Part shown: one piece after another, positions 1 to 61,132 of the stretch
Position numbering within the stretch: the stretch's first letter is position 1
Layout: the number at the start of each line of letters is the position of its first letter
Source of the DNA: Prochlorococcus sp. AG-436-C14
Lineage (GTDB): Bacteria > Cyanobacteriota > Cyanobacteriia > PCC-6307 > Cyanobiaceae
DNA length: 61,132 bases
NCBI GenBank assembly: GCA_003209755.1
Contig: QCPD01000012.1
Span: forward strand, 1-61,132
Direction of reading: 5' to 3'
Position numbers and translations under genes: made by a program
The notes under the pieces: model-generated
Told to the model about the DNA's origin: nothing
Seen by the model: the letters and a program-made list of their open reading frames with translations, nothing else
The model's database searches: none

Positions 1-69
1 TAGTCACAGCAATAGATTTCAGAGATTTTGCGGTAAAGCGTGAATAATACGATATTGCTTGATATATCA

Positions 70-100
70 AGATATAGCTATTATGCGCGCAGTTATGCGC
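70..100 (+). promoter_or_regulatory. 31-bp element upstream of an integrase remnant
   Basis: The element begins AGATATAGCTA and contains two copies of TATGCGC 11 bp apart (82-88 and 94-100). It ends 22 bp before the ATG of the integrase-like remnant at 123. A second copy, 26 of 31 positions identical and in the same orientation to its gene, precedes the other integrase remnant near the tRNA-Arg (41813-41843, minus strand). Conservation of non-coding sequence upstream of two otherwise diverged fragments suggests a promoter/operator or arm-type recombinase binding sites. The function is inferred. Confidence 0.5.
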
Positions 101-122
101 TCATTTTCAGCTCTGTAATCCA

Positions 123-576
123 ATGCGGGAACAGTGGTTTCAACTATTAAGGAAGCAACTTAAATCTGAACATGGAAAAGGTTGGGGTGTGCGCGCAATG
201 CGTGGAAAGGTTCAACTAACCCTTCGCGTGGATGAAAATGCTGGGATGAATAACCCTAGAAATTCGGTTTCTTTACCCCTTGATTGGAGCGCAGATAATC
301 AAACTAAAATTCTGAATTTTGTTAATGAAATCCGCGAGAGGATGGAAGCAAATAATCTTTCTCTTAAAGAAGCTGCAAAATTAACTTCTGAACCATTAGC
401 CGATGACCAAAATGGTTCTTAAAACTTTCTTATTTAGATCAATTGCTATCTACTTGGGAGTGCAGAAGTGGACCAACACCTTGGATATTTATGCAAGAGT
501 TTTAAGCGCGTTGTTATTAATTCGATTTGAGGATATGGAAGAAGCTATGGAAATGTTTGAGGTCAAGAGAGGTTAA
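123..576 (+). pseudogene. Tyrosine recombinase (integrase) remnant, internally deleted
   Basis: An open frame at 123-422 (99 residues) begins MREQWFQLLRKQLK and has a basic, beta-rich segment (GKVQLTLRVDE), as in the N-terminal arm-binding domain of cyanobacterial phage-type integrases. A second overlapping frame, 412-576 (54 residues), contains TNTLDIYARVLS, which resembles the C-terminal box of tyrosine recombinases carrying the nucleophile Tyr. The core catalytic R-H-R region is missing, so this reads as an integrase with most of its middle deleted and a frame change at the junction. W5, L9-R10 and L13-K14 line up exactly with the fragment at 41674-41787. The N-terminal frame alone could instead be a small DNA-binding protein. 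The integrase assignment rests on motif resemblance only. Confidence 0.5.
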
Positions 577-643
577 TTATACTCCTGAATAGATAAAAAA
601 TATTACTTCCAGGTATACAATTCGATCGTATATAGAATTTTAA

Positions 644-2230
644 ATGATTGAGAAAAAACAAAAATGTATATCTATAAATTATATAAGAATTATTGTAGCG
701 TTACTTATATTAGTTCCTTTTGTATTTCCTTTTCTTTTTAAGTTATTTCATTGGTATATTCCAGGGATTCATCCATTTCTAGACCTCAAAGGACGTCTTT
801 CTCATATAGAAGCTAATTCTTTAGGAATAAATACATATATAGAAGCAAACCCTTTAGATCCATTAAATAGAATTAACAATAAGCCATCAATTTCTTTATT
901 ACTTTCTCATACGGGAATAGGTGTTTCTGATTCTAATTGGATAGGATGGATATTGGTCTCTACATTTCTAATTCAATCAATATCGTTATTAAGGAAATGT
1001 GATTTAAAATTAATTATTGCTTGTAGTTTTTGCATACTTACTCCTAATACATTATTTGCATTAGAAAGAGGTAATGATGACTTAATTGTATTTATACTAG
1101 CTTTTGCTATACCCTATTTACTAAACAGTTTAACGAGATATTCAATATCTATTGTATCATTTATTGTAGTTATACTGGGCAGCCTAAAATACTATCCTTT
1201 CACCTTATTCTCTGTTCTTTGGTCAGATGATTTGCATAAATTATCTCAAAATTTCAGAAGATATGTATTACCATTCATTATAATTATTTGGATAATTATT
1301 TTCGGAAAAGAGATGATATTATTAAAGTCAAATTTACCATTAAACCCTCCAGGACTATCAGGATTCAATATTTCGGATGTTTCTGCTATTAACAAAATCG
1401 TTAGAGATGGAACTATTACGCACAAGAGTAAATCGCTAAATTTTTTATACAAAGAAACAGTAGGGCGAAATATTGATAATAAAAGCCTTGAATATTGGCT
1501 TAGAGAGTTGAAAAATGAACAAACAACTCTGAGAAAGATAAAACGATCAATTATTTCAACCAAAGAGTATCAAGATCGTTTGGCAGCGGTAAGAGCCAAT
1601 CCGAGCATCACTGAAGCTGAATTAGATAGACTTGATAGCGCATATAAAGATAAAGATAATAAAAATTTCGTAGATGAGGTTGAAAAGAATAAAAAATCTT
1701 TAAATTTAAATGATTTTATAAAAGAAAAAATACCTCTATTAATTTTATACATTAGTTTCTTCTTTTCTTTAACCCTAATACTTAAATATCTAAATAAAGA
1801 CAAATCAAATATTTCCGAAGAAATCTATTTAAAAACTAACAGGTTAGATAGATTATTCTATATAATGGGCGCCTCAATGTTGGTTTTCTGCTATCTAACT
1901 AGTGGTAATAATAGCTATCGAATGATACATTCCATATTTACTATCCCTTTGATAACCTCACTAATAAAGTCTCCCTTTAAAAATCCAAAACAAAATAAAT
2001 ACCGTAAAGGGGCTATAAGCCTACTTATACTTATATTGTTGAGTAACTGGATGGTTTTAATTCAATCAATACCAATAATATATCCAAATTTTCAAGGTTC
2101 ACTTTATATTATCGATAGTATCAAGATAGTTACTGATTATTGTTTATTTAGTCTTCTTGGTGCTTTTGCCTTTTTACTAATAATAAGAAGCTTTTCTTTT
2201 AAAATAAATCAAATCAAATCACAAGAATAA
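644..2230 (+). CDS. GT-C (GT87/DUF2029-like) membrane glycosyltransferase with a DUF4214-like insert
   Basis: This 528-residue polytopic membrane protein has about ten hydrophobic segments, the first at residues 10-30. The loop motif ERGNDDLIVF (residues 141-150) is typical of GT87/DUF2029 polyprenyl-phosphate-dependent mannosyltransferases, which transfer sugars on the periplasmic face. Between the transmembrane blocks, residues about 266-313 (LYKETVGRNIDNKSLEYWL, ending KEYQDRL) match the pattern of a DUF4214 repeat, usually found in secreted surface proteins. A charged linker follows (about 314-350), then the second membrane block. DUF4214 also ends the large subtilase downstream. The donor and acceptor cannot be told from sequence. 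The gene stands alone, with an AT-rich upstream region and no clear ribosome binding site. Confidence 0.6.
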   Translation: MIEKKQKCISINYIRIIVALLILVPFVFPFLFKLFHWYIPGIHPFLDLKGRLSHIEANSLGINTYIEANPLDPLNRINNKPSISLLLSHTGIGVSDSNWIGWILVSTFLIQSISLLRKCDLKLIIACSFCILTPNTLFALERGNDDLIVFILAFAIPYLLNSLTRYSISIVSFIVVILGSLKYYPFTLFSVLWSDDLHKLSQNFRRYVLPFIIIIWIIIFGKEMILLKSNLPLNPPGLSGFNISDVSAINKIVRDGTITHKSKSLNFLYKETVGRNIDNKSLEYWLRELKNEQTTLRKIKRSIISTKEYQDRLAAVRANPSITEAELDRLDSAYKDKDNKNFVDEVEKNKKSLNLNDFIKEKIPLLILYISFFFSLTLILKYLNKDKSNISEEIYLKTNRLDRLFYIMGASMLVFCYLTSGNNSYRMIHSIFTIPLITSLIKSPFKNPKQNKYRKGAISLLILILLSNWMVLIQSIPIIYPNFQGSLYIIDSIKIVTDYCLFSLLGAFAFLLIIRSFSFKINQIKSQE

Positions 2231-2233
2231 GGC

Positions 2234-2444
2234 TTACGAAAAATCAGCAGCTTCAACGTCTTTAAAAGCTTTCACGATTTCTGCACTAAGCCCTCTTGAC
2301 TGTTGAGAGGGGTTCGAACTCTGGGGGGTTGGGTCTGTCATCGACTGTGAAATGAGATTGGATTAGTTTTTCATCCTTTATTTGAGCTAAAACAGCATGA
2401 GCAAATAACGTCCTACTCTTTTCGGCTCTATCTGACTTAGTCAT
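2234..2444 (-). pseudogene. Small gene (about 69 aa) frameshifted in a 6-base C run
   Basis: On the minus strand an ATG at 2444 opens MTKSDRAEKSRTLFAHAVLA, continuing to IKDEKLIQSHFTVDDRPNP. The frame then hits a run of six C (plus-strand G run 2323-2328). Read as found, it stops at about 2291. Removing one C gives QSSNPSQQSRGLSAEIV, then KAFKDVEAADFS and a TAA at 2236-2234. The span of 211 nt is 3x70+1, as expected for one inserted base. The restored protein is hydrophilic, with a helical C-terminus; I do not recognise the family. It converges on the glycosyltransferase gene, 3 bp after that stop. A real frameshift, slippage-based control and a homopolymer sequencing error are all possible. 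Confidence 0.55.
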
Positions 2445-2490
2445 TTAAAGAGGTCAAGTTATAATTAAAGTAGCATAAATACATTATAAA

Positions 2491-2560
2491 GACTGGAGAG
2501 GCATACCTCTTGCTTAGGTTGTATTTACGATTTTGCTGCCTTCGGCGGCTCCTTTTTTAT
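2491..2560 (+). ncRNA. Candidate small RNA with two hairpins
   Basis: A TATAAA box (2485-2490) is followed by a 5-bp hairpin, AGAGG-CATA-CCTCT (2497-2510). About 24 nt further lies a GC-rich stem, GCTGCC-TTC-GGCGGC (2535-2549), then a T run (2553-2558). No open frame covers the segment. A -10-like box, a 5' hairpin and a rho-independent terminator within about 75 nt are the layout of a short non-coding RNA. It matches no Yfr-type RNA that I can name. Confidence 0.4.
2535..2558 (+). terminator. Rho-independent terminator
   Basis: A six-pair stem, GCTGCC with GGCGGC (one T-G pair) closed by TTC, is followed by TCC and six T. It is the most GC-rich hairpin in this AT-rich intergenic stretch. 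It would end the candidate small RNA starting near 2491. Confidence 0.6.
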
Positions 2561-2618
2561 GGGCTTAAGTATAAAGATATATCTATTTATATTATTTTGC
2601 TCTTAAGGGATTGAATGG

Positions 2619-2647
2619 CACTATATCTTGGGTTATCAGATATAGTG
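2619..2647. repeat. Perfect 10-bp inverted repeat
   Basis: CACTATATCT (2619-2628) and AGATATAGTG (2638-2647) are separated by 9 nt. No T run follows on either side, so it is not an obvious terminator. It lies in the gene-free stretch 2561-2859 upstream of the subtilase and could be an operator or an RNA hairpin. Confidence 0.5.
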
Positions 2648-2737
2648 TTCAAGTATGCGGCCTTACATTATTTAAGGTGCTTTTAAGGGGTTAGCTTTGA
2701 ATCTATAACTAAAATATTCACGAATTTACTAGCTTCA

Positions 2738-2778
2738 TGACAAGCAGGTGGTCAGTGGCTCGAGTCCGCTTGACTCCA
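2738..2778 (+). other. Possible tRNA 3'-end remnant
   Basis: AGTGG-CTCGAGT-CCGCT folds as a 5-bp stem with a 7-nt loop close to the tRNA T-loop consensus. It is followed by TGACTCCA, like a 3' acceptor strand with a discriminator base, and preceded by GGTGGTC, like a variable loop. No 5' half is visible, and the anticodon region is too degraded to assign an isotype. Such a 3' fragment could be an attachment-site scar, or chance. The rest of 2561-2859 holds only the inverted repeat at 2619-2647. Confidence 0.25.
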
Positions 2779-2859
2779 TAATTATTTTTAGCATGTATAG
2801 AATTTATAGAAAAACTATTATTAGTTAACCTTTTGCTGTAATGTTTTTATGGTTTTTAT

Positions 2860-5800
2860 TTGGTTGATAACTCTCAAGTTATGAAAAATATTTTGAATTT
2901 TGATGATTTTAGTTCAAATATATATACATCTGGATCTATTTCGATCGGAAGTTCAACAAACGGAAATATAGAGACAGCAGGAGATAGTGATTGGTTTAGT
3001 GTTTATTTAACTAGTGGAAACACTTATCAGTTTGATGCAACTGAGTCTGATTATTATTTAGATTTAGATATGTTTTTGCGAGATAGCAATGGTTTCTCTC
3101 TCGCTTATGGAGATGATTATGGAAGTACTGATGATCCAAGAATTACTTATACTGCAACATATACTGGCTATTATTATTTAGATGTCGCAGATTATTGGTT
3201 AACTGCTACTGGAGAATATACAGTTGAAGCGAAAGCACTAATAGTTGATGATTTTAGTGCGGATGTTAATACGACTGGAATTCTTTCTTTAGGTGGATCT
3301 ATTAATGGAAATATTGAAACAGTAGGAGATAGTGATTGGTTTAGTGTTTATTTAACTAGTGGAAACACTTATCAGTTTGATGCAACTGAGTCGAATTATT
3401 TAGATTTAGATATGTTTTTGCGAGATAGCAATGGTTTCTCTCTCGCTTATGGAGATGATTATGGAAGTACTGATGATCCAAGAATTACTTATACTGCAAC
3501 ATATACTGGCTATTATTATTTAGATGTTGCAGATTATTGGTTATATGAAACAGGTCAATATACTGTTGAAGCTAAACAATTAAATCTAGATGATTATAGT
3601 GCAAGTATTTATACATCTGGCACTGTATTAATTGATGGCAGTACATCTGCAGGACTTGACTTTGCTGGAGATAGAGACTGGTTTAAAATATCTCTAATAC
3701 AAGGTTATACATATCAATTTGATTGTACTGAATCTAATTTAGTTGATCCATATCTTTATTTAAGAGATAGTCAAGGGAATAGTCTTATTTATGATGATGA
3801 TGGTGGAACTGATGGTGATGATGCAAGAATAATTTATACGGCTAGTAGCACTGGAACATACTATCTAGATGTTGGTGATTATGGCGATAATGATATGGGC
3901 CAGTATTTGATATCTGCAAAATCTTTAACAGCTTTAGATGACTATAGTGCTAACATAAATACTTCAGGTATTATATCTATTGGTTCATCAATTAATGCAA
4001 ATTTAGATTTTATTTCTGATTATGATTGGTTCAAGATTTCTCTTGTTCAGGGTTATACATATCAATTTGATTGTACTGAGTCAGGATTAATTGATCCATA
4101 TCTTTACTTAAGAGATAGCCAAGGAAACATTATTACATATGATGATGATGGAGGGATAGATGGCGACGACTCACAAATATCTTATACTGCTACATATACT
4201 GGAAGTTATTTTCTTGATGTAAGTGATTATAGTGATAGCAATATTGGAGGCTATAATTTATCAGCAATATTACTATCAGCTAATGATGATTTCCAAGGAA
4301 ATATAAACACATTGGGAACTATTTCTATAGGCGGTCAAGTAGTTGCTGAGCTTGACTTTAATGCAGATAGTGATTGGTTTAAAGTTTCTTTAGTGCAGGG
4401 ACAAACCTATCAATTTGATTGCATAGATTATAATTTAATAGATCCATATCTTTACTTACGAGATGATCAAGGAAATTTAATTACATATGATGATGATAGT
4501 GGAAGCGGTGATGATGCAAGAATAATTTATACGGCTAGTAGTACGGGTAATTATTTTCTTGATGTAAGAGATTACGGAGATAATGATATTGGCGAATATA
4601 CATTAAAGGCAGCTTTATTAAGCTCTGATGACTATAGTTCTGATATAAATACAATTGGTATAGTATCTGTAGGTTCAGAGGAGTCTGCTTATTTAGATTT
4701 CTTGGGAGATAGTGATTGGTTTAAAGTTTCTTTAGTGAGTGGACAAACTTATCAATTTGATTGCATTGATTCAGGAGTTATTGATCCTTATTTATATCTT
4801 AGAAATAGTCAAGGCAATATTATTACATATGATGATGATACTGGAAGTGGAGATGATTCAAGGATAATTTATACTGCTACTAGCACGGGTAACTATTTTC
4901 TTGATGTAAGTGATTATTCTAATAATGATATTGGATACTATACTGTAAAAGCTAAATTATTAAATACGGATGATTATTCTTCAGATATTAATACTATTGG
5001 ATCAATATCTTTAGGAGGCAATACCACAGGTAATATAGATTATATTTCAGATAGAGATTGGTTTAAAGTTTCTTTAGTACAGGGACAAACCTATCAATTT
5101 GATTGTACTGAAAATAATTCTCTAGATACATATATGTATTTACGTGATAATCAAGGAAATTATATTGATTACAATGATGATGGGGGAAGTGATCATGATG
5201 ACCCTAGAATAACTTTTACTGCTGATACTTCAGGAATTTATTTTTTAGATATTGGTGATATTGGTGATAATAATACTGGTGATTATGAAGTCCATTTTTC
5301 ACGTATTACAACCACAGATGATTTTAGCGATGATATAAATACTACTGGCACTATTAGTATTGGAGGTAAGGTTACAGCATCTTTAGATTTTAATTCTGAT
5401 TATGACTGGTTCAGTCTTTCACTAATTCAAGGAACTACATATGTTTTTGATGCTATTGCCTTTAATTCAATTGATCCATTTATTTCACTTCGAGATAGTC
5501 AAGGTAATCTATTAATCTCAGATGATAATAGTGGAAATAATAATAATGCACAAATAACATATACAGCCAGCTCTACTGATACATATTTTATTGATATGAG
5601 TGATTTTGGTAATAATGATACTGGTTACTACGAAATTAATACTTCGATAAGTTATAACTCTTCAGTTGATGATTTTAGTGGAGATATCTTCACAAATGGC
5701 AATGCATCAATGGGTGGATCTGTATCTGCTGCTTTAGACTTTGCTGGTGATAGTGATTGGTTTGCAATTACACTTCAGAGTGGTAATAGGTATCAGTTTG

Positions 5801-7872
5801 ATTGTATAGAATCTAATGAAATTGATGCATATTTACGTATTAGAGATAGCAATGGTATTAGTCTTCAATATGATGACAATGGTGGGACAGGGGATGATCC
5901 TAGGATAGTTTTTGATGCAACTAATTCAGGTATTTATTTTCTAGATGTTGGTGATGTTGGAAATATCAATACGGGTTCATACCAACTTTATGCTCAGCAG
6001 ATAGCATCTTCGTCAGCAACATTCTCTTCGCAAAATGGATATGGAGCGGTAAATGTTGAGCATGCATTTGAACAACTTTTAGGGATTGATTTACTATCAA
6101 GACCAGATTTTGGTGGGGATTTATGGAATTTAGATCATATAGGAGCAAGAGAAGTTTGGATGGGGACTGGAAATTTCTCTGGTGTTACTGGTAGTAATGC
6201 AACCATTGCAATTGTCGATTCAGGTATTGATACTGATCACAGAGAATTTGTAGGAAGAATTGTTAATCCTTGGGATTTTGTAGATAATAATTCTGATGTA
6301 GAAGATGATATGGGACATGGAACTCATGTCGCAGCTACAGCAGCAGGTGCTGATGACAATATTGGGGTAATAGGAGTTGCTTACGATGCAAATATAATGC
6401 CATTGGATGTTTTTCAATCTTACTATGATTCTAATGGCGCTATACAATGGAGCGCTAATGATGCACATACATCTGCTGCAATTAGATATGCTACTGACAA
6501 TGGTGCAGATGTTATAAATCTCTCTTTAGGAGGTTATTCGTCAAGTCCACTATTATTTAGTGCATTGCAGTATGCCGAGCAAAATAATGTAGTTTGTGTT
6601 ATGGCTGCAGGTAATGGGTATCAGACAAACCCCGCATATCCTGCAAGATATGCAACAGATTATGGAGTAGCAGTTGGGGCAGATAGTATTTATAAAACCA
6701 TTACTGATTATTCAGATAAAGCAGGAAATACAACTCTTAATTATGTGACAGCACCTGGAGGAACATGGTCCACTGGTATATTTTCTGCTGGGATTGATGG
6801 GGGCTATAACTATTCCTGTGGGACATCAATGGCTGCACCGCATGTTGCTGGAGTTGTTGCTTTGTTGAGAAGTTATGACTCAACATTAACAGTTGATGAG
6901 ATAAAAAATCTTTTAACTTCTACTGCAAGTAATCAAAGTTTCACAGCTAATGTTAATCAAAATATCACTCCTCTTGCAATCAATTCTTCAAATATTTTAG
7001 TTGAAGGAACGGCTCAAAATGATATTTTATCGGGAGGTAATGATGATAATGAAATTAATGGAGGCAATGGGGATGATTTAATAACCGGTAATGGTGGTTA
7101 TGATGATATTAACGGAGGTAATGGATCAGATACTGTTATTTATACTGGAAACTTTGAAGATTATTCAATTGTTCGGGTTGTTACAATAGGGAATGCAAAC
7201 AATGTAAGTTTAAATCAATTAGAAGTAATAGATAGTCGAATAGGTTCTAATGATGGTATTGATAACTTACAAAATATAGAATATTTACAGTTTGCTGATC
7301 AAATAATAGAGGAATCAAAAGTTGATTTAATTAGAATATATGAAGGTGAGTTTAGAGATTATAAATTTTATAATTTACAAGATGGTAATTATCAAATCCT
7401 TACCGAGAATGGAGTTGATGATATCACTGGATTGCCAACATTACAGTTTTTAGATCAAACTATTAGTGCTATAGCTGATATTCAGGGAACTTTCGATCAA
7501 GTTACTGGAAAAGATAATGTAACAGGACAAATGTTTCGCTTATACAATGCTGCATTTAAGAGATTTCCTGATGCTGCAGGTTTGGCATATTGGATATCAA
7601 AAAATAGTTCTGGAGAAAATAGTAATAGAGTAATTGCTGAATCATTTTTAATATCTGATGAATTTAAATCTTTATATGGTGAATCAGTTACAAATCAACA
7701 ATATATAGAAACTCTATATAACAATATCTTAGGTAGATTGCCAGATCAATCAGGCTTAGATTATTGGTTAGGTCAACTAAATAATGGAATAGAAACTAGA
7801 TACGAATTGCTTTTGGGATTTGCAGAATCTGCAGAAAACAAAACATTATTTTCTGAGATGACAGGTTTATAA
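2860..7872 (+). CDS. Secreted subtilisin-like protease with nine PPC repeats, RTX-like repeats and DUF4214
   Basis: This is a 1670-residue protein. Residues about 14-1050 hold nine repeats of some 115 aa, each beginning DD(F/Y)S and containing SDWF and YQFD; this is the bacterial pre-peptidase C-terminal (PPC) fold, very acidic and Asp-rich. A peptidase S8 domain (about 1085-1345) has Asp1120 (IVDSGIDTDH), His1153 (GHGTHVA), Asn1252 (AAGNG) and Ser1323 (GTSMAAPHVAG), so the triad is complete. Residues about 1380-1425 carry GGNGDD-type RTX calcium-binding repeats, and 1553-1665 a DUF4214 domain. There is no N-terminal signal peptide; the RTX repeats suggest type I secretion, but no transporter is in the window. 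The start is TTG at 2860 or ATG at 2881, neither with a good Shine-Dalgarno. Long extracellular repeats in front of the protease suggest a surface or matrix role. Confidence 0.85.
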   Translation: MVDNSQVMKNILNFDDFSSNIYTSGSISIGSSTNGNIETAGDSDWFSVYLTSGNTYQFDATESDYYLDLDMFLRDSNGFSLAYGDDYGSTDDPRITYTATYTGYYYLDVADYWLTATGEYTVEAKALIVDDFSADVNTTGILSLGGSINGNIETVGDSDWFSVYLTSGNTYQFDATESNYLDLDMFLRDSNGFSLAYGDDYGSTDDPRITYTATYTGYYYLDVADYWLYETGQYTVEAKQLNLDDYSASIYTSGTVLIDGSTSAGLDFAGDRDWFKISLIQGYTYQFDCTESNLVDPYLYLRDSQGNSLIYDDDGGTDGDDARIIYTASSTGTYYLDVGDYGDNDMGQYLISAKSLTALDDYSANINTSGIISIGSSINANLDFISDYDWFKISLVQGYTYQFDCTESGLIDPYLYLRDSQGNIITYDDDGGIDGDDSQISYTATYTGSYFLDVSDYSDSNIGGYNLSAILLSANDDFQGNINTLGTISIGGQVVAELDFNADSDWFKVSLVQGQTYQFDCIDYNLIDPYLYLRDDQGNLITYDDDSGSGDDARIIYTASSTGNYFLDVRDYGDNDIGEYTLKAALLSSDDYSSDINTIGIVSVGSEESAYLDFLGDSDWFKVSLVSGQTYQFDCIDSGVIDPYLYLRNSQGNIITYDDDTGSGDDSRIIYTATSTGNYFLDVSDYSNNDIGYYTVKAKLLNTDDYSSDINTIGSISLGGNTTGNIDYISDRDWFKVSLVQGQTYQFDCTENNSLDTYMYLRDNQGNYIDYNDDGGSDHDDPRITFTADTSGIYFLDIGDIGDNNTGDYEVHFSRITTTDDFSDDINTTGTISIGGKVTASLDFNSDYDWFSLSLIQGTTYVFDAIAFNSIDPFISLRDSQGNLLISDDNSGNNNNAQITYTASSTDTYFIDMSDFGNNDTGYYEINTSISYNSSVDDFSGDIFTNGNASMGGSVSAALDFAGDSDWFAITLQSGNRYQFDCIESNEIDAYLRIRDSNGISLQYDDNGGTGDDPRIVFDATNSGIYFLDVGDVGNINTGSYQLYAQQIASSSATFSSQNGYGAVNVEHAFEQLLGIDLLSRPDFGGDLWNLDHIGAREVWMGTGNFSGVTGSNATIAIVDSGIDTDHREFVGRIVNPWDFVDNNSDVEDDMGHGTHVAATAAGADDNIGVIGVAYDANIMPLDVFQSYYDSNGAIQWSANDAHTSAAIRYATDNGADVINLSLGGYSSSPLLFSALQYAEQNNVVCVMAAGNGYQTNPAYPARYATDYGVAVGADSIYKTITDYSDKAGNTTLNYVTAPGGTWSTGIFSAGIDGGYNYSCGTSMAAPHVAGVVALLRSYDSTLTVDEIKNLLTSTASNQSFTANVNQNITPLAINSSNILVEGTAQNDILSGGNDDNEINGGNGDDLITGNGGYDDINGGNGSDTVIYTGNFEDYSIVRVVTIGNANNVSLNQLEVIDSRIGSNDGIDNLQNIEYLQFADQIIEESKVDLIRIYEGEFRDYKFYNLQDGNYQILTENGVDDITGLPTLQFLDQTISAIADIQGTFDQVTGKDNVTGQMFRLYNAAFKRFPDAAGLAYWISKNSSGENSNRVIAESFLISDEFKSLYGESVTNQQYIETLYNNILGRLPDQSGLDYWLGQLNNGIETRYELLLGFAESAENKTLFSEMTGL
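2980..3541 (+). repeat. Recent tandem duplication of PPC repeats 1 and 2
   Basis: Bases 2980-3200 and 3325-3541 are nearly identical over more than 200 bp, differing mainly by a 6-bp loss (YYL present in one copy) and one silent change (gtcgca/gttgca). The other seven PPC units differ clearly from each other. This indicates a recent in-frame duplication or gene conversion within the subtilase gene. Confidence 0.7.
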
Positions 7873-8321
7873 ATGAGATATAAAAATATTTTTTTTTTAG
7901 TTTATCTTTAGGCTTATTTTTTACATATAAATTCTTTTATAAAAATGATAATATTTTAATCAATGTTCAAGGTCGTGCTGAATTATTATCAGCTAATATT
8001 AAAAATACAGATTTAATTGGTTTCTCCTCCAAGCCTATTGAAAAATCAAAGATTCTTGTTATTTCTGGTAAAGTAAAATCTAAAGAAAGTGATGTTTTAA
8101 TTCCCATAAAAACTTTACAGAGAAAGAAATTAACTACCTATACAAACTCTGAAGGTATTTTTAATTTTAAACTCAAACCTGGAGTGTATACATTCTTTAT
8201 TATTAATGAGAATAAAGCTTATTTAAATAGCTTTGATGGTAAAGGTTATTATAAATCATATGAAATATTCTCAAAAGTTGATGATATTGTTATAAAAGTT
8301 ACGTCTCAATCCTATTTCTAA
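7873..8321 (+). pseudogene. Signal-anchored small protein (about 149 aa), frameshifted in a 10-T run
   Basis: An ATG immediately after the subtilase stop reads MRYKNIFF, then reaches ten T (7889-7898) and stops after four more codons. Adding one T restores one frame: FSLSLGLFFTYKFF, then INVQGRAELLSANIKN and TNSEGIFNFKLKPGVYTFFI, ending SQSYF-TAA at 8319-8321. The span of 449 nt is one short of 150 codons. The restored product has a hydrophobic N-terminal anchor and a beta-rich domain whose TNSEGIFNFKLKPGVYTF looks like a carboxypeptidase-regulatory/SdrD-B-like fold. It abuts the subtilase, so it may be a partner of it. It could be broken, phase-variable through the T run, or intact but mis-sequenced. 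Confidence 0.55.
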
Positions 8322-8402
8322 ATTATTAAATGATATTATTATAATAAACTAATTTGGATAGTTTTAATAAGATCTCCTTATTTAATTCTTCGTTCTTTAT
8401 AT

Positions 8403-8792
8403 TTAATCTTTGTCTTTCGATAGATAATAATTTTTAAATTCAAGAATACCTTTCTCGCCTGAAAGATTAAGAGGATATCCGCAATTCTCAATTACTGAAA
8501 TAGCTATTTCATCTGCTAATAATTCTTTATTAATAGTATTAATTTCTTTTTTCTTCTTAAATACTTGTTTATTTTCTTCTAAGGAAAAGTTCATAGCACT
8601 TTCTTTTGAGAGTCCAAATCCAATAGCATTACAAAATTTCTTTGTGTAGGATTTAGAGACTTTTTTGATAAAAATAGAGGGATCAATCTCGGAGGATGAT
8701 AAGACTTCTGTAGGAAAAACTATTAATATAGAACATATTGCAAAAGTTAATATAAATAGTCTGGGAATAATTTTATTTAATTTTTCTTTCAT
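8403..8792 (-). CDS. Predicted secreted protein of unknown function
   Basis: This 129-residue protein starts with a basic stretch and a hydrophobic segment (residues 10-30, IIPRLFILTFAICSILIVF) ending in SSS, a plausible signal peptide. The mature part is Lys-rich, with FCNAIGFGLSKESAMNFSLEE and VIENCGYPLNLSGEKG. The two Cys could form a disulfide. It resembles small exported proteins conserved among picocyanobacteria, but no function is known to me. It is a single gene, divergent from the DUF2214 gene and convergent with the frameshifted gene at 7873-8321. Confidence 0.65.
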   Translation of the reverse strand: MKEKLNKIIPRLFILTFAICSILIVFPTEVLSSSEIDPSIFIKKVSKSYTKKFCNAIGFGLSKESAMNFSLEENKQVFKKKKEINTINKELLADEIAISVIENCGYPLNLSGEKGILEFKNYYLSKDKD

Positions 8793-8861
8793 AATCTTTT
8801 TACAAAATACTAAATTAGTCTAAATAATAATATTAATGTCTATTCTTAAAATATTTGTAAT

Positions 8862-8886
8862 GGATTCGAATTTTACATTCGAATCC
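8862..8886. repeat. Perfect 9-bp inverted repeat plus a second palindrome
   Basis: GGATTCGAA (8862-8870) pairs with TTCGAATCC (8878-8886) across a 7-nt loop. A second inverted repeat, TGTAAA-AAAA-TTTACA, follows at 8900-8915. Both lie in the 252-bp divergent intergenic region between the secreted protein and the DUF2214 gene, where operators would be expected. Neither has a T run that would make it a strong terminator. Confidence 0.5.
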
Positions 8887-9044
8887 TGTGAAGTTAAGGT
8901 GTAAAAAAATTTACATAGCGAGAGCATTGACGATATGCAGTAAAAATTTTTTAATTAAGTCAAATTTTTTTTCTCCACAATAAAACCAACCTGGCTTACA
9001 CTGTGATTTATGATTTTTGCTAGTGTATAAATTGATTGTAGCAA

Positions 9045-9533
9045 GTGACTTTGTTCGGAATTGTTCTTCCAGCTGATTTATTAAAATCAGCATCCGTTGC
9101 ATACATCCATTATTTGAGCTTCATGCTTTGTTTTGGAGCATTGGTTTTTGAACGTATTTCACTTAAGCCTAATCCAGGTAGAAAAGAGGCAATATCCATG
9201 GTTGTGGCAGATATTGTCTATGGAATTGCTGGTATTGCTCTTTTGGTAAGTGGGATTTACAGAGTTTTAAAATTTGGTCAAGGTTCAGAGTTTTACACTC
9301 AAAATCCTATCTTTTGGACAAAAATTATTGTTTTTGCCTTAGTTGGTTCTTTATCTCTTTACCCAACAATTACCTATGTTCTTTGGGCAATCCCTCTAAG
9401 CAAGGGGAATCTTCCTACAGTAACTGAGAATTTGGTTGCAAGATTAAGGCTAATAATTAATGTTGAATTAGTTGGTTTCGCCTCTATACCTTTCTTCGCA
9501 ACACTTATGGCAAGAGGAGTGGGATTAGCCTAA
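9045..9533 (+). CDS. DUF2214 family membrane protein
   Basis: The 162-residue protein has four hydrophobic segments (about 17-34, 51-70, 85-107 and 137-157). The motifs YIHYLSFMLCFGALVFERISL and GIYRVLKFGQGSEFY, then NPIFWTKI, are characteristic of the cyanobacterial DUF2214 family. The histidine in the first segment (His22) and the GxxRxxxFG loop are conserved in the family, whose role is unknown. The start is GTG at 9045 (MTLFGIVLPAD). The nearest ORF on the other strand (8911-9102) overlaps this start and is not supported. Confidence 0.75.
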   Translation: MTLFGIVLPADLLKSASVAYIHYLSFMLCFGALVFERISLKPNPGRKEAISMVVADIVYGIAGIALLVSGIYRVLKFGQGSEFYTQNPIFWTKIIVFALVGSLSLYPTITYVLWAIPLSKGNLPTVTENLVARLRLIINVELVGFASIPFFATLMARGVGLA

Positions 9534-9639
9534 ATAAATTGGTCTTTGGCCTTCTATAACTATTATTTGTTAATACATTCGATAAGAGAGAAAGTTTCTT
9601 CTTTTATGATTTCCTGATTACTTTAAAGAATGAGGTGGT

Positions 9640-9795
9640 TTGGTTACCGAAAGGAATTTTAACCATGTTGATGACATGCTATCTAAAACAGGTGGTACTA
9701 TAGATAGTATATTCACAAGAAAAGAAAATAACGTGCCTTATTTTTTTATTAGAATTCTAATAGTAAGTGTTTTTTTTAAACAAGCTCTAATTTAA
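9640..9795 (+). CDS. Possible small ORF, 51 aa, ahead of the pyruvate-kinase-like gene
   Basis: A TTG at 9640, preceded by GAGG four bases upstream, opens a 51-codon frame beginning MVTERNFNHVDDMLSKTGGT and ending in a hydrophobic tail (YFFIRILIVSVFF). Its stop is 4 bp before the TTG start of the next gene, so the two could be cotranslated. I recognise no family. It may be a small membrane-associated protein or a chance frame in AT-rich DNA. It is the only candidate content of 9534-9799. Confidence 0.25.
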   Translation: MVTERNFNHVDDMLSKTGGTIDSIFTRKENNVPYFFIRILIVSVFFKQALI

Positions 9796-9799
9796 GAAA

Positions 9800-11215
9800 T
9801 TGAGTAAAATAATAGCTACTATTGGTCCCGTAACGGAAAATAGTATTAGAAAATTAAGCGATTTGGGTGTAAAAATATTCAGGTTAAATTTATCTCATAA
9901 CACTTTAGAATGGCATTTAAAAGTCATAAATAATATAAGAAAAATTTCACCATTAAGTTCTATTATTGTTGATATTCCAGGAAGGAAGATTAGGACTACT
10001 TCAAAAGTAAGCAAAGAAAAATTTAAGCAAGGTCAAATAATATATTTAGTTTCAAATAGCTTCAATAAAGATTCTCTTGATTCAAAATTTATTTATGAGA
10101 TAAATAATAATATTTTGTTTAATATAGCTAAGAAAGGAATGCAAATCTATGCTGATGATGGAAGAATCTCATTCTATATTAAAGATGTATCTAACGAATA
10201 CATTACTCTTATAGCAAAATGCGATGGATTCCTTAAGGAATGTAAAGGTATAAATATCCCCAAAAGTTTCTTTGATGATAAAGAATTAAATGATAAAGAT
10301 AAATTTTTCTTAGACTTTTGCTGCGAACATAAAGTCGACTTTGTTGGAATCAGCTTTGTAGATAATGCTGGTTATTTAAATAACATTCAAAACTATATAG
10401 GCGAGAGGCATCCTAAGGTTATTGCTAAGATAGAGAATGCTACAGCTATTAAAAATTTATCAGAAATCCTCAAGATATCCTTTGCAATAATGATTGATAG
10501 GGGTGATTTATCGGTCGAAACAAACACAAGTAGTATTGGTATTCTTCAAAAAGATATTCTATTTGAAGCAAATAAGTTAGGAGTTCCAGTGATTGTCGCT
10601 ACCGAGATGTTACATACTATGCAAGAATCAAGTAATCCAACAAAAGCAGAGTGTAATGACATTACTAATTCTGTATTAGATGGAGCTTCGTGTTTAATGC
10701 TTTCAGGTGAGACTGCTGTTGGGAAATATCCATATAAATCTATAGATACTATGAAATCAATTATAGATTTGACAATGAAATATATTCTAGATACTAATAG
10801 GAATTCTCCAGATCATATTGATAATATCCAACTTAGTCAAGCAGATTTGATGGCAAGAAGTGTTAGTTTAATAGCTTCCTCAAAGATATCAAATGGGTTA
10901 ATATGTATTAGCAAAACAGGAGAAGGTATAAGATTCCTTGCGAGACATATAAATAAAGATTTCTATTGTATAACTGATTCTTATGAGATAATAAGAGATT
11001 TAAATATCTTTAGAAATGTTAATCCAATTTTATCAGATGTAGTCTTTAAAAAAAATGATAGGTTTCATATTTACTCTATTGCAAAACAACTTATTGATAA
11101 TGGATGGAATCCTGATCTTCTTTATACCTTTATATACGTAAGTGAAGGTGGAGCAGGCCTTAGGTTGAATACTATTCAGATAAATTATCTAAAATCATTA
11201 GCTAGCTTCATATAA
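9800..11215 (+). CDS. Divergent pyruvate kinase-like protein
   Basis: This 471-residue protein keeps the pyruvate kinase outline: IATIGPVTENS at the N-terminus, LNLSHNT, VDIPGRKIRT, KIENA with Lys210 and Glu212 (catalytic Lys and a metal ligand), IDRGDLSVE with Asp236, and VATEMLHTMQESSNPTKAE then SGETAVGKYP. Several sites deviate from true PykA (GPEIR is GRKIR, MVARGDLG is MIDRGDLS), and the C-terminal domain is weakly conserved. It may be a specialised island paralogue rather than the housekeeping enzyme. Pyruvate-kinase-like genes do occur in surface-polysaccharide clusters. The start is TTG at 9800, with no better candidate upstream. The substrate is not inferable. Confidence 0.7.
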   Translation: MSKIIATIGPVTENSIRKLSDLGVKIFRLNLSHNTLEWHLKVINNIRKISPLSSIIVDIPGRKIRTTSKVSKEKFKQGQIIYLVSNSFNKDSLDSKFIYEINNNILFNIAKKGMQIYADDGRISFYIKDVSNEYITLIAKCDGFLKECKGINIPKSFFDDKELNDKDKFFLDFCCEHKVDFVGISFVDNAGYLNNIQNYIGERHPKVIAKIENATAIKNLSEILKISFAIMIDRGDLSVETNTSSIGILQKDILFEANKLGVPVIVATEMLHTMQESSNPTKAECNDITNSVLDGASCLMLSGETAVGKYPYKSIDTMKSIIDLTMKYILDTNRNSPDHIDNIQLSQADLMARSVSLIASSKISNGLICISKTGEGIRFLARHINKDFYCITDSYEIIRDLNIFRNVNPILSDVVFKKNDRFHIYSIAKQLIDNGWNPDLLYTFIYVSEGGAGLRLNTIQINYLKSLASFI

Positions 11216-11438
11216 TAGTTATTTAATAAAATACCTTCCTGAAAATGGTAAAACTACACCTTAAAAACCAAATCATTTATAGAAAAATCTTAGGACATAT
11301 TAAGTTTAGATTTGATAATATTGTATTGGATATAATGTCATTTTTTGGTTTTCTTACTTATTGATAATATAACCAATATTATTTACTGCTTAGGAATCGT
11401 TTCTTAAAGTTTATAATCAAATTATTTTTATACATGAT

Positions 11439-13091
11439 TTAATGTATCAAGTCTCGATATTTATCACTTTGGTTAAGGATTTCAATAGCAGGTTTTAATA
11501 TCTCTTTGTAGTTCTTCCAACCATCAATTGACTTTGAATTGATTGGAGAACGAACTTGAACACTACTACCAGTTGAAACTGAGCGTGGATTTAGATGTGG
11601 TTTTAGATATGATTCGTTCCATTCCCATCCTAACCAAGAGATCAAATATTTAATTTCTTGCTTAGGATTCCTAACTAAAAAATCATAATTTAAGTCGTAT
11701 ATTTGTGATCTAAATCTATTCTTATATTCTTTCATTATCTCTTCTTGATCTATGTAGACTTTTGCGCAATCAACTATGGAGGAGAAATACTCTTGTCCTG
11801 TAGAAAAACTTGTTCTGTAAAGTGAAAGAATATTATCTAAAGGATTTCGAAAACAGTGAATGATTTTAGAATTAGGTATTTGACTTGCGATTATACCAGT
11901 AAATTGATAGTTATATGTGCATTTATTGGTTGTAACCTTTAATTCATTTATTAGATTAATAACTTTCCTAAAATATAATTCAGAAAGATTAATACCCTGA
12001 TTTAATTCTTTACTTTCCACGTAAGATTTCTCTAGTATAGTAATGTCTCCCAAAGCATAAACATCCTCATTCATACTAATAATTGATTCCACTAATGTAG
12101 TACCACTTCTATGCATACCTACAATGAATATACTTTCAGGGTATTTTTTGGGTTCTTTTTGATTAATTTCTTTTTTATTAGATTCAATAAGTAATACTTT
12201 TGATTTTTTCAGTATCCTCTCAGGCATAGATGGTTTGATGTCAAGTTGTAATTTATTCGCTAATTTTAGGTATCTAGAACTTTTCTCGTAATTTTTCTCC
12301 TTATGAAGAATGTTTGCTCTTGCGAAGTAAATATCAACTTGATTTTTTTTTGAATTGTTTTTTAAGATATTTTCTGAAAAAAGTTGATCCTTCCATTTTT
12401 TATTTTTATTAGAGTATTGAAGATTCGATAGTGAAAAATATGCCATTGCAAAATCATGATTCAATTCAATTGCTTTGAGTTGAGATAATTCTGCTTCTTG
12501 AAATTTGCCAAGATCTTTCAATACAATTCCCAAATTGCAATGTGCCTCTGCGAAATGGGGATTAATTTCAATTGCTTTGCGTTGAGATAATTCTGCTTCT
12601 TTTAATTTGCCAAGATCTTTTAATATGATTCCCAGATTGCAATGTGCTTCTGCGAAATCAGGTTTGATTACAATTGCTTTGCGAGTGGATGACTCTGCTT
12701 CTTGAAATTTGCCAAGATCTCTCAATATGTTACCTAGGTTGTAATGAGCATCAGCGAAATTAGGATTAAGTTGAATTGCTTTGCGAGTATATAATTCGGC
12801 TTCTTTTAAATTTCCAAGATCTTTTAATATGACTCCATAATTGGAAAAGACTCTAGGGGCAGTGAAACCTTGATTGATAAAATATTGATAATATTTAAAT
12901 GCTTCTGGAATATTTCCTTTTGAATGAAATTTAAATGCTTGATTAATTATTTGTTCTTTAGACGGTTTCGTGGCAGGAGTATTAGTAATAATAGTAATAT
13001 TTTCTTGATGTTCTCCTATGGGAAATGGAACAGGGAATGTTTTCACTTCATATCTTTCTATCTTTTTAATCTGATCCTCTCTCATTCTCAT
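11439..13091 (-). CDS. TPR-sulfotransferase
   Basis: The 550-residue protein begins with a cassette (VKTFPVPFPIGEHQENITII then SKEQIINQAFKFHSKGNI) shared with the TPR protein at 38775-39566. Four 34-residue TPR units follow (about 80-220, each like AHxNLGxxLKDLGKLxEAE). A Sulfotransfer_3-type domain starts near residue 320 with IFIVGMHRSGTTLVES, the 5'-phosphosulfate (PAPS) binding loop. IIHCFRNPLDNILSLYR supplies the second PAPS-binding region. Such proteins transfer sulfate from PAPS to a protein, sugar or small acceptor, with the TPRs likely binding the acceptor. No signal peptide is seen. It stands alone between the pyruvate-kinase-like gene and the pilus locus. Confidence 0.8.
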   Translation of the reverse strand: MRMREDQIKKIERYEVKTFPVPFPIGEHQENITIITNTPATKPSKEQIINQAFKFHSKGNIPEAFKYYQYFINQGFTAPRVFSNYGVILKDLGNLKEAELYTRKAIQLNPNFADAHYNLGNILRDLGKFQEAESSTRKAIVIKPDFAEAHCNLGIILKDLGKLKEAELSQRKAIEINPHFAEAHCNLGIVLKDLGKFQEAELSQLKAIELNHDFAMAYFSLSNLQYSNKNKKWKDQLFSENILKNNSKKNQVDIYFARANILHKEKNYEKSSRYLKLANKLQLDIKPSMPERILKKSKVLLIESNKKEINQKEPKKYPESIFIVGMHRSGTTLVESIISMNEDVYALGDITILEKSYVESKELNQGINLSELYFRKVINLINELKVTTNKCTYNYQFTGIIASQIPNSKIIHCFRNPLDNILSLYRTSFSTGQEYFSSIVDCAKVYIDQEEIMKEYKNRFRSQIYDLNYDFLVRNPKQEIKYLISWLGWEWNESYLKPHLNPRSVSTGSSVQVRSPINSKSIDGWKNYKEILKPAIEILNQSDKYRDLIH

Positions 13092-13300
13092 CTATTTTTT
13101 TACTAAGATTCAACTAATCAGGATTATACCTTATTTCATTATTGTTCGATATTATTGCTTAATCACTAAGAGAAAAACTTTATCTGATATATTGTAAGCT
13201 CATATTAAATTCCCTATTTCAAAGGAAATTTATTCTCATATTGTTTTAAATTAATTATTTTTTTATTTGCATCTCTTTAATAACTATCTAATTCACAATA

Positions 13301-13678
13301 ATGGGACTTAAAAAATATACAGAATACAGTCTTTTAGGATTTAAAATTCTAAATTCCTGGCATTCTATTCTAAGTGCTTATTTTCTATTGTTGTTTGAAT
13401 TTCTTATAACCCCATATTTTGGAATTGAGAATGTTGAGTACCTATCGGGCTTATTATTTATATTTTTAGCGAATGTTAGTATTATGATATTAATATTTAA
13501 TGCTTTATTGAGGATTTCTAAAGTGTATTTCTACTATAAGTTATTTAGCATTCCTTTATTATTATATTTCCCCATTTCTTTGAATAAAACAATCTTTACT
13601 TTATCAAAAATAAGATTACTTTTATTTGATTCTTGCAATATAAATTTACCATTTTTAAATGGAACATGTATATTCTGA
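13301..13678 (+). CDS. Small membrane protein of unknown function
   Basis: The 125-residue protein has three hydrophobic segments (about 22-40, 48-70 and 80-95), a short N-terminal cytoplasmic stretch (MGLKKYTEYSLLGFKI) and a C-terminal tail with two Cys. It lies 21 bp before the prepilin peptidase gene on the same strand, so it is probably cotranscribed with the pilus genes. No family is recognised. Confidence 0.5.
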   Translation: MGLKKYTEYSLLGFKILNSWHSILSAYFLLLFEFLITPYFGIENVEYLSGLLFIFLANVSIMILIFNALLRISKVYFYYKLFSIPLLLYFPISLNKTIFTLSKIRLLLFDSCNINLPFLNGTCIF

Positions 13679-13699
13679 TTATTAAACTAATAATATTTT

Positions 13700-14524
13700 A
13701 TGGACCTAAGCATATTAATCGTATTGGTTTTTGGTAGTTGTATTGGAAGTTTTCTTAATGTTGTTATATATCGATTACCAAGAAAAATATCTTTTATTTT
13801 TAAAAGAAGTCAATGTACATCTTGTAAAAAAAATCTAAATATTCTTGATCTTGTTCCAGTATTAAGTTGGATTTTACTTAGGGGAAAATGTAGATATTGC
13901 AGTACTCTCATTTCCATAAGGTACCCGCTAATTGAATTTATAACTTCAATTTTATTTTTACTTTGTTTATTTAGTAAAGGTTGGATTGATGATTCTATAC
14001 CCAGTTTGTTTATTGTGATTTCTGGATGGATATTAGTTGCCTATATTGTCTCTCTTTGTTTTATTGATTATGATTATATGATACTTCCCAATTCATTAAC
14101 TTACTCAGGGTCTTTAGTTGGTTTATTTCTCATTTTTTATTATGAGAAGTTTATTTCTAAGACAAATATAATTTTTTTCTTTGATCATTTTTGTGCCTTT
14201 GTTTTCTCTTTAATTGGCTTTCTGGTATTTAATTTGCTAATAAAAATAATTATTAGAAAGCCAGGGCTTGGAGATGGAGATGCTAAACTATTCGCTATGG
14301 GTGGTGCTTGGTTAGGGCTTCCTGGGCTCGAAGTTACCATTGCATTATCTTTCTTGATTTCTTCGGTTTTTGTCGTTTTTGGCCTTATTTTTAAACGAAT
14401 TAAAAGAGGTCAATACATACCATTTGGTCCTTTTATATGTGTTTCTATTTTGTTTGTTTGGTTTTTTGGTCCAACTTTCTGGTTTGAAATATTAGGTGAT
14501 ATTTTTTGGTGGAAATATATCTAA
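13700..14524 (+). CDS. pilD: Prepilin peptidase / N-methyltransferase PilD
   Basis: The 274-residue integral membrane enzyme cleaves type IV prepilin leaders after Gly and methylates the new N-terminus. The N-terminal IGSFLNVVIYRLP is followed by a four-Cys zinc motif (CTSCKKN and CRYCST), then about seven membrane segments. The two catalytic Asp of the bilobed aspartic protease are in FIDYDYMILPN and GLGDGDAKLFAMGGAWLG. Length and order are standard. It heads the plus-strand half of the pilus locus and would process the prepilins encoded at 15200, 15730 and 22608. Confidence 0.93.
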   Translation: MDLSILIVLVFGSCIGSFLNVVIYRLPRKISFIFKRSQCTSCKKNLNILDLVPVLSWILLRGKCRYCSTLISIRYPLIEFITSILFLLCLFSKGWIDDSIPSLFIVISGWILVAYIVSLCFIDYDYMILPNSLTYSGSLVGLFLIFYYEKFISKTNIIFFFDHFCAFVFSLIGFLVFNLLIKIIIRKPGLGDGDAKLFAMGGAWLGLPGLEVTIALSFLISSVFVVFGLIFKRIKRGQYIPFGPFICVSILFVWFFGPTFWFEILGDIFWWKYI

Positions 14525-14607
14525 ATATTAAAATTTTATAATTATAATTAAGTCTTGTATCTCTTGATTTAGATTATTATTTATTCAACGTCTCAAAAAA
14601 TATAGGA

Positions 14608-15114
14608 ATGATTTCAAATATTTTGAAAACTAAAAATATTATTAATCCGACTGTTTTATTTTTATTATTTTTGTTTCCTTTTTTGGTTTCATGCTCCTCA
14701 AAACAAAATAATATAATTGAGGTTATTACTCCACCCATAATTCCGAATGAATTTTCAAATATTCCTGATCAAACTCTCAAGCCAGAATTGTTAACTCTTA
14801 TTTCTGTGGATGAAAAAGTTAGTGAGATCAAATCTGGGAGAACGAATCCATTTCTTCCACCTCAGTTTAATGATGAACTCCAGATACCTTTCTCGTTTAA
14901 ATATTATGGACAAATTGCGACAGGAAATACTATGAATGCTTTTGTCTCATATGAGGATAGGAATGGAACAGTTAAAAAAGGTGATATCGGAGGGGATAAT
15001 ACAGATCTTTTGCCTTTGGGTTGGACCGTCATCTCGATGGATCCACATACAAACGTATTAATGCTTGGGTATCAGGATCGTTCTTTAGCTATTAGGCTTT
15101 TCTCTGAAAAGTAA
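14608..15114 (+). CDS. PilP/GspC-like pilus lipoprotein
   Basis: The 168-residue protein has a hydrophobic leader ending in a lipobox-like LVSCSS (Cys at about residue 29), so it is a likely lipoprotein. Then come a proline-rich linker and the signature GRTNPFLPPQF. A C-terminal beta domain (FSFKYYGQIATGNTMNAFVS then VKKGDIGG and GWTVISMDPHTNVLML) matches the PilP/GspC homology-region layout, which couples the inner-membrane PilN/PilO complex to the secretin. Its position between pilD and the pilin fits this role. Assigned by architecture and context. Confidence 0.6.
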   Translation: MISNILKTKNIINPTVLFLLFLFPFLVSCSSKQNNIIEVITPPIIPNEFSNIPDQTLKPELLTLISVDEKVSEIKSGRTNPFLPPQFNDELQIPFSFKYYGQIATGNTMNAFVSYEDRNGTVKKGDIGGDNTDLLPLGWTVISMDPHTNVLMLGYQDRSLAIRLFSEK

Positions 15115-15199
15115 TTTTTGTTTGGTGGCTGTATTTCATTTACTTGTCTATTTTTTCAAAAATATATAAAATATAAATTATATATAAATTTTTGACTTG

Positions 15200-15718
15200 A
15201 TGACTCTTCTAAGTTCTTATTTGTCTAAGGCCAAGGTTAAAAAGGTACTTTCTCTTAAGCCTGGGCAGGAGGGTTTCTCTTTGATTGAACTTGTAGTAGT
15301 AGTAGCTGTTTTGGCCGTTTTATCAGCTATTGCAATTCCTCAATTTACTAATATTAGTAATAAAGCAAGAGCAGCTGCTGCATCTAACACTGTCGCAACA
15401 GTTGCTAAGGAGTGTGCCGCTAAAGTGGCTGATGCTGGTTCAGGAACTTATACACCGCCAATCACAATACAAGGTTATAAGGATGGTGTTGGTGGATGGT
15501 ATTCAAACATAACGAACAACACTACTTTAGGCACCAAAACTACAAGTGCTGCTAATCCAATCGCATGTCCAAATGGCTCGGGCATATTTGGCTTACATTC
15601 TGAAGATAGAAATGAATACCCTTCTTTCTTCTACAATAATGGTAATGGTGCGAAGACTTGCATCGCAGTTGGTGGTAGTAATGCAGTGAATAGAGGATGT
15701 CCTAATGGAACATGGTAA
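15200..15718 (+). CDS. pilA: Type IV major pilin-like prepilin
   Basis: A leader of 25 residues ends in GQEG, and cleavage before FSLIELVVVVAVLAVLSAIA gives the classic pilin N-helix with Glu5. The mature protein is about 147 residues and carries four Cys; the C-terminal pair (CIAVGGSN then NRGC) probably forms the D-region disulfide loop. ATG at 15200 is preferred over the adjoining TTG at 15197. It is followed 11 bp later by a second prepilin. Together with PilB, PilT and PilC this indicates a retractable type IV pilus, possibly for DNA uptake, adhesion or floc formation; the specific role is inferred. Confidence 0.85.
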   Translation: MTLLSSYLSKAKVKKVLSLKPGQEGFSLIELVVVVAVLAVLSAIAIPQFTNISNKARAAAASNTVATVAKECAAKVADAGSGTYTPPITIQGYKDGVGGWYSNITNNTTLGTKTTSAANPIACPNGSGIFGLHSEDRNEYPSFFYNNGNGAKTCIAVGGSNAVNRGCPNGTW

Positions 15719-15729
15719 AAAGTTAGTTT

Positions 15730-17010
15730 ATGATTAAAAATTTTATAAAAAAACTCAATAAAAAAAACAGCCTTCTTCTGACTTTTTCAGAGGAAGGCTT
15801 TACTTTGACTGAGCTGACAGGAGTTGTCGTTATTCTGGGAATATTAGCTTCACTGGGGATTGGAAACATCACAAGGTGGATGAAATTATCAAAAATAGAT
15901 CAAGCATCAACACTTTTAAGTAGTTCATTAGTTGAATGTCTTGCTTCAACTAGGGGAGGAGTTGATCCTTCTACTGTATCTCCACCAACTGATGTGATTG
16001 ATAACAATGCACTTCTGTCGTCAGCATATAAAATTAAAGATTCAAAAGATAAATGTTCAGATTTTTTTATTAAGCCAATAAATACGGATGAAAAAGTATT
16101 ATTCGAAATGGGATATCAAATAAGCGTAGATTCTAAAGTAACAAAAATCGCAACACCAGCAGATGATCAATCTAGCTTAATTAGATGTAAGCGTTGGGCT
16201 GGTCCAAACTGTGGTGCGAGCGAAGAGCAAAAAGCAGCTTGGGCGGCGGCGGCGGCTCTAGCAGTTAGAAAAAAAGAATGTACTGAAAATTTCTATAACT
16301 GGTTAACTGGACCGCCTCCAGGCACAACTACTGATGGAGACCCGAAATATAGATGGAATTCCGATCAAAATGAATGTAACTTAGCCTCTTTTGCCTTTGA
16401 TGGGAATATTCTCGGCTCTCAAGAAGCTGTTAATCAGGCTATCGAAGATAAATTAGGTGCTCAGTGTAATGCAAAAGTAATTGCTCAACAATCCTTGAAT
16501 CCGCCTACTGATGGAGTTGTCAATAATTTTTCTGAGTGTCCTGGTAAAACATTCTATTTTTGCGCTGGTGTTGATAAGTTAAATGAGACTGATATGACAG
16601 CTTGTCTAAATCAACGCAAATCAACAGCCTGTCAAAACAATATAGATGCTAAAGCTGAGAGTGGACATTCTGGTAAATGGGGTCCAGATCAGCATGGTCT
16701 AACGGGACCATCCCCCTGTGGTACTACTTATTGGATGTGCAATAAAGCCTACACTGATGATGAAAGTTCTTATAACTCTGGACCTTGTTACACACCTCCA
16801 AATAGCGGCGGCGGCGGCGGCGGCGGCGCCGGCGGTGGAGGCGGTGGTGGCGGTGGCGGCGGCGGCGGCGGCGGTGATGCTAGTTCATGTATAAGTAAAG
16901 AGGCCGCACCTATTCAATACTATATTAAATGGTTCTGTACTGGGGCTGGTGGCGACGAAGCTGCCCCAGATCACTCTTATTGTACTTCTTTTTATTCTTG
17001 TATGGATTGA
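15730..17010 (+). CDS. Large Cys-rich prepilin with polyglycine tract (pilin-like adhesin)
   Basis: The 426-residue protein has a prepilin leader ending SEEG, then FTLTELTGVVVILGILASLG with Glu5, so it is a PilD substrate. The long mature part is Cys-rich, with two related stretches (CTENFYNWL to CNLASF, and CNAKVIAQQSLN to CLNQRKSTACQN). Near the C-terminus is a tract of 7 Gly, Ala and 15 Gly (bases 16807-16875), then a short four-Cys tail. The size and shape suggest a minor or tip pilin with a flexible display arm. It ends at 17010, directly abutting pilB. The function as an adhesin is inferred. Confidence 0.7.
   Translation: MIKNFIKKLNKKNSLLLTFSEEGFTLTELTGVVVILGILASLGIGNITRWMKLSKIDQASTLLSSSLVECLASTRGGVDPSTVSPPTDVIDNNALLSSAYKIKDSKDKCSDFFIKPINTDEKVLFEMGYQISVDSKVTKIATPADDQSSLIRCKRWAGPNCGASEEQKAAWAAAAALAVRKKECTENFYNWLTGPPPGTTTDGDPKYRWNSDQNECNLASFAFDGNILGSQEAVNQAIEDKLGAQCNAKVIAQQSLNPPTDGVVNNFSECPGKTFYFCAGVDKLNETDMTACLNQRKSTACQNNIDAKAESGHSGKWGPDQHGLTGPSPCGTTYWMCNKAYTDDESSYNSGPCYTPPNSGGGGGGGAGGGGGGGGGGGGGGGDASSCISKEAAPIQYYIKWFCTGAGGDEAAPDHSYCTSFYSCMD
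16807..16875 (+). repeat. GGN trinucleotide tract encoding polyglycine
   Basis: Twenty-three codons, 22 of them GGN (mainly GGC) and one GCC, sit inside the pilin-like gene. The tract is almost pure G/C in an AT-rich genome. Slippage by three bases would change the length of the glycine arm without breaking the frame. Confidence 0.9.
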
Positions 17011-18681
17011 TTGAGCTTTCGTATGAGTAATACATACCAAATAAGCACGATTAGAAGCCTAATTGATAAACACTTTTCTCTCCAATGGTGTAGGGAAAAT
17101 GTTGTCATCCCATTAAAAATTGAACCTAGCTTGCCTCCCAAAAGTCAGGTAATAACTATTGCAGTAGGTAATATTTCATATCTTGGAACTATTGGAAATA
17201 TTATAAAGCAACGTCTTTCTAGCAATGGCTTTGATTGTGTCTTTATAGAGATTTCTCCCGATGAAATACAGTCTTATCTTGATCAAGCCTCTAATGAGAG
17301 GATATTTAGTAGTGAAGGAATAGAAAATTATGATTTTTCAGAGGATGATGTAATTAAATCATTAATTGATGCATCTGAGGAAGAAGGTTCTGATACTGTA
17401 GAAGGTTTCGATTTTGATGATAGTGATGATGGTGAATTTTACGTAGAAGAAATTGATTTATCAACTGAAATGCTTGGTAATAAGATACAAAGAGCCGCCG
17501 CTACAGTTCTAATAGATTCATGTAAAAAAGGTGCATCTGATATACATATTGAGCCACATGAAAAATATATAAAAATAAGACTTAGGAGAGATGGTGTACT
17601 TCAAAATTATGTAACAATTCCAAAAATACCAGGCCTTAAATTAACAGCTTGTCTAAAAAATATGGCAAAAATGGATATTGCTGAAAAAAGAGCATCACAA
17701 GACGGCAAGATTAGAAGAAAATTTGAAAATCAATCTCTTGATTTTAGGTGCTCAACTGCTCCAGGTAAATATGGCGAAAAGATGGTTCTTAGATACTTAA
17801 ATAATGATACTGATGTCCTTAATTTAGATACATTGATTGATAATGAACAAGTTAGGTCTGATTTTAGAAAAATTATTAATCAAGCCAATGGTATTGTCAT
17901 TGTTTCTGGTCCAACAGGATCAGGTAAATCAACCACTTTAGCCTCAGCTTTAAGAGAAAAGGATAATGGTGAACTTAATATAATGACAGCAGAAGATCCT
18001 ATTGAATATGATATGGGTGGAGATATTCAACAATTTCAGGTTCTCAAAGCAAAAGGTCAGACATTTGCAAATTTCCTGAGAACTTTTCTTCGTCAGGACC
18101 CTGATGTGATTCTTATTGGTGAAACCCGAGATCCTGAAACTGCAGAATCCTCAATGGATGCTGCTGAAACAGGGCATTTAGTTTTTACTACTTTACATGC
18201 AAATAGTGCTTCAACTTCTCTCACAAGATTATTAGATATGGAGGTACCCCCATATAAATTAACAGCTTCATTAAGAGGAGTTTTGGCTCAAAGATTGTTA
18301 AGAAAAGTATGTCCTAGCTGTAGCGTTGAGAGACCATTGGATGATGCAGAGGCAGAATTTACAGGATTAAGAATTGGCACACCAGTAAGATGCGCTAACT
18401 GTTTGAGCGCTGATGAAAAGATACAAAGAAAAAAGGAAGGAATACTTTGTAATAGATGTCTCGGTACGGGATATAAAGGACGTGTAGGAACATATGAATT
18501 ATTAAAAATTTCAAGACCAATTTCAAATGCAATAAGAAAACAACTTTCTACCCAAGAGATAGAGGAAATAGCTATTTCTGAGGGGATGATAAGTTTAAAA
18601 GCCTATGGTGTAAAACTTATAGAACAGAAACTTACAACTGTTTCAGAATTAAGTAAAATTTGCAATGATGATCATAATTAA
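17011..18681 (+). CDS. pilB: Type IV pilus assembly ATPase PilB (GspE family)
   Basis: The 556-residue cytoplasmic hexameric ATPase powers pilus extension. An N-terminal domain with an acidic linker (about residues 115-150) precedes the core with Walker A GPTGSGKST (300-308, Lys306). An Asp box (AEDPIEYDM), Walker B (PDVILIGETRDPETA) and His box (GHLVFTTLHANSAST) follow. A four-Cys zinc site (CPSC, CANC, CNRC region) is typical of PilB/GspE rather than PilT. Start is TTG at 17011 touching the previous stop, or ATG at 17023. It is followed after 24 bp by pilT. Confidence 0.92.
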   Translation: MSFRMSNTYQISTIRSLIDKHFSLQWCRENVVIPLKIEPSLPPKSQVITIAVGNISYLGTIGNIIKQRLSSNGFDCVFIEISPDEIQSYLDQASNERIFSSEGIENYDFSEDDVIKSLIDASEEEGSDTVEGFDFDDSDDGEFYVEEIDLSTEMLGNKIQRAAATVLIDSCKKGASDIHIEPHEKYIKIRLRRDGVLQNYVTIPKIPGLKLTACLKNMAKMDIAEKRASQDGKIRRKFENQSLDFRCSTAPGKYGEKMVLRYLNNDTDVLNLDTLIDNEQVRSDFRKIINQANGIVIVSGPTGSGKSTTLASALREKDNGELNIMTAEDPIEYDMGGDIQQFQVLKAKGQTFANFLRTFLRQDPDVILIGETRDPETAESSMDAAETGHLVFTTLHANSASTSLTRLLDMEVPPYKLTASLRGVLAQRLLRKVCPSCSVERPLDDAEAEFTGLRIGTPVRCANCLSADEKIQRKKEGILCNRCLGTGYKGRVGTYELLKISRPISNAIRKQLSTQEIEEIAISEGMISLKAYGVKLIEQKLTTVSELSKICNDDHN

Positions 18682-18705
18682 AAAAGATATTTAAAAATTT
18701 TTGTT

Positions 18706-19752
18706 ATGTCAATAATAAGGAAAATAGTTAAGTACGCGTTAGACTTAGATTCTTCTGATATTCATCTTGAAGAAGAATCTCCTATCGCTATTAGAGTTAA
18801 TTCGGATATTAAATTAATTGAAAAGATTCTCGTTAAAAAGGATATGGATGTTCTTCTTGGTGAAATTCTAGATAATGATAAATTAGAACAATTTAATAAA
18901 ACTGGAGATTTAGATACTTCCATAGGCCTTGAAGGGCTTTCAAGGATAAGGATTAATGCTTATGTAGCTAATGAAAAAAGATGCTTAACTTTAAGAATTC
19001 TTCCTGATGATTTGCCGAAATGGCAGGACTTAGGCTTGCCTAAACCATTTATCGAATTAACTAATAAGCAAAGGGGCTTAGTTCTTTGCACTGGACCAAC
19101 TGGATCAGGAAAATCAACCACTCTTGCTGCATTTATAAACTGTATTCTTGAGACACAAAAACGACATATTCTTACAATTGAAGATCCCATAGAATTTGAA
19201 TTTAACCACACTCAAAACTCAATTATTCATCAAAGGGAAGTTAAACGAGATACTAAAAGTTTTAGTTCGGCTTTAAAGGCTGCATTAAGAGAAGATCCAG
19301 ACATTATTTATATAGGTGAGATGAGAGATTTAGAAACTATACAACTTGCTATTACCGCAGCTGAAACTGGTCATTTAGTTCTTGGAACACTTCATACCTC
19401 CTCAGCAGCAAAAACAGTAGAGAGAATAGTTGATGTTTTTCCAGCTGATCAACAAGAACAAGCAAGATTGCAAGTTTCAACATCTTTAGCTGGAATAATG
19501 TCTCAAACTCTTTGCAAAAACAAAGCAGGGAAAAGGTCTTTAGCGTATGAGTTACTTATAAATACTCCTGCAATAGCTAATTTAATTAGAGAAAGAAAAG
19601 TAAGTCAGATATATTCACAATTACAAACTGGAAGCAATGATGGTATGAATACCTTGGAACAATGTCTACAGCAATTAATAGATGGTAATAAAATTACTCT
19701 TGAGGAAGGATTAGGTAAAGCCTCTAACCCTAAAGCAATAACTCAAAGTTAA
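18706..19752 (+). CDS. pilT: Pilus retraction ATPase PilT
   Basis: The 348-residue ATPase of the GspE superfamily lacks the zinc motif. It has Walker A GPTGSGKSTTLAAF (about 129-142), an Asp box (IEDPIEFEF), Walker B (DPDIIYIGEMRDLETI) and His box (GHLVLGTLHTSSA). The C-terminal AIANLIRERKVSQI corresponds to the AIRNLIRE element needed for PilT retraction. Standard length. It lies in the order pilB-pilT-pilC, so the pilus should be dynamic. Confidence 0.92.
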   Translation: MSIIRKIVKYALDLDSSDIHLEEESPIAIRVNSDIKLIEKILVKKDMDVLLGEILDNDKLEQFNKTGDLDTSIGLEGLSRIRINAYVANEKRCLTLRILPDDLPKWQDLGLPKPFIELTNKQRGLVLCTGPTGSGKSTTLAAFINCILETQKRHILTIEDPIEFEFNHTQNSIIHQREVKRDTKSFSSALKAALREDPDIIYIGEMRDLETIQLAITAAETGHLVLGTLHTSSAAKTVERIVDVFPADQQEQARLQVSTSLAGIMSQTLCKNKAGKRSLAYELLINTPAIANLIRERKVSQIYSQLQTGSNDGMNTLEQCLQQLIDGNKITLEEGLGKASNPKAITQS

Positions 19753-19758
19753 TTCATT

Positions 19759-20898
19759 ATGCCTTCTTATGGAAAAAAGAATTCTGGGATGAATTCTCAA
19801 GAAACAATTTCAAGATTAGATATTAGTTCTAACATTAAATTTTCCCCAAAAAATATAACAGTTCCTCAAAAGGACTTACTTATTTTTTTTAGACAACTAG
19901 CAGTTATTATTCAAAGTGGTGTTCCTCTAGCACAGGGATTAGAATTACTTGCTGAAAATACTAAAAATGAAAAATTTGCCTTAATTCAAATACAAATTTC
20001 TCTAAGATTACAAGCTGGTGATGAATTATCAATTTGTCTAAAAAAATATCCCAAAGTGTTTGCTCCTATTACAATTGGCTTGATTGAAGCTGGAGAAGCG
20101 GGTGGTATTCTTGATAAAGTTCTTGATCGTATTGCAACATTAATTGAACAGCAGGCCAAGATTAAATCGCAAATTAAAGGTGCACTTACTTATCCAGTTA
20201 TTATTCTTGTATTGGCCATATCAGTTAGCTTAGGTTTATTGATATTTATTGTACCAACATTTGATAAAATGTTTAAAGATATGGGTGCAGAATTACCTGG
20301 ATTAACTGAATTCATGCTTACTCTCTCTAGGTTCGTTACTTCATACCAGTTTTATATATTTACTCCAATCATATTTATAATTATAGGATATATATTTAGA
20401 ACATATTATGAAACAAGATCAGGTAGATTTAAAATTGATAGTTTTATACTGAAAATCCCACTTTTTGGCTCTCTTCTTTTAAGATCTGAAGTCGCATCTT
20501 TGTGTGATACTCTTTCTACTTTGATTGATTCAGGTATACCTTTAGTGGAGGCAATTGATAGGTGCATAGCGGCTAGTTCAAATGAACGTGTTAAGCGATG
20601 TCTTTCAATAGCAATTCAGAAAGTCAAAGAAGGACAAGAACTTTCAAATTCAATAGAAAGCTATAACGTTTTTCCGAAATTAGTTAGATCAATGATAAAG
20701 ATTGGAGAAGAGACTGGGAAATTGGGATTTATGACAGAAAACTTGGCAAATTTTTATAAAAGAGAGGTTGAAGAAGCTGTCTCTTCTTTAACACAAGCAA
20801 TGGAACCAATGGTGATAATGGTTGTTGCTGGAATAGTTGGCACTATTGTTGTTGCTTTATATTTGCCTATGTTCAAAATAATAAATGTTATGGGTTGA
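19759..20898 (+). CDS. pilC: Pilus inner-membrane platform protein PilC (GspF family)
   Basis: The 379-residue protein has two GspF domains, each a cytoplasmic helical bundle: LLIFFRQLAVIIQSGVPLAQ in the first and LRSEVASLCDTLSTLIDSGI in the second. Membrane segments lie at about 140-170, 190-212 and 350-372. GLIEAGEAGGILDKVL and IGEETGKLGFM are the paired family motifs. It lies 6 bp after pilT and ends the plus-strand operon, 14 bp from the convergent pilM end. Confidence 0.92.
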   Translation: MPSYGKKNSGMNSQETISRLDISSNIKFSPKNITVPQKDLLIFFRQLAVIIQSGVPLAQGLELLAENTKNEKFALIQIQISLRLQAGDELSICLKKYPKVFAPITIGLIEAGEAGGILDKVLDRIATLIEQQAKIKSQIKGALTYPVIILVLAISVSLGLLIFIVPTFDKMFKDMGAELPGLTEFMLTLSRFVTSYQFYIFTPIIFIIIGYIFRTYYETRSGRFKIDSFILKIPLFGSLLLRSEVASLCDTLSTLIDSGIPLVEAIDRCIAASSNERVKRCLSIAIQKVKEGQELSNSIESYNVFPKLVRSMIKIGEETGKLGFMTENLANFYKREVEEAVSSLTQAMEPMVIMVVAGIVGTIVVALYLPMFKIINVMG

Positions 20899-20912
20899 TT
20901 AGATCATGAATT

Positions 20913-22601
20913 TTAAGGCATATTAAAATCATCATCATCATCATCATCAATATTTTGAGAGTCCAACTTTAAATCTAACTTTTTATTAGATTGACTTTTA
21001 GAATCTAAATTGTATGGATCTTTTTTAAGTTTATTAATTTTATAATCGTTTTTATCATCATTAAAAGTTTGAAACTCATCATTTTTAATAGAATTAAGTT
21101 TTGGATCAGTTTGTAAGTTTGAACTAAAATCTAGACTTGAGTCATTATTTTTTGAATTTAAAAAAGTTGAATTTGATGATATCTGGTTTGAATTTTTTGA
21201 TGTAATTTTATTCTCTTCAATATTTTGATTTAAGAAATCTTGAAAAGAAATTGAATCATTTGAGACTGCTTTTGTTTTTCCAGAATCATCAGAAATATAG
21301 TCATTTTTATTATTAATTAACGAATTACTATATCCATTATCTCGATTTTTAATGTCTGTAGTTTCCAATATATTGGATCTGTTTTGAATATTTAAATCTT
21401 CTTTGCTGTTATTACTTTGATTATTCGTTTTATCTTGAACTATTTTATTTTCTTTGCGTTCATTTGAGTTTCTATTTGAACTTTTATAAGTATCTTCATC
21501 AGTTTGAATAATAGATAAACCTAGACCAATTATTCTATTGAAATCTTGCATTAATATAGGCTTTGAAACGTTTAAATCACCAATATCTTCTGATGATATT
21601 GCTCGAAGAACACTAGTTTTAATTTTTAAACGATCTCTAAAAAAATTTGTTATTCCTTTGTGACTACTATTTATGCCTGACAAAATAATTTCAGAAATTT
21701 CTAAACTGAAATTTCTTTTGAAAGTTATTAATTCATCTTGCACTTCATTTAATAAAACTTTCAAATCTAATGCTGAAATTTCAGAATAATCATCACTATT
21801 AATTGTATTTTCTTCTAGTGAAGTATTACCCTTATAATTTTCATTTACTTCAAAAGCTCTTATAGCAGCAAGGGTGGTTATGTATATAGGACCACCTAAA
21901 CTTAGAATATATAGATGTGTACATTCTAATGATAGTTCTATTAAAACATATACCTGATTCTTTTTTAATTTATTAATAGTTGTACGCGCTAATCTTTCAA
22001 GAGATGAATAAGCAACATCTAATGAATGTAATTCTAAATTAGCATCAGAGAGCGTTTTTATAATATTATCTACTAGTTTCTTAGGTACGCTGCTTAAAAA
22101 GTACGGCTTGGTTTGATTCTTCTTGTTAACTGGTAAAAAGTTCAGCGGAATAAGATCAAAATCGGTATTTTCAATAGAGATTGGAAATTGAAATCCCGAG
22201 GAAGATGGATTTATTATATGATCTATTGCCTCATTGTAATTAAGATTTTTTGGCAAGTAAATTATCTTTGATAGTGCAGCCTGGGGTGGGAGTGTAATCG
22301 CGACACGATGTCCCCAGATTTGATCTTCTTCAATGATTTGAGAAAGGAATGATGCCATTACCTCTGTATCTGTTGGAGTTCCTCTCTCAATAGCTGATTT
22401 ATCAATAGGTATTTGGTTTAATTTTGAACAAAAGACTTGATCTTTAAAAATGCGCGCTTCTCCATAATTAAGATAATCAACTCCGAATTCAATCAACAAA
22501 AATCTTTTTGAAATTTTCCTTCTAAAAGAAATAAATGCTTTTCTAGATCCAGAAATATCTAAACCAAAAAATGTATCATTTACAGATGGCGTTTGTACCA
22601 T
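20913..22601 (-). CDS. pilM: PilM-like actin-fold pilus protein with a long disordered tail
   Basis: The 562-residue protein has an actin-like N-terminal region (about 1-350): FFGLDISGSRKAFI as the phosphate-1-like loop, HRVAITLPPQAALSKIIYLP and a C-terminal LSGINSSHKGI. It corresponds to PilM, which docks PilN on the cytoplasmic side. Residues about 360-562 are an Asn/Ser/Asp/Lys-rich, apparently disordered tail ending in seven consecutive Asp (bases 20928-20948). Usual PilM is about 350 aa, so the tail is an unusual addition. It is the last gene of the minus-strand pilQ-N-O operon, 6 bp after the minor pilin gene. Confidence 0.72.
   Translation of the reverse strand: MVQTPSVNDTFFGLDISGSRKAFISFRRKISKRFLLIEFGVDYLNYGEARIFKDQVFCSKLNQIPIDKSAIERGTPTDTEVMASFLSQIIEEDQIWGHRVAITLPPQAALSKIIYLPKNLNYNEAIDHIINPSSSGFQFPISIENTDFDLIPLNFLPVNKKNQTKPYFLSSVPKKLVDNIIKTLSDANLELHSLDVAYSSLERLARTTINKLKKNQVYVLIELSLECTHLYILSLGGPIYITTLAAIRAFEVNENYKGNTSLEENTINSDDYSEISALDLKVLLNEVQDELITFKRNFSLEISEIILSGINSSHKGITNFFRDRLKIKTSVLRAISSEDIGDLNVSKPILMQDFNRIIGLGLSIIQTDEDTYKSSNRNSNERKENKIVQDKTNNQSNNSKEDLNIQNRSNILETTDIKNRDNGYSNSLINNKNDYISDDSGKTKAVSNDSISFQDFLNQNIEENKITSKNSNQISSNSTFLNSKNNDSSLDFSSNLQTDPKLNSIKNDEFQTFNDDKNDYKINKLKKDPYNLDSKSQSNKKLDLKLDSQNIDDDDDDDFNMP
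20928..20948 (-). repeat. Seven-copy ATC/GAT trinucleotide repeat
   Basis: Seven tandem ATC triplets on the plus strand encode seven Asp at the C-terminus of the PilM-like protein. It is a short in-frame microsatellite next to the stop, and length change would alter only the acidic tail. Confidence 0.85.
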
Positions 22602-22607
22602 GACTAT

Positions 22608-23180
22608 CTAACAAAAAGGTTTAGGTCTGCAAAACAATTTCCTTACTGGCAATCGTTCAATTGAGACCTCGTCTGGTAAGGCTAGCAAATAATATAAACC
22701 TGGATTTGCATCTATGCTATTACCTTTTGATTTAGAAACTAAATCTGATAAAGAGCTTTCAACGATAGAACTTGATTTCAAGCAAATAACATAACCAGCA
22801 TTGGAAGGTGCCCAGTTGTTTGCTGGTAAAGGCTTTTGATTAATGGGTAGATCCCAGTCTATTTGTGGTGAAAGACTACAACCTGCAGGTAAATTTCCAA
22901 CTTTTTTTTGCTTGATATTATTAATATCATGCAGAGTCATACCAGGTTGAGATAATAAATCTGAATATTTCTCTAAGGTCAGAAAAAGATAGTGATGGTC
23001 AATTAGAAGACCATTTGAATTATTTAAGTCAGTTAATTGTTTATTATTAAATCTTGAACTTATTCGTACAAAGCTTGCATAAGTAGTAAAAAATAGACTT
23101 AGAAGTGTTATGGAAATAATCATTTCGACCAAAGACATTCCGCTTTGATCTTTTAATACTTCAGGTTTAAAATTATTCAT
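22608..23180 (-). CDS. Minor pilin (PilW/GspJ-like prepilin)
   Basis: The 190-residue protein has a leader ending DQSG, then MSLVEMIISITLLSLFFTTY with Glu5, a PilD-type cleavage site. The mature part contains four Cys, including CLKSSS and the terminal CRPKPFC. It is one of three consecutive pilin-like genes between pilO and pilM, as in loci where minor pilins prime assembly. Spacing to its neighbours is 17 bp and 6 bp. Confidence 0.7.
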   Translation of the reverse strand: MNNFKPEVLKDQSGMSLVEMIISITLLSLFFTTYASFVRISSRFNNKQLTDLNNSNGLLIDHHYLFLTLEKYSDLLSQPGMTLHDINNIKQKKVGNLPAGCSLSPQIDWDLPINQKPLPANNWAPSNAGYVICLKSSSIVESSLSDLVSKSKGNSIDANPGLYYLLALPDEVSIERLPVRKLFCRPKPFC

Positions 23181-23197
23181 GAAATTTATTTATAACC

Positions 23198-23410
23198 TTA
23201 AAAGGATTGGGGAAGACTATCAATATCCCCTTTGATTAGATTTAGGTTGGATTCAGAATATAATCCTGCTGAATTAATTATTGCGTACTCTTTTTCGGTA
23301 AGCGAATGTTTACCAGCATTTCTAATTGATTTTTCCATCGATTGAATTGATAGCATCAATGATGATACAGAAACTGCGGCAATTAATATTCCTAAAAAAG
23401 ATTCAAGCAT
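23198..23410 (-). CDS. Small pilin-like protein without a visible leader
   Basis: The 70-residue protein begins MLESFLGILIAAVSVSSLML, very like the mature N-helix of PilV/GspI-type minor pilins (LLESL...). It has no Gly-ending leader before it. An in-frame TGA lies four codons upstream of the ATG, so no longer form is possible from this sequence. A basic, amphipathic segment follows (SMEKSIRNAGKHS). It starts 5 bp after the 156-aa gene and is in the pilus operon. It may be an unprocessed partner helix or a degenerate minor pilin. Confidence 0.55.
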   Translation of the reverse strand: MLESFLGILIAAVSVSSLMLSIQSMEKSIRNAGKHSLTEKEYAIINSAGLYSESNLNLIKGDIDSLPQSF

Positions 23411-23415
23411 AAGTT

Positions 23416-23886
23416 TTAATCAACCGTCTCAAATGTACATTTTGGTTCTACTTTAAGTATACAAGAATATAAGTTATAGCTATTAGTCTCTATTGAGCTT
23501 GGTACAATAACAACCCTATGATATCCATTAACTAAATCACATCCATTTATTAATCTAGGGTGAGAGGAGTATGAGGGAATGCCTGAGTTGTAACTATCTA
23601 ATATTGAATAATTAGACAGTATGGAATAATTATCGTCCAGTTCATCCTTAAATCCATTCTTGAGGTTTTGACAAATTATTTGACCTGATCCTAAGGAGAT
23701 TCCTTTCATATCATTTAACATCTGAAGAAATTTCTTGTCGTTTTCCTTTTGAAAAAAGATTTCATTTGAATTAATAGACTTATTTCTAATTGTATATTGA
23801 TTTTTATTTATTGTTGTAGATATTTCAAAAATTGATAGAACGGAGGTCATCATTGCGATACCAATACCAACATAAAAAAATATCAT
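23416..23886 (-). CDS. Pilin-like membrane-anchored protein of the pilus operon
   Basis: The 156-residue protein has an N-terminal hydrophobic helix (MIFFYVGIGIAMMTSVLSIF, with Glu21 just after) and a soluble domain with four Cys (ICQNL, NGCDL, SCILKVEP, CTFE). The shape matches a minor pilin or pseudopilin, but there is no basic leader ending in Gly. It lies 18 bp after pilO and 5 bp before the next pilin-like gene. The role is assigned from operon position and topology only. Confidence 0.55.
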   Translation of the reverse strand: MIFFYVGIGIAMMTSVLSIFEISTTINKNQYTIRNKSINSNEIFFQKENDKKFLQMLNDMKGISLGSGQIICQNLKNGFKDELDDNYSILSNYSILDSYNSGIPSYSSHPRLINGCDLVNGYHRVVIVPSSIETNSYNLYSCILKVEPKCTFETVD

Positions 23887-23904
23887 TTTAAGTTCATAAT
23901 ATGT

Positions 23905-24573
23905 TTATTTTATAGTTTTATTAGAAACTTTAGCATATGAACTAAGATCAAATTTCATTTGAAGTTTTAAATTCTTTTTGGATGTATTCCCTTGGTATGC
24001 CTTTATTTCAATATTATCAGAAATTACTATTGCCTGAAGTAGCTCTAGTTCTTTGAGGAAATTTAGTAAGCTATTGAATTCTCCAATTAAAGTTATCTTA
24101 AAGATATGCTTTTCAATTGAAGGAACTAAAAATGGGTCCGAAGTTAACATATTATTTTTCAAATCAGATGAGGAATTACCTTGTGATTGAATATATTTTA
24201 CTATGGGCTTAGTTTCTAAATTTATAATTTCAATTTTATTTTCGTTACAAATCCTATTTATTTCTGAAAGTATTGTATCTAATTCCTGAGGGTCAGAAAT
24301 TAGATTAATCAAGCTTTCCTGTTGTCTTTTTGCATTAGTTGTTTTAATAGAAAGCTCATTAATGTAATTTTTATATAAAATAATATAGGATATCTTTTCC
24401 CTAAGAAGTTTAATTTGTGACTCTTCATTAGATAATTTTTTTGTTAGTGGTAAATAAACAAACGCCAATAATGATGTAAGGATAAAAAAGGCAATTATAA
24501 TAGGAGTGAATATTAAAGATTTTTCAGGTGTTATGAGTTTCTTTTTTTTATTGGGAGAGTAGAGATTTGTCAT
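23905..24573 (-). CDS. pilO: Pilus assembly protein PilO
   Basis: The 222-residue protein has one N-terminal transmembrane helix (about 20-42), a coiled coil (about 45-95) and a C-terminal ferredoxin-like domain ending LKLQMKFDLSSYA. This is the PilO/GspM layout, forming the periplasmic alignment complex with PilN. HIFKITLIGEFNSLLNFLKE is the typical PilO strand-helix unit. It overlaps pilN by 4 bp, indicating translational coupling. Confidence 0.75.
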   Translation of the reverse strand: MTNLYSPNKKKKLITPEKSLIFTPIIIAFFILTSLLAFVYLPLTKKLSNEESQIKLLREKISYIILYKNYINELSIKTTNAKRQQESLINLISDPQELDTILSEINRICNENKIEIINLETKPIVKYIQSQGNSSSDLKNNMLTSDPFLVPSIEKHIFKITLIGEFNSLLNFLKELELLQAIVISDNIEIKAYQGNTSKKNLKLQMKFDLSSYAKVSNKTIK

Positions 24574-25253
24574 TTAATTAAACCCTCTTCTTTTAAAAGA
24601 GTTACTCTTTTATAGAGTCCAAAAGAGCCTAAACTTTTATAATTATCGAGAAGTTCATCAGATGATGGATTGTTAAAAATAGATTTCAATGTAAAGTTAA
24701 GATATTTTCCTTCTTTGTTCTTTGACTCCCAAGCTCTTGATAGGAAAACAGATTTATCTTTGATCAAAAATGATTCATAGAGCTTTAATTTGACTGATTC
24801 TATTGAGCTTAATGCAGAAGGTTGATTTGCCTTACCTTGTAATATTAGATCTTTCCCTTTTGATTTAATTGAAATCAATTGAACATTTACTGGTAGCTGT
24901 TTTGTAAGCTCAAGTAATAAGGCAGATCCAGACTTTGTACCAATAATACCCTGGGCAATTTGATTGTTAACTTTATAAATTAATTTAAGATTCGTTAGAA
25001 GAGAATTATATTTAGTTTTGAGTAATTCATATTCATTTGCTTCTATCAATAATTTATTTTTATACTTTATTCTTGAAAAAGTCTGATATCCAGTCCATGC
25101 ACAAATAGTTACTCCTATTAATGAAATTATAAGACCATAGAAAAAACCTTTTTTCCTAAGTTGTTTTATTTGAGAAAAAGTTACTTTTTTGCTATTACTG
25201 GCTTCCCTACGCCTTTTTAGCAAGTCTGGTTGATAATACATTTTGCTAATCAT
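24570..25253 (-). CDS. pilN: Pilus assembly protein PilN
   Basis: The 227-residue protein has a basic cytoplasmic N-terminus (YYQPDLLKRRREASNSKK), which normally carries the PilM-binding segment. A transmembrane helix (about 38-58), a coiled coil and a ferredoxin-like domain (LPVNVQLISIKSKGKDLILQ then KANQPSALSSIESVK) follow. It overlaps both pilQ (4 bp) and pilO (4 bp). Assigned by topology and gene order pilQ-N-O. Confidence 0.78.
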   Translation of the reverse strand: MISKMYYQPDLLKRRREASNSKKVTFSQIKQLRKKGFFYGLIISLIGVTICAWTGYQTFSRIKYKNKLLIEANEYELLKTKYNSLLTNLKLIYKVNNQIAQGIIGTKSGSALLLELTKQLPVNVQLISIKSKGKDLILQGKANQPSALSSIESVKLKLYESFLIKDKSVFLSRAWESKNKEGKYLNFTLKSIFNNPSSDELLDNYKSLGSFGLYKRVTLLKEEGLIK

Positions 25254-27589
25254 AAACTTTCTTCTAATAATTTTTTATTTTCTTTATTACTGGGATTAAA
25301 ATCAGATACTTTTTCGTTTGATTCTTCAGGATAACTGTCATCCATGATTTTAGGAGTGACAAGTATAACTAATTCACTTTTTCTTTTGCTCCCAGTAGTT
25401 GATCTAAATAATCTACCTAGAATCGGTATATCTCCAAGTAAAGGTGTTTTAGATTTGATTTCGTTGTCAAAGTCAGAAATTACTCCTGTTAAAATTAATG
25501 TGTGAGAATCTTTAACTCTTAATTTTCCTGTATCTAATCGTCGTACATTTAGAATATTTACTAATCCACAACCTTCAATCAATATTTGATCTGATATGGA
25601 GGTTAATTCAGGACTTAAAGAGAAAGTAACAAAACCGTTGTCATCAATTTTGTGTACTCTGGCCCCGAAGGTTAGTCCAGATGTTGAGAAAGTAGCTTCG
25701 CAACTTGACATGAATCCCTCTTCACTTGTTTCTACTTTGTAGTTAGTTATTACTTTTGTACCAAGAGTTATAAATGATTCGTTCGCATATGGTCTTCCTA
25801 TAGATGCTATTGCCGTGCCTGTATCTCCAATTATTTTTGCGCCACCCTCTATTTGATCTGAACTTTCACTCAAAATTAAAGTCGGATTTGATAAGACTTT
25901 TGTTTTTGAAGATCTAATTTGGGCAATTAAATACTTATATATTTCATTGGCATTATAATTAAAACCAGGATTAGGAATAATATTCGTTTGGTATGTTGAA
26001 GCTGTATCGCTAGTATTAGTTGATTCCCCATTTGCCATTCTAGATGAAGTATTAGTTGTTGAATTCACACCCGGAATTCCAGGACTTAAAGCTGGTGGAA
26101 TAAAGTTACCAAATGCACTGAATAATTTCCCTCCTTCGTTAACAATAAAGGTACTGCCAGTTCTAAATGCTGAATCTACATTAAATGAATCATCATTTGT
26201 TAACTCTACATCTAATATTTTTACTGTAAGTGCTACTTGACGCTGTCTTAAGTCTAGTTGTTGTAAATATTTTTCTGCTAATAATATAATTTCTGAATTT
26301 CCAATTAATGTTATCGTCTGCAATCTAGAGTCTGTTGTACCTGTGAGACCAACCAAGGGACCACTTGATGATGAATATGTGTCAATTAACTTTATGTTAT
26401 CGGGAGATACTCCTGTCGTGGATGAACCACTGAATGTATCAACCTTGCTTATTGAGGCGCCAAGAGTTGCTAAGTAATCAGCGGCTGAAGATGCTGCGGC
26501 TTGATTAAGTCTATAAACCTTTGAAATCTTAGGTCCAAAAGTTTTCCCTATCATATCTTTTCCTACAATAATCAGATTATCACTTACTTTTGCTTGTAAT
26601 CCAGAAGCAAACAAAATGCTATTAAATGCTACAGAGTAATCTTCATCTGAAAAAGATAAAGTTACGTATGGACCTTCACTAATTTCTTCTGATTTAGAGG
26701 ATGAGATATTATCTGAGTTTTTAGATTCATTTGCCAATACAAATCCATATCCTGCCAATTTCGTAAGCTTCATTAGGGCCGTTTTGGCAGAGGAATTATT
26801 TAATGTTAATGAAACATTAGGTCCATTTAATTTAATAAAACCTCTATTCTCTAAAAAGACACTACCAGTTGCAATATCACCTAATGGTGGGGCTACTGCT
26901 TCATTCTTAATATTAAAAATTGGGTTTCTTTTTCTGAATCTATTTAAGAAAGGAAAATTAAAACTCTTTTTATCTTTGAATTTGTTTTTTAGTGATTTAA
27001 TATATATTTTAACACCTTTATCTATTTTAATTACCGGTTTTTGACTTGTAAAATTTTTATTATCTTTTATACCTATTAAATAAGTATATTCATTGAATTT
27101 CTTGATTTTAAGATCAGAAAGAGTGGTGGTATTTTTCGGTATTTTGGATGTATCTAGCTCGAGAATATCTGCTAATTGCAACATCAATTCCCAACCTGAT
27201 TCGCTTTTAATTATTTCTGAATTAATTATTTTATCAATATTTAATATATTTATTTGAACTGAATTATTTGACTCAGTTATCTCTAATCTTCCCTTTTTAT
27301 TATTTTTAAATGTAGATTTACTTAATTTTTTATTGCGCTCTTGGGAATTTGTCATTACTCTTTTTTTTCTTTCGCTTGGTAAATTATTTATTAATTTCTC
27401 TGCTTCTTGATTGCTAATGGCGCCTTCATCGCTAAGAAAAATTAAATCTTTTTTTTCTAAATCACTTTGTGTTTTATTTTGAATTGAATATGGGTCGGAA
27501 TTTTTGGATGCATCAGTATTGATGTTTGCGAAAGCAATTATTGGAGTGGTTATGAGTGCGCCGAAAAATAGAGAGAATTTAATTTTCAA
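25250..27589 (-). CDS. pilQ: Outer-membrane secretin PilQ
   Basis: The 779-residue protein has a signal peptide (MKIKFSLFFGALITTPIIAFA). N-terminal domains include an STN/secretin short domain (LTLNNSSAKTALMKLTKLAG) and an N1 domain (SKVYRLNQAAASSAADYLAT). The C-terminal secretin channel carries VALTVKILDVEL, SNPTLILSES and LILTGVISDFDNE then KTPLLGDIPILGRLFRS and ELVILVTPKIM. A Ser/Thr/Asn-rich insertion (about 500-540) lies in the channel region. It is first in the minus-strand operon and forms the outer-membrane pore for the pilus. Confidence 0.92.
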   Translation of the reverse strand: MKIKFSLFFGALITTPIIAFANINTDASKNSDPYSIQNKTQSDLEKKDLIFLSDEGAISNQEAEKLINNLPSERKKRVMTNSQERNKKLSKSTFKNNKKGRLEITESNNSVQINILNIDKIINSEIIKSESGWELMLQLADILELDTSKIPKNTTTLSDLKIKKFNEYTYLIGIKDNKNFTSQKPVIKIDKGVKIYIKSLKNKFKDKKSFNFPFLNRFRKRNPIFNIKNEAVAPPLGDIATGSVFLENRGFIKLNGPNVSLTLNNSSAKTALMKLTKLAGYGFVLANESKNSDNISSSKSEEISEGPYVTLSFSDEDYSVAFNSILFASGLQAKVSDNLIIVGKDMIGKTFGPKISKVYRLNQAAASSAADYLATLGASISKVDTFSGSSTTGVSPDNIKLIDTYSSSSGPLVGLTGTTDSRLQTITLIGNSEIILLAEKYLQQLDLRQRQVALTVKILDVELTNDDSFNVDSAFRTGSTFIVNEGGKLFSAFGNFIPPALSPGIPGVNSTTNTSSRMANGESTNTSDTASTYQTNIIPNPGFNYNANEIYKYLIAQIRSSKTKVLSNPTLILSESSDQIEGGAKIIGDTGTAIASIGRPYANESFITLGTKVITNYKVETSEEGFMSSCEATFSTSGLTFGARVHKIDDNGFVTFSLSPELTSISDQILIEGCGLVNILNVRRLDTGKLRVKDSHTLILTGVISDFDNEIKSKTPLLGDIPILGRLFRSTTGSKRKSELVILVTPKIMDDSYPEESNEKVSDFNPSNKENKKLLEESL

Positions 27590-28263
27590 TTCTTTTTTAA
27601 ACTAAGTCCTATTACCACACTATCAACATCTAGTAAAAATAGCATATATAGAATTAATTCTAAATGAACACGTATTAACATCGCTAACCAAAATTAATGT
27701 TCATCCTGCGCTCAGGCTCAAATCACGATTGATTGCTTTAATCTTTTTCTATATCCTTGGTTCATTTTTTACAGTTGCAAGCCCTTTTGTTTTATATTCC
27801 TGACTTTTTGGGTGTTTTTTAGGCATAGGACTTTTGTAAAGATACGCTCTGCCTCTAATGAGAAGGAATTAGTAATGAACTAGAGCAAATAAAGTTGCTT
27901 AGACCTTTATCAGTTGAATAAAAAATGCATTTAATTTCCAACTTTGCAAGGTTTAATCAGATCAAGGATTTTTACATCATTGGCAAATGAAATTGATAAA
28001 ATTATTCTATTCTTCTTCAATTGCTTAAGAGTATTTAGTGTTTTATTTTGTTGATTCCATTCAACTGGATAAGTCTCTTTTAAAGTTATCCTTATTACTT
28101 TAAGAGATGTTTCCCATGATCTTTTTTCTTTTGTAAAAGCTAATTAATCCCGATCTAAAATAATCAAGCTTGGGATCTATGCCTTCTTTGGTTTATTAGT
28201 TCTCACTTTGTTTGTATATGTTCCAGAGTGAATTAAATCTGAATATTATCGATTTGGAATACG
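27590..28263. other. Intergenic stretch without a supported gene
   Basis: About 670 bp separate pilQ from the decayed HTH-like gene. I find only short frames, including a stop-bounded hydrophobic stretch near 28165-28228 (KLGIYAFFGLLVLTLFVY) with no start codon. The pilQ promoter should lie next to 27590. The sequence looks like eroded island DNA rather than one regulatory region. Confidence 0.5.
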
Positions 28264-28630
28264 GAGTGCTATTAAAAAAGAGTTGAATTAAGAGCAGGGT
28301 TTGCTATTGACTTACTTGCTCAATGTCAAAGTGGCACCTTAGTAACTACCAGAGTGAAGGAGAAGATTCATTAAGCAGAAGACAAGTTTGAAGTATTAGC
28401 CAACCCAATGGAAATGATTTTTAAGACTTTGAAGAGACCAATGTTGAGAGGCTGCAAATGGTGGCAAAACTACCTGTATGCCTTAAACAAGCGATACAAC
28501 AAGGTTTACTAATTAATCAATCCAGTTGCGTTATTTTCTCGTAAAGCAAATAATTTCGTTAGCTGGATTGGCTGCTGATTATCAATATAGCTCAAGAGGA
28601 AGGAGAACTTTTGAAAAGGAAAGTGACTAA
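28264..28630 (+). pseudogene. Decayed copy 1 of an HTH-like island gene
   Basis: Read with one frame change near 28365, this gives KRVELRAGFAIDLLAQCQSG, VTTRVKE, LSRRQV, DFEETNVERLQMVAKL, LKQAIQQGLLINQSS and the tail AGLAADYQYSSRGRRTFEK before a TAA at 28628. Stops and frameshifts interrupt it several times. The segments align with the copies at 36429 and 39982. It retains the C-terminus and so suggests an original of about 120-130 residues. The central region around LSRRQA looks like a helix-turn-helix. Confidence 0.6.
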
Positions 28631-28669
28631 TTAATATCAAGAAAATATTTTCCTTTGGTTGGCCGTATA

Positions 28670-28681
28670 GTATATATATAC
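28670..28681 (+). promoter_or_regulatory. Palindromic TATA promoter region of the protease gene
   Basis: GTATATATATAC is a perfect 12-bp palindrome lying 22 bp before the protease ATG. TATAGT next to it can act as a -10 box. A second palindrome, GAAAATATTTTC, lies at 28641-28652. Either could be an operator. No regulator is identified. Confidence 0.35.
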
Positions 28682-28703
28682 AAAATATAGTTATGGATTA
28701 ATA

Positions 28704-29600
28704 ATGATTTTTAAAAAAAGTTTCTCGATATTTACAATAATTGCTTCTTTTCTATTGGTTCCAAATGTTTTTGCTGGATATCAGCTAGGTGGAGAGATGA
28801 AAGAAAAAATAAAAGAAAAAAGGGTTGATCTTACTATTAAAGATTTTAAATATCCAATGTTATTTAATAATAAAATAATCGATTTTTTAACAGTTTCAGT
28901 TTACGGAACTGCTGCTCCAGGATCAGGAGTGATAATAGCCAAAAATGATAACAACTATTATATTCTTACTGCAAACCATGTAGTAGGTAAAGTTTTAAAA
29001 GGTGATGAAATTGAAGTCCAGACTTTAGATGGAGAATATCATCCTGCGGAACTTTTAATATCTTCTGAAAAAATAGATGGAGCGTTATTAAAATTCACTT
29101 CTAAAAATAAATATTATCAAGCTTTTATTGACCCGAATATATATCCTGAAACTGGGATGTACATAGAAACTCAGGGTTATGCACTGGCCTCAAAAGAGGC
29201 AAAGAAAGGCAGCTTAAGAAGATCTAATGGAAGCATTATTACTGTAATAGACGATAATACAGACGGTTATGACATTTTTTATGGTGCTGCTACAAATGTA
29301 GGAATGAGTGGTGGCGGAGTGTTTACTGATTATGGTCAAACTACTGTCGATCTAAATTCAGATGGTTGGAAAACATGTACTTTTAGTACTCCAATACTTG
29401 TAGGTATTCATGGAAGGGCGGAGTCATATAGAGCTGGTGGAAAGTCCGGGGCGAGTATGGGAGTTTCTGTTCACACAATGTTAAGAGAATTTGGTGGAAC
29501 CTTAGTTAAGGAAGGAGTTACATCATTACCGGATGAATTAGATACCTTAATATATAAAGATGGATGTCCTCTTTATCAAGAACTTATGGGTAATAGGTAA
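28704..29600 (+). CDS. Secreted trypsin-like serine protease (S1C-like)
   Basis: The 298-residue protein has a signal peptide (residues 1-24, ending VFAG) and a trypsin-fold domain. His92 (TANHVVG), Asp125 (KIDGALLKF) and Ser202 (VGMSGGGVF) form a plausible triad. GTAAPGSGVIIA and LVGIHGR are the flanking family motifs. There is no PDZ domain, unlike DegP/HtrA. It shares the same core, including the YDI...GMSGGGVF block, with the protease at 31699. It probably acts in the periplasm or outside. It is the first of the genes between the pilus locus and the tRNA-Arg. Confidence 0.8.
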   Translation: MIFKKSFSIFTIIASFLLVPNVFAGYQLGGEMKEKIKEKRVDLTIKDFKYPMLFNNKIIDFLTVSVYGTAAPGSGVIIAKNDNNYYILTANHVVGKVLKGDEIEVQTLDGEYHPAELLISSEKIDGALLKFTSKNKYYQAFIDPNIYPETGMYIETQGYALASKEAKKGSLRRSNGSIITVIDDNTDGYDIFYGAATNVGMSGGGVFTDYGQTTVDLNSDGWKTCTFSTPILVGIHGRAESYRAGGKSGASMGVSVHTMLREFGGTLVKEGVTSLPDELDTLIYKDGCPLYQELMGNR

Positions 29601-29687
29601 TAGATCAAAATCTAAAAATACTATAACGGAAATTAATTTTTTGAAGTTTAATGAAGATACTAAAAAAAATTAAACAATTAGATTAAT

Positions 29688-29864
29688 TTGATAACTGAAG
29701 ATGATATTAATCCACTTAGTATGGAGAAACCGATGGAAATTCATTATTCTGATGAAATATTTATTTATGATAAAAATATTAGAGGATGCATAGCTAATGG
29801 ATTGTGCAAAAAAATTATGATTGATTTAGGCAGTTATTCATCTATAGAAAAACTAATTAATTAA
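29688..29864 (+). CDS. Possible small ORF, 58 aa
   Basis: A TTG at 29688 opens 58 codons: MITEDDINPLSMEKPMEIHY followed by SDEIFIYDKNIRGCIANGLC and an acidic/Lys-rich end (an ATG lies at codon 12). No Shine-Dalgarno is clear and no family is recognised. It is the only candidate within the 356-bp gap between the protease and the next gene. It may be a small protein or a gene fragment. Confidence 0.25.
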   Translation: MITEDDINPLSMEKPMEIHYSDEIFIYDKNIRGCIANGLCKKIMIDLGSYSSIEKLIN

Positions 29865-29956
29865 ACCTATAAATTTTATACCTTAAAATATAATTCCCTT
29901 AGTATTGATAAGATCATGAGAAAAGCAGGCTGTCTAAAATAATTACAATAAAAAAT

Positions 29957-30394
29957 TTATTGAATAAGTGAAGAGGGTTTAAGAAATAACCTTTCTACAG
30001 TTTCATTTAATTGTGAAGACTGAGGAGGAGTGAATGAATATATTTCTGAAAGTGCTGTTGCCGCGTCAAATTCTGGATTAATAAATCCAATAATAAATTT
30101 ACAAGGATAATCCTTTTCATCGCTTAAACATATTGTGGCTTTTCCTCTTTTTCTACCACTTGTTATTGAGATTTGATCGCTATTCATCTTATTCATATTT
30201 TTTGCGTCATCACATGTAAAAGAACTTACATTTGCCATATCACTTGATTCGATTTTAGAGATGGACCATTTTACGACATCGTTATTAACGGATTCATTGC
30301 AGCCATTAGCTTTAGATGGTTCTGAATTTATTAAACCGAAGAAAATAAAGGTACAGCTTATTATCATCGAAAAATTTTTGTAGGTAGTTTTCAT
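29957..30394 (-). CDS. Predicted secreted protein of unknown function
   Basis: The 145-residue protein has an N-terminal signal peptide (SMIISCTFIFFGLINSEPSKA, cleavage likely near residue 30). The mature domain contains four Cys (NGCNES, FTCDD, TICLSD, YPCKF). The latter pair, with KRGKATICLSDEKDYPC, looks like a disulfide-stabilised beta protein. No known family recognised. It is divergent from the membrane/protease operon that starts at 30497. Confidence 0.6.
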   Translation of the reverse strand: MKTTYKNFSMIISCTFIFFGLINSEPSKANGCNESVNNDVVKWSISKIESSDMANVSSFTCDDAKNMNKMNSDQISITSGRKRGKATICLSDEKDYPCKFIIGFINPEFDAATALSEIYSFTPPQSSQLNETVERLFLKPSSLIQ

Positions 30395-30496
30395 TAGATC
30401 TCAACTTTTTAATCTTCATATATTAATCTAAGATGATAACTACTAAAAGTTGAATTAAAATTTTTAAAAGAAAGATGTATTTAAAAGCCAGCATCT

Positions 30497-31222
30497 ATGG
30501 AGACAACCTCAAAAAGGCATAAATTAGTAAAACGACTGGTAATCACCTCTCTTGCCATAACAAGTGTTTTTGGTATTAATTCATTCTTCTTCTCTTTTAC
30601 GCAAAATAGACTTTCTGATACGACAAAACATTTTGAAGCTTTAGATGCACTATTAACTTCAACGACTACTGATCAAATTAGTACTATTGCAGAGCTGAAA
30701 AGAAACTATTTATTATGCCAGTCTGACTTTCCTAAAGGTTGTGAAAATTATTTTACAGCTTTAATACAAACCAGAAATAGAGCAAAAGATTATCAAATAA
30801 CATTTGCAGAAACCTTAAGTCTATCTGAAGATGATGCTTTATTTGAGCAGCTTTCTTTAGTTTATAATAAGACAAATTTAGTGGCTAAAAAATCCTTTGA
30901 TTTGTCTTTTGATGAAGCTAAAGAGCAGAAAATCAGAAGTGCATCTGAGTATATAAATTTAGTTCAAGGTAAAAAATATTCCTTAACCAACTATGAGAAA
31001 TCAAATAAAGAGCTAATTCAATCAATTAATATCTTATATTCAGATATTAATCAATGGATTAAAGATGATATAAATTCATCAAAATCAGTCCCAGTTATAA
31101 TGAAAAGTGTTAATTTGGCTTATTTGATATTGGTCTTCTCAGAGATTTCATTATTTCTTTTAGTTGCTTGGGTAGATATAATTAATAATAACGTAAGTGT
31201 AATAGCAGAGGAGGCAAATTAA
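30497..31222 (+). CDS. Membrane protein with periplasmic helical domain, first gene of a protease operon
   Basis: The 241-residue protein has a hydrophobic segment at about 15-35, a helical and partly coiled-coil middle (about 40-195, with two Cys at CQSDFPKGC) and a second membrane segment at about 203-224. The predicted topology places the middle in the periplasm, like a four-helix sensor domain. It is followed 1 bp later by another two-segment membrane protein, which overlaps the protease gene. The three are surely cotranscribed. The function is unknown; sensing or anchoring for the protease is a guess. Confidence 0.6.
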   Translation: METTSKRHKLVKRLVITSLAITSVFGINSFFFSFTQNRLSDTTKHFEALDALLTSTTTDQISTIAELKRNYLLCQSDFPKGCENYFTALIQTRNRAKDYQITFAETLSLSEDDALFEQLSLVYNKTNLVAKKSFDLSFDEAKEQKIRSASEYINLVQGKKYSLTNYEKSNKELIQSINILYSDINQWIKDDINSSKSVPVIMKSVNLAYLILVFSEISLFLLVAWVDIINNNVSVIAEEAN

Positions 31223-31223
31223 A

Positions 31224-31706
31224 ATGTCATTTAAAATAGTACCTAAAGTTAAACCACTTACTATTTCATTTCTCTTTGCATTTGCAGGAATATTAGTTGG
31301 TCAGAAATTGTTATCCTATGAAAATGAAAATCTAATCATATCTCATTGTAGAAAATCAAATCTTCAACATATATTCTCTTATAATAATCTAGATAATGTT
31401 CCTTATAAAGAAAGGCCCAAGGTTTTAGATTTGTTAAAACCTAAGAAATATTGTTATAAGTATTTGTCTGATAAAACTAAAGAACAATTAAAACTATTAG
31501 ATCAATATCCTCTAAAAGAATATGATGTTTTATATGAAGTAATTGGCTATAAAATTAGGCTTTATGCAGATTCATATAATAGGCTTGAAAATTCTCGTTC
31601 TAAAACTCAAGGAAAGTTTCTTATAGGCTTACTAGGATTTAATGTCGCAACATTGGCTACACAGGCAATATTTTTACAGGCGGATAGTAAAGAAATAGAT
31701 GATTAG
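31224..31706 (+). CDS. Small two-segment membrane protein in the protease operon
   Basis: The 160-residue protein has an N-terminal hydrophobic segment (about 10-27, LTISFLFAFAGILVG) and another at the C-terminus (about 132-150). Between them is a Lys/Tyr-rich domain with two Cys (SHCRKSN and KKYCYKYL). The topology parallels the preceding 241-aa protein in miniature. It overlaps the protease start by 8 bp. No family is recognised. Confidence 0.6.
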   Translation: MSFKIVPKVKPLTISFLFAFAGILVGQKLLSYENENLIISHCRKSNLQHIFSYNNLDNVPYKERPKVLDLLKPKKYCYKYLSDKTKEQLKLLDQYPLKEYDVLYEVIGYKIRLYADSYNRLENSRSKTQGKFLIGLLGFNVATLATQAIFLQADSKEIDD

Positions 31707-32979
31707 TCTTAAAAGTTTTAAATCATTTGGTTTGGGACTGCTTTCTGCTCTTCTGGGTATAACTTTTTCTGCGACTTCAGCTTTAGCTTCATTAAGTGTT
31801 AGCTATGCAATTAAAGAAAAGATTAATCAAAGTGTATTCAAGGTTTATGGATCTGGAACCCCAGGTTCGGGCATTTTGATTATCCTTCCTGATAGAAAAG
31901 CTGCAATTTTGACTTCTAAGCATGTAGTTCAAAGTATGGGAAAAGAGGAGATAATTGAAATTGAATTTGGAAATAATAAATTTCTACAAGTCAAAAAACA
32001 AGACTCGATAGACTTGCCCAACCTTGATCTTTCAATTTTATTTTTAAATAGAAAAGCTTTAGAAAAAGATAATACTTTTAATTTTATAGGAACTACTTTA
32101 GAAGTTGATGGCATTACTGCTAATAAAGATGTTTTTGTGGCTGGTTTCCCTATCTCTGGTCAATCTGTTTCAAAAAGTGTTCGAATATCAAATGGCAAAA
32201 TTCAGATTGTAGATGATGTTCCTAATAAAGATGGATATGACATTGGTTACTCTTCTGCAACCTATGTTGGGATGAGTGGTGGGGGTGTTTTTTCTAATCA
32301 AGGTAAACTGATCGGTATCCATGGGAGAGGAGAAAGAATTGATAGTAGCGATGTAAATAAAACTGGTACTAATTTTGCTGTTTCTATTAGGAAGGTTATT
32401 GATTTTTATCGAAAAGAAAGAATGAATTTAGATAATTCCTCTTCTTTAGATCTGGTTGAGGCTTCTAGGCAAATATTTTTTCGTGATTTCAAGTCTGCAT
32501 TGATTTCTTGGGGTGCATTAGCTGATAGGTATCCCGATTCACTTGTAGCTACTTATAACACTGCTTGCTTAAAACAGATAGTAAATAAAGTCACTTTTGA
32601 TAAATCAAATTTCCCGTTGATATTTGACAGTAAATCTGGTTCTACTCACTATATAGTTCAGAATTATTCTGCTGGTAAAGGTATTGGTTATGCATTGTTA
32701 AATGACCCTTTAGTCAACGAGGCTTGGTCAGGTTGGAAAGCACCTTCAGAAAATAATCCTTATTTATATACACTTATAATGCAAATTCCTCTTTTAATTC
32801 GTCATATTCAAGAACCAGAAAGATTTTTTATGCATAAGCCAGTAGATCCACCCGACTATATAAAAGAAGGTGGGTGTGAACTATTCTCTACATTTAATCC
32901 ATTAGGAGGTGAGTATCAAAAGGAATTTACTCTTCCAGTAACACCTCTAGTTTACGTATCCGATCAGACACGCCCCTGA
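31699..32979 (+). CDS. Secreted trypsin-like protease with C-terminal extension
   Basis: The 426-residue protein has a signal peptide (about 1-29, ending TSALA). The trypsin-fold domain has His75 (TSKHVVQ), Asp110 (NLDLSILFL) and Ser193 (YVGMSGGGVF), with GSGTPGSGILII and LIGIHGRGER flanking. Residues about 245-426 form an extension: a helical stretch (FRDFKSALISWGALADRYPD) resembling a single TPR, then a beta-rich end (FTLPVTPLVYVSD). It is a paralogue of the 28704 protease. Its ATG lies inside the previous gene, so it is translationally coupled with its membrane neighbours. Confidence 0.78.
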   Translation: MISLKSFKSFGLGLLSALLGITFSATSALASLSVSYAIKEKINQSVFKVYGSGTPGSGILIILPDRKAAILTSKHVVQSMGKEEIIEIEFGNNKFLQVKKQDSIDLPNLDLSILFLNRKALEKDNTFNFIGTTLEVDGITANKDVFVAGFPISGQSVSKSVRISNGKIQIVDDVPNKDGYDIGYSSATYVGMSGGGVFSNQGKLIGIHGRGERIDSSDVNKTGTNFAVSIRKVIDFYRKERMNLDNSSSLDLVEASRQIFFRDFKSALISWGALADRYPDSLVATYNTACLKQIVNKVTFDKSNFPLIFDSKSGSTHYIVQNYSAGKGIGYALLNDPLVNEAWSGWKAPSENNPYLYTLIMQIPLLIRHIQEPERFFMHKPVDPPDYIKEGGCELFSTFNPLGGEYQKEFTLPVTPLVYVSDQTRP

Positions 32980-32994
32980 TAGATATTCAATTTT

Positions 32995-33309
32995 CTAGTT
33001 TCTTATCATTAAGATCTCTTGATATATCTCTTGTCCAATTTTTCTATTATGTGAGTCAACAGTACCACCAGAAAATAAAGCCTCGATAAGAGCAATTGCT
33101 GAAGGAACAAAACACCAGCATAGAAGCAAATAAATGATGCCAATACCAATTTTGCCCATGTAAAATTTATGGGCACCTAGCCCTCCCAGGAAGACAGCTA
33201 ATAGTGCATAAACCCCTACAGATTTCTTACGTTTCTCAAATTTAATTTGAAATGCGGTTTTTTCTTCTCCTTCTAGTTCCTTTTGCAGAGCGACAAGTGC
33301 CAGATCCAT
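32995..33309 (-). CDS. TM2 domain protein
   Basis: The 104-residue protein has a TM2 domain (about 32-85): ALLAVFLGGLGAHKFYMGKI then GIGIIYLLLCW, with two membrane helices and the conserved GxxGxHxFY motif. The N-terminus is charged and helical. TM2 proteins are small inner-membrane proteins of unclear role. It is convergent with the protease gene (15 bp apart) and is followed upstream by other membrane genes that could form one stress-related group. Confidence 0.75.
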   Translation of the reverse strand: MDLALVALQKELEGEEKTAFQIKFEKRKKSVGVYALLAVFLGGLGAHKFYMGKIGIGIIYLLLCWCFVPSAIALIEALFSGGTVDSHNRKIGQEIYQEILMIRN

Positions 33310-33444
33310 TTATAGTCAAAATATTTTTTCTATACGACTTTAATAGATAGAAAGTGCTTTTTCTTGAAAACTCCAATCATGTTATGGCTGTAAAAAATTA
33401 TACGTGCTTTTTTGAATATCTCAAAAAAAAATAAGAAATTAAAG

Positions 33445-34095
33445 TTAAATACCTTTTTTAATTCCAACCGTATATTCTATAGCTCTTTGAACAGCAATTA
33501 TTGACCAAATTACAAATGGTGTAATTATCCATGATGCTTCCCCTTCGCTAAATAAAGAAATAGACCAAGTAAATATCCAACCAAGTAAAATTATGCCTGG
33601 TAAATTATCAATTGGTTTCTGTATCCCTTCCCTAAGAGTATTATTATAATCTCTTGTTTTATTAGCAAAATCTATTGACTGTTTAGCTATTTTATAGTGA
33701 TAATAAACTGTAGCTAATCCACAAGTAATTATAGAGAAAAGAATAATAGATCCTTTATCTATTTTTGAATTATTTCCAACATCAGCTTCATTAAGTATCT
33801 CTGCCCAATTTAATAATTTATATATATAGTATAACCCGCAAGTGATTATCGTAAGAGCAATTATTTTAAAATTGCTTTCATAACTATATTTTGATTTTAT
33901 TAATTTAAAACTAATATCCTGAAGATTTGATGGGTCTGAAGAACTAGCCTTAATATTGCTATTGTTTTTGGATTTAGCTAACTTGTCTTGATTGTTTTTA
34001 TTTGGTTTTAAACTATAGCCGCAAAATTCGCAGACATCACTTGTAGATGTTGTTTTAGATGGGGCTCCACAATATGGGCAAGTATTTCCTTTCAT
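33445..34095 (-). CDS. Zinc-ribbon membrane protein (DUF4234-like)
   Basis: The 216-residue protein has an N-terminal zinc ribbon (CPYCGAPSKTTSTSDVCEFC, residues 6-25) and a disordered linker. Four membrane segments follow, in two similar halves (ALTIITCGLYYIYKLLNWAE and LFSIITCGLATVYYHYKIAK), the pattern of DUF4234-type proteins. In Bacillus a zinc-ribbon membrane protein (YdjG) works beside an SPFH protein (YdjI); a similar link here is inferred. The divergent DUF2752 gene starts 41 bp away. Confidence 0.6.
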   Translation of the reverse strand: MKGNTCPYCGAPSKTTSTSDVCEFCGYSLKPNKNNQDKLAKSKNNSNIKASSSDPSNLQDISFKLIKSKYSYESNFKIIALTIITCGLYYIYKLLNWAEILNEADVGNNSKIDKGSIILFSIITCGLATVYYHYKIAKQSIDFANKTRDYNNTLREGIQKPIDNLPGIILLGWIFTWSISLFSEGEASWIITPFVIWSIIAVQRAIEYTVGIKKGI

Positions 34096-34136
34096 ATAAA
34101 ATAATTGATATTAACTGTAAGAAAAATCCTTGTATA

Positions 34137-34559
34137 ATGCCAACTATACCAAAAAATCAAAATCTTAAGATAGAGAATTTAATAAAGAGGAATAAAAGGA
34201 TTATTCCTCTTTCAGGCTTGTTTTATTTATTTTTAAAAAAGAATTTAGCTTGGCTTCCAGGTTGGTCTTGCCCTGTTAGACATGCGACAGGGATGCCGTG
34301 TCCAACATGCTTTCTTACAAGGTCGATTACGGCCAGTTTAAATGGCGACATATCAGATGCATTGCATTTTCATGTATTAGGACCACCTACTACTATTTTT
34401 CTCGTCTCTTGGGCATTCCTTTCACTTAAATCTGGTCTATTTTATCCATTTAAAATCCGCAAAAAGTTTTATTATCTTATAGGAATTACCTTCCTTCTTT
34501 ACTGGATATATAGATTGATTGGTTACTATATAATTGGTTGGGAAGTTTTTCCTATGTAA
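34137..34559 (+). CDS. DUF2752 family membrane protein
   Basis: The family signature CPVRHATGMPCPTCFLTRS is present, followed by the usual amphipathic loop (LNGDISDALHFHVLGPPTTI) and two membrane segments. ATG at 34137 is preferred (140 residues), because an earlier in-frame ATG at 34059 would overlap the divergent zinc-ribbon gene. The family function is unknown; it is often a small polytopic inner-membrane protein. It is the only plus-strand gene among minus-strand neighbours. Confidence 0.75.
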   Translation: MPTIPKNQNLKIENLIKRNKRIIPLSGLFYLFLKKNLAWLPGWSCPVRHATGMPCPTCFLTRSITASLNGDISDALHFHVLGPPTTIFLVSWAFLSLKSGLFYPFKIRKKFYYLIGITFLLYWIYRLIGYYIIGWEVFPM

Positions 34560-34564
34560 ATTAA

Positions 34565-35194
34565 TTATCTAACTTTCTTTAAAATTAAAAGTATATCATC
34601 AATATTATTGGTTGCCTTAACTTTAGTAAGTAGTTCAATTGACTTTTCAGATCTAAAGAAAGAGCTGTAATCTAATATATTTTTTATTCTATTTATTTCT
34701 AATAAAATATCTTCATTATCTTTGAGAGAAATTGATGATTCTTCTATATAATTACCCCAGCTTTCTCTTGCTGTAATAGAAAAATCTCTTTGTATCGAAC
34801 GAGCTTTATAACCCTCTAACAATTGTTCATTGCTAAATGAAAATAGACCACTAATAAATATATAGATTACAAATGGAACAAGAGATAATATAATTGAAAG
34901 TGTTGTAGGAATAGAATGGATAAATAAGTGTGCTAAAACTATTAAACTTGATACTAATAAACAACTTATTGTGGCTTTTGATTTGGTGACTTTTGTAATA
35001 TCATCAAATTTAGAGCCTGTTATCTCAGATTTAAGATTATATGCTAATAATGTAGTGAAAATTATATATATAATAATGGGAATATAAGGCATAAAGCCAG
35101 AAAATTCCATGCTTACAATAATTACAGCCAAGAATGCCCAGAAACCAATCAAAGGTAACCAGAATACAGAAAGATTTCGAAAGTTAAAATTCAT
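34565..35194 (-). CDS. Polytopic membrane protein with cytoplasmic helical tail
   Basis: The 209-residue protein has four hydrophobic segments (about 8-30, 34-52, 70-92 and 97-117). A charged helical C-terminus (about 120-209) follows, with Lys/Glu-rich repeats such as NEDILLEINRIKNIL. No known family recognised. It starts 30 bp downstream of the SPFH gene on the same strand, so they probably share a transcript. Confidence 0.55.
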   Translation of the reverse strand: MNFNFRNLSVFWLPLIGFWAFLAVIIVSMEFSGFMPYIPIIIYIIFTTLLAYNLKSEITGSKFDDITKVTKSKATISCLLVSSLIVLAHLFIHSIPTTLSIILSLVPFVIYIFISGLFSFSNEQLLEGYKARSIQRDFSITARESWGNYIEESSISLKDNEDILLEINRIKNILDYSSFFRSEKSIELLTKVKATNNIDDILLILKKVR

Positions 35195-35224
35195 TTTTAT
35201 AAGTTGATTAGGAATGTATTAAGT

Positions 35225-36235
35225 TTAAAATTTATCTATTAATTTATTCTTCTTATTATTATAATCCTCAGAAGAAATAAGTCCTGAATCCAGTAGATCT
35301 TTTAGGTCTTTAAGTTTTTCTTTTAAGTCTTTATCTGATTGAGTTGAATTTATTTGTGTGTTTTCATTTATTGCTTGGCTCATTTGTTGACCTGCATTCG
35401 CACCTAGTCCAAGACCTAATCCTCCAGAGAGGAATGTTCCTGCCAGACCTCCTTCGTTCTCGGCTGCTTTATTTAAGGCATCGTAGCTTCTCTCTACTTG
35501 ATAAAAATTACCTGACTCTGATGCTGCTTTAGCCCTCACTTTTAAGCTGGCGGCCTCTGCAAGACTTTCCTTGAATTTTATATATGTAGGATCATTTTCA
35601 ATAACTGATAAACCTTGAATATAAAAATCTATTAGATCTAAACCAAATCTCTCAAAGTTTATCTTTAGAGATTCCATAACCTCTTCAGAAAGCTCTACTA
35701 ATTTTGTATCTATATTGAAAATATTAATTTCTTTCTTGACAAGAGTTTCAGCAATCGTATCTTTAAGATTTCGCTCAACTATAGGTAAAAGCTTTAACTT
35801 TAGATCTTCTGTCGTTAATATTTTCCCTCCTCCTATGATTTGTATAATCAGGGATGCAGAATCTTTTATCCTTAATGAATAAGAACCATAACCACCTAAA
35901 GGAATTAATAATCCATAGTTAGATTCCATAACCTTTATTTGAGAGCCCCATTTATATTCAAAAGAGACTATTTTCTTTACAAAGCATATTTCAATATAAA
36001 TTGGCGATTGTTTGTTGAATGCATTTTTTATTAAATTCTCAAGTCCAGGTATATTTCCTGATTCCAATAAGTGCCTTCCAGCCTGAAGTGTCAACAAGTG
36101 TTGGCCATTCTCAAAAATCAATGCTTCTTCACTTTCATCTACGATGATTTGAGAGCCTAAAGTTGCCTTTCTCTCAGGATGTTTCCAAACCAGAGTCTCA
36201 CTGGGGGACTCATTCTTAATCGTTATTATTGGCAT
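35225..36235 (-). CDS. SPFH-domain (YdjI-like) protein with SHOCT tail
   Basis: The 336-residue protein has an N-terminal SPFH/virion-core-like domain (about 15-225: LIFENGQHLLTLQAGRHLLE, VKKIVSFEYKWGSQIKVMES, and the helix FGLDLIDFYIQGLSVIEND). A Gly-rich stretch (about 258-285) precedes a C-terminal SHOCT-type helix pair (KLKDLKDLLDSGLISSEDY, then NNKKNKLIDKF). SPFH proteins form membrane-associated rings; YdjI types recruit PspA in membrane stress. Neighbouring membrane and zinc-ribbon genes fit such a module, although no pspA is nearby. Confidence 0.78.
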   Translation of the reverse strand: MPIITIKNESPSETLVWKHPERKATLGSQIIVDESEEALIFENGQHLLTLQAGRHLLESGNIPGLENLIKNAFNKQSPIYIEICFVKKIVSFEYKWGSQIKVMESNYGLLIPLGGYGSYSLRIKDSASLIIQIIGGGKILTTEDLKLKLLPIVERNLKDTIAETLVKKEINIFNIDTKLVELSEEVMESLKINFERFGLDLIDFYIQGLSVIENDPTYIKFKESLAEAASLKVRAKAASESGNFYQVERSYDALNKAAENEGGLAGTFLSGGLGLGLGANAGQQMSQAINENTQINSTQSDKDLKEKLKDLKDLLDSGLISSEDYNNKKNKLIDKF

Positions 36236-36310
36236 CCCTTAAATTTATTTTTATTATGATACCAGTCTTTACGAAGTGAAGTAATTAGTTAAATCAATAA
36301 AAATTAAAGG

Positions 36311-36346
36311 GGTCTGGAAACTTCAGACCGCTTTCCCTTAGGGGAA
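36311..36346. repeat. Two adjacent short hairpins
   Basis: GGTCTG-GAAACTT-CAGACC (36311-36329) is followed by TTCCC-TTAG-GGGAA (36333-36346), then a pyrimidine-rich stretch TTTCTTTTCCTTTT. On the plus strand this could terminate transcription or form the end of a short RNA. On the minus strand it lies upstream of the SPFH gene. It sits in the 584-bp gene-free stretch 36236-36819, which otherwise holds the decayed HTH-like gene. Confidence 0.4.
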
Positions 36347-36428
36347 TTTCTTTTCCTTTTACCCGAATTAGCTAAGTGCATCGTGGTGATGACTAGAGAG
36401 CTAAACATTCATTTAATGGAGGCCGAAT

Positions 36429-36800
36429 GTGAAAAGAGCCAATAAATAAGAAAGATGCAAGGACTTCCAAGGCTGCTGAATTACTTGCTAAAGGTCACAG
36501 CGCAACAACCGTTACTTCCGAATTGGCCGAAATATATGGAATATCTAGGCGACAAGCGAAAAGAGTTACTGCTGCTGGAATGGATTTGATCGTTAAAGAC
36601 TTTGAAGAGTCAATATTTAGCGGCCGAAAATGGTGTCAAAGCTAGTCGTAAATCTCTAACAAGGAATGCAAAAAGGATTGATCAATAATAAATCAAGTGG
36701 CGTAGCTGCATGTGCTAGAAAAATAATTTCAGTAGCTGGATACCTGCTGATTACTCAAGTAACAATCAAGTTAGAAAAATCTATTATGCGCTCGATTTCA
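36429..36800 (+). pseudogene. Decayed copy 2 of an HTH-like island gene
   Basis: GTG at 36429 reads MKRANK, then one extra base shifts the frame. The rest reads KKDARTSKAAELLAKGHSAT then VTSELAEIYGISRRQAKRV and GMDLIVKDFEE, the best-preserved copy of the central part. It continues after further breaks as MVSKLVVNL-stop-QGMQKGLINNKSSG. ISRRQAKRV is a helix-turn-helix-like recognition helix. The C-terminal tail is replaced by unrelated sequence containing TATGCGC (36785-36791). The open frame 36666-36872 covers part of this remnant and is not a gene of its own. Confidence 0.65.
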
Positions 36801-36819
36801 AAACCTTTTTATATCTTTT

Positions 36820-38772
36820 TTATTTTCTTGTTATTTTTTTTCCATTTAGATAAAGTACATCTAGTTTTGTAGTTATAAGGAAATTAATAGCTTCTGTAGG
36901 TTTTTCAACAATAGGTTCTTTAGGACCATTAAATGAGGTATTAAGTACGACTGAACATCCTGAGATTTCTTTAAGTTTCTTAAGTATTAAAAAAAGACCA
37001 CCTGTTTCTTCTGTAACGGTTTGGACCCGTGCAGAACCATCTACATGGGTAATTGCAGGAAGATTATTTTTTAGTACTTGAGCAGTGAAAAGCATAAAAG
37101 GTGATTCATTCGGTATCCCTCTAAAGTACAAATCAACATCTTCTTTTAGAACTGCTGGCGCAAAAGGTCGCCATCTTTCTCTTTGCTTTAAATCATTCAT
37201 ACGAGCCCAATTATTAGGATATGAAGGATTGAGCAATAGAGAGCGATGCCCTAGAGCTCGAGGTCCAATTTCACTACGACCTTCAAACCATGCAATAATT
37301 TTATTTTCATGAAGATCTTTTGCTGCTGACTGTTCACAATCAATATTTTCTTCGATATTAATTTGATTTTTATATTTTTTAATTGCCTTATTTAGATCAT
37401 AGTTACTATTTTTCAAACCAAGGTACGGTAGAGATAAATATGACTTTTGAGAAATTTTTAAACGCGGGTTATCGAGTAGATGGTGATAAGCATATTGTGC
37501 TACTCCCAAAGACAAACCACTGTCATCACAATTAGGGGGAATATAGATATTTTTAAAAGCACTTTCTTTTAGTAAAAGTGAATTGGCAGGGCAATTTAAT
37601 GCTGTCCCACCTGCATAGCAAAGAGTATCAGTATTAATCTCACTTGCAAGACACATATCTGAAACACATTTGACTGTAAATAAAAGAGTTTCTTCAAAAA
37701 GTTTCTGAGTACTAGCTGCTATGTCAACACAAATTGGTTCAAGAATTCGGTTTGTATTTCCTATTGGATCGAGATCATATCCTTTGGATTTAGCTAATTT
37801 TATACAATGTAAAAGCCATGAATTAACTCCTTTGGAAACAAGATCATAAGCATTTCCAATCATGTCTCTGTTAAAGAAAACAGGTTTACCATAAGGAGCT
37901 AAACCCATAACTTTTCCTTCACCAAAGAGACCGAAACCTAGAAAAAGACCAACTTGTTGATATAAGGATCCGAGAGTTAGATGATGAGGCAAAACAGGAA
38001 GAATTTTATTTAATTCTCCATAAAAAATCATTCCGTTGAGAGGACCAGTCTCTGACCCACCATCATGGGTGATAATTATAGAATTTTCAGATTTACAGTT
38101 ATAAAAGGCAGAGGCGGCATGTGCCATATGATGATCAATAGAAACACCTGGTATAACTCTTCCCTTTAATGTAATACGCAATGGGAAATGAAAAAGATCT
38201 TCGATTTGTTCTTTTTCACTTAATAAATACTGAATGTTTATTCGAGAAATATCTTTTAAGCAATGTTCTTTATTCCAAAGATTTATTTGATCAAAATGTG
38301 CCAAATGTTTTGTTATTCCTAAATTTTCTTTTTTAATCTTTTTATATTCAGGGAATAAATTCCTAATGCTGTAATTATGTCTATTTGAATAAATTCTTTC
38401 TATATAACCACCATTTACTAAATGCCTTTCAAAATTATCGTAACCTTGAGTGGAAATTTTTTCGTAAAGAGTTGATTTGAATTTTTTATTAGGATGTTCG
38501 CCATATTGAATTTTTAATTCTTTAGGACGATCAACTACTACAAGCTCCCAGGTCTGAGTCGAAGTAATAGCAATCATATCAATATCTTCTATTTCTAATT
38601 CTGCATTTAATAAGGATTCTTCAATATGAGAAACATTAATTCCAAAAGAATGTTTAGCTCTGTTATGTCTTTCTCTAATTAAATTACATTTAGGTATGCC
38701 ATTTACTAAAATAGATACACCTGCATCGTGGCCAAAGTGAAGTCCTAGTATTACATTTTGATTGTCTTTCAT
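36820..38772 (-). CDS. Carbamoyltransferase (NodU/CmcH/TobZ family)
   Basis: The 650-residue enzyme has a YrdC-independent Kae1-like N-terminal fold (GLHFGHDAGVSILVNG, SIDHHMAHAASAFYNC, THDGGSETGPLNG). The C-terminal carbamoyltransf_C domain has CYAGGTALNCPANSLLLKE, EGRSEIGPRALGHRSLLLNP and RERWRPFAPAVL. Family members make O-carbamoyl groups on sugars or natural products from carbamoyl phosphate and ATP. It starts 2 bp after the TPR gene stop, so the pair is probably coupled. A surface-sugar or glycan target is inferred from the island setting. Confidence 0.9.
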   Translation of the reverse strand: MKDNQNVILGLHFGHDAGVSILVNGIPKCNLIRERHNRAKHSFGINVSHIEESLLNAELEIEDIDMIAITSTQTWELVVVDRPKELKIQYGEHPNKKFKSTLYEKISTQGYDNFERHLVNGGYIERIYSNRHNYSIRNLFPEYKKIKKENLGITKHLAHFDQINLWNKEHCLKDISRINIQYLLSEKEQIEDLFHFPLRITLKGRVIPGVSIDHHMAHAASAFYNCKSENSIIITHDGGSETGPLNGMIFYGELNKILPVLPHHLTLGSLYQQVGLFLGFGLFGEGKVMGLAPYGKPVFFNRDMIGNAYDLVSKGVNSWLLHCIKLAKSKGYDLDPIGNTNRILEPICVDIAASTQKLFEETLLFTVKCVSDMCLASEINTDTLCYAGGTALNCPANSLLLKESAFKNIYIPPNCDDSGLSLGVAQYAYHHLLDNPRLKISQKSYLSLPYLGLKNSNYDLNKAIKKYKNQINIEENIDCEQSAAKDLHENKIIAWFEGRSEIGPRALGHRSLLLNPSYPNNWARMNDLKQRERWRPFAPAVLKEDVDLYFRGIPNESPFMLFTAQVLKNNLPAITHVDGSARVQTVTEETGGLFLILKKLKEISGCSVVLNTSFNGPKEPIVEKPTEAINFLITTKLDVLYLNGKKITRK

Positions 38773-38774
38773 GA

Positions 38775-39566
38775 TTATAATTCCTCAAGACCTTGTAATA
38801 CTTGACCAAGAAATGTATAAGCATTTATGAGCTCAGGTTTAAGGGCAATTGCTTTGCGGATATATTTCTCTGCATCTTTTAAGTTGCCAAGATCTTTCAA
38901 TATGACTCCTAGATTGAGATGAGCTTGTGCGAAGTCAGGTTTGAGTTCAATGGCTTTTCGCTGTGAAATTTCTGCATCTTTTAAGTTGCCAAGATCTTTT
39001 AATATATTTCCCAGATTGGAATAAGCATCTGCGCAATCAGGTTTGATTTGAATTGCTTTGCGGTATGATAATTCTGCGTCTTCTAAATTACCAATATCTC
39101 TCAACATGATTCCCAGATTTAAATGTGCCCGTACGTAATCAGGTTTGATTTGAATTGCTTTGCGGTATGACAATTCTGCGTCTTGTAAATTACCAAGATC
39201 TTTTAATACATTTCCCAGATTGGTATGTGCTTCTGCGGCATCAGGTTGAAGTTCAATTGCTTTGCGAGTATATAATTCTGCTTCTTTTAATTTACCAAGA
39301 TCTCTTAATATTGCTCCATAATTAGAAAAAACTCTGTGGTCAGTGAAACCTTGATTAATGAAATATTTATAAAGTTTTTCTGCTTCTTTAATGTTTCCTT
39401 GTGAATGAAATTTAAATGCTTGATTAATTATTTGTTCTTTAGAAGGTTTAGAAGGAGTGTTCGTAGCAATAGTGATATTTTTTCTGATTTCTTCTAGAGC
39501 AAATGGAACTGAGAATGTTTTCACCTCAGGTTTGTCTTTCTCTTGATCTATTTCTCTCTCCGTCAC
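38775..39566 (-). CDS. TPR protein with shared N-terminal cassette
   Basis: The 263-residue protein begins with VKTFSVPFALEEIRKNITIA and SKEQIINQAFKFHSQGNIKE, nearly the same as the TPR-sulfotransferase at 11439-13091. Five full 34-residue TPR units (about 80-250) and a partial one follow. It has no catalytic domain. The next gene, 2 bp downstream, is the carbamoyltransferase, suggesting that the TPR part and the enzyme act together as two chains where the sulfotransferase is one fused chain. The TPRs probably bind a protein or glycan acceptor. Confidence 0.75.
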   Translation of the reverse strand: MTEREIDQEKDKPEVKTFSVPFALEEIRKNITIATNTPSKPSKEQIINQAFKFHSQGNIKEAEKLYKYFINQGFTDHRVFSNYGAILRDLGKLKEAELYTRKAIELQPDAAEAHTNLGNVLKDLGNLQDAELSYRKAIQIKPDYVRAHLNLGIMLRDIGNLEDAELSYRKAIQIKPDCADAYSNLGNILKDLGNLKDAEISQRKAIELKPDFAQAHLNLGVILKDLGNLKDAEKYIRKAIALKPELINAYTFLGQVLQGLEEL

Positions 39567-39771
39567 ATCTATTAGTTATAGATTGAGTGGTTTGCATACA
39601 TTATATAACTTCCCTTGGGTAAAACTTCTATCCATTCAGTAATAGTATCGGGAAATTTATCAATGCTTTTTAAATCAATGCTTAGGCTCTTTCCTTCCCG
39701 TAAACTGGAGACTAAGCAGTAGATCTAGATCTTCTCAGAACTGTGTAATTGTTTGGTATCACTTCAGCTTG

Positions 39772-39826
39772 AGTACGCTCCCTGCAAGATTCGAACTTGC
39801 ACCCCACTGTTTAGAAGGCAGTTGCT
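39772..39826 (-). repeat. Partial copy of the tRNA-Arg 3' half
   Basis: The segment matches 41911-41965 at 52 of 55 positions. It covers the T-arm, variable region and anticodon arm of tRNA-Arg(TCT), plus 4 bp beyond the 3' end, and then diverges. It has no 5' half, so it cannot make a tRNA. Direct-repeat copies of a tRNA 3' end are the usual scar of tyrosine-recombinase integration. It belongs to the gene-free stretch 39567-40206. Confidence 0.85.
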
Positions 39827-39981
39827 TTTCTCTTGTAAAGCATTGGTATAACTAGGTTTGGTAATAAGTATTACAAAGTTATGCTCATCAAGGTGTGCAC
39901 CATATCCATATCAATATTAATTAAAACTATTCAGTCTATAAATATATTTTACCACTTTATTTCTTATTTGTTTATACAAAA

Positions 39982-40167
39982 AAAGCCAATAAACAAGAGA
40001 TGGAATTAACGGCAGACTTTGCCGCTGACTTACTTGCTTAAGGAAATAGTTGCACCGTAGTAACGACCCTAGTGACCGAAGAGTATGAATTAAGTAGAAA
40101 ATAAGCTCGAAGAATTACAACGAAGGCAATGGACTTGTTTACTTAAGACTTTGAGGAGGTCCATCTA
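39982..40167 (+). pseudogene. Decayed copy 3 of an HTH-like island gene
   Basis: One continuous frame reads KANKQEMELTADFAADLLA, stop, GNSCTVVTTLVTEEYELSRK, stop, ARRITTKAMDLFT, stop, DFEEVH. The three stops are all TAA, at positions that are Lys or Gln in copy 2 (36429). Each is therefore one substitution from a sense codon. It has no indel, unlike the other copies, and its C-terminal half is missing. It lies between the tRNA-Arg half copy and the epimerase gene. Confidence 0.65.
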
Positions 40168-40206
40168 TCTATTAAGAATAAACATATTGATTATAAATTT
40201 TGTTTT

Positions 40207-41199
40207 TTACAATTGATTCTTTAAAGCCCACATCCATGTTTCAGTTAGACCAGCTTCTAAAGTTACTTTTGGATGGAAGTTTAAATGATCTCTTGCTTTC
40301 TCAATTGATGGAAGTCTTCTTGTGGGTTCATCTTCAGGATAATATTCTGGATATGGAGTTAATTTATAACTTAGATCTATATTAATTGTTTTTCGAAATA
40401 ATTTAACTAAATCTATCATCGATATTTCAGGTTTGTCATTGCCAATATTATAAGTTTCGCCATAAACTCCATTTTTTATAACTTTTATTATCCCCTCAAT
40501 TGCATCTGTATAATAACAAAAAGTTCTTGTCTGATTACCATTACCATATATACTAACTGCCTGCATTCTTAATGCAGATTTAATTAAATTGGGAATCATT
40601 CTATAGTCTGTCTCGATAGACATACTTGGTCCATAAATATTAAAAGGTCTAATTATATTTGTACTTATGTTGTATTTTTTATTATATATATAGCACAAAG
40701 TCTCTCCAAGTCTTTTGCTTTCGTCATAACAAGATCTTGATCCTTGACATGAAACATATCCTTTATATTCTTCATTTGTAGGGATATTATCTGGTGAGGG
40801 ATTACCATAAATTTCGGATGAAGAGAAGAATATAAATCTTGCCTTCCAATCTTTACATTTTTCTAGTAATTTCCGTGTAACTTTTGTGCCAATGTCTACT
40901 GTCTCAAGAGGATATTTATTATAGTAGAAAGGGCTGGCTAAACTAGCCAGGTGAATAATAGTATCAAAATCTTGTAGTTGATCTAAGTCAAATTTAATTA
41001 AATCAGCTTCGATGAATTTATATTTAGAATTACTTGTATAAAGATTTGACTTATTAGAACTAATGAAATTGTCTATACCTGTGATATTAGTAATTGAATT
41101 GAACTGATTTGAATTTATAATTTTAGATAAAAGATGTTTCCCTAAGAATCCATTAGAGCCTGTCAGAAGAATTTTTTTCACCAATTTTTTCACACTCAC
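40207..41199 (-). CDS. NAD-dependent sugar epimerase/dehydratase, UDP-glucuronate decarboxylase-like
   Basis: The 330-residue short-chain dehydrogenase has an N-terminal Rossmann motif (LLTGSNGFLGKHLLSK). A Ser-rich SSSEIYGNP strand and the catalytic YDESKRLGE (Tyr and Lys, YxxxK) follow, with IRPFNIYGPSM and RTFCYYTDAIEGI later. GSRSCYDESKR resembles UDP-glucuronate decarboxylases (UXS, making UDP-xylose), but dehydratase or epimerase activity is possible. The enzyme supplies a nucleotide sugar for surface glycans. It lies between the tRNA-Arg half copy and the intact tRNA-Arg, so it may be the cargo of an inserted element. Confidence 0.85.
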   Translation of the reverse strand: MSVKKLVKKILLTGSNGFLGKHLLSKIINSNQFNSITNITGIDNFISSNKSNLYTSNSKYKFIEADLIKFDLDQLQDFDTIIHLASLASPFYYNKYPLETVDIGTKVTRKLLEKCKDWKARFIFFSSSEIYGNPSPDNIPTNEEYKGYVSCQGSRSCYDESKRLGETLCYIYNKKYNISTNIIRPFNIYGPSMSIETDYRMIPNLIKSALRMQAVSIYGNGNQTRTFCYYTDAIEGIIKVIKNGVYGETYNIGNDKPEISMIDLVKLFRKTINIDLSYKLTPYPEYYPEDEPTRRLPSIEKARDHLNFHPKVTLEAGLTETWMWALKNQL

Positions 41200-41673
41200 C
41201 TTTCCGATTATATGTTATGGAAGAACTATTACAAAAACATTAGATTTCCTTTTGACTTATTTTACTTTCATGAATTAACTTCAAAATATATATTAAGGAT
41301 TTTAAGAGATGTTTTTTTAATTATCTCTCGTATTATGATGTAAAAATTTGAATACGAATTGATTGAATTTATAATTTATTGAGCTGTAAATAATTATTTA
41401 TGATATAGAGTTGAAAATAGCTTGGGGCAAAAAACTAATTATCTTATTTAGAAAAATTTATACTGAAGATTTTTCTAGAAGTCTGCTAATTTCTACAGTA
41501 GTGATAAAATCTAATGATTTTTGATATCATTTTTAATTAAATCTTAAAATGATTCCATAACTAAATATATTGGTTCCTTATCTGGTTTGACTGGGATTGA
41601 TATTCATACCTTTCTTGGAAAATTACGATAATTCCAATTTTTATAAAATTTCAAAGGACAAGTTTCTAGATTA
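41200..41673. other. Intergenic stretch without a supported gene
   Basis: This is AT-rich DNA between the epimerase start and the integrase remnant. I see only short, random-looking frames, no clear hairpin terminator, and no tRNA or repeat. It should include the epimerase promoter near 41200-41300. Confidence 0.5.
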
Positions 41674-41787
41674 TCAATAACAATCATTCAATCGGACGTG
41701 CCAAAAATTCCCACGGCGAAGGAAATCAGGATCTTTCTCCAAGTTTTTTAAAATTGTGCGCAGATTTTCATACCACTTAGCTTTCAT
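41674..41787 (-). pseudogene. Integrase N-terminal fragment beside tRNA-Arg
   Basis: Thirty-seven codons read MKAKWYENLRTILKNLEKDP then DFLRRGNFWHVRLNDCY and stop. W5, L9-R10 and L13-K14 coincide with the integrase-like remnant at 123, and the basic RRGNFWHVRL strand fits an arm-binding domain. It is preceded by the same 31-bp element found upstream of that remnant. It points away from the tRNA-Arg gene on the same strand. Everything after the N-terminal domain is lost. Confidence 0.5.
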
Positions 41788-41812
41788 TTTGTGCTTGCAA
41801 TGGTTTCAGCGT

Positions 41813-41843
41813 GTGCATATCTGTGCGCATATTAGCCATATCT
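41813..41843 (-). promoter_or_regulatory. Second copy of the 31-bp element upstream of an integrase remnant
   Basis: Reading on the minus strand from 41843, it begins AGATATGGCTAATATGCGC and carries a second TATGCAC 12 bases after the first TATGCGC. It ends 25 bp before the ATG at 41787 and differs at 5 of 31 positions from bases 70-100. Shared orientation and spacing support function in expression or recombination of the integrase. Confidence 0.5.
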
Positions 41844-41914
41844 AGCCATAGCCAGCTATGCAGTAGTTCTTAGTGGAATTACTGTAACCTCTTGTTATTA
41901 CTTGGGTTTAAGTA

Positions 41915-41988
<74 letters not shown>

Positions 41989-42284
41989 AGAGTGACTTTT
42001 GAGTGTTTTTTTACTCCTCTGATTGCTGAGAAATTAAAACCACAAAAATCAACTAACTAACATTACATACTCATATAACCATCTACAACTAGAATTAAGC
42101 AGATCAACAAGAGAAATTAAAATGGTCGTTCCCACATCATCCCGCTTGGTTGTCATAGTTCATTGCAGCAATAATTTTTTGGATTTTCAATAAAAAGAAT
42201 TAGATGAATTTCAAATAATACTCATCATGATTTTTTCTACTTAATATGATTAGGTCTTATCTTGGATAGATAGAGGTTACAGAG

Positions 42285-43109
42285 ATGATTTCAAGAAGAT
42301 TGACCAAGACGCAAAAAACTGAAATTCTAGATGCCTATAGAGCTGGAGATAATACAAATCTCTTGGCAGAAAAATATAATTGCACTCCTAATACTATAAA
42401 TAGAACAGTTAAAACACTATTGACAGAGAGTGAATATACACTTTTAAAGAAAAAAAGATCAAAGATCAGCAAAAAAAACGATAAATCGCTTGGTATTGAA
42501 AAGTTAAAAGAAAATAAGGAAGATTTAGCGCAGGAGAATGCATTAATTTCATTTAAAGAAAAAGTTAAAGATGAAGATTTAAGTTTTAGAAATAATGAAA
42601 GATCTCATGGATCTGAGTTTGATGAGATTTCTTCTTTAGCTCTTTCTGATGCGGTTGATTTGGCTGGAGATACACATTCTGAGGACATAACAAATACGAA
42701 TCATTACATAGATGAAAATCATCAAAACTTTGACAATAACTTTGAGGAAATAGCCCCCCTTGTTTCTAGCTATGACTTTGACTTAAAGAGTCAAAAATCA
42801 GATTTTGAGATCCTTAATTATGAAAGCCTTCCTGAGAGTGTTTATATGATTGTTGATAAGAAAGTTGAACTAGACTTACAACCTATTTCAGATTTACCAG
42901 AATGGAGTTTTTTACCTGAGAATGAATTGCGAAGAAATGCAATTTTATTATTTGCTAATCAACGTTCCGCAAAAAGAATTTGTTCAAGAAATCAAAGAGT
43001 TATTAAGATTCCAAATACAAGTATTTTTAAGCTTTCAAAACCATATTTAATATCAAAGGGAATTACTAGATTAATTCTTGAAGATTCAATAATAGGTTTG
43101 GATGATTAG
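42285..43109 (+). CDS. Helix-turn-helix domain protein of unknown function
   Basis: The 274-residue protein has an N-terminal HTH (about 6-48: LTKTQKTEILDAYRAGDNTN then LAEKYNCTPNTINRTVKTLL) of the Hin/transposase-resolvase type. A long charged, probably disordered middle (about 55-195) and a conserved C-terminal domain follow (LPEWSFLPENELRRNAILLF through the ICSRNQRVIKIPN strand and SKPYLISKGITRLILEDSI). GAGGTTACAGAG precedes the ATG. It resembles a DNA-binding protein conserved in picocyanobacteria. It is probably core, as it adjoins rsmI and pnp. Confidence 0.65.
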   Translation: MISRRLTKTQKTEILDAYRAGDNTNLLAEKYNCTPNTINRTVKTLLTESEYTLLKKKRSKISKKNDKSLGIEKLKENKEDLAQENALISFKEKVKDEDLSFRNNERSHGSEFDEISSLALSDAVDLAGDTHSEDITNTNHYIDENHQNFDNNFEEIAPLVSSYDFDLKSQKSDFEILNYESLPESVYMIVDKKVELDLQPISDLPEWSFLPENELRRNAILLFANQRSAKRICSRNQRVIKIPNTSIFKLSKPYLISKGITRLILEDSIIGLDD

Positions 43110-43121
43110 TGAGTATAAAAC

Positions 43122-43352
43122 TTAATTTTGATCATTATTCTTAATCATTAATACTGAAGTTAAGCCTCCAGACATTAATCCTAAAGTAAATGATGTACCA
43201 ATTAAGAAACCAATTGGAAGAGCTACAGTTTTATTAATTAGAAAATCTAAGCTATATTTCCTGCCTAGATTTTGAGATCCAAGGCAAAGGAAAAAAAGTA
43301 GTAATATTGCTGTGAAAATATTAAGAGTTAAAAGTTTTAATCTAAAAAACAT
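43122..43352 (-). CDS. Small membrane protein (LapA/DUF1049-like)
   Basis: The 76-residue protein has two hydrophobic segments (about 8-24 and 43-68). The intervening NLGRKYSLDFLINKTVALPI and following GFLIGTSFTLGLMSGGL resemble the DUF1049/LapA pattern of a short lumenal or periplasmic loop followed by a Gly-rich helix. It is convergent with the HTH gene and 39 bp from rsmI. The family assignment is tentative. Confidence 0.5.
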   Translation of the reverse strand: MFFRLKLLTLNIFTAILLLFFLCLGSQNLGRKYSLDFLINKTVALPIGFLIGTSFTLGLMSGGLTSVLMIKNNDQN

Positions 43353-43391
43353 TTTGAAATTTTTATTTAAATAAGCTTTGATTGAAAAAGC

Positions 43392-44279
43392 TTATTTGTC
43401 AAGACTCTTATGCAATTGGGAATACAGCCATTTTTTTTCATAACCTGTTTCCTCTGCGATTTTTTGAGCTGCAAAATTTGATTTTTCTCCTTGATTGATT
43501 AATTTATTGAGTTTATTTAATGCTTCTGATTCACTTACTCTATTATTTTGATTATTATTATTTCCTCCTAGAACTATTGTGAATTCTCCTTTTGGCTTGT
43601 TTGTCATAAAATATTTTGTTACCTCTTCAATTGTATTTCCGATTGACTCTTCATATCTTTTTGTAAGTTCTCTTGCGATTTGAATAGGGCGTTCTTTCCC
43701 GCATGCAACAGATAAATCTTCTAAGAGTTTAATTAATTGATGGGGTGATTCATAGATTACCGTCGTTCTATGTTCTTGAGAAATATCTTGCAAACGCTTC
43801 TTCCTGAGCCTTTGTTTCTTTGGCAGAAACCCTTCAAAGCAAAATCTTTCGGAGGGTAATCCACTTATTACTAATGCTGTAGTTGCTGCGCATGGTCCAG
43901 GTATACAAATCACTTCAAAACTATTTGACTTGGCAGCATAAACAAGCTCTTGTCCTGGATCATTTATTCCTGGTAATCCAGCATCACTAATTAAAGCAAG
44001 ACTCCCACTACTTTCTAGAATTTCTAATAATTTAGATTGACGACGTTTGAAATTATGTTTGTGATAACTAAGGAGAGGTACTTTAGATTTTATTATTTTC
44101 AATAACTGTCCACTCCTCCGAGTATCCTCACAGGCTATTAATGAAACTTTCTTGAGAATGGACTTTGCTCTTGGAGATAAATCGCCTAAGTTACCTATTG
44201 GCGTGCCTACTACGTAAAGAGTCCTTGGACAAGGTTCTGATCTTTCTCCTTGAAGCTGTTGATCATCAATTAAATCCAT
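43392..44279 (-). CDS. rsmI: 16S rRNA 2'-O-ribose C1402 methyltransferase RsmI
   Basis: This SAM-dependent enzyme methylates C1402 of 16S rRNA. The hallmark TLYVVGTPIGNLGDLSPRA starts near residue 20, with ACEDTRRSGQLL, LSYHKHN, LISDAGLPGINDPG and CIPGPCAATTALVISGL following. The last 50 residues form an RsmI C-terminal HTH-like domain. ATG at 44279 (about 295 residues) is chosen over an earlier in-frame start, because that would overlap cysQ. The start codons of rsmI and cysQ are separated by 1 bp. Confidence 0.93.
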   Translation of the reverse strand: MDLIDDQQLQGERSEPCPRTLYVVGTPIGNLGDLSPRAKSILKKVSLIACEDTRRSGQLLKIIKSKVPLLSYHKHNFKRRQSKLLEILESSGSLALISDAGLPGINDPGQELVYAAKSNSFEVICIPGPCAATTALVISGLPSERFCFEGFLPKKQRLRKKRLQDISQEHRTTVIYESPHQLIKLLEDLSVACGKERPIQIARELTKRYEESIGNTIEEVTKYFMTNKPKGEFTIVLGGNNNNQNNRVSESEALNKLNKLINQGEKSNFAAQKIAEETGYEKKWLYSQLHKSLDK

Positions 44280-44280
44280 T

Positions 44281-45195
44281 ATGTCAATTGATCTTGTTGT
44301 GCCAGAAGAGGTCGAATTAACGACTTTATTGGATGAGCTTAGAAAGCTTAGCTGGGCTTCCGCTGATGTTTTGATGGCATATGCGAGAGGCAAAGAACCT
44401 CCCTATGGCTTCCCTAAATCTCTCACTGTAGAAGAAGGTGGCGAAGGCCCAGTCTCAGCAGCTGACATGGCAGTGAATGAATTACTGATCTCAGGATTGA
44501 AGGATAATTTCACTTTTAATGACTGGGATATTTTAAGTGAAGAAACTTCTAAGGAAAAAACTTTTCAGCGAGATGATTTTAAAAAAGATTGGTGCTGGAT
44601 TATTGATCCACTTGATGGAACAAAGGATTTTCTACAAGGGTCTGAAAACTATGCAGTTCATATTGCTTTGGCATATAAACAAAAGCCCAAAATTGGGATA
44701 GTTTTAATTCCTGAAAAAAATGAATTATGGTTTGGAATTCTTGGAATTGGTGCATGGTTTGAAAATCGTGATGGCTCTAAAAAAACCTTTTCTTTTAGTG
44801 AAAGGCTTGATATCTCTAAATTAGTTCTAGTTTCAAGCAAAAATCATCAACAATCAATACTTAAAGACCTTCTTTCAACTTTGTGCTTTGCTGAGACAAA
44901 AAAAATAGGCAGTGTCGGTTGTAAAGTTGCCTCAATTTTGAGAGGAGAAGCAGATGTTTATATATCTCTATCTGGTAAAACTTCGCCAAAGGATTGGGAT
45001 ATGGCTGCTCCACATGCACTTATTGAGGCGGCTGGAGGGACTTTCTCTCATGCCAATGGAACAAATTTGACTTACCAAAAAACAAACTATTCTCAATCTG
45101 GTTGCTTAATTGCAAGCCATGGGAAATCCCATCAAAATATTTGTAAAACAGCTATGGAGTTTTTCTCTCTAAAAGAACCTAAATATATAGTCTAA
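44281..45195 (+). CDS. cysQ: 3'(2'),5'-bisphosphate nucleotidase CysQ
   Basis: The 304-residue inositol-monophosphatase-fold enzyme hydrolyses PAP left by sulfotransfer and may also act on PAPS. Metal-site motifs are present: ILSEETS, DPLDGTKDFLQGSENYAVH, and WDMAAPHALIEAAGG. PAP removal would be needed by the TPR-sulfotransferase in this window. It is divergent from rsmI with a 1-bp gap between start codons, so its promoter must lie within rsmI coding sequence. It ends 4 bp before the convergent pnp stop. Confidence 0.88.
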   Translation: MSIDLVVPEEVELTTLLDELRKLSWASADVLMAYARGKEPPYGFPKSLTVEEGGEGPVSAADMAVNELLISGLKDNFTFNDWDILSEETSKEKTFQRDDFKKDWCWIIDPLDGTKDFLQGSENYAVHIALAYKQKPKIGIVLIPEKNELWFGILGIGAWFENRDGSKKTFSFSERLDISKLVLVSSKNHQQSILKDLLSTLCFAETKKIGSVGCKVASILRGEADVYISLSGKTSPKDWDMAAPHALIEAAGGTFSHANGTNLTYQKTNYSQSGCLIASHGKSHQNICKTAMEFFSLKEPKYIV

Positions 45196-45199
45196 TTAT

Positions 45200-47368
45200 T
45201 TAAGTAAGAGGAGCAACAGGAGTAGGAGTTGGCTCAGGGTAGTTATTCATTCCACCATTTTGAGATACTCCTCTTAATGTTAGATTAATCCGCCCACGAT
45301 TATCTATTTCTCTAACCCTTACCGTTACTTGGTCTCCCACCTTTACAACGTCTTCAACTTTTTCAACTCTTGCTTCAGATAATTGAGAGATATGGATCAT
45401 TCCTTCTTTACCAGGAAGAATTTCAACAAAGGCTCCAATTGGAATAATTCTAGTTATGGAACCAGGGAAAATTTCGCCCTCATGTACTTTTCTAGTTAAG
45501 CCCTCGATAATTCTCTGAGCTTCTTCTGCAGCTGCTCCATCATGGGATGCAATAGTGACAATGCCTCCATCTTCAATGTCGATTTTTGTATTAGTTCTTT
45601 CTGTAATTCCTTTTATTGTTCTTCCACCAGGCCCAATTACAGTTCCAATAAGCTCAGGATCTATTCTAAAGCTCAATAGTCTAGGTGCATGAGGAGAAAG
45701 ATTGTCTTTTGGTGTTTCAATTGCCTCAAGCATTTTCCCTAATATATGAGTCCTTGCAGGAAGTGCCTGATTAATAGCTTCCCCAATTGTCTCAATTGGA
45801 AGTCCAGTTATCTTCATATCCATTTGCAAGGCTGTAATTCCTTTTTCAGTTCCTGCAACTTTGAAATCCATATCCCCAAGAAAGTCTTCAATTCCTTGAA
45901 TATCAGTCAATATTTTAACTTCTTTTCCTTCTTTGATTAGCCCCATAGCTGCTCCACCTACAGGGGCTTTTAAGGGGACTCCTGCATCCATTAGGGCAAG
46001 TGTACTTCCACATACTGAAGCCATAGAAGTAGAGCCGTTTGAACTCAAGACTTCACTAACAACTCTCAAAACATATGGGAAAGTATCTTTCGCTGGGAGT
46101 ACAGGAATTAATGCCCTTTCTGCTAAAGCTCCATGACCAACTTCTCTTCTCCCAGGAGTTCTCATAGGACGAGTTTCTCCAACTGAATAAGGAGGGAAGT
46201 TGTAATGATGTATATATGTCTTATCAGTATTAGGGTTTAAATCGTCCATTTCCTGAGCGTCGCTTGGAGTGCCCAATGTCGCAGTAGAAAGTACTTGTGT
46301 TAAACCTCTTTGAAATAAAGCTGATCCATGAACTCTGTTAGGTAAAACTGCAGCATCAGCATCAATTGCTCTTACTTCATTTAATTCTCTTCCATCGACT
46401 CTTTTCCCTTCCTTAATTATCTGATCTCGCATTAACTTTTTAGTTAAAGCCTTATAACTATTTTCTAGAAGTTTGTTATTTAAAGAAAGAGATTTTTTAA
46501 CTGCATTATCGTCTTTTAGTCCATCTATTTTTGCAGAAATATTTATCTTTATCTCTTCGATCTTATTGTCTCTCTCTTCTTTTGTTTGATCAAAGTTTTT
46601 AAGGACTTCACTAATTGATTTTGTACAGTTTTTCTCTAAATAGTTTGATACTGTGTCATCAACTTGAGGAGCTTCAGGCATCTCTTGCTTTATTCCTGAT
46701 TCTTTTAAAACTTCTTTTTGTGCATTGATTAATTCAGTTATGGCCTCGTAACCAAAATCAATAGCTTCAATAACGTCTTGTTCTGATAGTTGATTGGCTC
46801 CTGCTTCAACCATTACTACACCATCTGGAGTTCCAGCTACTACAAGGTCAAGATCACCTCTTTCTATTTCTCGATAACTTGGATTAAGAACAAAATCATC
46901 ACCTAAGAGGCCTACTCGAACAGCAGCCATAGGTCCCTGGAAAGGAATACCTGCCATTAATGTTGCCATTGAAGCACCAGTTACCGCTAGAACATCTGCT
47001 GGAACTCTTTCGTCTAGGGAGAGACATGTCGCAACTATTTGTATATCGTCTCTCATCCAGCCTGGGAATAGAGGTCTCATTGGACGATCAATAAGTCTTG
47101 AGATCAAAGTTGCTCTTTCAGGTGGCCGACCTTCCCGACGCATAAAACTCCCTGGAATTCTTCCTGCTGCATATAACCTTTCTTCGTAGTCGCACATTAA
47201 AGGTAGGAAATCAACCCCCTCTCGTCCTGTCGATTTTGTTGCTGTTACGAGAACGGAGGTGTCCCCACACTCAATCATTACTGAACCACCAGCCTGTGGA
47301 GCAAATCTCCCTGTAGTGAGCTTTATCTCTCTACCATCGAAGGAAACGGATTTTGTCTGACCTTGCAC
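45200..47368 (-). CDS. pnp: Polynucleotide phosphorylase
   Basis: The 722-residue 3'-5' exoribonuclease and polymerase is built as usual: two RNase PH domains (VKVSF-like start [18 protein letters not shown], second core [20 protein letters not shown], with [15 protein letters not shown]), an all-alpha linker (about 240-320), a KH domain ([18 protein letters not shown]) and an S1 domain ([18 protein letters not shown]). The short Pro-rich tail [10 protein letters not shown] follows. Length is standard. It degrades mRNA with RNase E and lies downstream of rpsN. Confidence 0.97.
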
Positions 47369-47490
47369 GTGACTTTATAGCTTTTTGTCTTCGGACATTC
47401 TTACACTTAATGGGACTAATTGAGTAAAAATCTCGATAGATTTGTTTCCTAGAGGAAACATTTACCTCAAATTACTGAAACTATAAAACT

Positions 47491-47526
47491 AAAAAAAAGT
47501 GGGAGATATAATCTTTCCCACTTTTT
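47491..47526 (-). terminator. Rho-independent terminator after rpsN
   Basis: AAGTGGGA (47497-47504) pairs with TCCCACTT (47516-47523). Runs of A to the left and T to the right flank the stem, so it can work in both directions. On the minus strand it lies 33 bp after the rpsN stop and separates rpsN from pnp. Confidence 0.85.
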
Positions 47527-47558
47527 TGGTATTGATGAATTTACTGTTGATTTTTACT

Positions 47559-47861
47559 TCACCAACTTGATTTTACTACTCCTGGCAATTCTCCATTATG
47601 AGCTCTTGATCTAAGTTGATTTCTGCATAGGCCAAAATCTCTATAAACTCCTCTTGGTTTTCCAGTTGCCCAACAACGATTCCTAATTCTATTTGGTGCA
47701 CAATTTCTAGGTAAAGCTTGAATCTTTCTATGAATTTCTAGTCGTTCCATAGGATCCTTTGCTGATTTGAACGCATCAATAAGAGTTTTACGCTTTGCTG
47801 CGTATCTTTCTACTAGTTTTTTGCGCTTTACATCACGCGCTATCATTGACTTTTTGGCCAT
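47559..47861 (-). CDS. rpsN: 30S ribosomal protein S14
   Basis: This 100-residue basic ribosomal protein is the long zinc-free form of S14. [20 protein letters not shown] is the usual start, and the C-terminal [20 protein letters not shown] with [20 protein letters not shown] is diagnostic. It binds 16S rRNA in the small-subunit head. A strong terminator lies just downstream. Confidence 0.97.
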
Positions 47862-47986
47862 TAAGGGGCTTATTTAACTCATTTGAATATCATTTTAACT
47901 CCTTGTCTGATTGTTTTAAGAAATTGTGCGAAATTTATTTTCAAATTATTTTTTTTCAACATTAAATCATTGATAATTAGGGTTTA

Positions 47987-49069
47987 TTATCTGTGAACGA
48001 ATTGCTGAACTAGTGATAGTTGTGTCGTATCACGGATTATCAAAACGACGCTTAGTCCTACAAGTAAAACAAATCCAGATTGCATAAAAGCTAATTGAAT
48101 TTTTTCAGGAACTGGCTTCCCACGTACACTTTCCAAAATGAGAAGAAATAATTGTCCGCCATCTAGAAGTGGTAAGGGTAATGAGTTAAGAACTGCAAGA
48201 TTAATCGAAACCAAAGCAGAAAAAAGTACAAGCCCTGATCCCCCTTGCTCTGAAAGTTGAGCACCAATTTCAACAATTTTTACTGGGCCACTTAATTGCT
48301 GAGCAGTTGAGGAGAAATTAGTAATCAAACTTTTATAACCAACAACTGTTCGACTTAGTAATTCATAAAATTGCGAATTTGAGCTATTAACTATTTCACC
48401 AATATTCTTTGCTTTAGATACTTCATTTGGAAGATTTGGTTGCAATTGAGCTCCTATCCTTCCATTTCCCTCGTTTTCAGCTGGGATTATAGAAACTGTA
48501 TCGCTTTCTTCTTTATTAACTCTCTCAAAAAGTAATTCTTCTCCAGATGATTTTTGAATGATATTGACTAAATTCATAATTCCCTCCTTGCCGCTGCCTA
48601 AAGCTTGACCATTTACGCTCATTATTCGATCTCCAGCCACTAACCCTGAATTAAATGCAGGTTCATCTTGCTGGATTCCCATTAGTATCACTCCAGGCTC
48701 AGGTTGATTAGGAATTCCTACAAAGCTTGCTTGACCAATCAGTACTATCCAAGCCAGTAATAAATTTGCTACGACACCCGCTGAAATGACTATTGCCCTT
48801 TGGTGAATTGGTCTGTTCTTTAAGAGATCTGGGTCATTGGGTTGAACTAGTGAATCTGTTTCTTCATCAGGAAAGGATACGAATCCTCCTAAAGGAAGAG
48901 ATCTAAGTGAATAAGTAATTCCATTTATTTCCTTTTTGAGAAGAGCTGGTCCAAAACCAATTGAAAAACCACTGACTTTAATTTTTTGAAGTATTGCTGC
49001 TAAGAAATGACCTGCCTCATGAAAAAAAATCAGAAGGCCAAGTACAGCTATAGATAAGAGAACGTTCAT
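47987..49069 (-). CDS. rseP: Site-2 protease RseP
   Basis: The 360-residue intramembrane zinc metalloprotease has HEAGH at residues 17-21 (the catalytic His/Glu set) in the first membrane helix. A single PDZ domain (about 125-205, QDEPAFNSGLVAGDRIMSVN) follows, and the C-terminal NSLPLPLLDGGQLFLLILE supplies the third zinc ligand Asp. It cleaves membrane-anchored regulators such as anti-sigma factors. It starts 19 bp after the serS stop on the same strand. Confidence 0.92.
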   Translation of the reverse strand: MNVLLSIAVLGLLIFFHEAGHFLAAILQKIKVSGFSIGFGPALLKKEINGITYSLRSLPLGGFVSFPDEETDSLVQPNDPDLLKNRPIHQRAIVISAGVVANLLLAWIVLIGQASFVGIPNQPEPGVILMGIQQDEPAFNSGLVAGDRIMSVNGQALGSGKEGIMNLVNIIQKSSGEELLFERVNKEESDTVSIIPAENEGNGRIGAQLQPNLPNEVSKAKNIGEIVNSSNSQFYELLSRTVVGYKSLITNFSSTAQQLSGPVKIVEIGAQLSEQGGSGLVLFSALVSINLAVLNSLPLPLLDGGQLFLLILESVRGKPVPEKIQLAFMQSGFVLLVGLSVVLIIRDTTQLSLVQQFVHR

Positions 49070-49088
49070 TAATTAGATTTTGATTGGG

Positions 49089-50369
49089 CTATTCTGGCTG
49101 TAATTTGTTCGAACCGAAGTAAGGTATTAAGGCTTTTGGTAAATTGATACTTCCATCAGATTGCTGACCATTTTCTAAAACCGCAGCCATAGTGCGACCT
49201 ATCGCCAATCCACTCCCATTTAGGGTATGCAAAAGTATATTTTTTTTATTCTTATCTTTTGTTCTTATTGAGGAACGTCTAGCTTGAAAATCTCCACAAT
49301 TACTGCAGCTAGATATTTCTCTAAAGGTTTTTGCACCTGGAAGCCAAACCTCCAAATCATATGTTTTTTTCGCTGAGAAACCTAAGTCTCCTGTGCAAAG
49401 CTGAATTACTCGATATGGTAGTTCGAGTTCTTGCAATATAGATTCTGCATCATATGTGATTTGTTCTAGAGCTTCTTCAGATTTTTCTGGATTAGAAAAC
49501 CAATAAAGTTCAACTTTATTGAATTGATGAAGTCTAATTAGACCTCTCGTATCCCTGCCATAACTTCCAGCTTCTCTTCTGAAACAAGGGCTATAAGCAA
49601 CATATTTTAATGGGAGTAGATCTTTAGGGATGATCTGGCCACGATGAAGAGAGGTTATTGGAACTTCAGCCGTTGGAGTTAGCCATAAATCATCATCAGC
49701 ACATCGAAAACTTTCTTCTGCAAATTTTGGTAGCTGTCCAGATGCCGTGAGACTAGCTGTGTTTACGAGAGCTGGAGGAAGAACTTCTAAATATCCTTTT
49801 TTAATATGTAAATCAAGCATGAAATTTATAAGTGATCTTTCAAGCTTTGCCGCTTGGTTGAAAAGGGTTACAAATCGACTTTTGGCAATCACTGAAGATC
49901 TCTCACTATCCCAAAGGTTTAATTGATTAGCAATTTCCCAATGTTCTTTTAAATTTTTTCCTGAAATAGGCTCACCCCATCTTCTAATTTCCTTGTTATC
50001 TTTTTCATCCTTCCCTTTAATAGAATCTTTTTCTGGAAGGTTAGGCAAGCAAAGAATTTGTTCATTTAATTTGTTTGAAATCGTTTTCTCTTCCTCTTCA
50101 ATAATCCCAACTTGTTTTTTAATTTGATTTCCCTTACTGCGAAGATTTGAAATCTCTTCAGAATCTTGAGAAAAACCTTGTTTGATTTTTTGTCCAACCT
50201 CTTTCCCAATTGAATTCCCTTGAGCTTGTAAAGAATTTCTCTTTTCTTCAAGCTCTTTAAGGTCTTTGCAGGATTTTTGAAGAGGTTCTAGATCAATATC
50301 CATTCCTCTTGATTTAAGACCCTCAGTAATTAATTTAGGATTGTCTCTTAGTAGTCTCTGGTCTATCAC
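49089..50369 (-). CDS. serS: Seryl-tRNA synthetase
   Basis: The 426-residue class II aminoacyl-tRNA synthetase has an N-terminal coiled-coil tRNA-binding arm (about 30-105). Motif 2 (SPCFRREAGSYGRDTRGLIR, then LHQFNKVELYW) and motif 3 (LNGSGLAIGRTMAAVLEN) are intact. Length and domains are standard. It charges tRNA-Ser. Confidence 0.97.
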   Translation of the reverse strand: MIDQRLLRDNPKLITEGLKSRGMDIDLEPLQKSCKDLKELEEKRNSLQAQGNSIGKEVGQKIKQGFSQDSEEISNLRSKGNQIKKQVGIIEEEEKTISNKLNEQILCLPNLPEKDSIKGKDEKDNKEIRRWGEPISGKNLKEHWEIANQLNLWDSERSSVIAKSRFVTLFNQAAKLERSLINFMLDLHIKKGYLEVLPPALVNTASLTASGQLPKFAEESFRCADDDLWLTPTAEVPITSLHRGQIIPKDLLPLKYVAYSPCFRREAGSYGRDTRGLIRLHQFNKVELYWFSNPEKSEEALEQITYDAESILQELELPYRVIQLCTGDLGFSAKKTYDLEVWLPGAKTFREISSCSNCGDFQARRSSIRTKDKNKKNILLHTLNGSGLAIGRTMAAVLENGQQSDGSINLPKALIPYFGSNKLQPE

Positions 50370-50490
50370 TATCTAAATATTGAAGTCCTTTTAGCCTAAA
50401 CGTTAATTGTTCCTAAAAATAATCACTTTTGTTAATTTCTTCTAAATCAATAACTGTTTTTGATTAATTAAAAAAAATAACAAGAAAAAT

Positions 50491-51969
50491 CTAAAAAAGT
50501 TTTGGAGATGAAGCTCTTGCTCTTCCGCTAGAGGCCCATTCTTTTAGAGATTCAAGTTGTTCCCTTGCGGTTCTAGAAAGAGGAACTAGTTGACTAGTCG
50601 CGAGGATCAAATCACCCTCAAGAAGCTCTCTATTCTCTGCAAATGCAAAGTACATTGCCTCTATGACTGATTGCTCTAGTTCTGCGCCAGAGAATCCTTC
50701 TGTTCTATCTACAGCAGTATTTAAATCAATTTTTAAATTAGGTCTTCTTTTTTTAAGATGAAGTTCAAGAATGCTATGTCTTTCATTTCTAGAGGGTAAT
50801 TCCAGCATGAAGATTTCATCAAATCTTCCTTTCCTAAGTAACTCGGCAGGAAGCTTATCTATTCCATTAGCAGTAGCCACGAGAAAAACAGAAGAAGTTT
50901 TTTCTGACATCCACGTGAGAATATTAGCAAGCACTCTTTGACTAGTTCCACCGTCACTTCTACCATCTCCACCAAAAGCTTTGTCTATTTCGTCAATCCA
51001 TAAAATGCAAGGGGCCATAGCTTCAGCACGCTGAATGGTTTCTCTTGTCCGAGCCTCACTTGCTCCTACTAAGCCAGCAAATAATCTTCCTACATCAAGT
51101 CTCAACAGTGGCATAGACCAGCTATTTGCTATCGCTTTCGCTACTAGAGTTTTTCCTGTTCCTTGAGGGCCAACTAGCAAAACACCTTTAGGTAATGGCA
51201 ATCCAAAAATTTTTGCTTCTTCGGAGAAGGCTTGTTTCCTTTGCTTTAACCAATCTTTCAATATTTGTAAACCACCAACATCATTTGGTGACTTATTTGT
51301 TTTGCAATATTCCAGTACCTCGCTTCGAGCAATAGATTGGCGTTTCTCTTCCAGTACTTCTTTTAAATCTTCTTTACCAATTTGACCTCTTTGTGAAAGA
51401 GCTCTAGCGGCTACTTTACGGATTCTTGATTCACTCAGCCCCCCACAAGCATTGGTAAGTTCCTTTAAAACATTTTCGTCCAATTTAGAATTACTAGCCT
51501 CAGCAATATTTGATAAAAGTGTCTTGATTTCATTCTCTTTTGGTAAGGGAAGATCAAGAATCGTTAGGTCTTCTTCTAAATCATTTGAGGGACTCCATAA
51601 TCCAGAACTTATAATTATTGAATGAGGCTTTGAGCGAAGACTAATAGTTAGGTTTTTTAGCATTCTTAGAATTCCTGGATCTTCACAGAAATGATGAAAA
51701 TCTTTTAATAAAAGAATGGTTGGAGAACTTTCATCAAGTTCTTTAAGCCATTCAAGTACGGCCATTGGCTGCTTAGAACCAATTTGATTGGAGTTAAGAA
51801 CATTACTAATTCCATCTATGTAATCCCAAGTCGCAAGTCTTCTGGGAGAAAGCCTTTTAGTACAATTTTTTAAAAGAGTTTCAACTCTTTCTTCTTCATT
51901 GCTTCTTATCCATATAATAGGAGTTCTAGCTCGAATAAGTAGATCAAGTTGTTCTTCCCAATTAGACAT
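50491..51969 (-). CDS. Ycf46-like AAA+ ATPase
   Basis: The 492-residue protein has an N-terminal domain (about 1-230) of the Ycf46 type (RARTPIIWIRSNEEERVETL). The AAA+ module carries Walker A LLVGPQGTGKTLVAKAI, Walker B ILWIDEIDKAF and sensor/Arg regions RKGRFDEIFMLELPSRNER. Ycf46 homologues occur in cyanobacteria and some plastids; a link to carbon-limitation or photosynthetic regulation has been proposed for relatives. The gene lies between serS and yidC, 121 bp from serS. Confidence 0.85.
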   Translation of the reverse strand: MSNWEEQLDLLIRARTPIIWIRSNEEERVETLLKNCTKRLSPRRLATWDYIDGISNVLNSNQIGSKQPMAVLEWLKELDESSPTILLLKDFHHFCEDPGILRMLKNLTISLRSKPHSIIISSGLWSPSNDLEEDLTILDLPLPKENEIKTLLSNIAEASNSKLDENVLKELTNACGGLSESRIRKVAARALSQRGQIGKEDLKEVLEEKRQSIARSEVLEYCKTNKSPNDVGGLQILKDWLKQRKQAFSEEAKIFGLPLPKGVLLVGPQGTGKTLVAKAIANSWSMPLLRLDVGRLFAGLVGASEARTRETIQRAEAMAPCILWIDEIDKAFGGDGRSDGGTSQRVLANILTWMSEKTSSVFLVATANGIDKLPAELLRKGRFDEIFMLELPSRNERHSILELHLKKRRPNLKIDLNTAVDRTEGFSGAELEQSVIEAMYFAFAENRELLEGDLILATSQLVPLSRTAREQLESLKEWASSGRARASSPKLF

Positions 51970-52025
51970 CAGTTATGAATTTGATTCTAGATAAGGCTGA
52001 ATTTATATAATAAGTTGTTCTTAAT

Positions 52026-53174
52026 TTATTTATTACTTTTAGGTTCAAAGGGTAATCTGTCAGAATCTGATATTACTTCTGAAGAAACAGAAACAGAAGG
52101 TTTATCTTGCTGTTTTAATTGCTCATCCAATATTTTTTGTAAATTCTCTGGGAGTGATTCTCTACTAAGGAGAAATGTTTGTAACCCTTGAAAAATATTC
52201 GCTATGACCATATAAAGCAAAACACCAGCAGGCAAAGGGAAGAATAAAAACATTCCAGTAATCATTACCGGAGTGATTTTATTCGCAGTGGATTGTTGTT
52301 TGTTTACAGGCATTCCTCTACCAGAAAGAACCTGAGAAATTACGAGCGTCAAACCAAAACCTGCTACTAGAATTGCTATATCCCAATGAATTGCGCCATC
52401 TACATAAAAGCCAACATTTCCTAATGCTTTAATAAACAAGAACCCGCTTTTCGCAGCTAAACCAGGGATCTTTGCTTCTACAGTCGCATCACCAGGATTA
52501 AGGGCATTTACAGTCCCATCAGAGGAGACTTTGACTATATCTTCACCTTTAGTGACTTTCCAAGAGGGAAAAAATCTCGATCCATTTTCATATTTTTGCA
52601 ATTCATTGACATATGAATCTCCACTCAGCGTTTGCAAATTGATTTTTACCGAATCACCTGAACCGATTTTTGTGCCACCTGGAAGAGATGCGATAACTGG
52701 GAAATGATTCTTTTCGGTTATGAATATTGAATGTTTTGCTGTCTTGAAAGGTTTGGGCTCTACTGCGGCTATTTGGTCTGATGGCAGAACCTTTAAATTG
52801 ACAAGATAAGGTACATCAGCAAATGGTGAGCCTCTTAAAGTTGCGAATAATGCAAACAAGATAGGCATTTGTACAAGTAAAGGAAGGCATCCAGCTAGAG
52901 GACTACCGAATTCACCCATTAATTTCCCTAACTCCTCTTGTTGCTTCTGAGGATTACTTGCGTAGCGGCTTTTAATTTCTGCCTGTCTTTTTTGCATTAC
53001 AGGTTGAGCTATTTTCATCCTTCTTGCGCTTCTGATGGATCCAGCGCTAAGAGGAAAAAGTGCTAGGCGGATGACTATGGTTAATGCGACAATCGCTAGT
53101 CCATAACTAGGAACTAATCCGTAGAAAAAATCTAGGATCGGGATAAGTAGATTGTCTGAGATGTACCCGATCAC
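52026..53174 (-). CDS. yidC: Membrane protein insertase YidC
   Basis: The 382-residue YidC/Oxa1/Alb3 insertase begins with a membrane helix then [20 protein letters not shown]. The positively charged groove helix follows ([20 protein letters not shown]), then [21 protein letters not shown] periplasmic insertion (about 115-255) and three further membrane helices complete it. It is in the conserved order rpmH-rnpA-PH protein-yidC. It inserts membrane proteins, including thylakoid ones. Confidence 0.94.
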
Positions 53175-53258
53175 GGCTTTTAATGTAGAAAGATTGAGGT
53201 TGTTAGGCTAGTTTGCCTTAGAAGATGTGTTCTTGTCTCACATATTTGTGAGGGCTCA

Positions 53259-53669
53259 TTAGTTTGAAAAGCCCTGAACATCTTTATCGAGTTTCTTGGT
53301 GGGTAACTTTTCTATTTTTTCAAGGATGTACGATTCCGTTTCCCGAAAATTTGGTAGTGATCTCATTTCTAGTCGAGCTCCGTCTTTTAATACTAAAACC
53401 ATATCTCCATAAGATCCTAAACCTCTTGGTATGGCTCTTATCTCAGCTATTTGACTATAAACAACTTGAGTTTTATCTCTACCTAGCCAACCACCAGTAA
53501 CAGATATTCTACGAGTAGTTATCGTGTACCTTACCCAAAGGGCTCTAACCAAAGCTCCAAATGTAAAAGGTAGTCCTATTAGTGTTATCCCTGCTATCAA
53601 ATTAATTATTAAATCGCCACTTGCAGGACCACCTTGGTAAAAAATGTCTTCATTGGGACTAAATGTCAT
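53259..53669 (-). CDS. Bacterial PH-domain membrane protein
   Basis: The 136-residue protein has a hydrophobic hairpin (about 20-45) followed by a bPH2/DUF304-type domain: YTITTRRISVTGGWLGRDKT, VVYSQIAEIRAIPRGLGSYG and GARLEMRSLPNF. It overlaps the rnpA stop by 4 bp and precedes yidC. This conserved cyanobacterial arrangement suggests a role in membrane insertion or quality control, though none is known. Confidence 0.8.
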   Translation of the reverse strand: MTFSPNEDIFYQGGPASGDLIINLIAGITLIGLPFTFGALVRALWVRYTITTRRISVTGGWLGRDKTQVVYSQIAEIRAIPRGLGSYGDMVLVLKDGARLEMRSLPNFRETESYILEKIEKLPTKKLDKDVQGFSN

Positions 53670-54052
53670 TTGGTTATTCCAGCCTTAATAAGTAGTTTGT
53701 CACATTCTTTAAGCAAAGTACTGTTGGAGTTTTTCAAACAAGAGGGTTTCAAGGAGATAAAGGCCCAGATTTCATTTTCACATTGCATATTAGAAAGTCT
53801 GCGAGACAGATGATGGTGGAATAACCGTCGAAGCTTATTTCTTGTAACTGATTTTTTACTTACTTTATTGCTTATTGAAATAGCACATCTAATAGAGGAA
53901 CTAATCTGAGGATTAATTCCTTTCGCTTGAAGATTTATGTTTGCTTTTGTAACTCTAAGAACCATTGAAGGGCTATAAAACCTTGCCCCCTCCCTATAGA
54001 TGAGGTCAAAACATCTATGCCCTTTGAGTCGCATATGTTTTGGCAAAACCAT
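53666..54052 (-). CDS. rnpA: Ribonuclease P protein component
   Basis: The 128-residue basic protein binds RNase P RNA in tRNA 5' maturation. The conserved block SISNKVSKKSVTRNKLRRLF then HHHLSRRL contains the RNR motif, and N-terminal LKGHRCFDLIYREGARFYSP is also typical. It follows rpmH by about 40 bp, as in most bacteria. Confidence 0.93.
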   Translation of the reverse strand: MVLPKHMRLKGHRCFDLIYREGARFYSPSMVLRVTKANINLQAKGINPQISSSIRCAISISNKVSKKSVTRNKLRRLFHHHLSRRLSNMQCENEIWAFISLKPSCLKNSNSTLLKECDKLLIKAGITK

Positions 54053-54093
54053 GAGAAGAAACTTCTCCTTTAAGTATCTTTAAGAGGCTCTTT

Positions 54094-54231
54094 TTATACA
54101 GTTAAACGAGCTCGACCGCGTTTTCTACGAGTCCTTACAACTCTTCTTCCAGTATGAGATCTCATTCTCACTCTGAATCCGGAAACTCTTTTCCTTTTCC
54201 TACTAGTTCCTCCAAAGGTCCTTTTTGTCAT
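54094..54231 (-). CDS. rpmH: 50S ribosomal protein L34
   Basis: The 45-residue, very basic ribosomal protein reads [20 protein letters not shown] then [20 protein letters not shown] and ARLTV, with the L34 signature [13 protein letters not shown]. It lies just upstream of rnpA, the near-universal order. Confidence 0.97.
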
Positions 54232-54279
54232 TTCTATTTATTCTCGTATTGGATTAGATATAAAGATTAATTTATCAGT

Positions 54280-54855
54280 TCACTGTACGTCTATGTTCCA
54301 AGTCCCTAAATATGTTGAGATATCCATTTCTCCAACATTTTGTGAAAAAGCTTGGAACTGGAACATTCCTCTTTTTCTAGGATTAAAAATTTTCATGACC
54401 ACTGCGTAGTTATCTTTGTTTAGTGGAATTGGTTTTTCTGGAACCACTTCAATAACAGTTTGTTTGTCATTGACCTTGATAAGTGAAGGAATAGTTTTTA
54501 AACAACGAGTTCTGCCTGTATATCCCCCAATCTTTACCTTGCAAAAACTTAATTTTTGAGACTTTATTTTTGCATCAAAATAATCAGGTACTTTAAGAAC
54601 TAATTTGGCAATATTTTCTTTTCTATCTTTGCCTCTAAGGAATAAGTAATAAGATGCTCTTTCAAGTCTTTCTGATGCAGATTGATAAAAACTAAGTTGT
54701 TTATAGTCTGGATCTCGATTCCATTGAAATTCAAGAAATCCAGGCGATGCAAAAGATTTTGGAGCAAAATTTAATGCTCCTGTTCCAATTAAAACAGCTG
54801 AACATCCAATAAAAATTGCTTTATTGATGCTTGCTGAAGCTTGCTTTTTGAACAT
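54280..54855 (-). CDS. DUF2808 exported protein
   Basis: With ATG at 54855 the protein is 191 residues, with a hydrophobic signal segment (about 11-30, FIGCSAVLIGTGALNFA) ending near SFASPG. The DUF2808 domain follows, with SASERLERASYYLFLRGKDR and CKVKIGGYTGRTRC. Its function in cyanobacteria is unknown; it is predicted periplasmic. An upstream in-frame ATG (54906) would add 17 hydrophilic residues before the signal segment and is less likely. Confidence 0.8.
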   Translation of the reverse strand: MFKKQASASINKAIFIGCSAVLIGTGALNFAPKSFASPGFLEFQWNRDPDYKQLSFYQSASERLERASYYLFLRGKDRKENIAKLVLKVPDYFDAKIKSQKLSFCKVKIGGYTGRTRCLKTIPSLIKVNDKQTVIEVVPEKPIPLNKDNYAVVMKIFNPRKRGMFQFQAFSQNVGEMDISTYLGTWNIDVQ

Positions 54856-54951
54856 GAAGATGATTTCTGAAAAATTATTGATCACTTGAATTTTCAAGTG
54901 TCTCAAGAGAGTTTCATCAAATATAATCGCATGTTGTCAAGAATCCAGGAA

Positions 54952-55329
54952 TCATCGGTCTGGGCGCAAACTTTTTGCCCTGCCTAGATATGGATTTTGG
55001 GGTATTTGCTCGTTTGGTAAAGAAACGTAAGCAAGTAGACGAATACATTTGCATAAGTCGTCTTTAACAAACATTTGTTGGCAGTCCAAAAGAGCAATTT
55101 TTTCCCAACCTGTTTTTTTTCTGGCAATAGAAGCAGGGAAACAAGCATTTAAGTCTGAGGTTACGGAGAAAGTAACAGAAATAATTTGATCTGGGATCAA
55201 ATTATTTCTAGAAACTAATTCAACCAGTAATACCTCTACCGCCGAAGTGATTGACTCGACAGAATTGTTTTCACAAGTCGTTGCTCCCCGCAATGCGCAG
55301 AGATAATTGAATTCATTTTGAAAATTCAT
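54952..55329 (-). CDS. aroH: Chorismate mutase (AroH type)
   Basis: The 125-residue small trimeric mutase makes prephenate from chorismate for Phe/Tyr synthesis. LCALRGATTCENNSVESITS contains the active-site Arg near residue 14 (Arg7 of B. subtilis AroH). VTSDLNACFPASIARKKTGW, CQQMFVKDDLCKCIRLLAYV and YLGRAKSLRPD complete the family pattern. It overlaps sppA by 4 bp (ATGA), so they are coupled. Confidence 0.92.
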   Translation of the reverse strand: MNFQNEFNYLCALRGATTCENNSVESITSAVEVLLVELVSRNNLIPDQIISVTFSVTSDLNACFPASIARKKTGWEKIALLDCQQMFVKDDLCKCIRLLAYVSLPNEQIPQNPYLGRAKSLRPDR

Positions 55330-56135
55330 GGCTTATAGAGCCAAAGGATTTTTCCATTTCCCTCCAACTCTTGGTTTAATGCACTAAGAAGATTGTGGAT
55401 TATTTTTCCTCCTGGTAAAAAACCTAATAATTTCTTTTTGGTTTTGCCAAAGGTAATAGGCTTTGTTTTTTCATCTAGGTTTGCAATCTTTATAGCAAGT
55501 AATTTCGCATCATCTTCGTCTCCAATTTCATCCACCAGTCCAAATTCTTTGGCTTGCTCTCCAGTAAAAACTCTTCCATCGGCAAAACTCTTAACAATTT
55601 CTGGGGTTAAATTTCTTCCTTTTGAAACTGCCAAAACAAATTGTTCGTAGCTGCTATCGATCAAAGATTGTAGGAGAGCTCTCTCTTCTGTTGATAAAGG
55701 GCGATCAGGGGAAAGAATGTCTTTATAAATTCCACTTTTTACAGTCTCGAATTTAATGCCAACCTTTTCTAAAAACTTAGATAGGTTGTTTCCTCTCAAA
55801 ATCACACCGATAGAACCTGTTATTGTTCCAGCATTTGCAACAATTTTTTCAGCACCTACTCCTATATAAACTCCACCTGAAGCTGAGATGTTGCCAAAAC
55901 TAGCTACAACATGACAACCTTTTTCCCTTAGCCTCAAAAGAGCGCTATGGATTTCTTGGCTATCACCAACCGTTCCCCCAGGGCTATCAATGCGAAGTAA
56001 TAGGGCTGGAAATTCTCTTTCCTCAATTTGCTTTAATGCTTTAAGAACATTTTTTCGAGTTTCTGAATTGATAGGACCTTCAATACAGATTCGTGCCATC
56101 CTTTTTTTGGATTTTCGTCTCAAGGGCCAAATCAT
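55326..56135 (-). CDS. sppA: Signal peptide peptidase SppA
   Basis: The 269-residue short-form SppA is a Ser-Lys protease of the Clp-crotonase fold that degrades leftover signal peptides. The nucleophile Ser is in GNISASGGVYIGVGAEKIVA, and the general base Lys is in VKSGIYKDILSPDRPLSTEE. LRIDSPGGTVGDSQEIH is also diagnostic. No N-terminal membrane anchor is visible. It is divergent from the EamA gene, with 53 bp between starts. Confidence 0.92.
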   Translation of the reverse strand: MIWPLRRKSKKRMARICIEGPINSETRKNVLKALKQIEEREFPALLLRIDSPGGTVGDSQEIHSALLRLREKGCHVVASFGNISASGGVYIGVGAEKIVANAGTITGSIGVILRGNNLSKFLEKVGIKFETVKSGIYKDILSPDRPLSTEERALLQSLIDSSYEQFVLAVSKGRNLTPEIVKSFADGRVFTGEQAKEFGLVDEIGDEDDAKLLAIKIANLDEKTKPITFGKTKKKLLGFLPGGKIIHNLLSALNQELEGNGKILWLYKP

Positions 56136-56188
56136 TCAAATTATGCATAACTTTATTGATCTTAAAAAGGAGATTGCTTTCTGACCTT

Positions 56189-57139
56189 ATGTTTGTCATT
56201 TGGAATTGGTTTTTGATGATTTTGCCGTTCGCTCTTTGGGGCACTTCAATGGCGGCGATGGCACCTTTGGTTAATGTCGCGGGGCCTGAGATTGTTGCCT
56301 CACTAAGGCTTTTGCCTGCAGGTCTAGTAGTTTTAGCTTCGGTACCTTTCTTGAAGAGGCGTTGGAATATTTCAAAAGATGATTTGGTGTGGTTTTTGGT
56401 ATTTACTTTGATTGACGCAACCCTTTTTCAGATTTTTCTAGCCAAAGGGTTAATGGAAACTGGCGCAGGATTGGGTTCTGTTCTTATCGATTCCCAACCT
56501 TTGATGGTTGCTTTATTAGCAAGGATTTTGTTTGGAGATGCAATAAATCCAATCGGATGGCTTGGATTGGTTCTTGGCTTGGTTGGCATAATTTGTCTTG
56601 GAGTCCCTACTGAGTTGCTAGGAAATTGGTTTTTGCTTGGCAAATTTGAATCAGGAAGTAGTTTTTTAAGCCATGGAGAAGTATGGATGATATGTGCTGC
56701 AACCTCTATGGCTTTAGGAACGGTGCTAATTCGATTTGCTTGCAGAAACAGTGATCCTGTTGCCGTAACAGGATGGCACATGGTTTTAGGAAGTGTTCCT
56801 CTTCTCGTTTGGCATTTGTTCGATAAAAATTGGCCGTTAATTCCAGATTGGTCTGTTTTTGAATGGACCTTAATGTCTTATTCAAGTTTGTTTGGTAGTG
56901 CTTTGGCATATGGATTATTTTTTTGGTTTGCAAGCAGTAAAGAACTAACAAGCTTTAGTACCCTTGCATTTTTAACACCTGTTTTTGCCTTGATTACTGG
57001 CGGAATTTGGTTAGGAGAGAGACTCTTCCTGCTCCAGTGGATTGGAGTGGCTTTGGTTTTAATTTCAGTACTATTTGTAAGTCAGAGGAGAAGATTCTGG
57101 GGTGATAAAAGCAATAATGAATTAATAAAAGAGGCTTGA
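56189..57139 (+). CDS. EamA/DMT-family transporter
   Basis: The 316-residue protein has ten membrane helices in two EamA halves. The first begins LPFALWGTSMAAMAPLV, and the second has AATSMALGTVLIRFACRNSD. The family exports metabolites or drugs; the substrate is unknown. ATG at 56189 is chosen, because an in-frame start at 56093 would overlap sppA and add a non-helical stretch. The next gene starts 5 bp after the stop. Confidence 0.85.
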   Translation: MFVIWNWFLMILPFALWGTSMAAMAPLVNVAGPEIVASLRLLPAGLVVLASVPFLKRRWNISKDDLVWFLVFTLIDATLFQIFLAKGLMETGAGLGSVLIDSQPLMVALLARILFGDAINPIGWLGLVLGLVGIICLGVPTELLGNWFLLGKFESGSSFLSHGEVWMICAATSMALGTVLIRFACRNSDPVAVTGWHMVLGSVPLLVWHLFDKNWPLIPDWSVFEWTLMSYSSLFGSALAYGLFFWFASSKELTSFSTLAFLTPVFALITGGIWLGERLFLLQWIGVALVLISVLFVSQRRRFWGDKSNNELIKEA

Positions 57140-57144
57140 TTTAA

Positions 57145-58254
57145 GTGATAATTAAGCAATTAAAACTTATCCTTGTCAGCACACCTATAGGTTATCTGGG
57201 CAGTGGCAAAGGAGGAGGAGTTGAGCTTACTATTGTTTCTCTCCTAAAAGGATTAATTTCTTTAGGTCATAAAATTATTTTAATTGCACCGAAAGGATCA
57301 AAATTACCTTTTGATAGTCACTTACTTGAAATAAGATTAATAGATGGAGTTGATCAACCTAGTTGGCAACATCAGAAAACAATAGATCCAGTTTTAATTC
57401 CTTTTAATAGTGTTTTACCAAAGTTATGGGAAGATGTAATTGAAATAGCAGATGAATGCGACGCAGTTATTAATTTTTCATATGATTGGCTTCCATTATG
57501 GCTAACAAAAACTCAAGAAATTAAAATATTTCACTTAATTAGTATGGGTGCTGAATCACTAATAATGAAAGAAATCATTAGTGAAATAAGTCATTTATAT
57601 CCTTTTCAGTTAGCTTTTCATTCTAAAAGACAATCTAAAGATTATTCCTTGAAAACGGACCCAATTATTGTTGGTAATGGTTTTGATAAAGAAGACTATG
57701 TATTTAATCAAAATGAGAATGGACCATTAGGTTGGGCTGGAAGAATCGCGCCAGAGAAAGGTTTAGAAGATGCAGTAAAAGTTGCAAAAAATTTAGGTGA
57801 GAAATTATTAGTTTGGGGACTTATAGAAGATAAAGAATATGCATCAAAAATTGAAAATACTTTCAAAAAAGAAATAATTGAATGGAGAGGTTTTCTTCCA
57901 ACTAATAAATTTCAGGAACAATTAGGACGATGCAGAGCGTTGATAAATACCCCTAAATGGAATGAAGCTTACGGAAACGTTATTGTTGAATCGATGGCTT
58001 GTGGTGTCCCAGTAATTGCTTATGATCTTGGAGGACCGGGGGAATTGATCGAAGATGGATTTAATGGTTTTTTGGTTAAGCCCAATGATATCGATGGATT
58101 GATAAAAGCGACAAAATCAATCTCAGAAATCAAGAGAAAAAATTGTAGGGATTGGTTTGAAAAAAAAGCCACTAACAAAGTCTTTGCCGAACGAGTTGAG
58201 AATTGGCTTGATAAAGGCTTAAATAAAAAAATCTCTGCAGACTTTCAAGATTAA
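57145..58254 (+). CDS. GT4-type glycosyltransferase, resembling pterin glucosyltransferase
   Basis: The 369-residue GT-B enzyme has the N-terminal VSTPIGYLGSGKGGGVELTI, ISMGAESLIMKE and LGWAGRIAPEKGLEDAVKVA. The nucleotide-sugar site ESMACGVPVIAYDLGGPGEL completes it. The pattern is close to that I recall for cyanobacterial UDP-glucose:tetrahydrobiopterin glucosyltransferase, though other GT4 acceptors are possible. Start is GTG at 57145. It abuts the GT83-type gene and was probably cotranscribed with it. Confidence 0.72.
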   Translation: MIIKQLKLILVSTPIGYLGSGKGGGVELTIVSLLKGLISLGHKIILIAPKGSKLPFDSHLLEIRLIDGVDQPSWQHQKTIDPVLIPFNSVLPKLWEDVIEIADECDAVINFSYDWLPLWLTKTQEIKIFHLISMGAESLIMKEIISEISHLYPFQLAFHSKRQSKDYSLKTDPIIVGNGFDKEDYVFNQNENGPLGWAGRIAPEKGLEDAVKVAKNLGEKLLVWGLIEDKEYASKIENTFKKEIIEWRGFLPTNKFQEQLGRCRALINTPKWNEAYGNVIVESMACGVPVIAYDLGGPGELIEDGFNGFLVKPNDIDGLIKATKSISEIKRKNCRDWFEKKATNKVFAERVENWLDKGLNKKISADFQD

Positions 58255-60093
58255 TTGAAAAGTTTAACTAAATCTTTTTGCCCAACTTTAAAACAAAGAA
58301 GACGTGGACTTCTTTGTATTTTATTTATTGGATTAATAATTTTTGTTTGGCAATTAGGGAACACAGGTTTAGTTGATGAAACACCACCTTTGTTTGCGGC
58401 AGCAAGTAGAGCAATGGCAGAAACGGGTAATTGGTTCACTCCTCAAGTAAATGGATTGCCTCGGTTTGATAAGCCTCCTTTGGTTTATTGGTTGATGGGG
58501 CTAGGATTTTCAATCCCAGGCAATATTTTTTGGGATCCTTTAGGTACTTGGGCTGCCAGACTTCCCTCTGCATTATCAACAATCTTTTTAATGCTTGTTA
58601 TGGGAGACACAATGATGAAATATCCCCAAGAAGAAAATAACTTCAATAGAAGAACAGCAGTTGCTACTGCGCTGGTATTTGCGTTGTCGCCTTTGGTAAT
58701 AATTTGGGGAAGAATTGCTGTCAGTGATGCACTCTTATGCAGCACTCTAGGAATTTGCTTACTTCTTAAGTGGAGAAGATTCGCTAATCCAGAAGGAGAA
58801 GTTTGGTGGCTGTCTTGGATTTTTTTGTCATTGGCAGTTTTGACTAAAGGTCCTGTCGCATTGGTTTTATCAGGATTAACAATTTTATTTTTTGCCTTAT
58901 TTCAAAATGAATTTTTTGGAATTTTAAAAATATTGAGGGTATTTCCAGGACTTTTTATTGTTTTTATTATTAGTTTTCCTTGGTACTTGATTGAATTATT
59001 AATAGAGGGAAAACCCTTCTTAGATAGTTTTTTTGGTTATCATAATCTACAAAGATTTACCTCAGTAGTGAATTCTCACGGTGAACCTTGGTGGTTTTTT
59101 TTAATAGTATTATGTATAGCTTCTTTACCTTTTACGCCATTTTTATTAATAAGTATTTGGAAGCATTTTTGCAATATATCTAAATGGTCTAAAAGGCTTA
59201 TTAAAAAACCAGAGAAGTCATTATTTGAGTTTTCTTTTTTTTGGTTAAGTGCTGTATTTGTCTTTTTTACTATTTCAGCTACAAAGCTTCCTAGCTATTG
59301 GCTTCCTGCTACTCCTGCTGCATCAGTTTTAATATCACTTTCCTTAACAAACCATGTTAAAGAGAAATTTTTAAAATCATTGGCTTGGAAATTTACAATA
59401 TTTTTATCAATACTCCTTTCTATATTTCTCTTCTTTTCAAAGCTATGGATTCAGCTTCTTAATGATCCTGAAATTCCCAATTTCTCAGAAGAATTAACCA
59501 ATAGTTTTTTAATTCAAAAAGCTGGATTTATTTTTCTTTTAATTGCTGTTCTAGGAATCATATTTTCTTCTAGAAAAATATATGGAAAAATATTTATTTT
59601 ACAAATCCCTGTTGTTTTATCATATTTTCTTATCATTTTACCAACTTTTGATTTGGCAGATAGGTTAAGACAGCTCCCTTTAAGACAAGCATCAGAATTA
59701 CTTTTAAATTCTCAAAACAGAAACGAGCCATTAGTAATGGTAGGAGCTATGAAACCCTCAATTCATTTTTATACTAATCAGGTCATTGTCTTTGAAGGTC
59801 GATCTAAAAATGCTTTTGTAAATGTTTCAGATCGACTTAAAAATGAGAAGCGAAGAGGCTGGGAAGGAAGACCAATATATGGATCCAATGGCTCAGAAAC
59901 AACTCTTTTAGTGATTGATAAAAGATCAGTGGAAAAATCTTATTGGCAAGGACTTAATCCAAAAGTTCTAGGTACTTTTGGTGTATATAGCGTTTGGAGA
60001 CTTGATAGAGAAATTCTCGAAAGACGAGCTAAATTATTGAAAATAGAGGGCGTTATTCCTACTTGGAAAAATCCTAGACCGGAAAGATTTTAA
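58255..60093 (+). CDS. ArnT/GT83-type lipid-linked glycosyltransferase
   Basis: The 612-residue polytopic GT-C protein has about 12 membrane helices. The first periplasmic loop has VDETPPLFAAASRAMAETGN and then NGLPRFDKPPLVYWL, with the acidic residues and KPP motif of the PMT/ArnT family, which moves sugars from polyprenyl phosphate to lipid A or protein. A soluble C-terminal domain (about 475-612) is typical of ArnT. TTG at 58255 directly follows the previous stop. The acceptor cannot be inferred. Confidence 0.82.
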   Translation: MKSLTKSFCPTLKQRRRGLLCILFIGLIIFVWQLGNTGLVDETPPLFAAASRAMAETGNWFTPQVNGLPRFDKPPLVYWLMGLGFSIPGNIFWDPLGTWAARLPSALSTIFLMLVMGDTMMKYPQEENNFNRRTAVATALVFALSPLVIIWGRIAVSDALLCSTLGICLLLKWRRFANPEGEVWWLSWIFLSLAVLTKGPVALVLSGLTILFFALFQNEFFGILKILRVFPGLFIVFIISFPWYLIELLIEGKPFLDSFFGYHNLQRFTSVVNSHGEPWWFFLIVLCIASLPFTPFLLISIWKHFCNISKWSKRLIKKPEKSLFEFSFFWLSAVFVFFTISATKLPSYWLPATPAASVLISLSLTNHVKEKFLKSLAWKFTIFLSILLSIFLFFSKLWIQLLNDPEIPNFSEELTNSFLIQKAGFIFLLIAVLGIIFSSRKIYGKIFILQIPVVLSYFLIILPTFDLADRLRQLPLRQASELLLNSQNRNEPLVMVGAMKPSIHFYTNQVIVFEGRSKNAFVNVSDRLKNEKRRGWEGRPIYGSNGSETTLLVIDKRSVEKSYWQGLNPKVLGTFGVYSVWRLDREILERRAKLLKIEGVIPTWKNPRPERF

Positions 60094-60116
60094 AAAAAGT
60101 TCAATATCTATTGAAT
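60092..60116 (-). terminator. Terminator of the small gene at 60108
   Basis: TTCAATA-TC-TATTGAA (7-bp stem, 60100-60115) overlaps the last codons of the minus-strand gene. On that strand it is followed by seven T (plus-strand A run 60092-60098). It may also serve the convergent GT83 gene. Confidence 0.5.
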
Positions 60117-60347
60117 CGAATTTATTAAATCTTGTTTGCTACATTTTTCTGGGATGATAATAATTCCTAGATCATCCTGAAGCCTCTCTAAATCAATTAC
60201 CGAGTCTTCAGTTATTGAACTTATTACATCTTCAAGACTTGCGCCCATATCATTTGCCATCTCTATCAACATACGCAATGTCTCCTCTTTTAAAGAGAGA
60301 TTTACGTTAATAGAAACGTTTTGACCTGAGCAATTATTTGAGTTCAT
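60108..60347 (-). CDS. Small protein of unknown function
   Basis: The 79-residue protein has an acidic helical central part (EETLRMLIEMANDMGASLED). NVSINVNLSLKEETLRMLIE resembles the beta strand plus helix of ribbon-helix-helix proteins, so a small DNA-binding role is possible but weak. It has its own terminator at 60092-60116 and is convergent with the GT83 gene. Confidence 0.55.
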   Translation of the reverse strand: MNSNNCSGQNVSINVNLSLKEETLRMLIEMANDMGASLEDVISSITEDSVIDLERLQDDLGIIIIPEKCSKQDLINSIQ

Positions 60348-60470
60348 AAAGAAAACATTAAGATATCGTCGGGCTGTTTGGGGTCGTTTCTTAAAAAGCT
60401 TCAGAAAATGATTTTTTTAGAGATTTTTTTAATTTATTTTTTCGGAATTTTGTTCTCATAAAAAATGAAC

Positions 60471-60505
60471 AAAAAAAATCTTCCTAAGTAACTACTTAGG
60501 AAGAT
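60471..60505 (-). terminator. Strong terminator after isiB
   Basis: ATCTTCCTAAGT (60478-60489) pairs perfectly with ACTTAGGAAGAT (60494-60505) around a 4-nt loop. On the minus strand it is followed by eight T (plus A run 60470-60477). It lies 21 bp after the flavodoxin stop. Confidence 0.9.
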
Positions 60506-60526
60506 CTAAAAATTTTTGTTTAAGGC

Positions 60527-61042
60527 TTAAAACATTTCGCCTTTTAGTTTCTCAGCCCATCCTGAAAGCCTTTCATCAGTCATGTCTGATTCACTGTCTT
60601 CATCAAGAGGTAATCCGCAAAACTCTTCTCCAACTACACTTTTTGACTCGTCGAAAGTGTAATCAGTCTTTGCAGTGTATCCAACCATTGAAGCACCTGC
60701 TTGCTTGAAGTACCTATGAAGCTCCTCCATTGCATCGCAATAGTTTTCGGTGTAAGTAGAAGAATCTCCTAAACCAAAAATTGCAACTTTCTTACCACTT
60801 AGATTTAGTTCTCCAATGTCTTCAAGGATTGAGTCCCAAGCAGTTCCTGATCTCTCAGAGTCAGCACCGGTATTCCATGTTGGGATGCCACAAATAACCC
60901 CATCATGTCCAGCTAATTCACTAAGGTCATCGACGTCTGAAATATCCTTTGGACCTTCAGCAGAGTCAAGTAAGCCGTGAAGCCTTTCCGCTATATCTTC
61001 GGTTTTACCTGTCGTTGTAGCGAAGTAGATTCCTACAGTCAT
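60527..61042 (-). CDS. isiB: Flavodoxin
   Basis: The 171-residue FMN electron carrier replaces ferredoxin in photosynthetic electron transport under iron limitation. GIYFATTTGKTEDIAERLHG holds the FMN phosphate loop. ICGIPTWNTGADSERSGTAW and IFGLGDSSTYTENYCDAMEE are the other FMN-binding segments. The acidic C-terminus is typical. ATG at 61042 (MTVGIYF) is the natural start; an upstream in-frame ATG would add 14 residues not seen in flavodoxins. I see no convincing Fur box upstream. Confidence 0.96.
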   Translation of the reverse strand: MTVGIYFATTTGKTEDIAERLHGLLDSAEGPKDISDVDDLSELAGHDGVICGIPTWNTGADSERSGTAWDSILEDIGELNLSGKKVAIFGLGDSSTYTENYCDAMEELHRYFKQAGASMVGYTAKTDYTFDESKSVVGEEFCGLPLDEDSESDMTDERLSGWAEKLKGEMF

Positions 61043-61132
61043 GGAGCAATTTAAAATCAAAGATATTTTAAAGCAGCTTTGCACATTTAGAGTGAATTTG
61101 GTTTTTTTTAAATTTTCTTGTCTATTGAATAT

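Follow-up and report, generated by a model that had tools for sequence, protein, structure and literature searches.

Paired 12-bp Repeats beside Two Integrase Remnants of Prochlorococcus as Probable Arm-type Sites of tRNA-integrating Tyrosine Recombinases

Two short open reading frames in the window studied here (the whole 61,132-nucleotide stretch of Prochlorococcus DNA that was analysed, which is all of contig C12, so that base 1 is a contig end) are each preceded by a copy of the same 31-bp non-coding element. The locus raises the question of what this element is for, and why it is better conserved than the coding fragments that follow it. The original prediction offered recombinase arm sites, an autoregulatory operator or a promoter as possible roles, and took the reading frames to be remnants of integrases.

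RESULTS

Two Cassettes in the Window

Direct comparison of positions 70-100 (plus strand) with 41813-41843 (minus strand) bears out the predicted agreement of the two elements, which are identical at 26 of 31 positions, and both predicted reading frames are present downstream. Each element consists of an 11-bp AT-rich prefix, AGATATRGCTA, that leads into two 12-bp direct repeats. The 19-bp pattern AGATATRGCTAWTATGCGC has two exact matches in the 1.72-Mb assembly, which are the two window elements, and none in a backward control; three further matches carry 2-3 mismatches (on C11, at C12:36773 and on C21), and a tRNA scan of two loci with such copies (L003 and L005) called no tRNA. The two TATGCRC-type repeats described for each element, searched as TMTGCRC-N5-TMTGCRC, are likewise exact only at these two sites of the genome, with four one-mismatch matches and one match in the backward control. 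A motif search covered 400 family genomes, the own one among them, which had been sampled evenly out of a larger group, and gave 13 matches in 11 genomes. The matches in G210, G135 and G123, whose fetched loci contain no tRNA, look unrelated; at loci L010, L011 and L014 truncated tRNA copies are present, although the tRNA scan called none.

Searching the genome with the two tRNA sequences revealed a distal tRNA-derived core for each element, also within the window, which makes each integrase remnant the end of a cassette. The original prediction had overlooked the other cassette end. The features of the two cassettes, A at tRNA-Ala and B at tRNA-Arg, are as follows, with arm pairs named as in our preferred reading.

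81-104, plus: putative near arm pair of cassette A, two 12-bp units, TTATGCGCGCAG + TTATGCGCTCAT; prefix at 70-80
123-422, plus: integrase remnant of cassette A, 99 aa, N-terminal domain only
644-2230, plus: cargo of cassette A, 528-aa open reading frame with a weak DUF4214 match under the curated cut-off
2640-2661, plus: putative far arm pair of cassette A, decayed; intact in G086, G302 and one G161 copy
2733-2779, plus: distal att core of cassette A, 85% copy of the tRNA-Ala 3' part
39773-39826, minus: distal att core of cassette B, 94% copy of the tRNA-Arg 3' part
39880-39903, minus: putative far arm pair of cassette B, decayed; intact in G086 and G241
40207-41199, minus: cargo of cassette B, NAD-dependent epimerase/dehydratase family protein, 330 aa
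41674-41787, minus: integrase remnant of cassette B, 37 aa
41809-41832, minus: putative near arm pair of cassette B, two 12-bp units, ATATGCGCACAG + ATATGCACACGC; prefix at 41833-41843
41914-41989, minus: tRNA-Arg(TCT), target gene and near core of cassette B

Cassette A (1-2779) runs from the near pair through the 99-codon remnant and the 528-aa frame to the decayed far pair and the core copy; its tRNA-Ala, which is seen in G302 and G086, would sit to the left of the contig end. In cassette B (39773-41989) the tRNA-Arg is followed by the near pair, the 37-codon remnant, the epimerase gene, the decayed far pair and the core copy. Both cassettes have kept their att sites and are missing intact recombination genes, and no convincing match to integrase sequence was found beyond position 422 of cassette A. 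No intact integrase of this family was found in the assembly either, which is 94% complete in 52 contigs, so that one could have been missed. Because their far pairs are decayed, the window's two cassettes are probably fossil and immobile. Another tyrosine recombinase, in a 390-aa frame, is present elsewhere in the genome (C6:89023-89481; loci L006 and L274).

The Integrase Family

Both reading frames match the N-terminal part of intact tyrosine recombinases. The 99-aa frame of cassette A does so with proteins of ∼430 aa and has matches in 176 of the 400 family genomes, often within an open frame of 400-480 aa, and the 37-aa frame of cassette B is identical at 20 of 32 positions to the N terminus of an intact integrase from Prochlorococcus AG-402-B05 (E = 6e-13 in a single comparison). 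The catalytic motif of tyrosine recombinases comprises R, K, R, H and Y residues, and in an alignment of 19 sequences of intact members R257, K277, R369, H395 and Y404 are invariant, as in a lambda-like tyrosine recombinase; the first box-II position, which is a histidine in most tyrosine recombinases, is Y366 here. PHROGs called an integrase for all three proteins scanned, and Pfam Phage_integrase gave an E value of about 0.002, under the cut-off, in two of four proteins and no match in the other two. A full-length model (pLDDT 84.5, pTM 0.53) matches lambda Int, XerA, Cre and the Tn1549 integrase. The arm-binding N-terminal domain of the lambda-like enzymes is built of three strands and a helix, and the predicted order here is strand-strand-strand-helix; modelled alone, this domain had no significant fold match and no known arm-binding domain among the matches listed, which counts against the assignment.

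The 31 loci in named genomes are all cyanobacterial by record title, mostly from Prochlorococcus, Synechococcus and Cyanobium. The integrase was not found in phage records (one query), in viral contigs (one scan, 1 of 8) or by sequence in the PDB (one query). Head-to-head pairs of integrase matches occur in G302 (C14, about 17533-18447), G115 (C1), G285 (C75) and G378 (C25), and those in G302 lie one on each side of a single tRNA-Ala.

Shared Ends around Different Cargo

Among the 41 genomes of the genus, the own genome included, the near end of cassette B recurs in 20 and the far end with its core in 31, many of the latter as the tRNA part only. Both ends were recognised in eight tRNA-Arg cassettes, the window's included; with a ninth, whose near end is unrecognisable, the far ends are alike in all 36 pairs and the near ends in 26 of 36. 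Tandem arrays of far end, core and next near end stand at tRNA-Arg in G173, G224 and G196, and a tandem array is also found at tRNA-Ala in G161. An integrase profile (E up to 0.01) matched within the nine tRNA-Arg cassettes in G354 only, as decayed pieces. The cargo includes an FkbM-type methyltransferase in G086; in G173, where only the protein starts were read, it includes genes of oxidoreductase, KDO-synthesis and pyruvate-kinase-like type. The cargo overlaps in part, in that five tRNA-Arg cassettes share sequences, and the interior of cassette B has one or two uninspected matches to each of four others. For cassette A both ends are common to G302 and G086, and the middle (409-2456) had no match in the 11 loci searched. 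In relatives the same ends flank cargo that is partly or wholly different, sometimes in tandem. The claim that the non-coding DNA is better conserved than the coding fragments holds, and the reason is that conserved ends surround different cargo. Purifying selection on the arms of integrase-less cassettes was also considered and found no support, the copies being variously intact, decayed or one unit shorter.

There is about an even chance that the cassettes are independent fossils of complete elements, which lost the integrase and inner genes separately and did not move in an integrase-less form. The remnants differ in length, with 99 and 37 aa in the window and longer decayed integrases in G302 and G354, and in several copies the arms are decayed or one unit is lost; both points speak for such a history. 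On the other hand, most of ten tRNA-Arg near ends, compared by eye, break off within the first 45-95 nt of int and diverge beyond, and the same ends enclose different interiors, also in tandem. A tentative alternative is that the integrase-less cassettes form a non-autonomous family, in which the core, the arm pairs and about the first 20 int codons would serve as fixed ends around exchanged cargo; the integrases of intact relatives would move and stack such cassettes in trans at tRNA-Arg and tRNA-Ala, and so help to build Prochlorococcus genomic islands.

A Repeat Pair Upstream of Intact Integrases

The original prediction expected the 31-bp motif upstream of intact integrases, and as worded this fails: identities of 17-22 of 31 were obtained at 19 intact integrase loci and equally at shuffled loci, and the exact motif was rejected as the conserved unit. 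The part that recurs before intact integrases is the 12-bp repeat pair, not the whole 31 bp. A tandem pair is present in many of the 150-bp regions upstream of 30 homologs, with a unit that differs between integrases and is alike within the pair (for example TTCTGCGCACAA, TTTGGCGCACAA, TTCTGCTCTAAA and ATCCCGCCACGA).

Loci for a larger comparison comprised 30 taken automatically and 60 regions picked from the match list, the majority being open frames no shorter than 390 aa. Removal of shared N termini reduced 136 integrase starts to 94, two short flanks were dropped, and an 85% cut left 72 non-redundant flanks, 63 of which belong to full-length integrases; pair periods and windows were set after the flanks had been inspected. 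A 12-bp repeat was significant against shuffles (p < 0.05) in 52 of the 72 integrase flanks and in 13 of 200 control flanks of other long open reading frames, and 12 was the best period in 33 of 72 versus 15 of 200. The absence of a significant 12-bp pair from 20 of the 72 flanks, some with 13-bp pairs, counts against the arm-site reading. Pairs of 13 bp were seen at L055 (-), L069, L070, L077 and L157, several with a unit like AGAAATCAGACT. The best period was 10 in 17 of the 72, owing in the flanks inspected to TTGATA-like repeats. Such a repeat, phased at 10 bp, lies just upstream of the pair (flanks L024 and L029, for example, and about 50-80 in the window) and possibly represents directionality-factor sites or a promoter. 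In the 48 full-length integrases with a pair, the consensus is near TTCTGCGC-N-A-A, and the pair ends a median of 26.5 bp (range 4-115) before the int start codon.

This position is also what would be expected if the element were mainly an operator or promoter of int, with the pair bound to repress it, a reading that is compatible with an arm-site role and that we consider unlikely as the main function. The near pair sits immediately ahead of int, a place where a promoter could be, so that autoregulation of int is possible in intact elements. KplE1 offers a precedent: there the −10 box of intS is overlapped by an arm site (PMC2951348), and the same paper predicts autoregulation for the arrangement seen in both window cassettes, with tRNA and int co-oriented. 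By this precedent the operator and promoter proposals of the original prediction keep their plausibility, and an arm site plausibly overlaps the int promoter in intact elements. However, consensus promoter scans were empty at both window elements, though cyanobacterial promoters may escape such scans, and as a sole role the operator or promoter is disfavoured by the pairs found at the far end, away from int (see below). A terminator-like hairpin over the pair at 85-100 (one match, 0.1 expected) is absent at the cassette B pair, and for this reason was taken as a by-product of the GCGC repeats.

A Second Pair at the Far Core and Co-variation with the N-terminal Domain

A core repeat was found in 23 of 63 rows, 18 of which were analysed (L069-, two L071 rows, L079 and L163- being left out), and the removal of one without an arm pair left 17 elements. 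The search was made in long contigs, with the core recognised as tRNA 3' sequence repeated in direct orientation. In 15 of these 17 a far pair matching the near pair is present on the same strand. It begins 51-116 bp inward of the far core, and each far pair reached p = 0.01, the lowest value that 100 shuffles allow; in the same 15 elements 86-142 bp separate the near core from the near pair. Arm sites demand repeats on both sides of the core in the excised element, and 15 of the 17 elements have them; L157 and L167 have no far pair, which counts against the arm-site reading. Synechococcus RCC307 provides an example, with a 44-bp repeat at tRNA-Val and, relative to the start of int, one pair at −83 and the other at +10120. 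On average an element's own pair fits its own far end above foreign pairs (0.81 versus 0.56, permutation p = 1e-4), although the own pair was the best fit, or tied for it, in only 11 of the 17.

The distance between pairs follows the distance between integrase N-terminal domains (Mantel r = 0.51, 48 integrases). The partial correlation is 0.45 with the catalytic domain removed and 0.49 with the middle domain removed, whereas with the N-terminal domain removed the catalytic (0.03) and middle (−0.02) domains add nothing. A neighbouring 32-bp segment also correlates with the N-terminal domain, more weakly than the pair (r = 0.29); this counts against the arm-site reading and indicates that shared descent contributes. 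Taken with the occurrence of the pair at the same place in intact members and with the second pair at the far att site, this co-variation strongly supports the arm-site proposal.

Inverted copies of the own pair lie inside 10 of the 17 elements (L055, L142, L143, L144, L146, L147, L149, L158, L177 and L179), at distances from the start of int that are mostly 2.0-2.4 or 4.6-4.9 kb; 0.02-0.21 were expected per element. Some adjoin a helicase gene or sit at the end of a small gene; the helicases in the two elements scanned are AAA_25 (L147) and VapE-like (L143). Arm sites alone do not explain these copies, which counts against that reading as a full account, and the copies may link the integrase with other genes of the element. 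They and the helicases of the parent elements would also suit a reading in which the pairs are regulator sites or iterons bound by a different protein of the element, for example a replication initiator or a small HTH protein, but this is very improbable given the fixed place of the pairs beside both cores and, in the comparison among integrase domains, their co-variation with the N-terminal domain after removal of the catalytic one.

DISCUSSION

We propose, with a probability of about 0.87, that the two elements are the int-proximal arm-type sites of a picocyanobacterial family of lambda-Int-like tyrosine recombinases that integrate into the tRNA gene 3' part, and that both stand on relict cassettes. 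The sequence shows the pair and where it lies, the far pair, the tRNA-derived cores, the make-up of the cassettes and the lack of an intact family integrase in the assembly. Beyond this we infer three things: the pair is a binding site of the integrase, the cassettes moved in the past, and arm site and int promoter overlap. The N-terminal domain of lambda Int holds the arm sites, and its catalytic part acts on the core. By analogy, in an intact integrase of this family the N-terminal domain would grip both arm pairs of the element, leaving the catalytic part to exchange strands at the core in the tRNA, and the element would integrate into the 3' part of the tRNA gene. The window cassettes have kept their cores, near arms, decayed far arms and cargo, with only the start of int remaining.

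Tycheposons of Prochlorococcus reportedly target tRNAs, carry a tyrosine recombinase and have variable cargo, traits in which the present elements resemble them; arm sites go unmentioned in such parts of their descriptions as are available.

In the arm sites of lambda Int and KplE1 IntS (PMC2951348), short direct repeats likewise flank the core with one set beside int, and the match of our full-length model to lambda Int agrees with this. Unlike those systems, 12-bp pairs are found at both ends here, the integrase falls under the Pfam cut-off, and the family was absent from one query of phage records and one viral-contig scan. The cis-mobilizable elements of Streptococcus salivarius (PMC7563491) and the int-less ssrA islands of Dehalococcoides (PMC3146451) resemble the window cassettes in having att sites and cargo, no recombination genes and a tandem occurrence, and by their sequence organisation the window cassettes would seem to work like cis-mobilizable elements. 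CIMEs are defined as derived from ICEs or IMEs, whereas the intact relatives here carry int and, in the two elements scanned, helicases. Arm sites and integrase-less islands are, on these sources, known kinds. A picocyanobacterial integrase family described in PMC10187409 likewise consists of tyrosine recombinases encoded next to tRNAs in islands of Prochlorococcus and Synechococcus; it lies by tRNA-Phe or tRNA-Cys, whereas the present annotated loci lie by tRNA-Ala, -Arg and -Val, and the two are set apart by description. Our literature search found no title or abstract on arm sites of this integrase family; most subscription papers lie outside its coverage, so we make no claim that such sites are unpublished.

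The present reading yields a sequence rule for element ends: just inside each tRNA-derived core stands a short direct pair, most often with a period of 12 bp, whose unit is matched to the N-terminal domain of the integrase. The rule serves integrative elements of Prochlorococcus and Synechococcus and reaches integrase-less cassettes, which integrase searches miss. If it is true, one can ask which cassettes a given integrase could move, and hence how the genomic islands of these very abundant phototrophs exchange their cargo; the shared ends around other cargo in relatives hint at a route of gene exchange in marine cyanobacteria. The att core copy at 39784-39841 (minus strand) scores 30.0 bits in Rfam, against a tRNA cut-off of 29, and could be misannotated as a tRNA.
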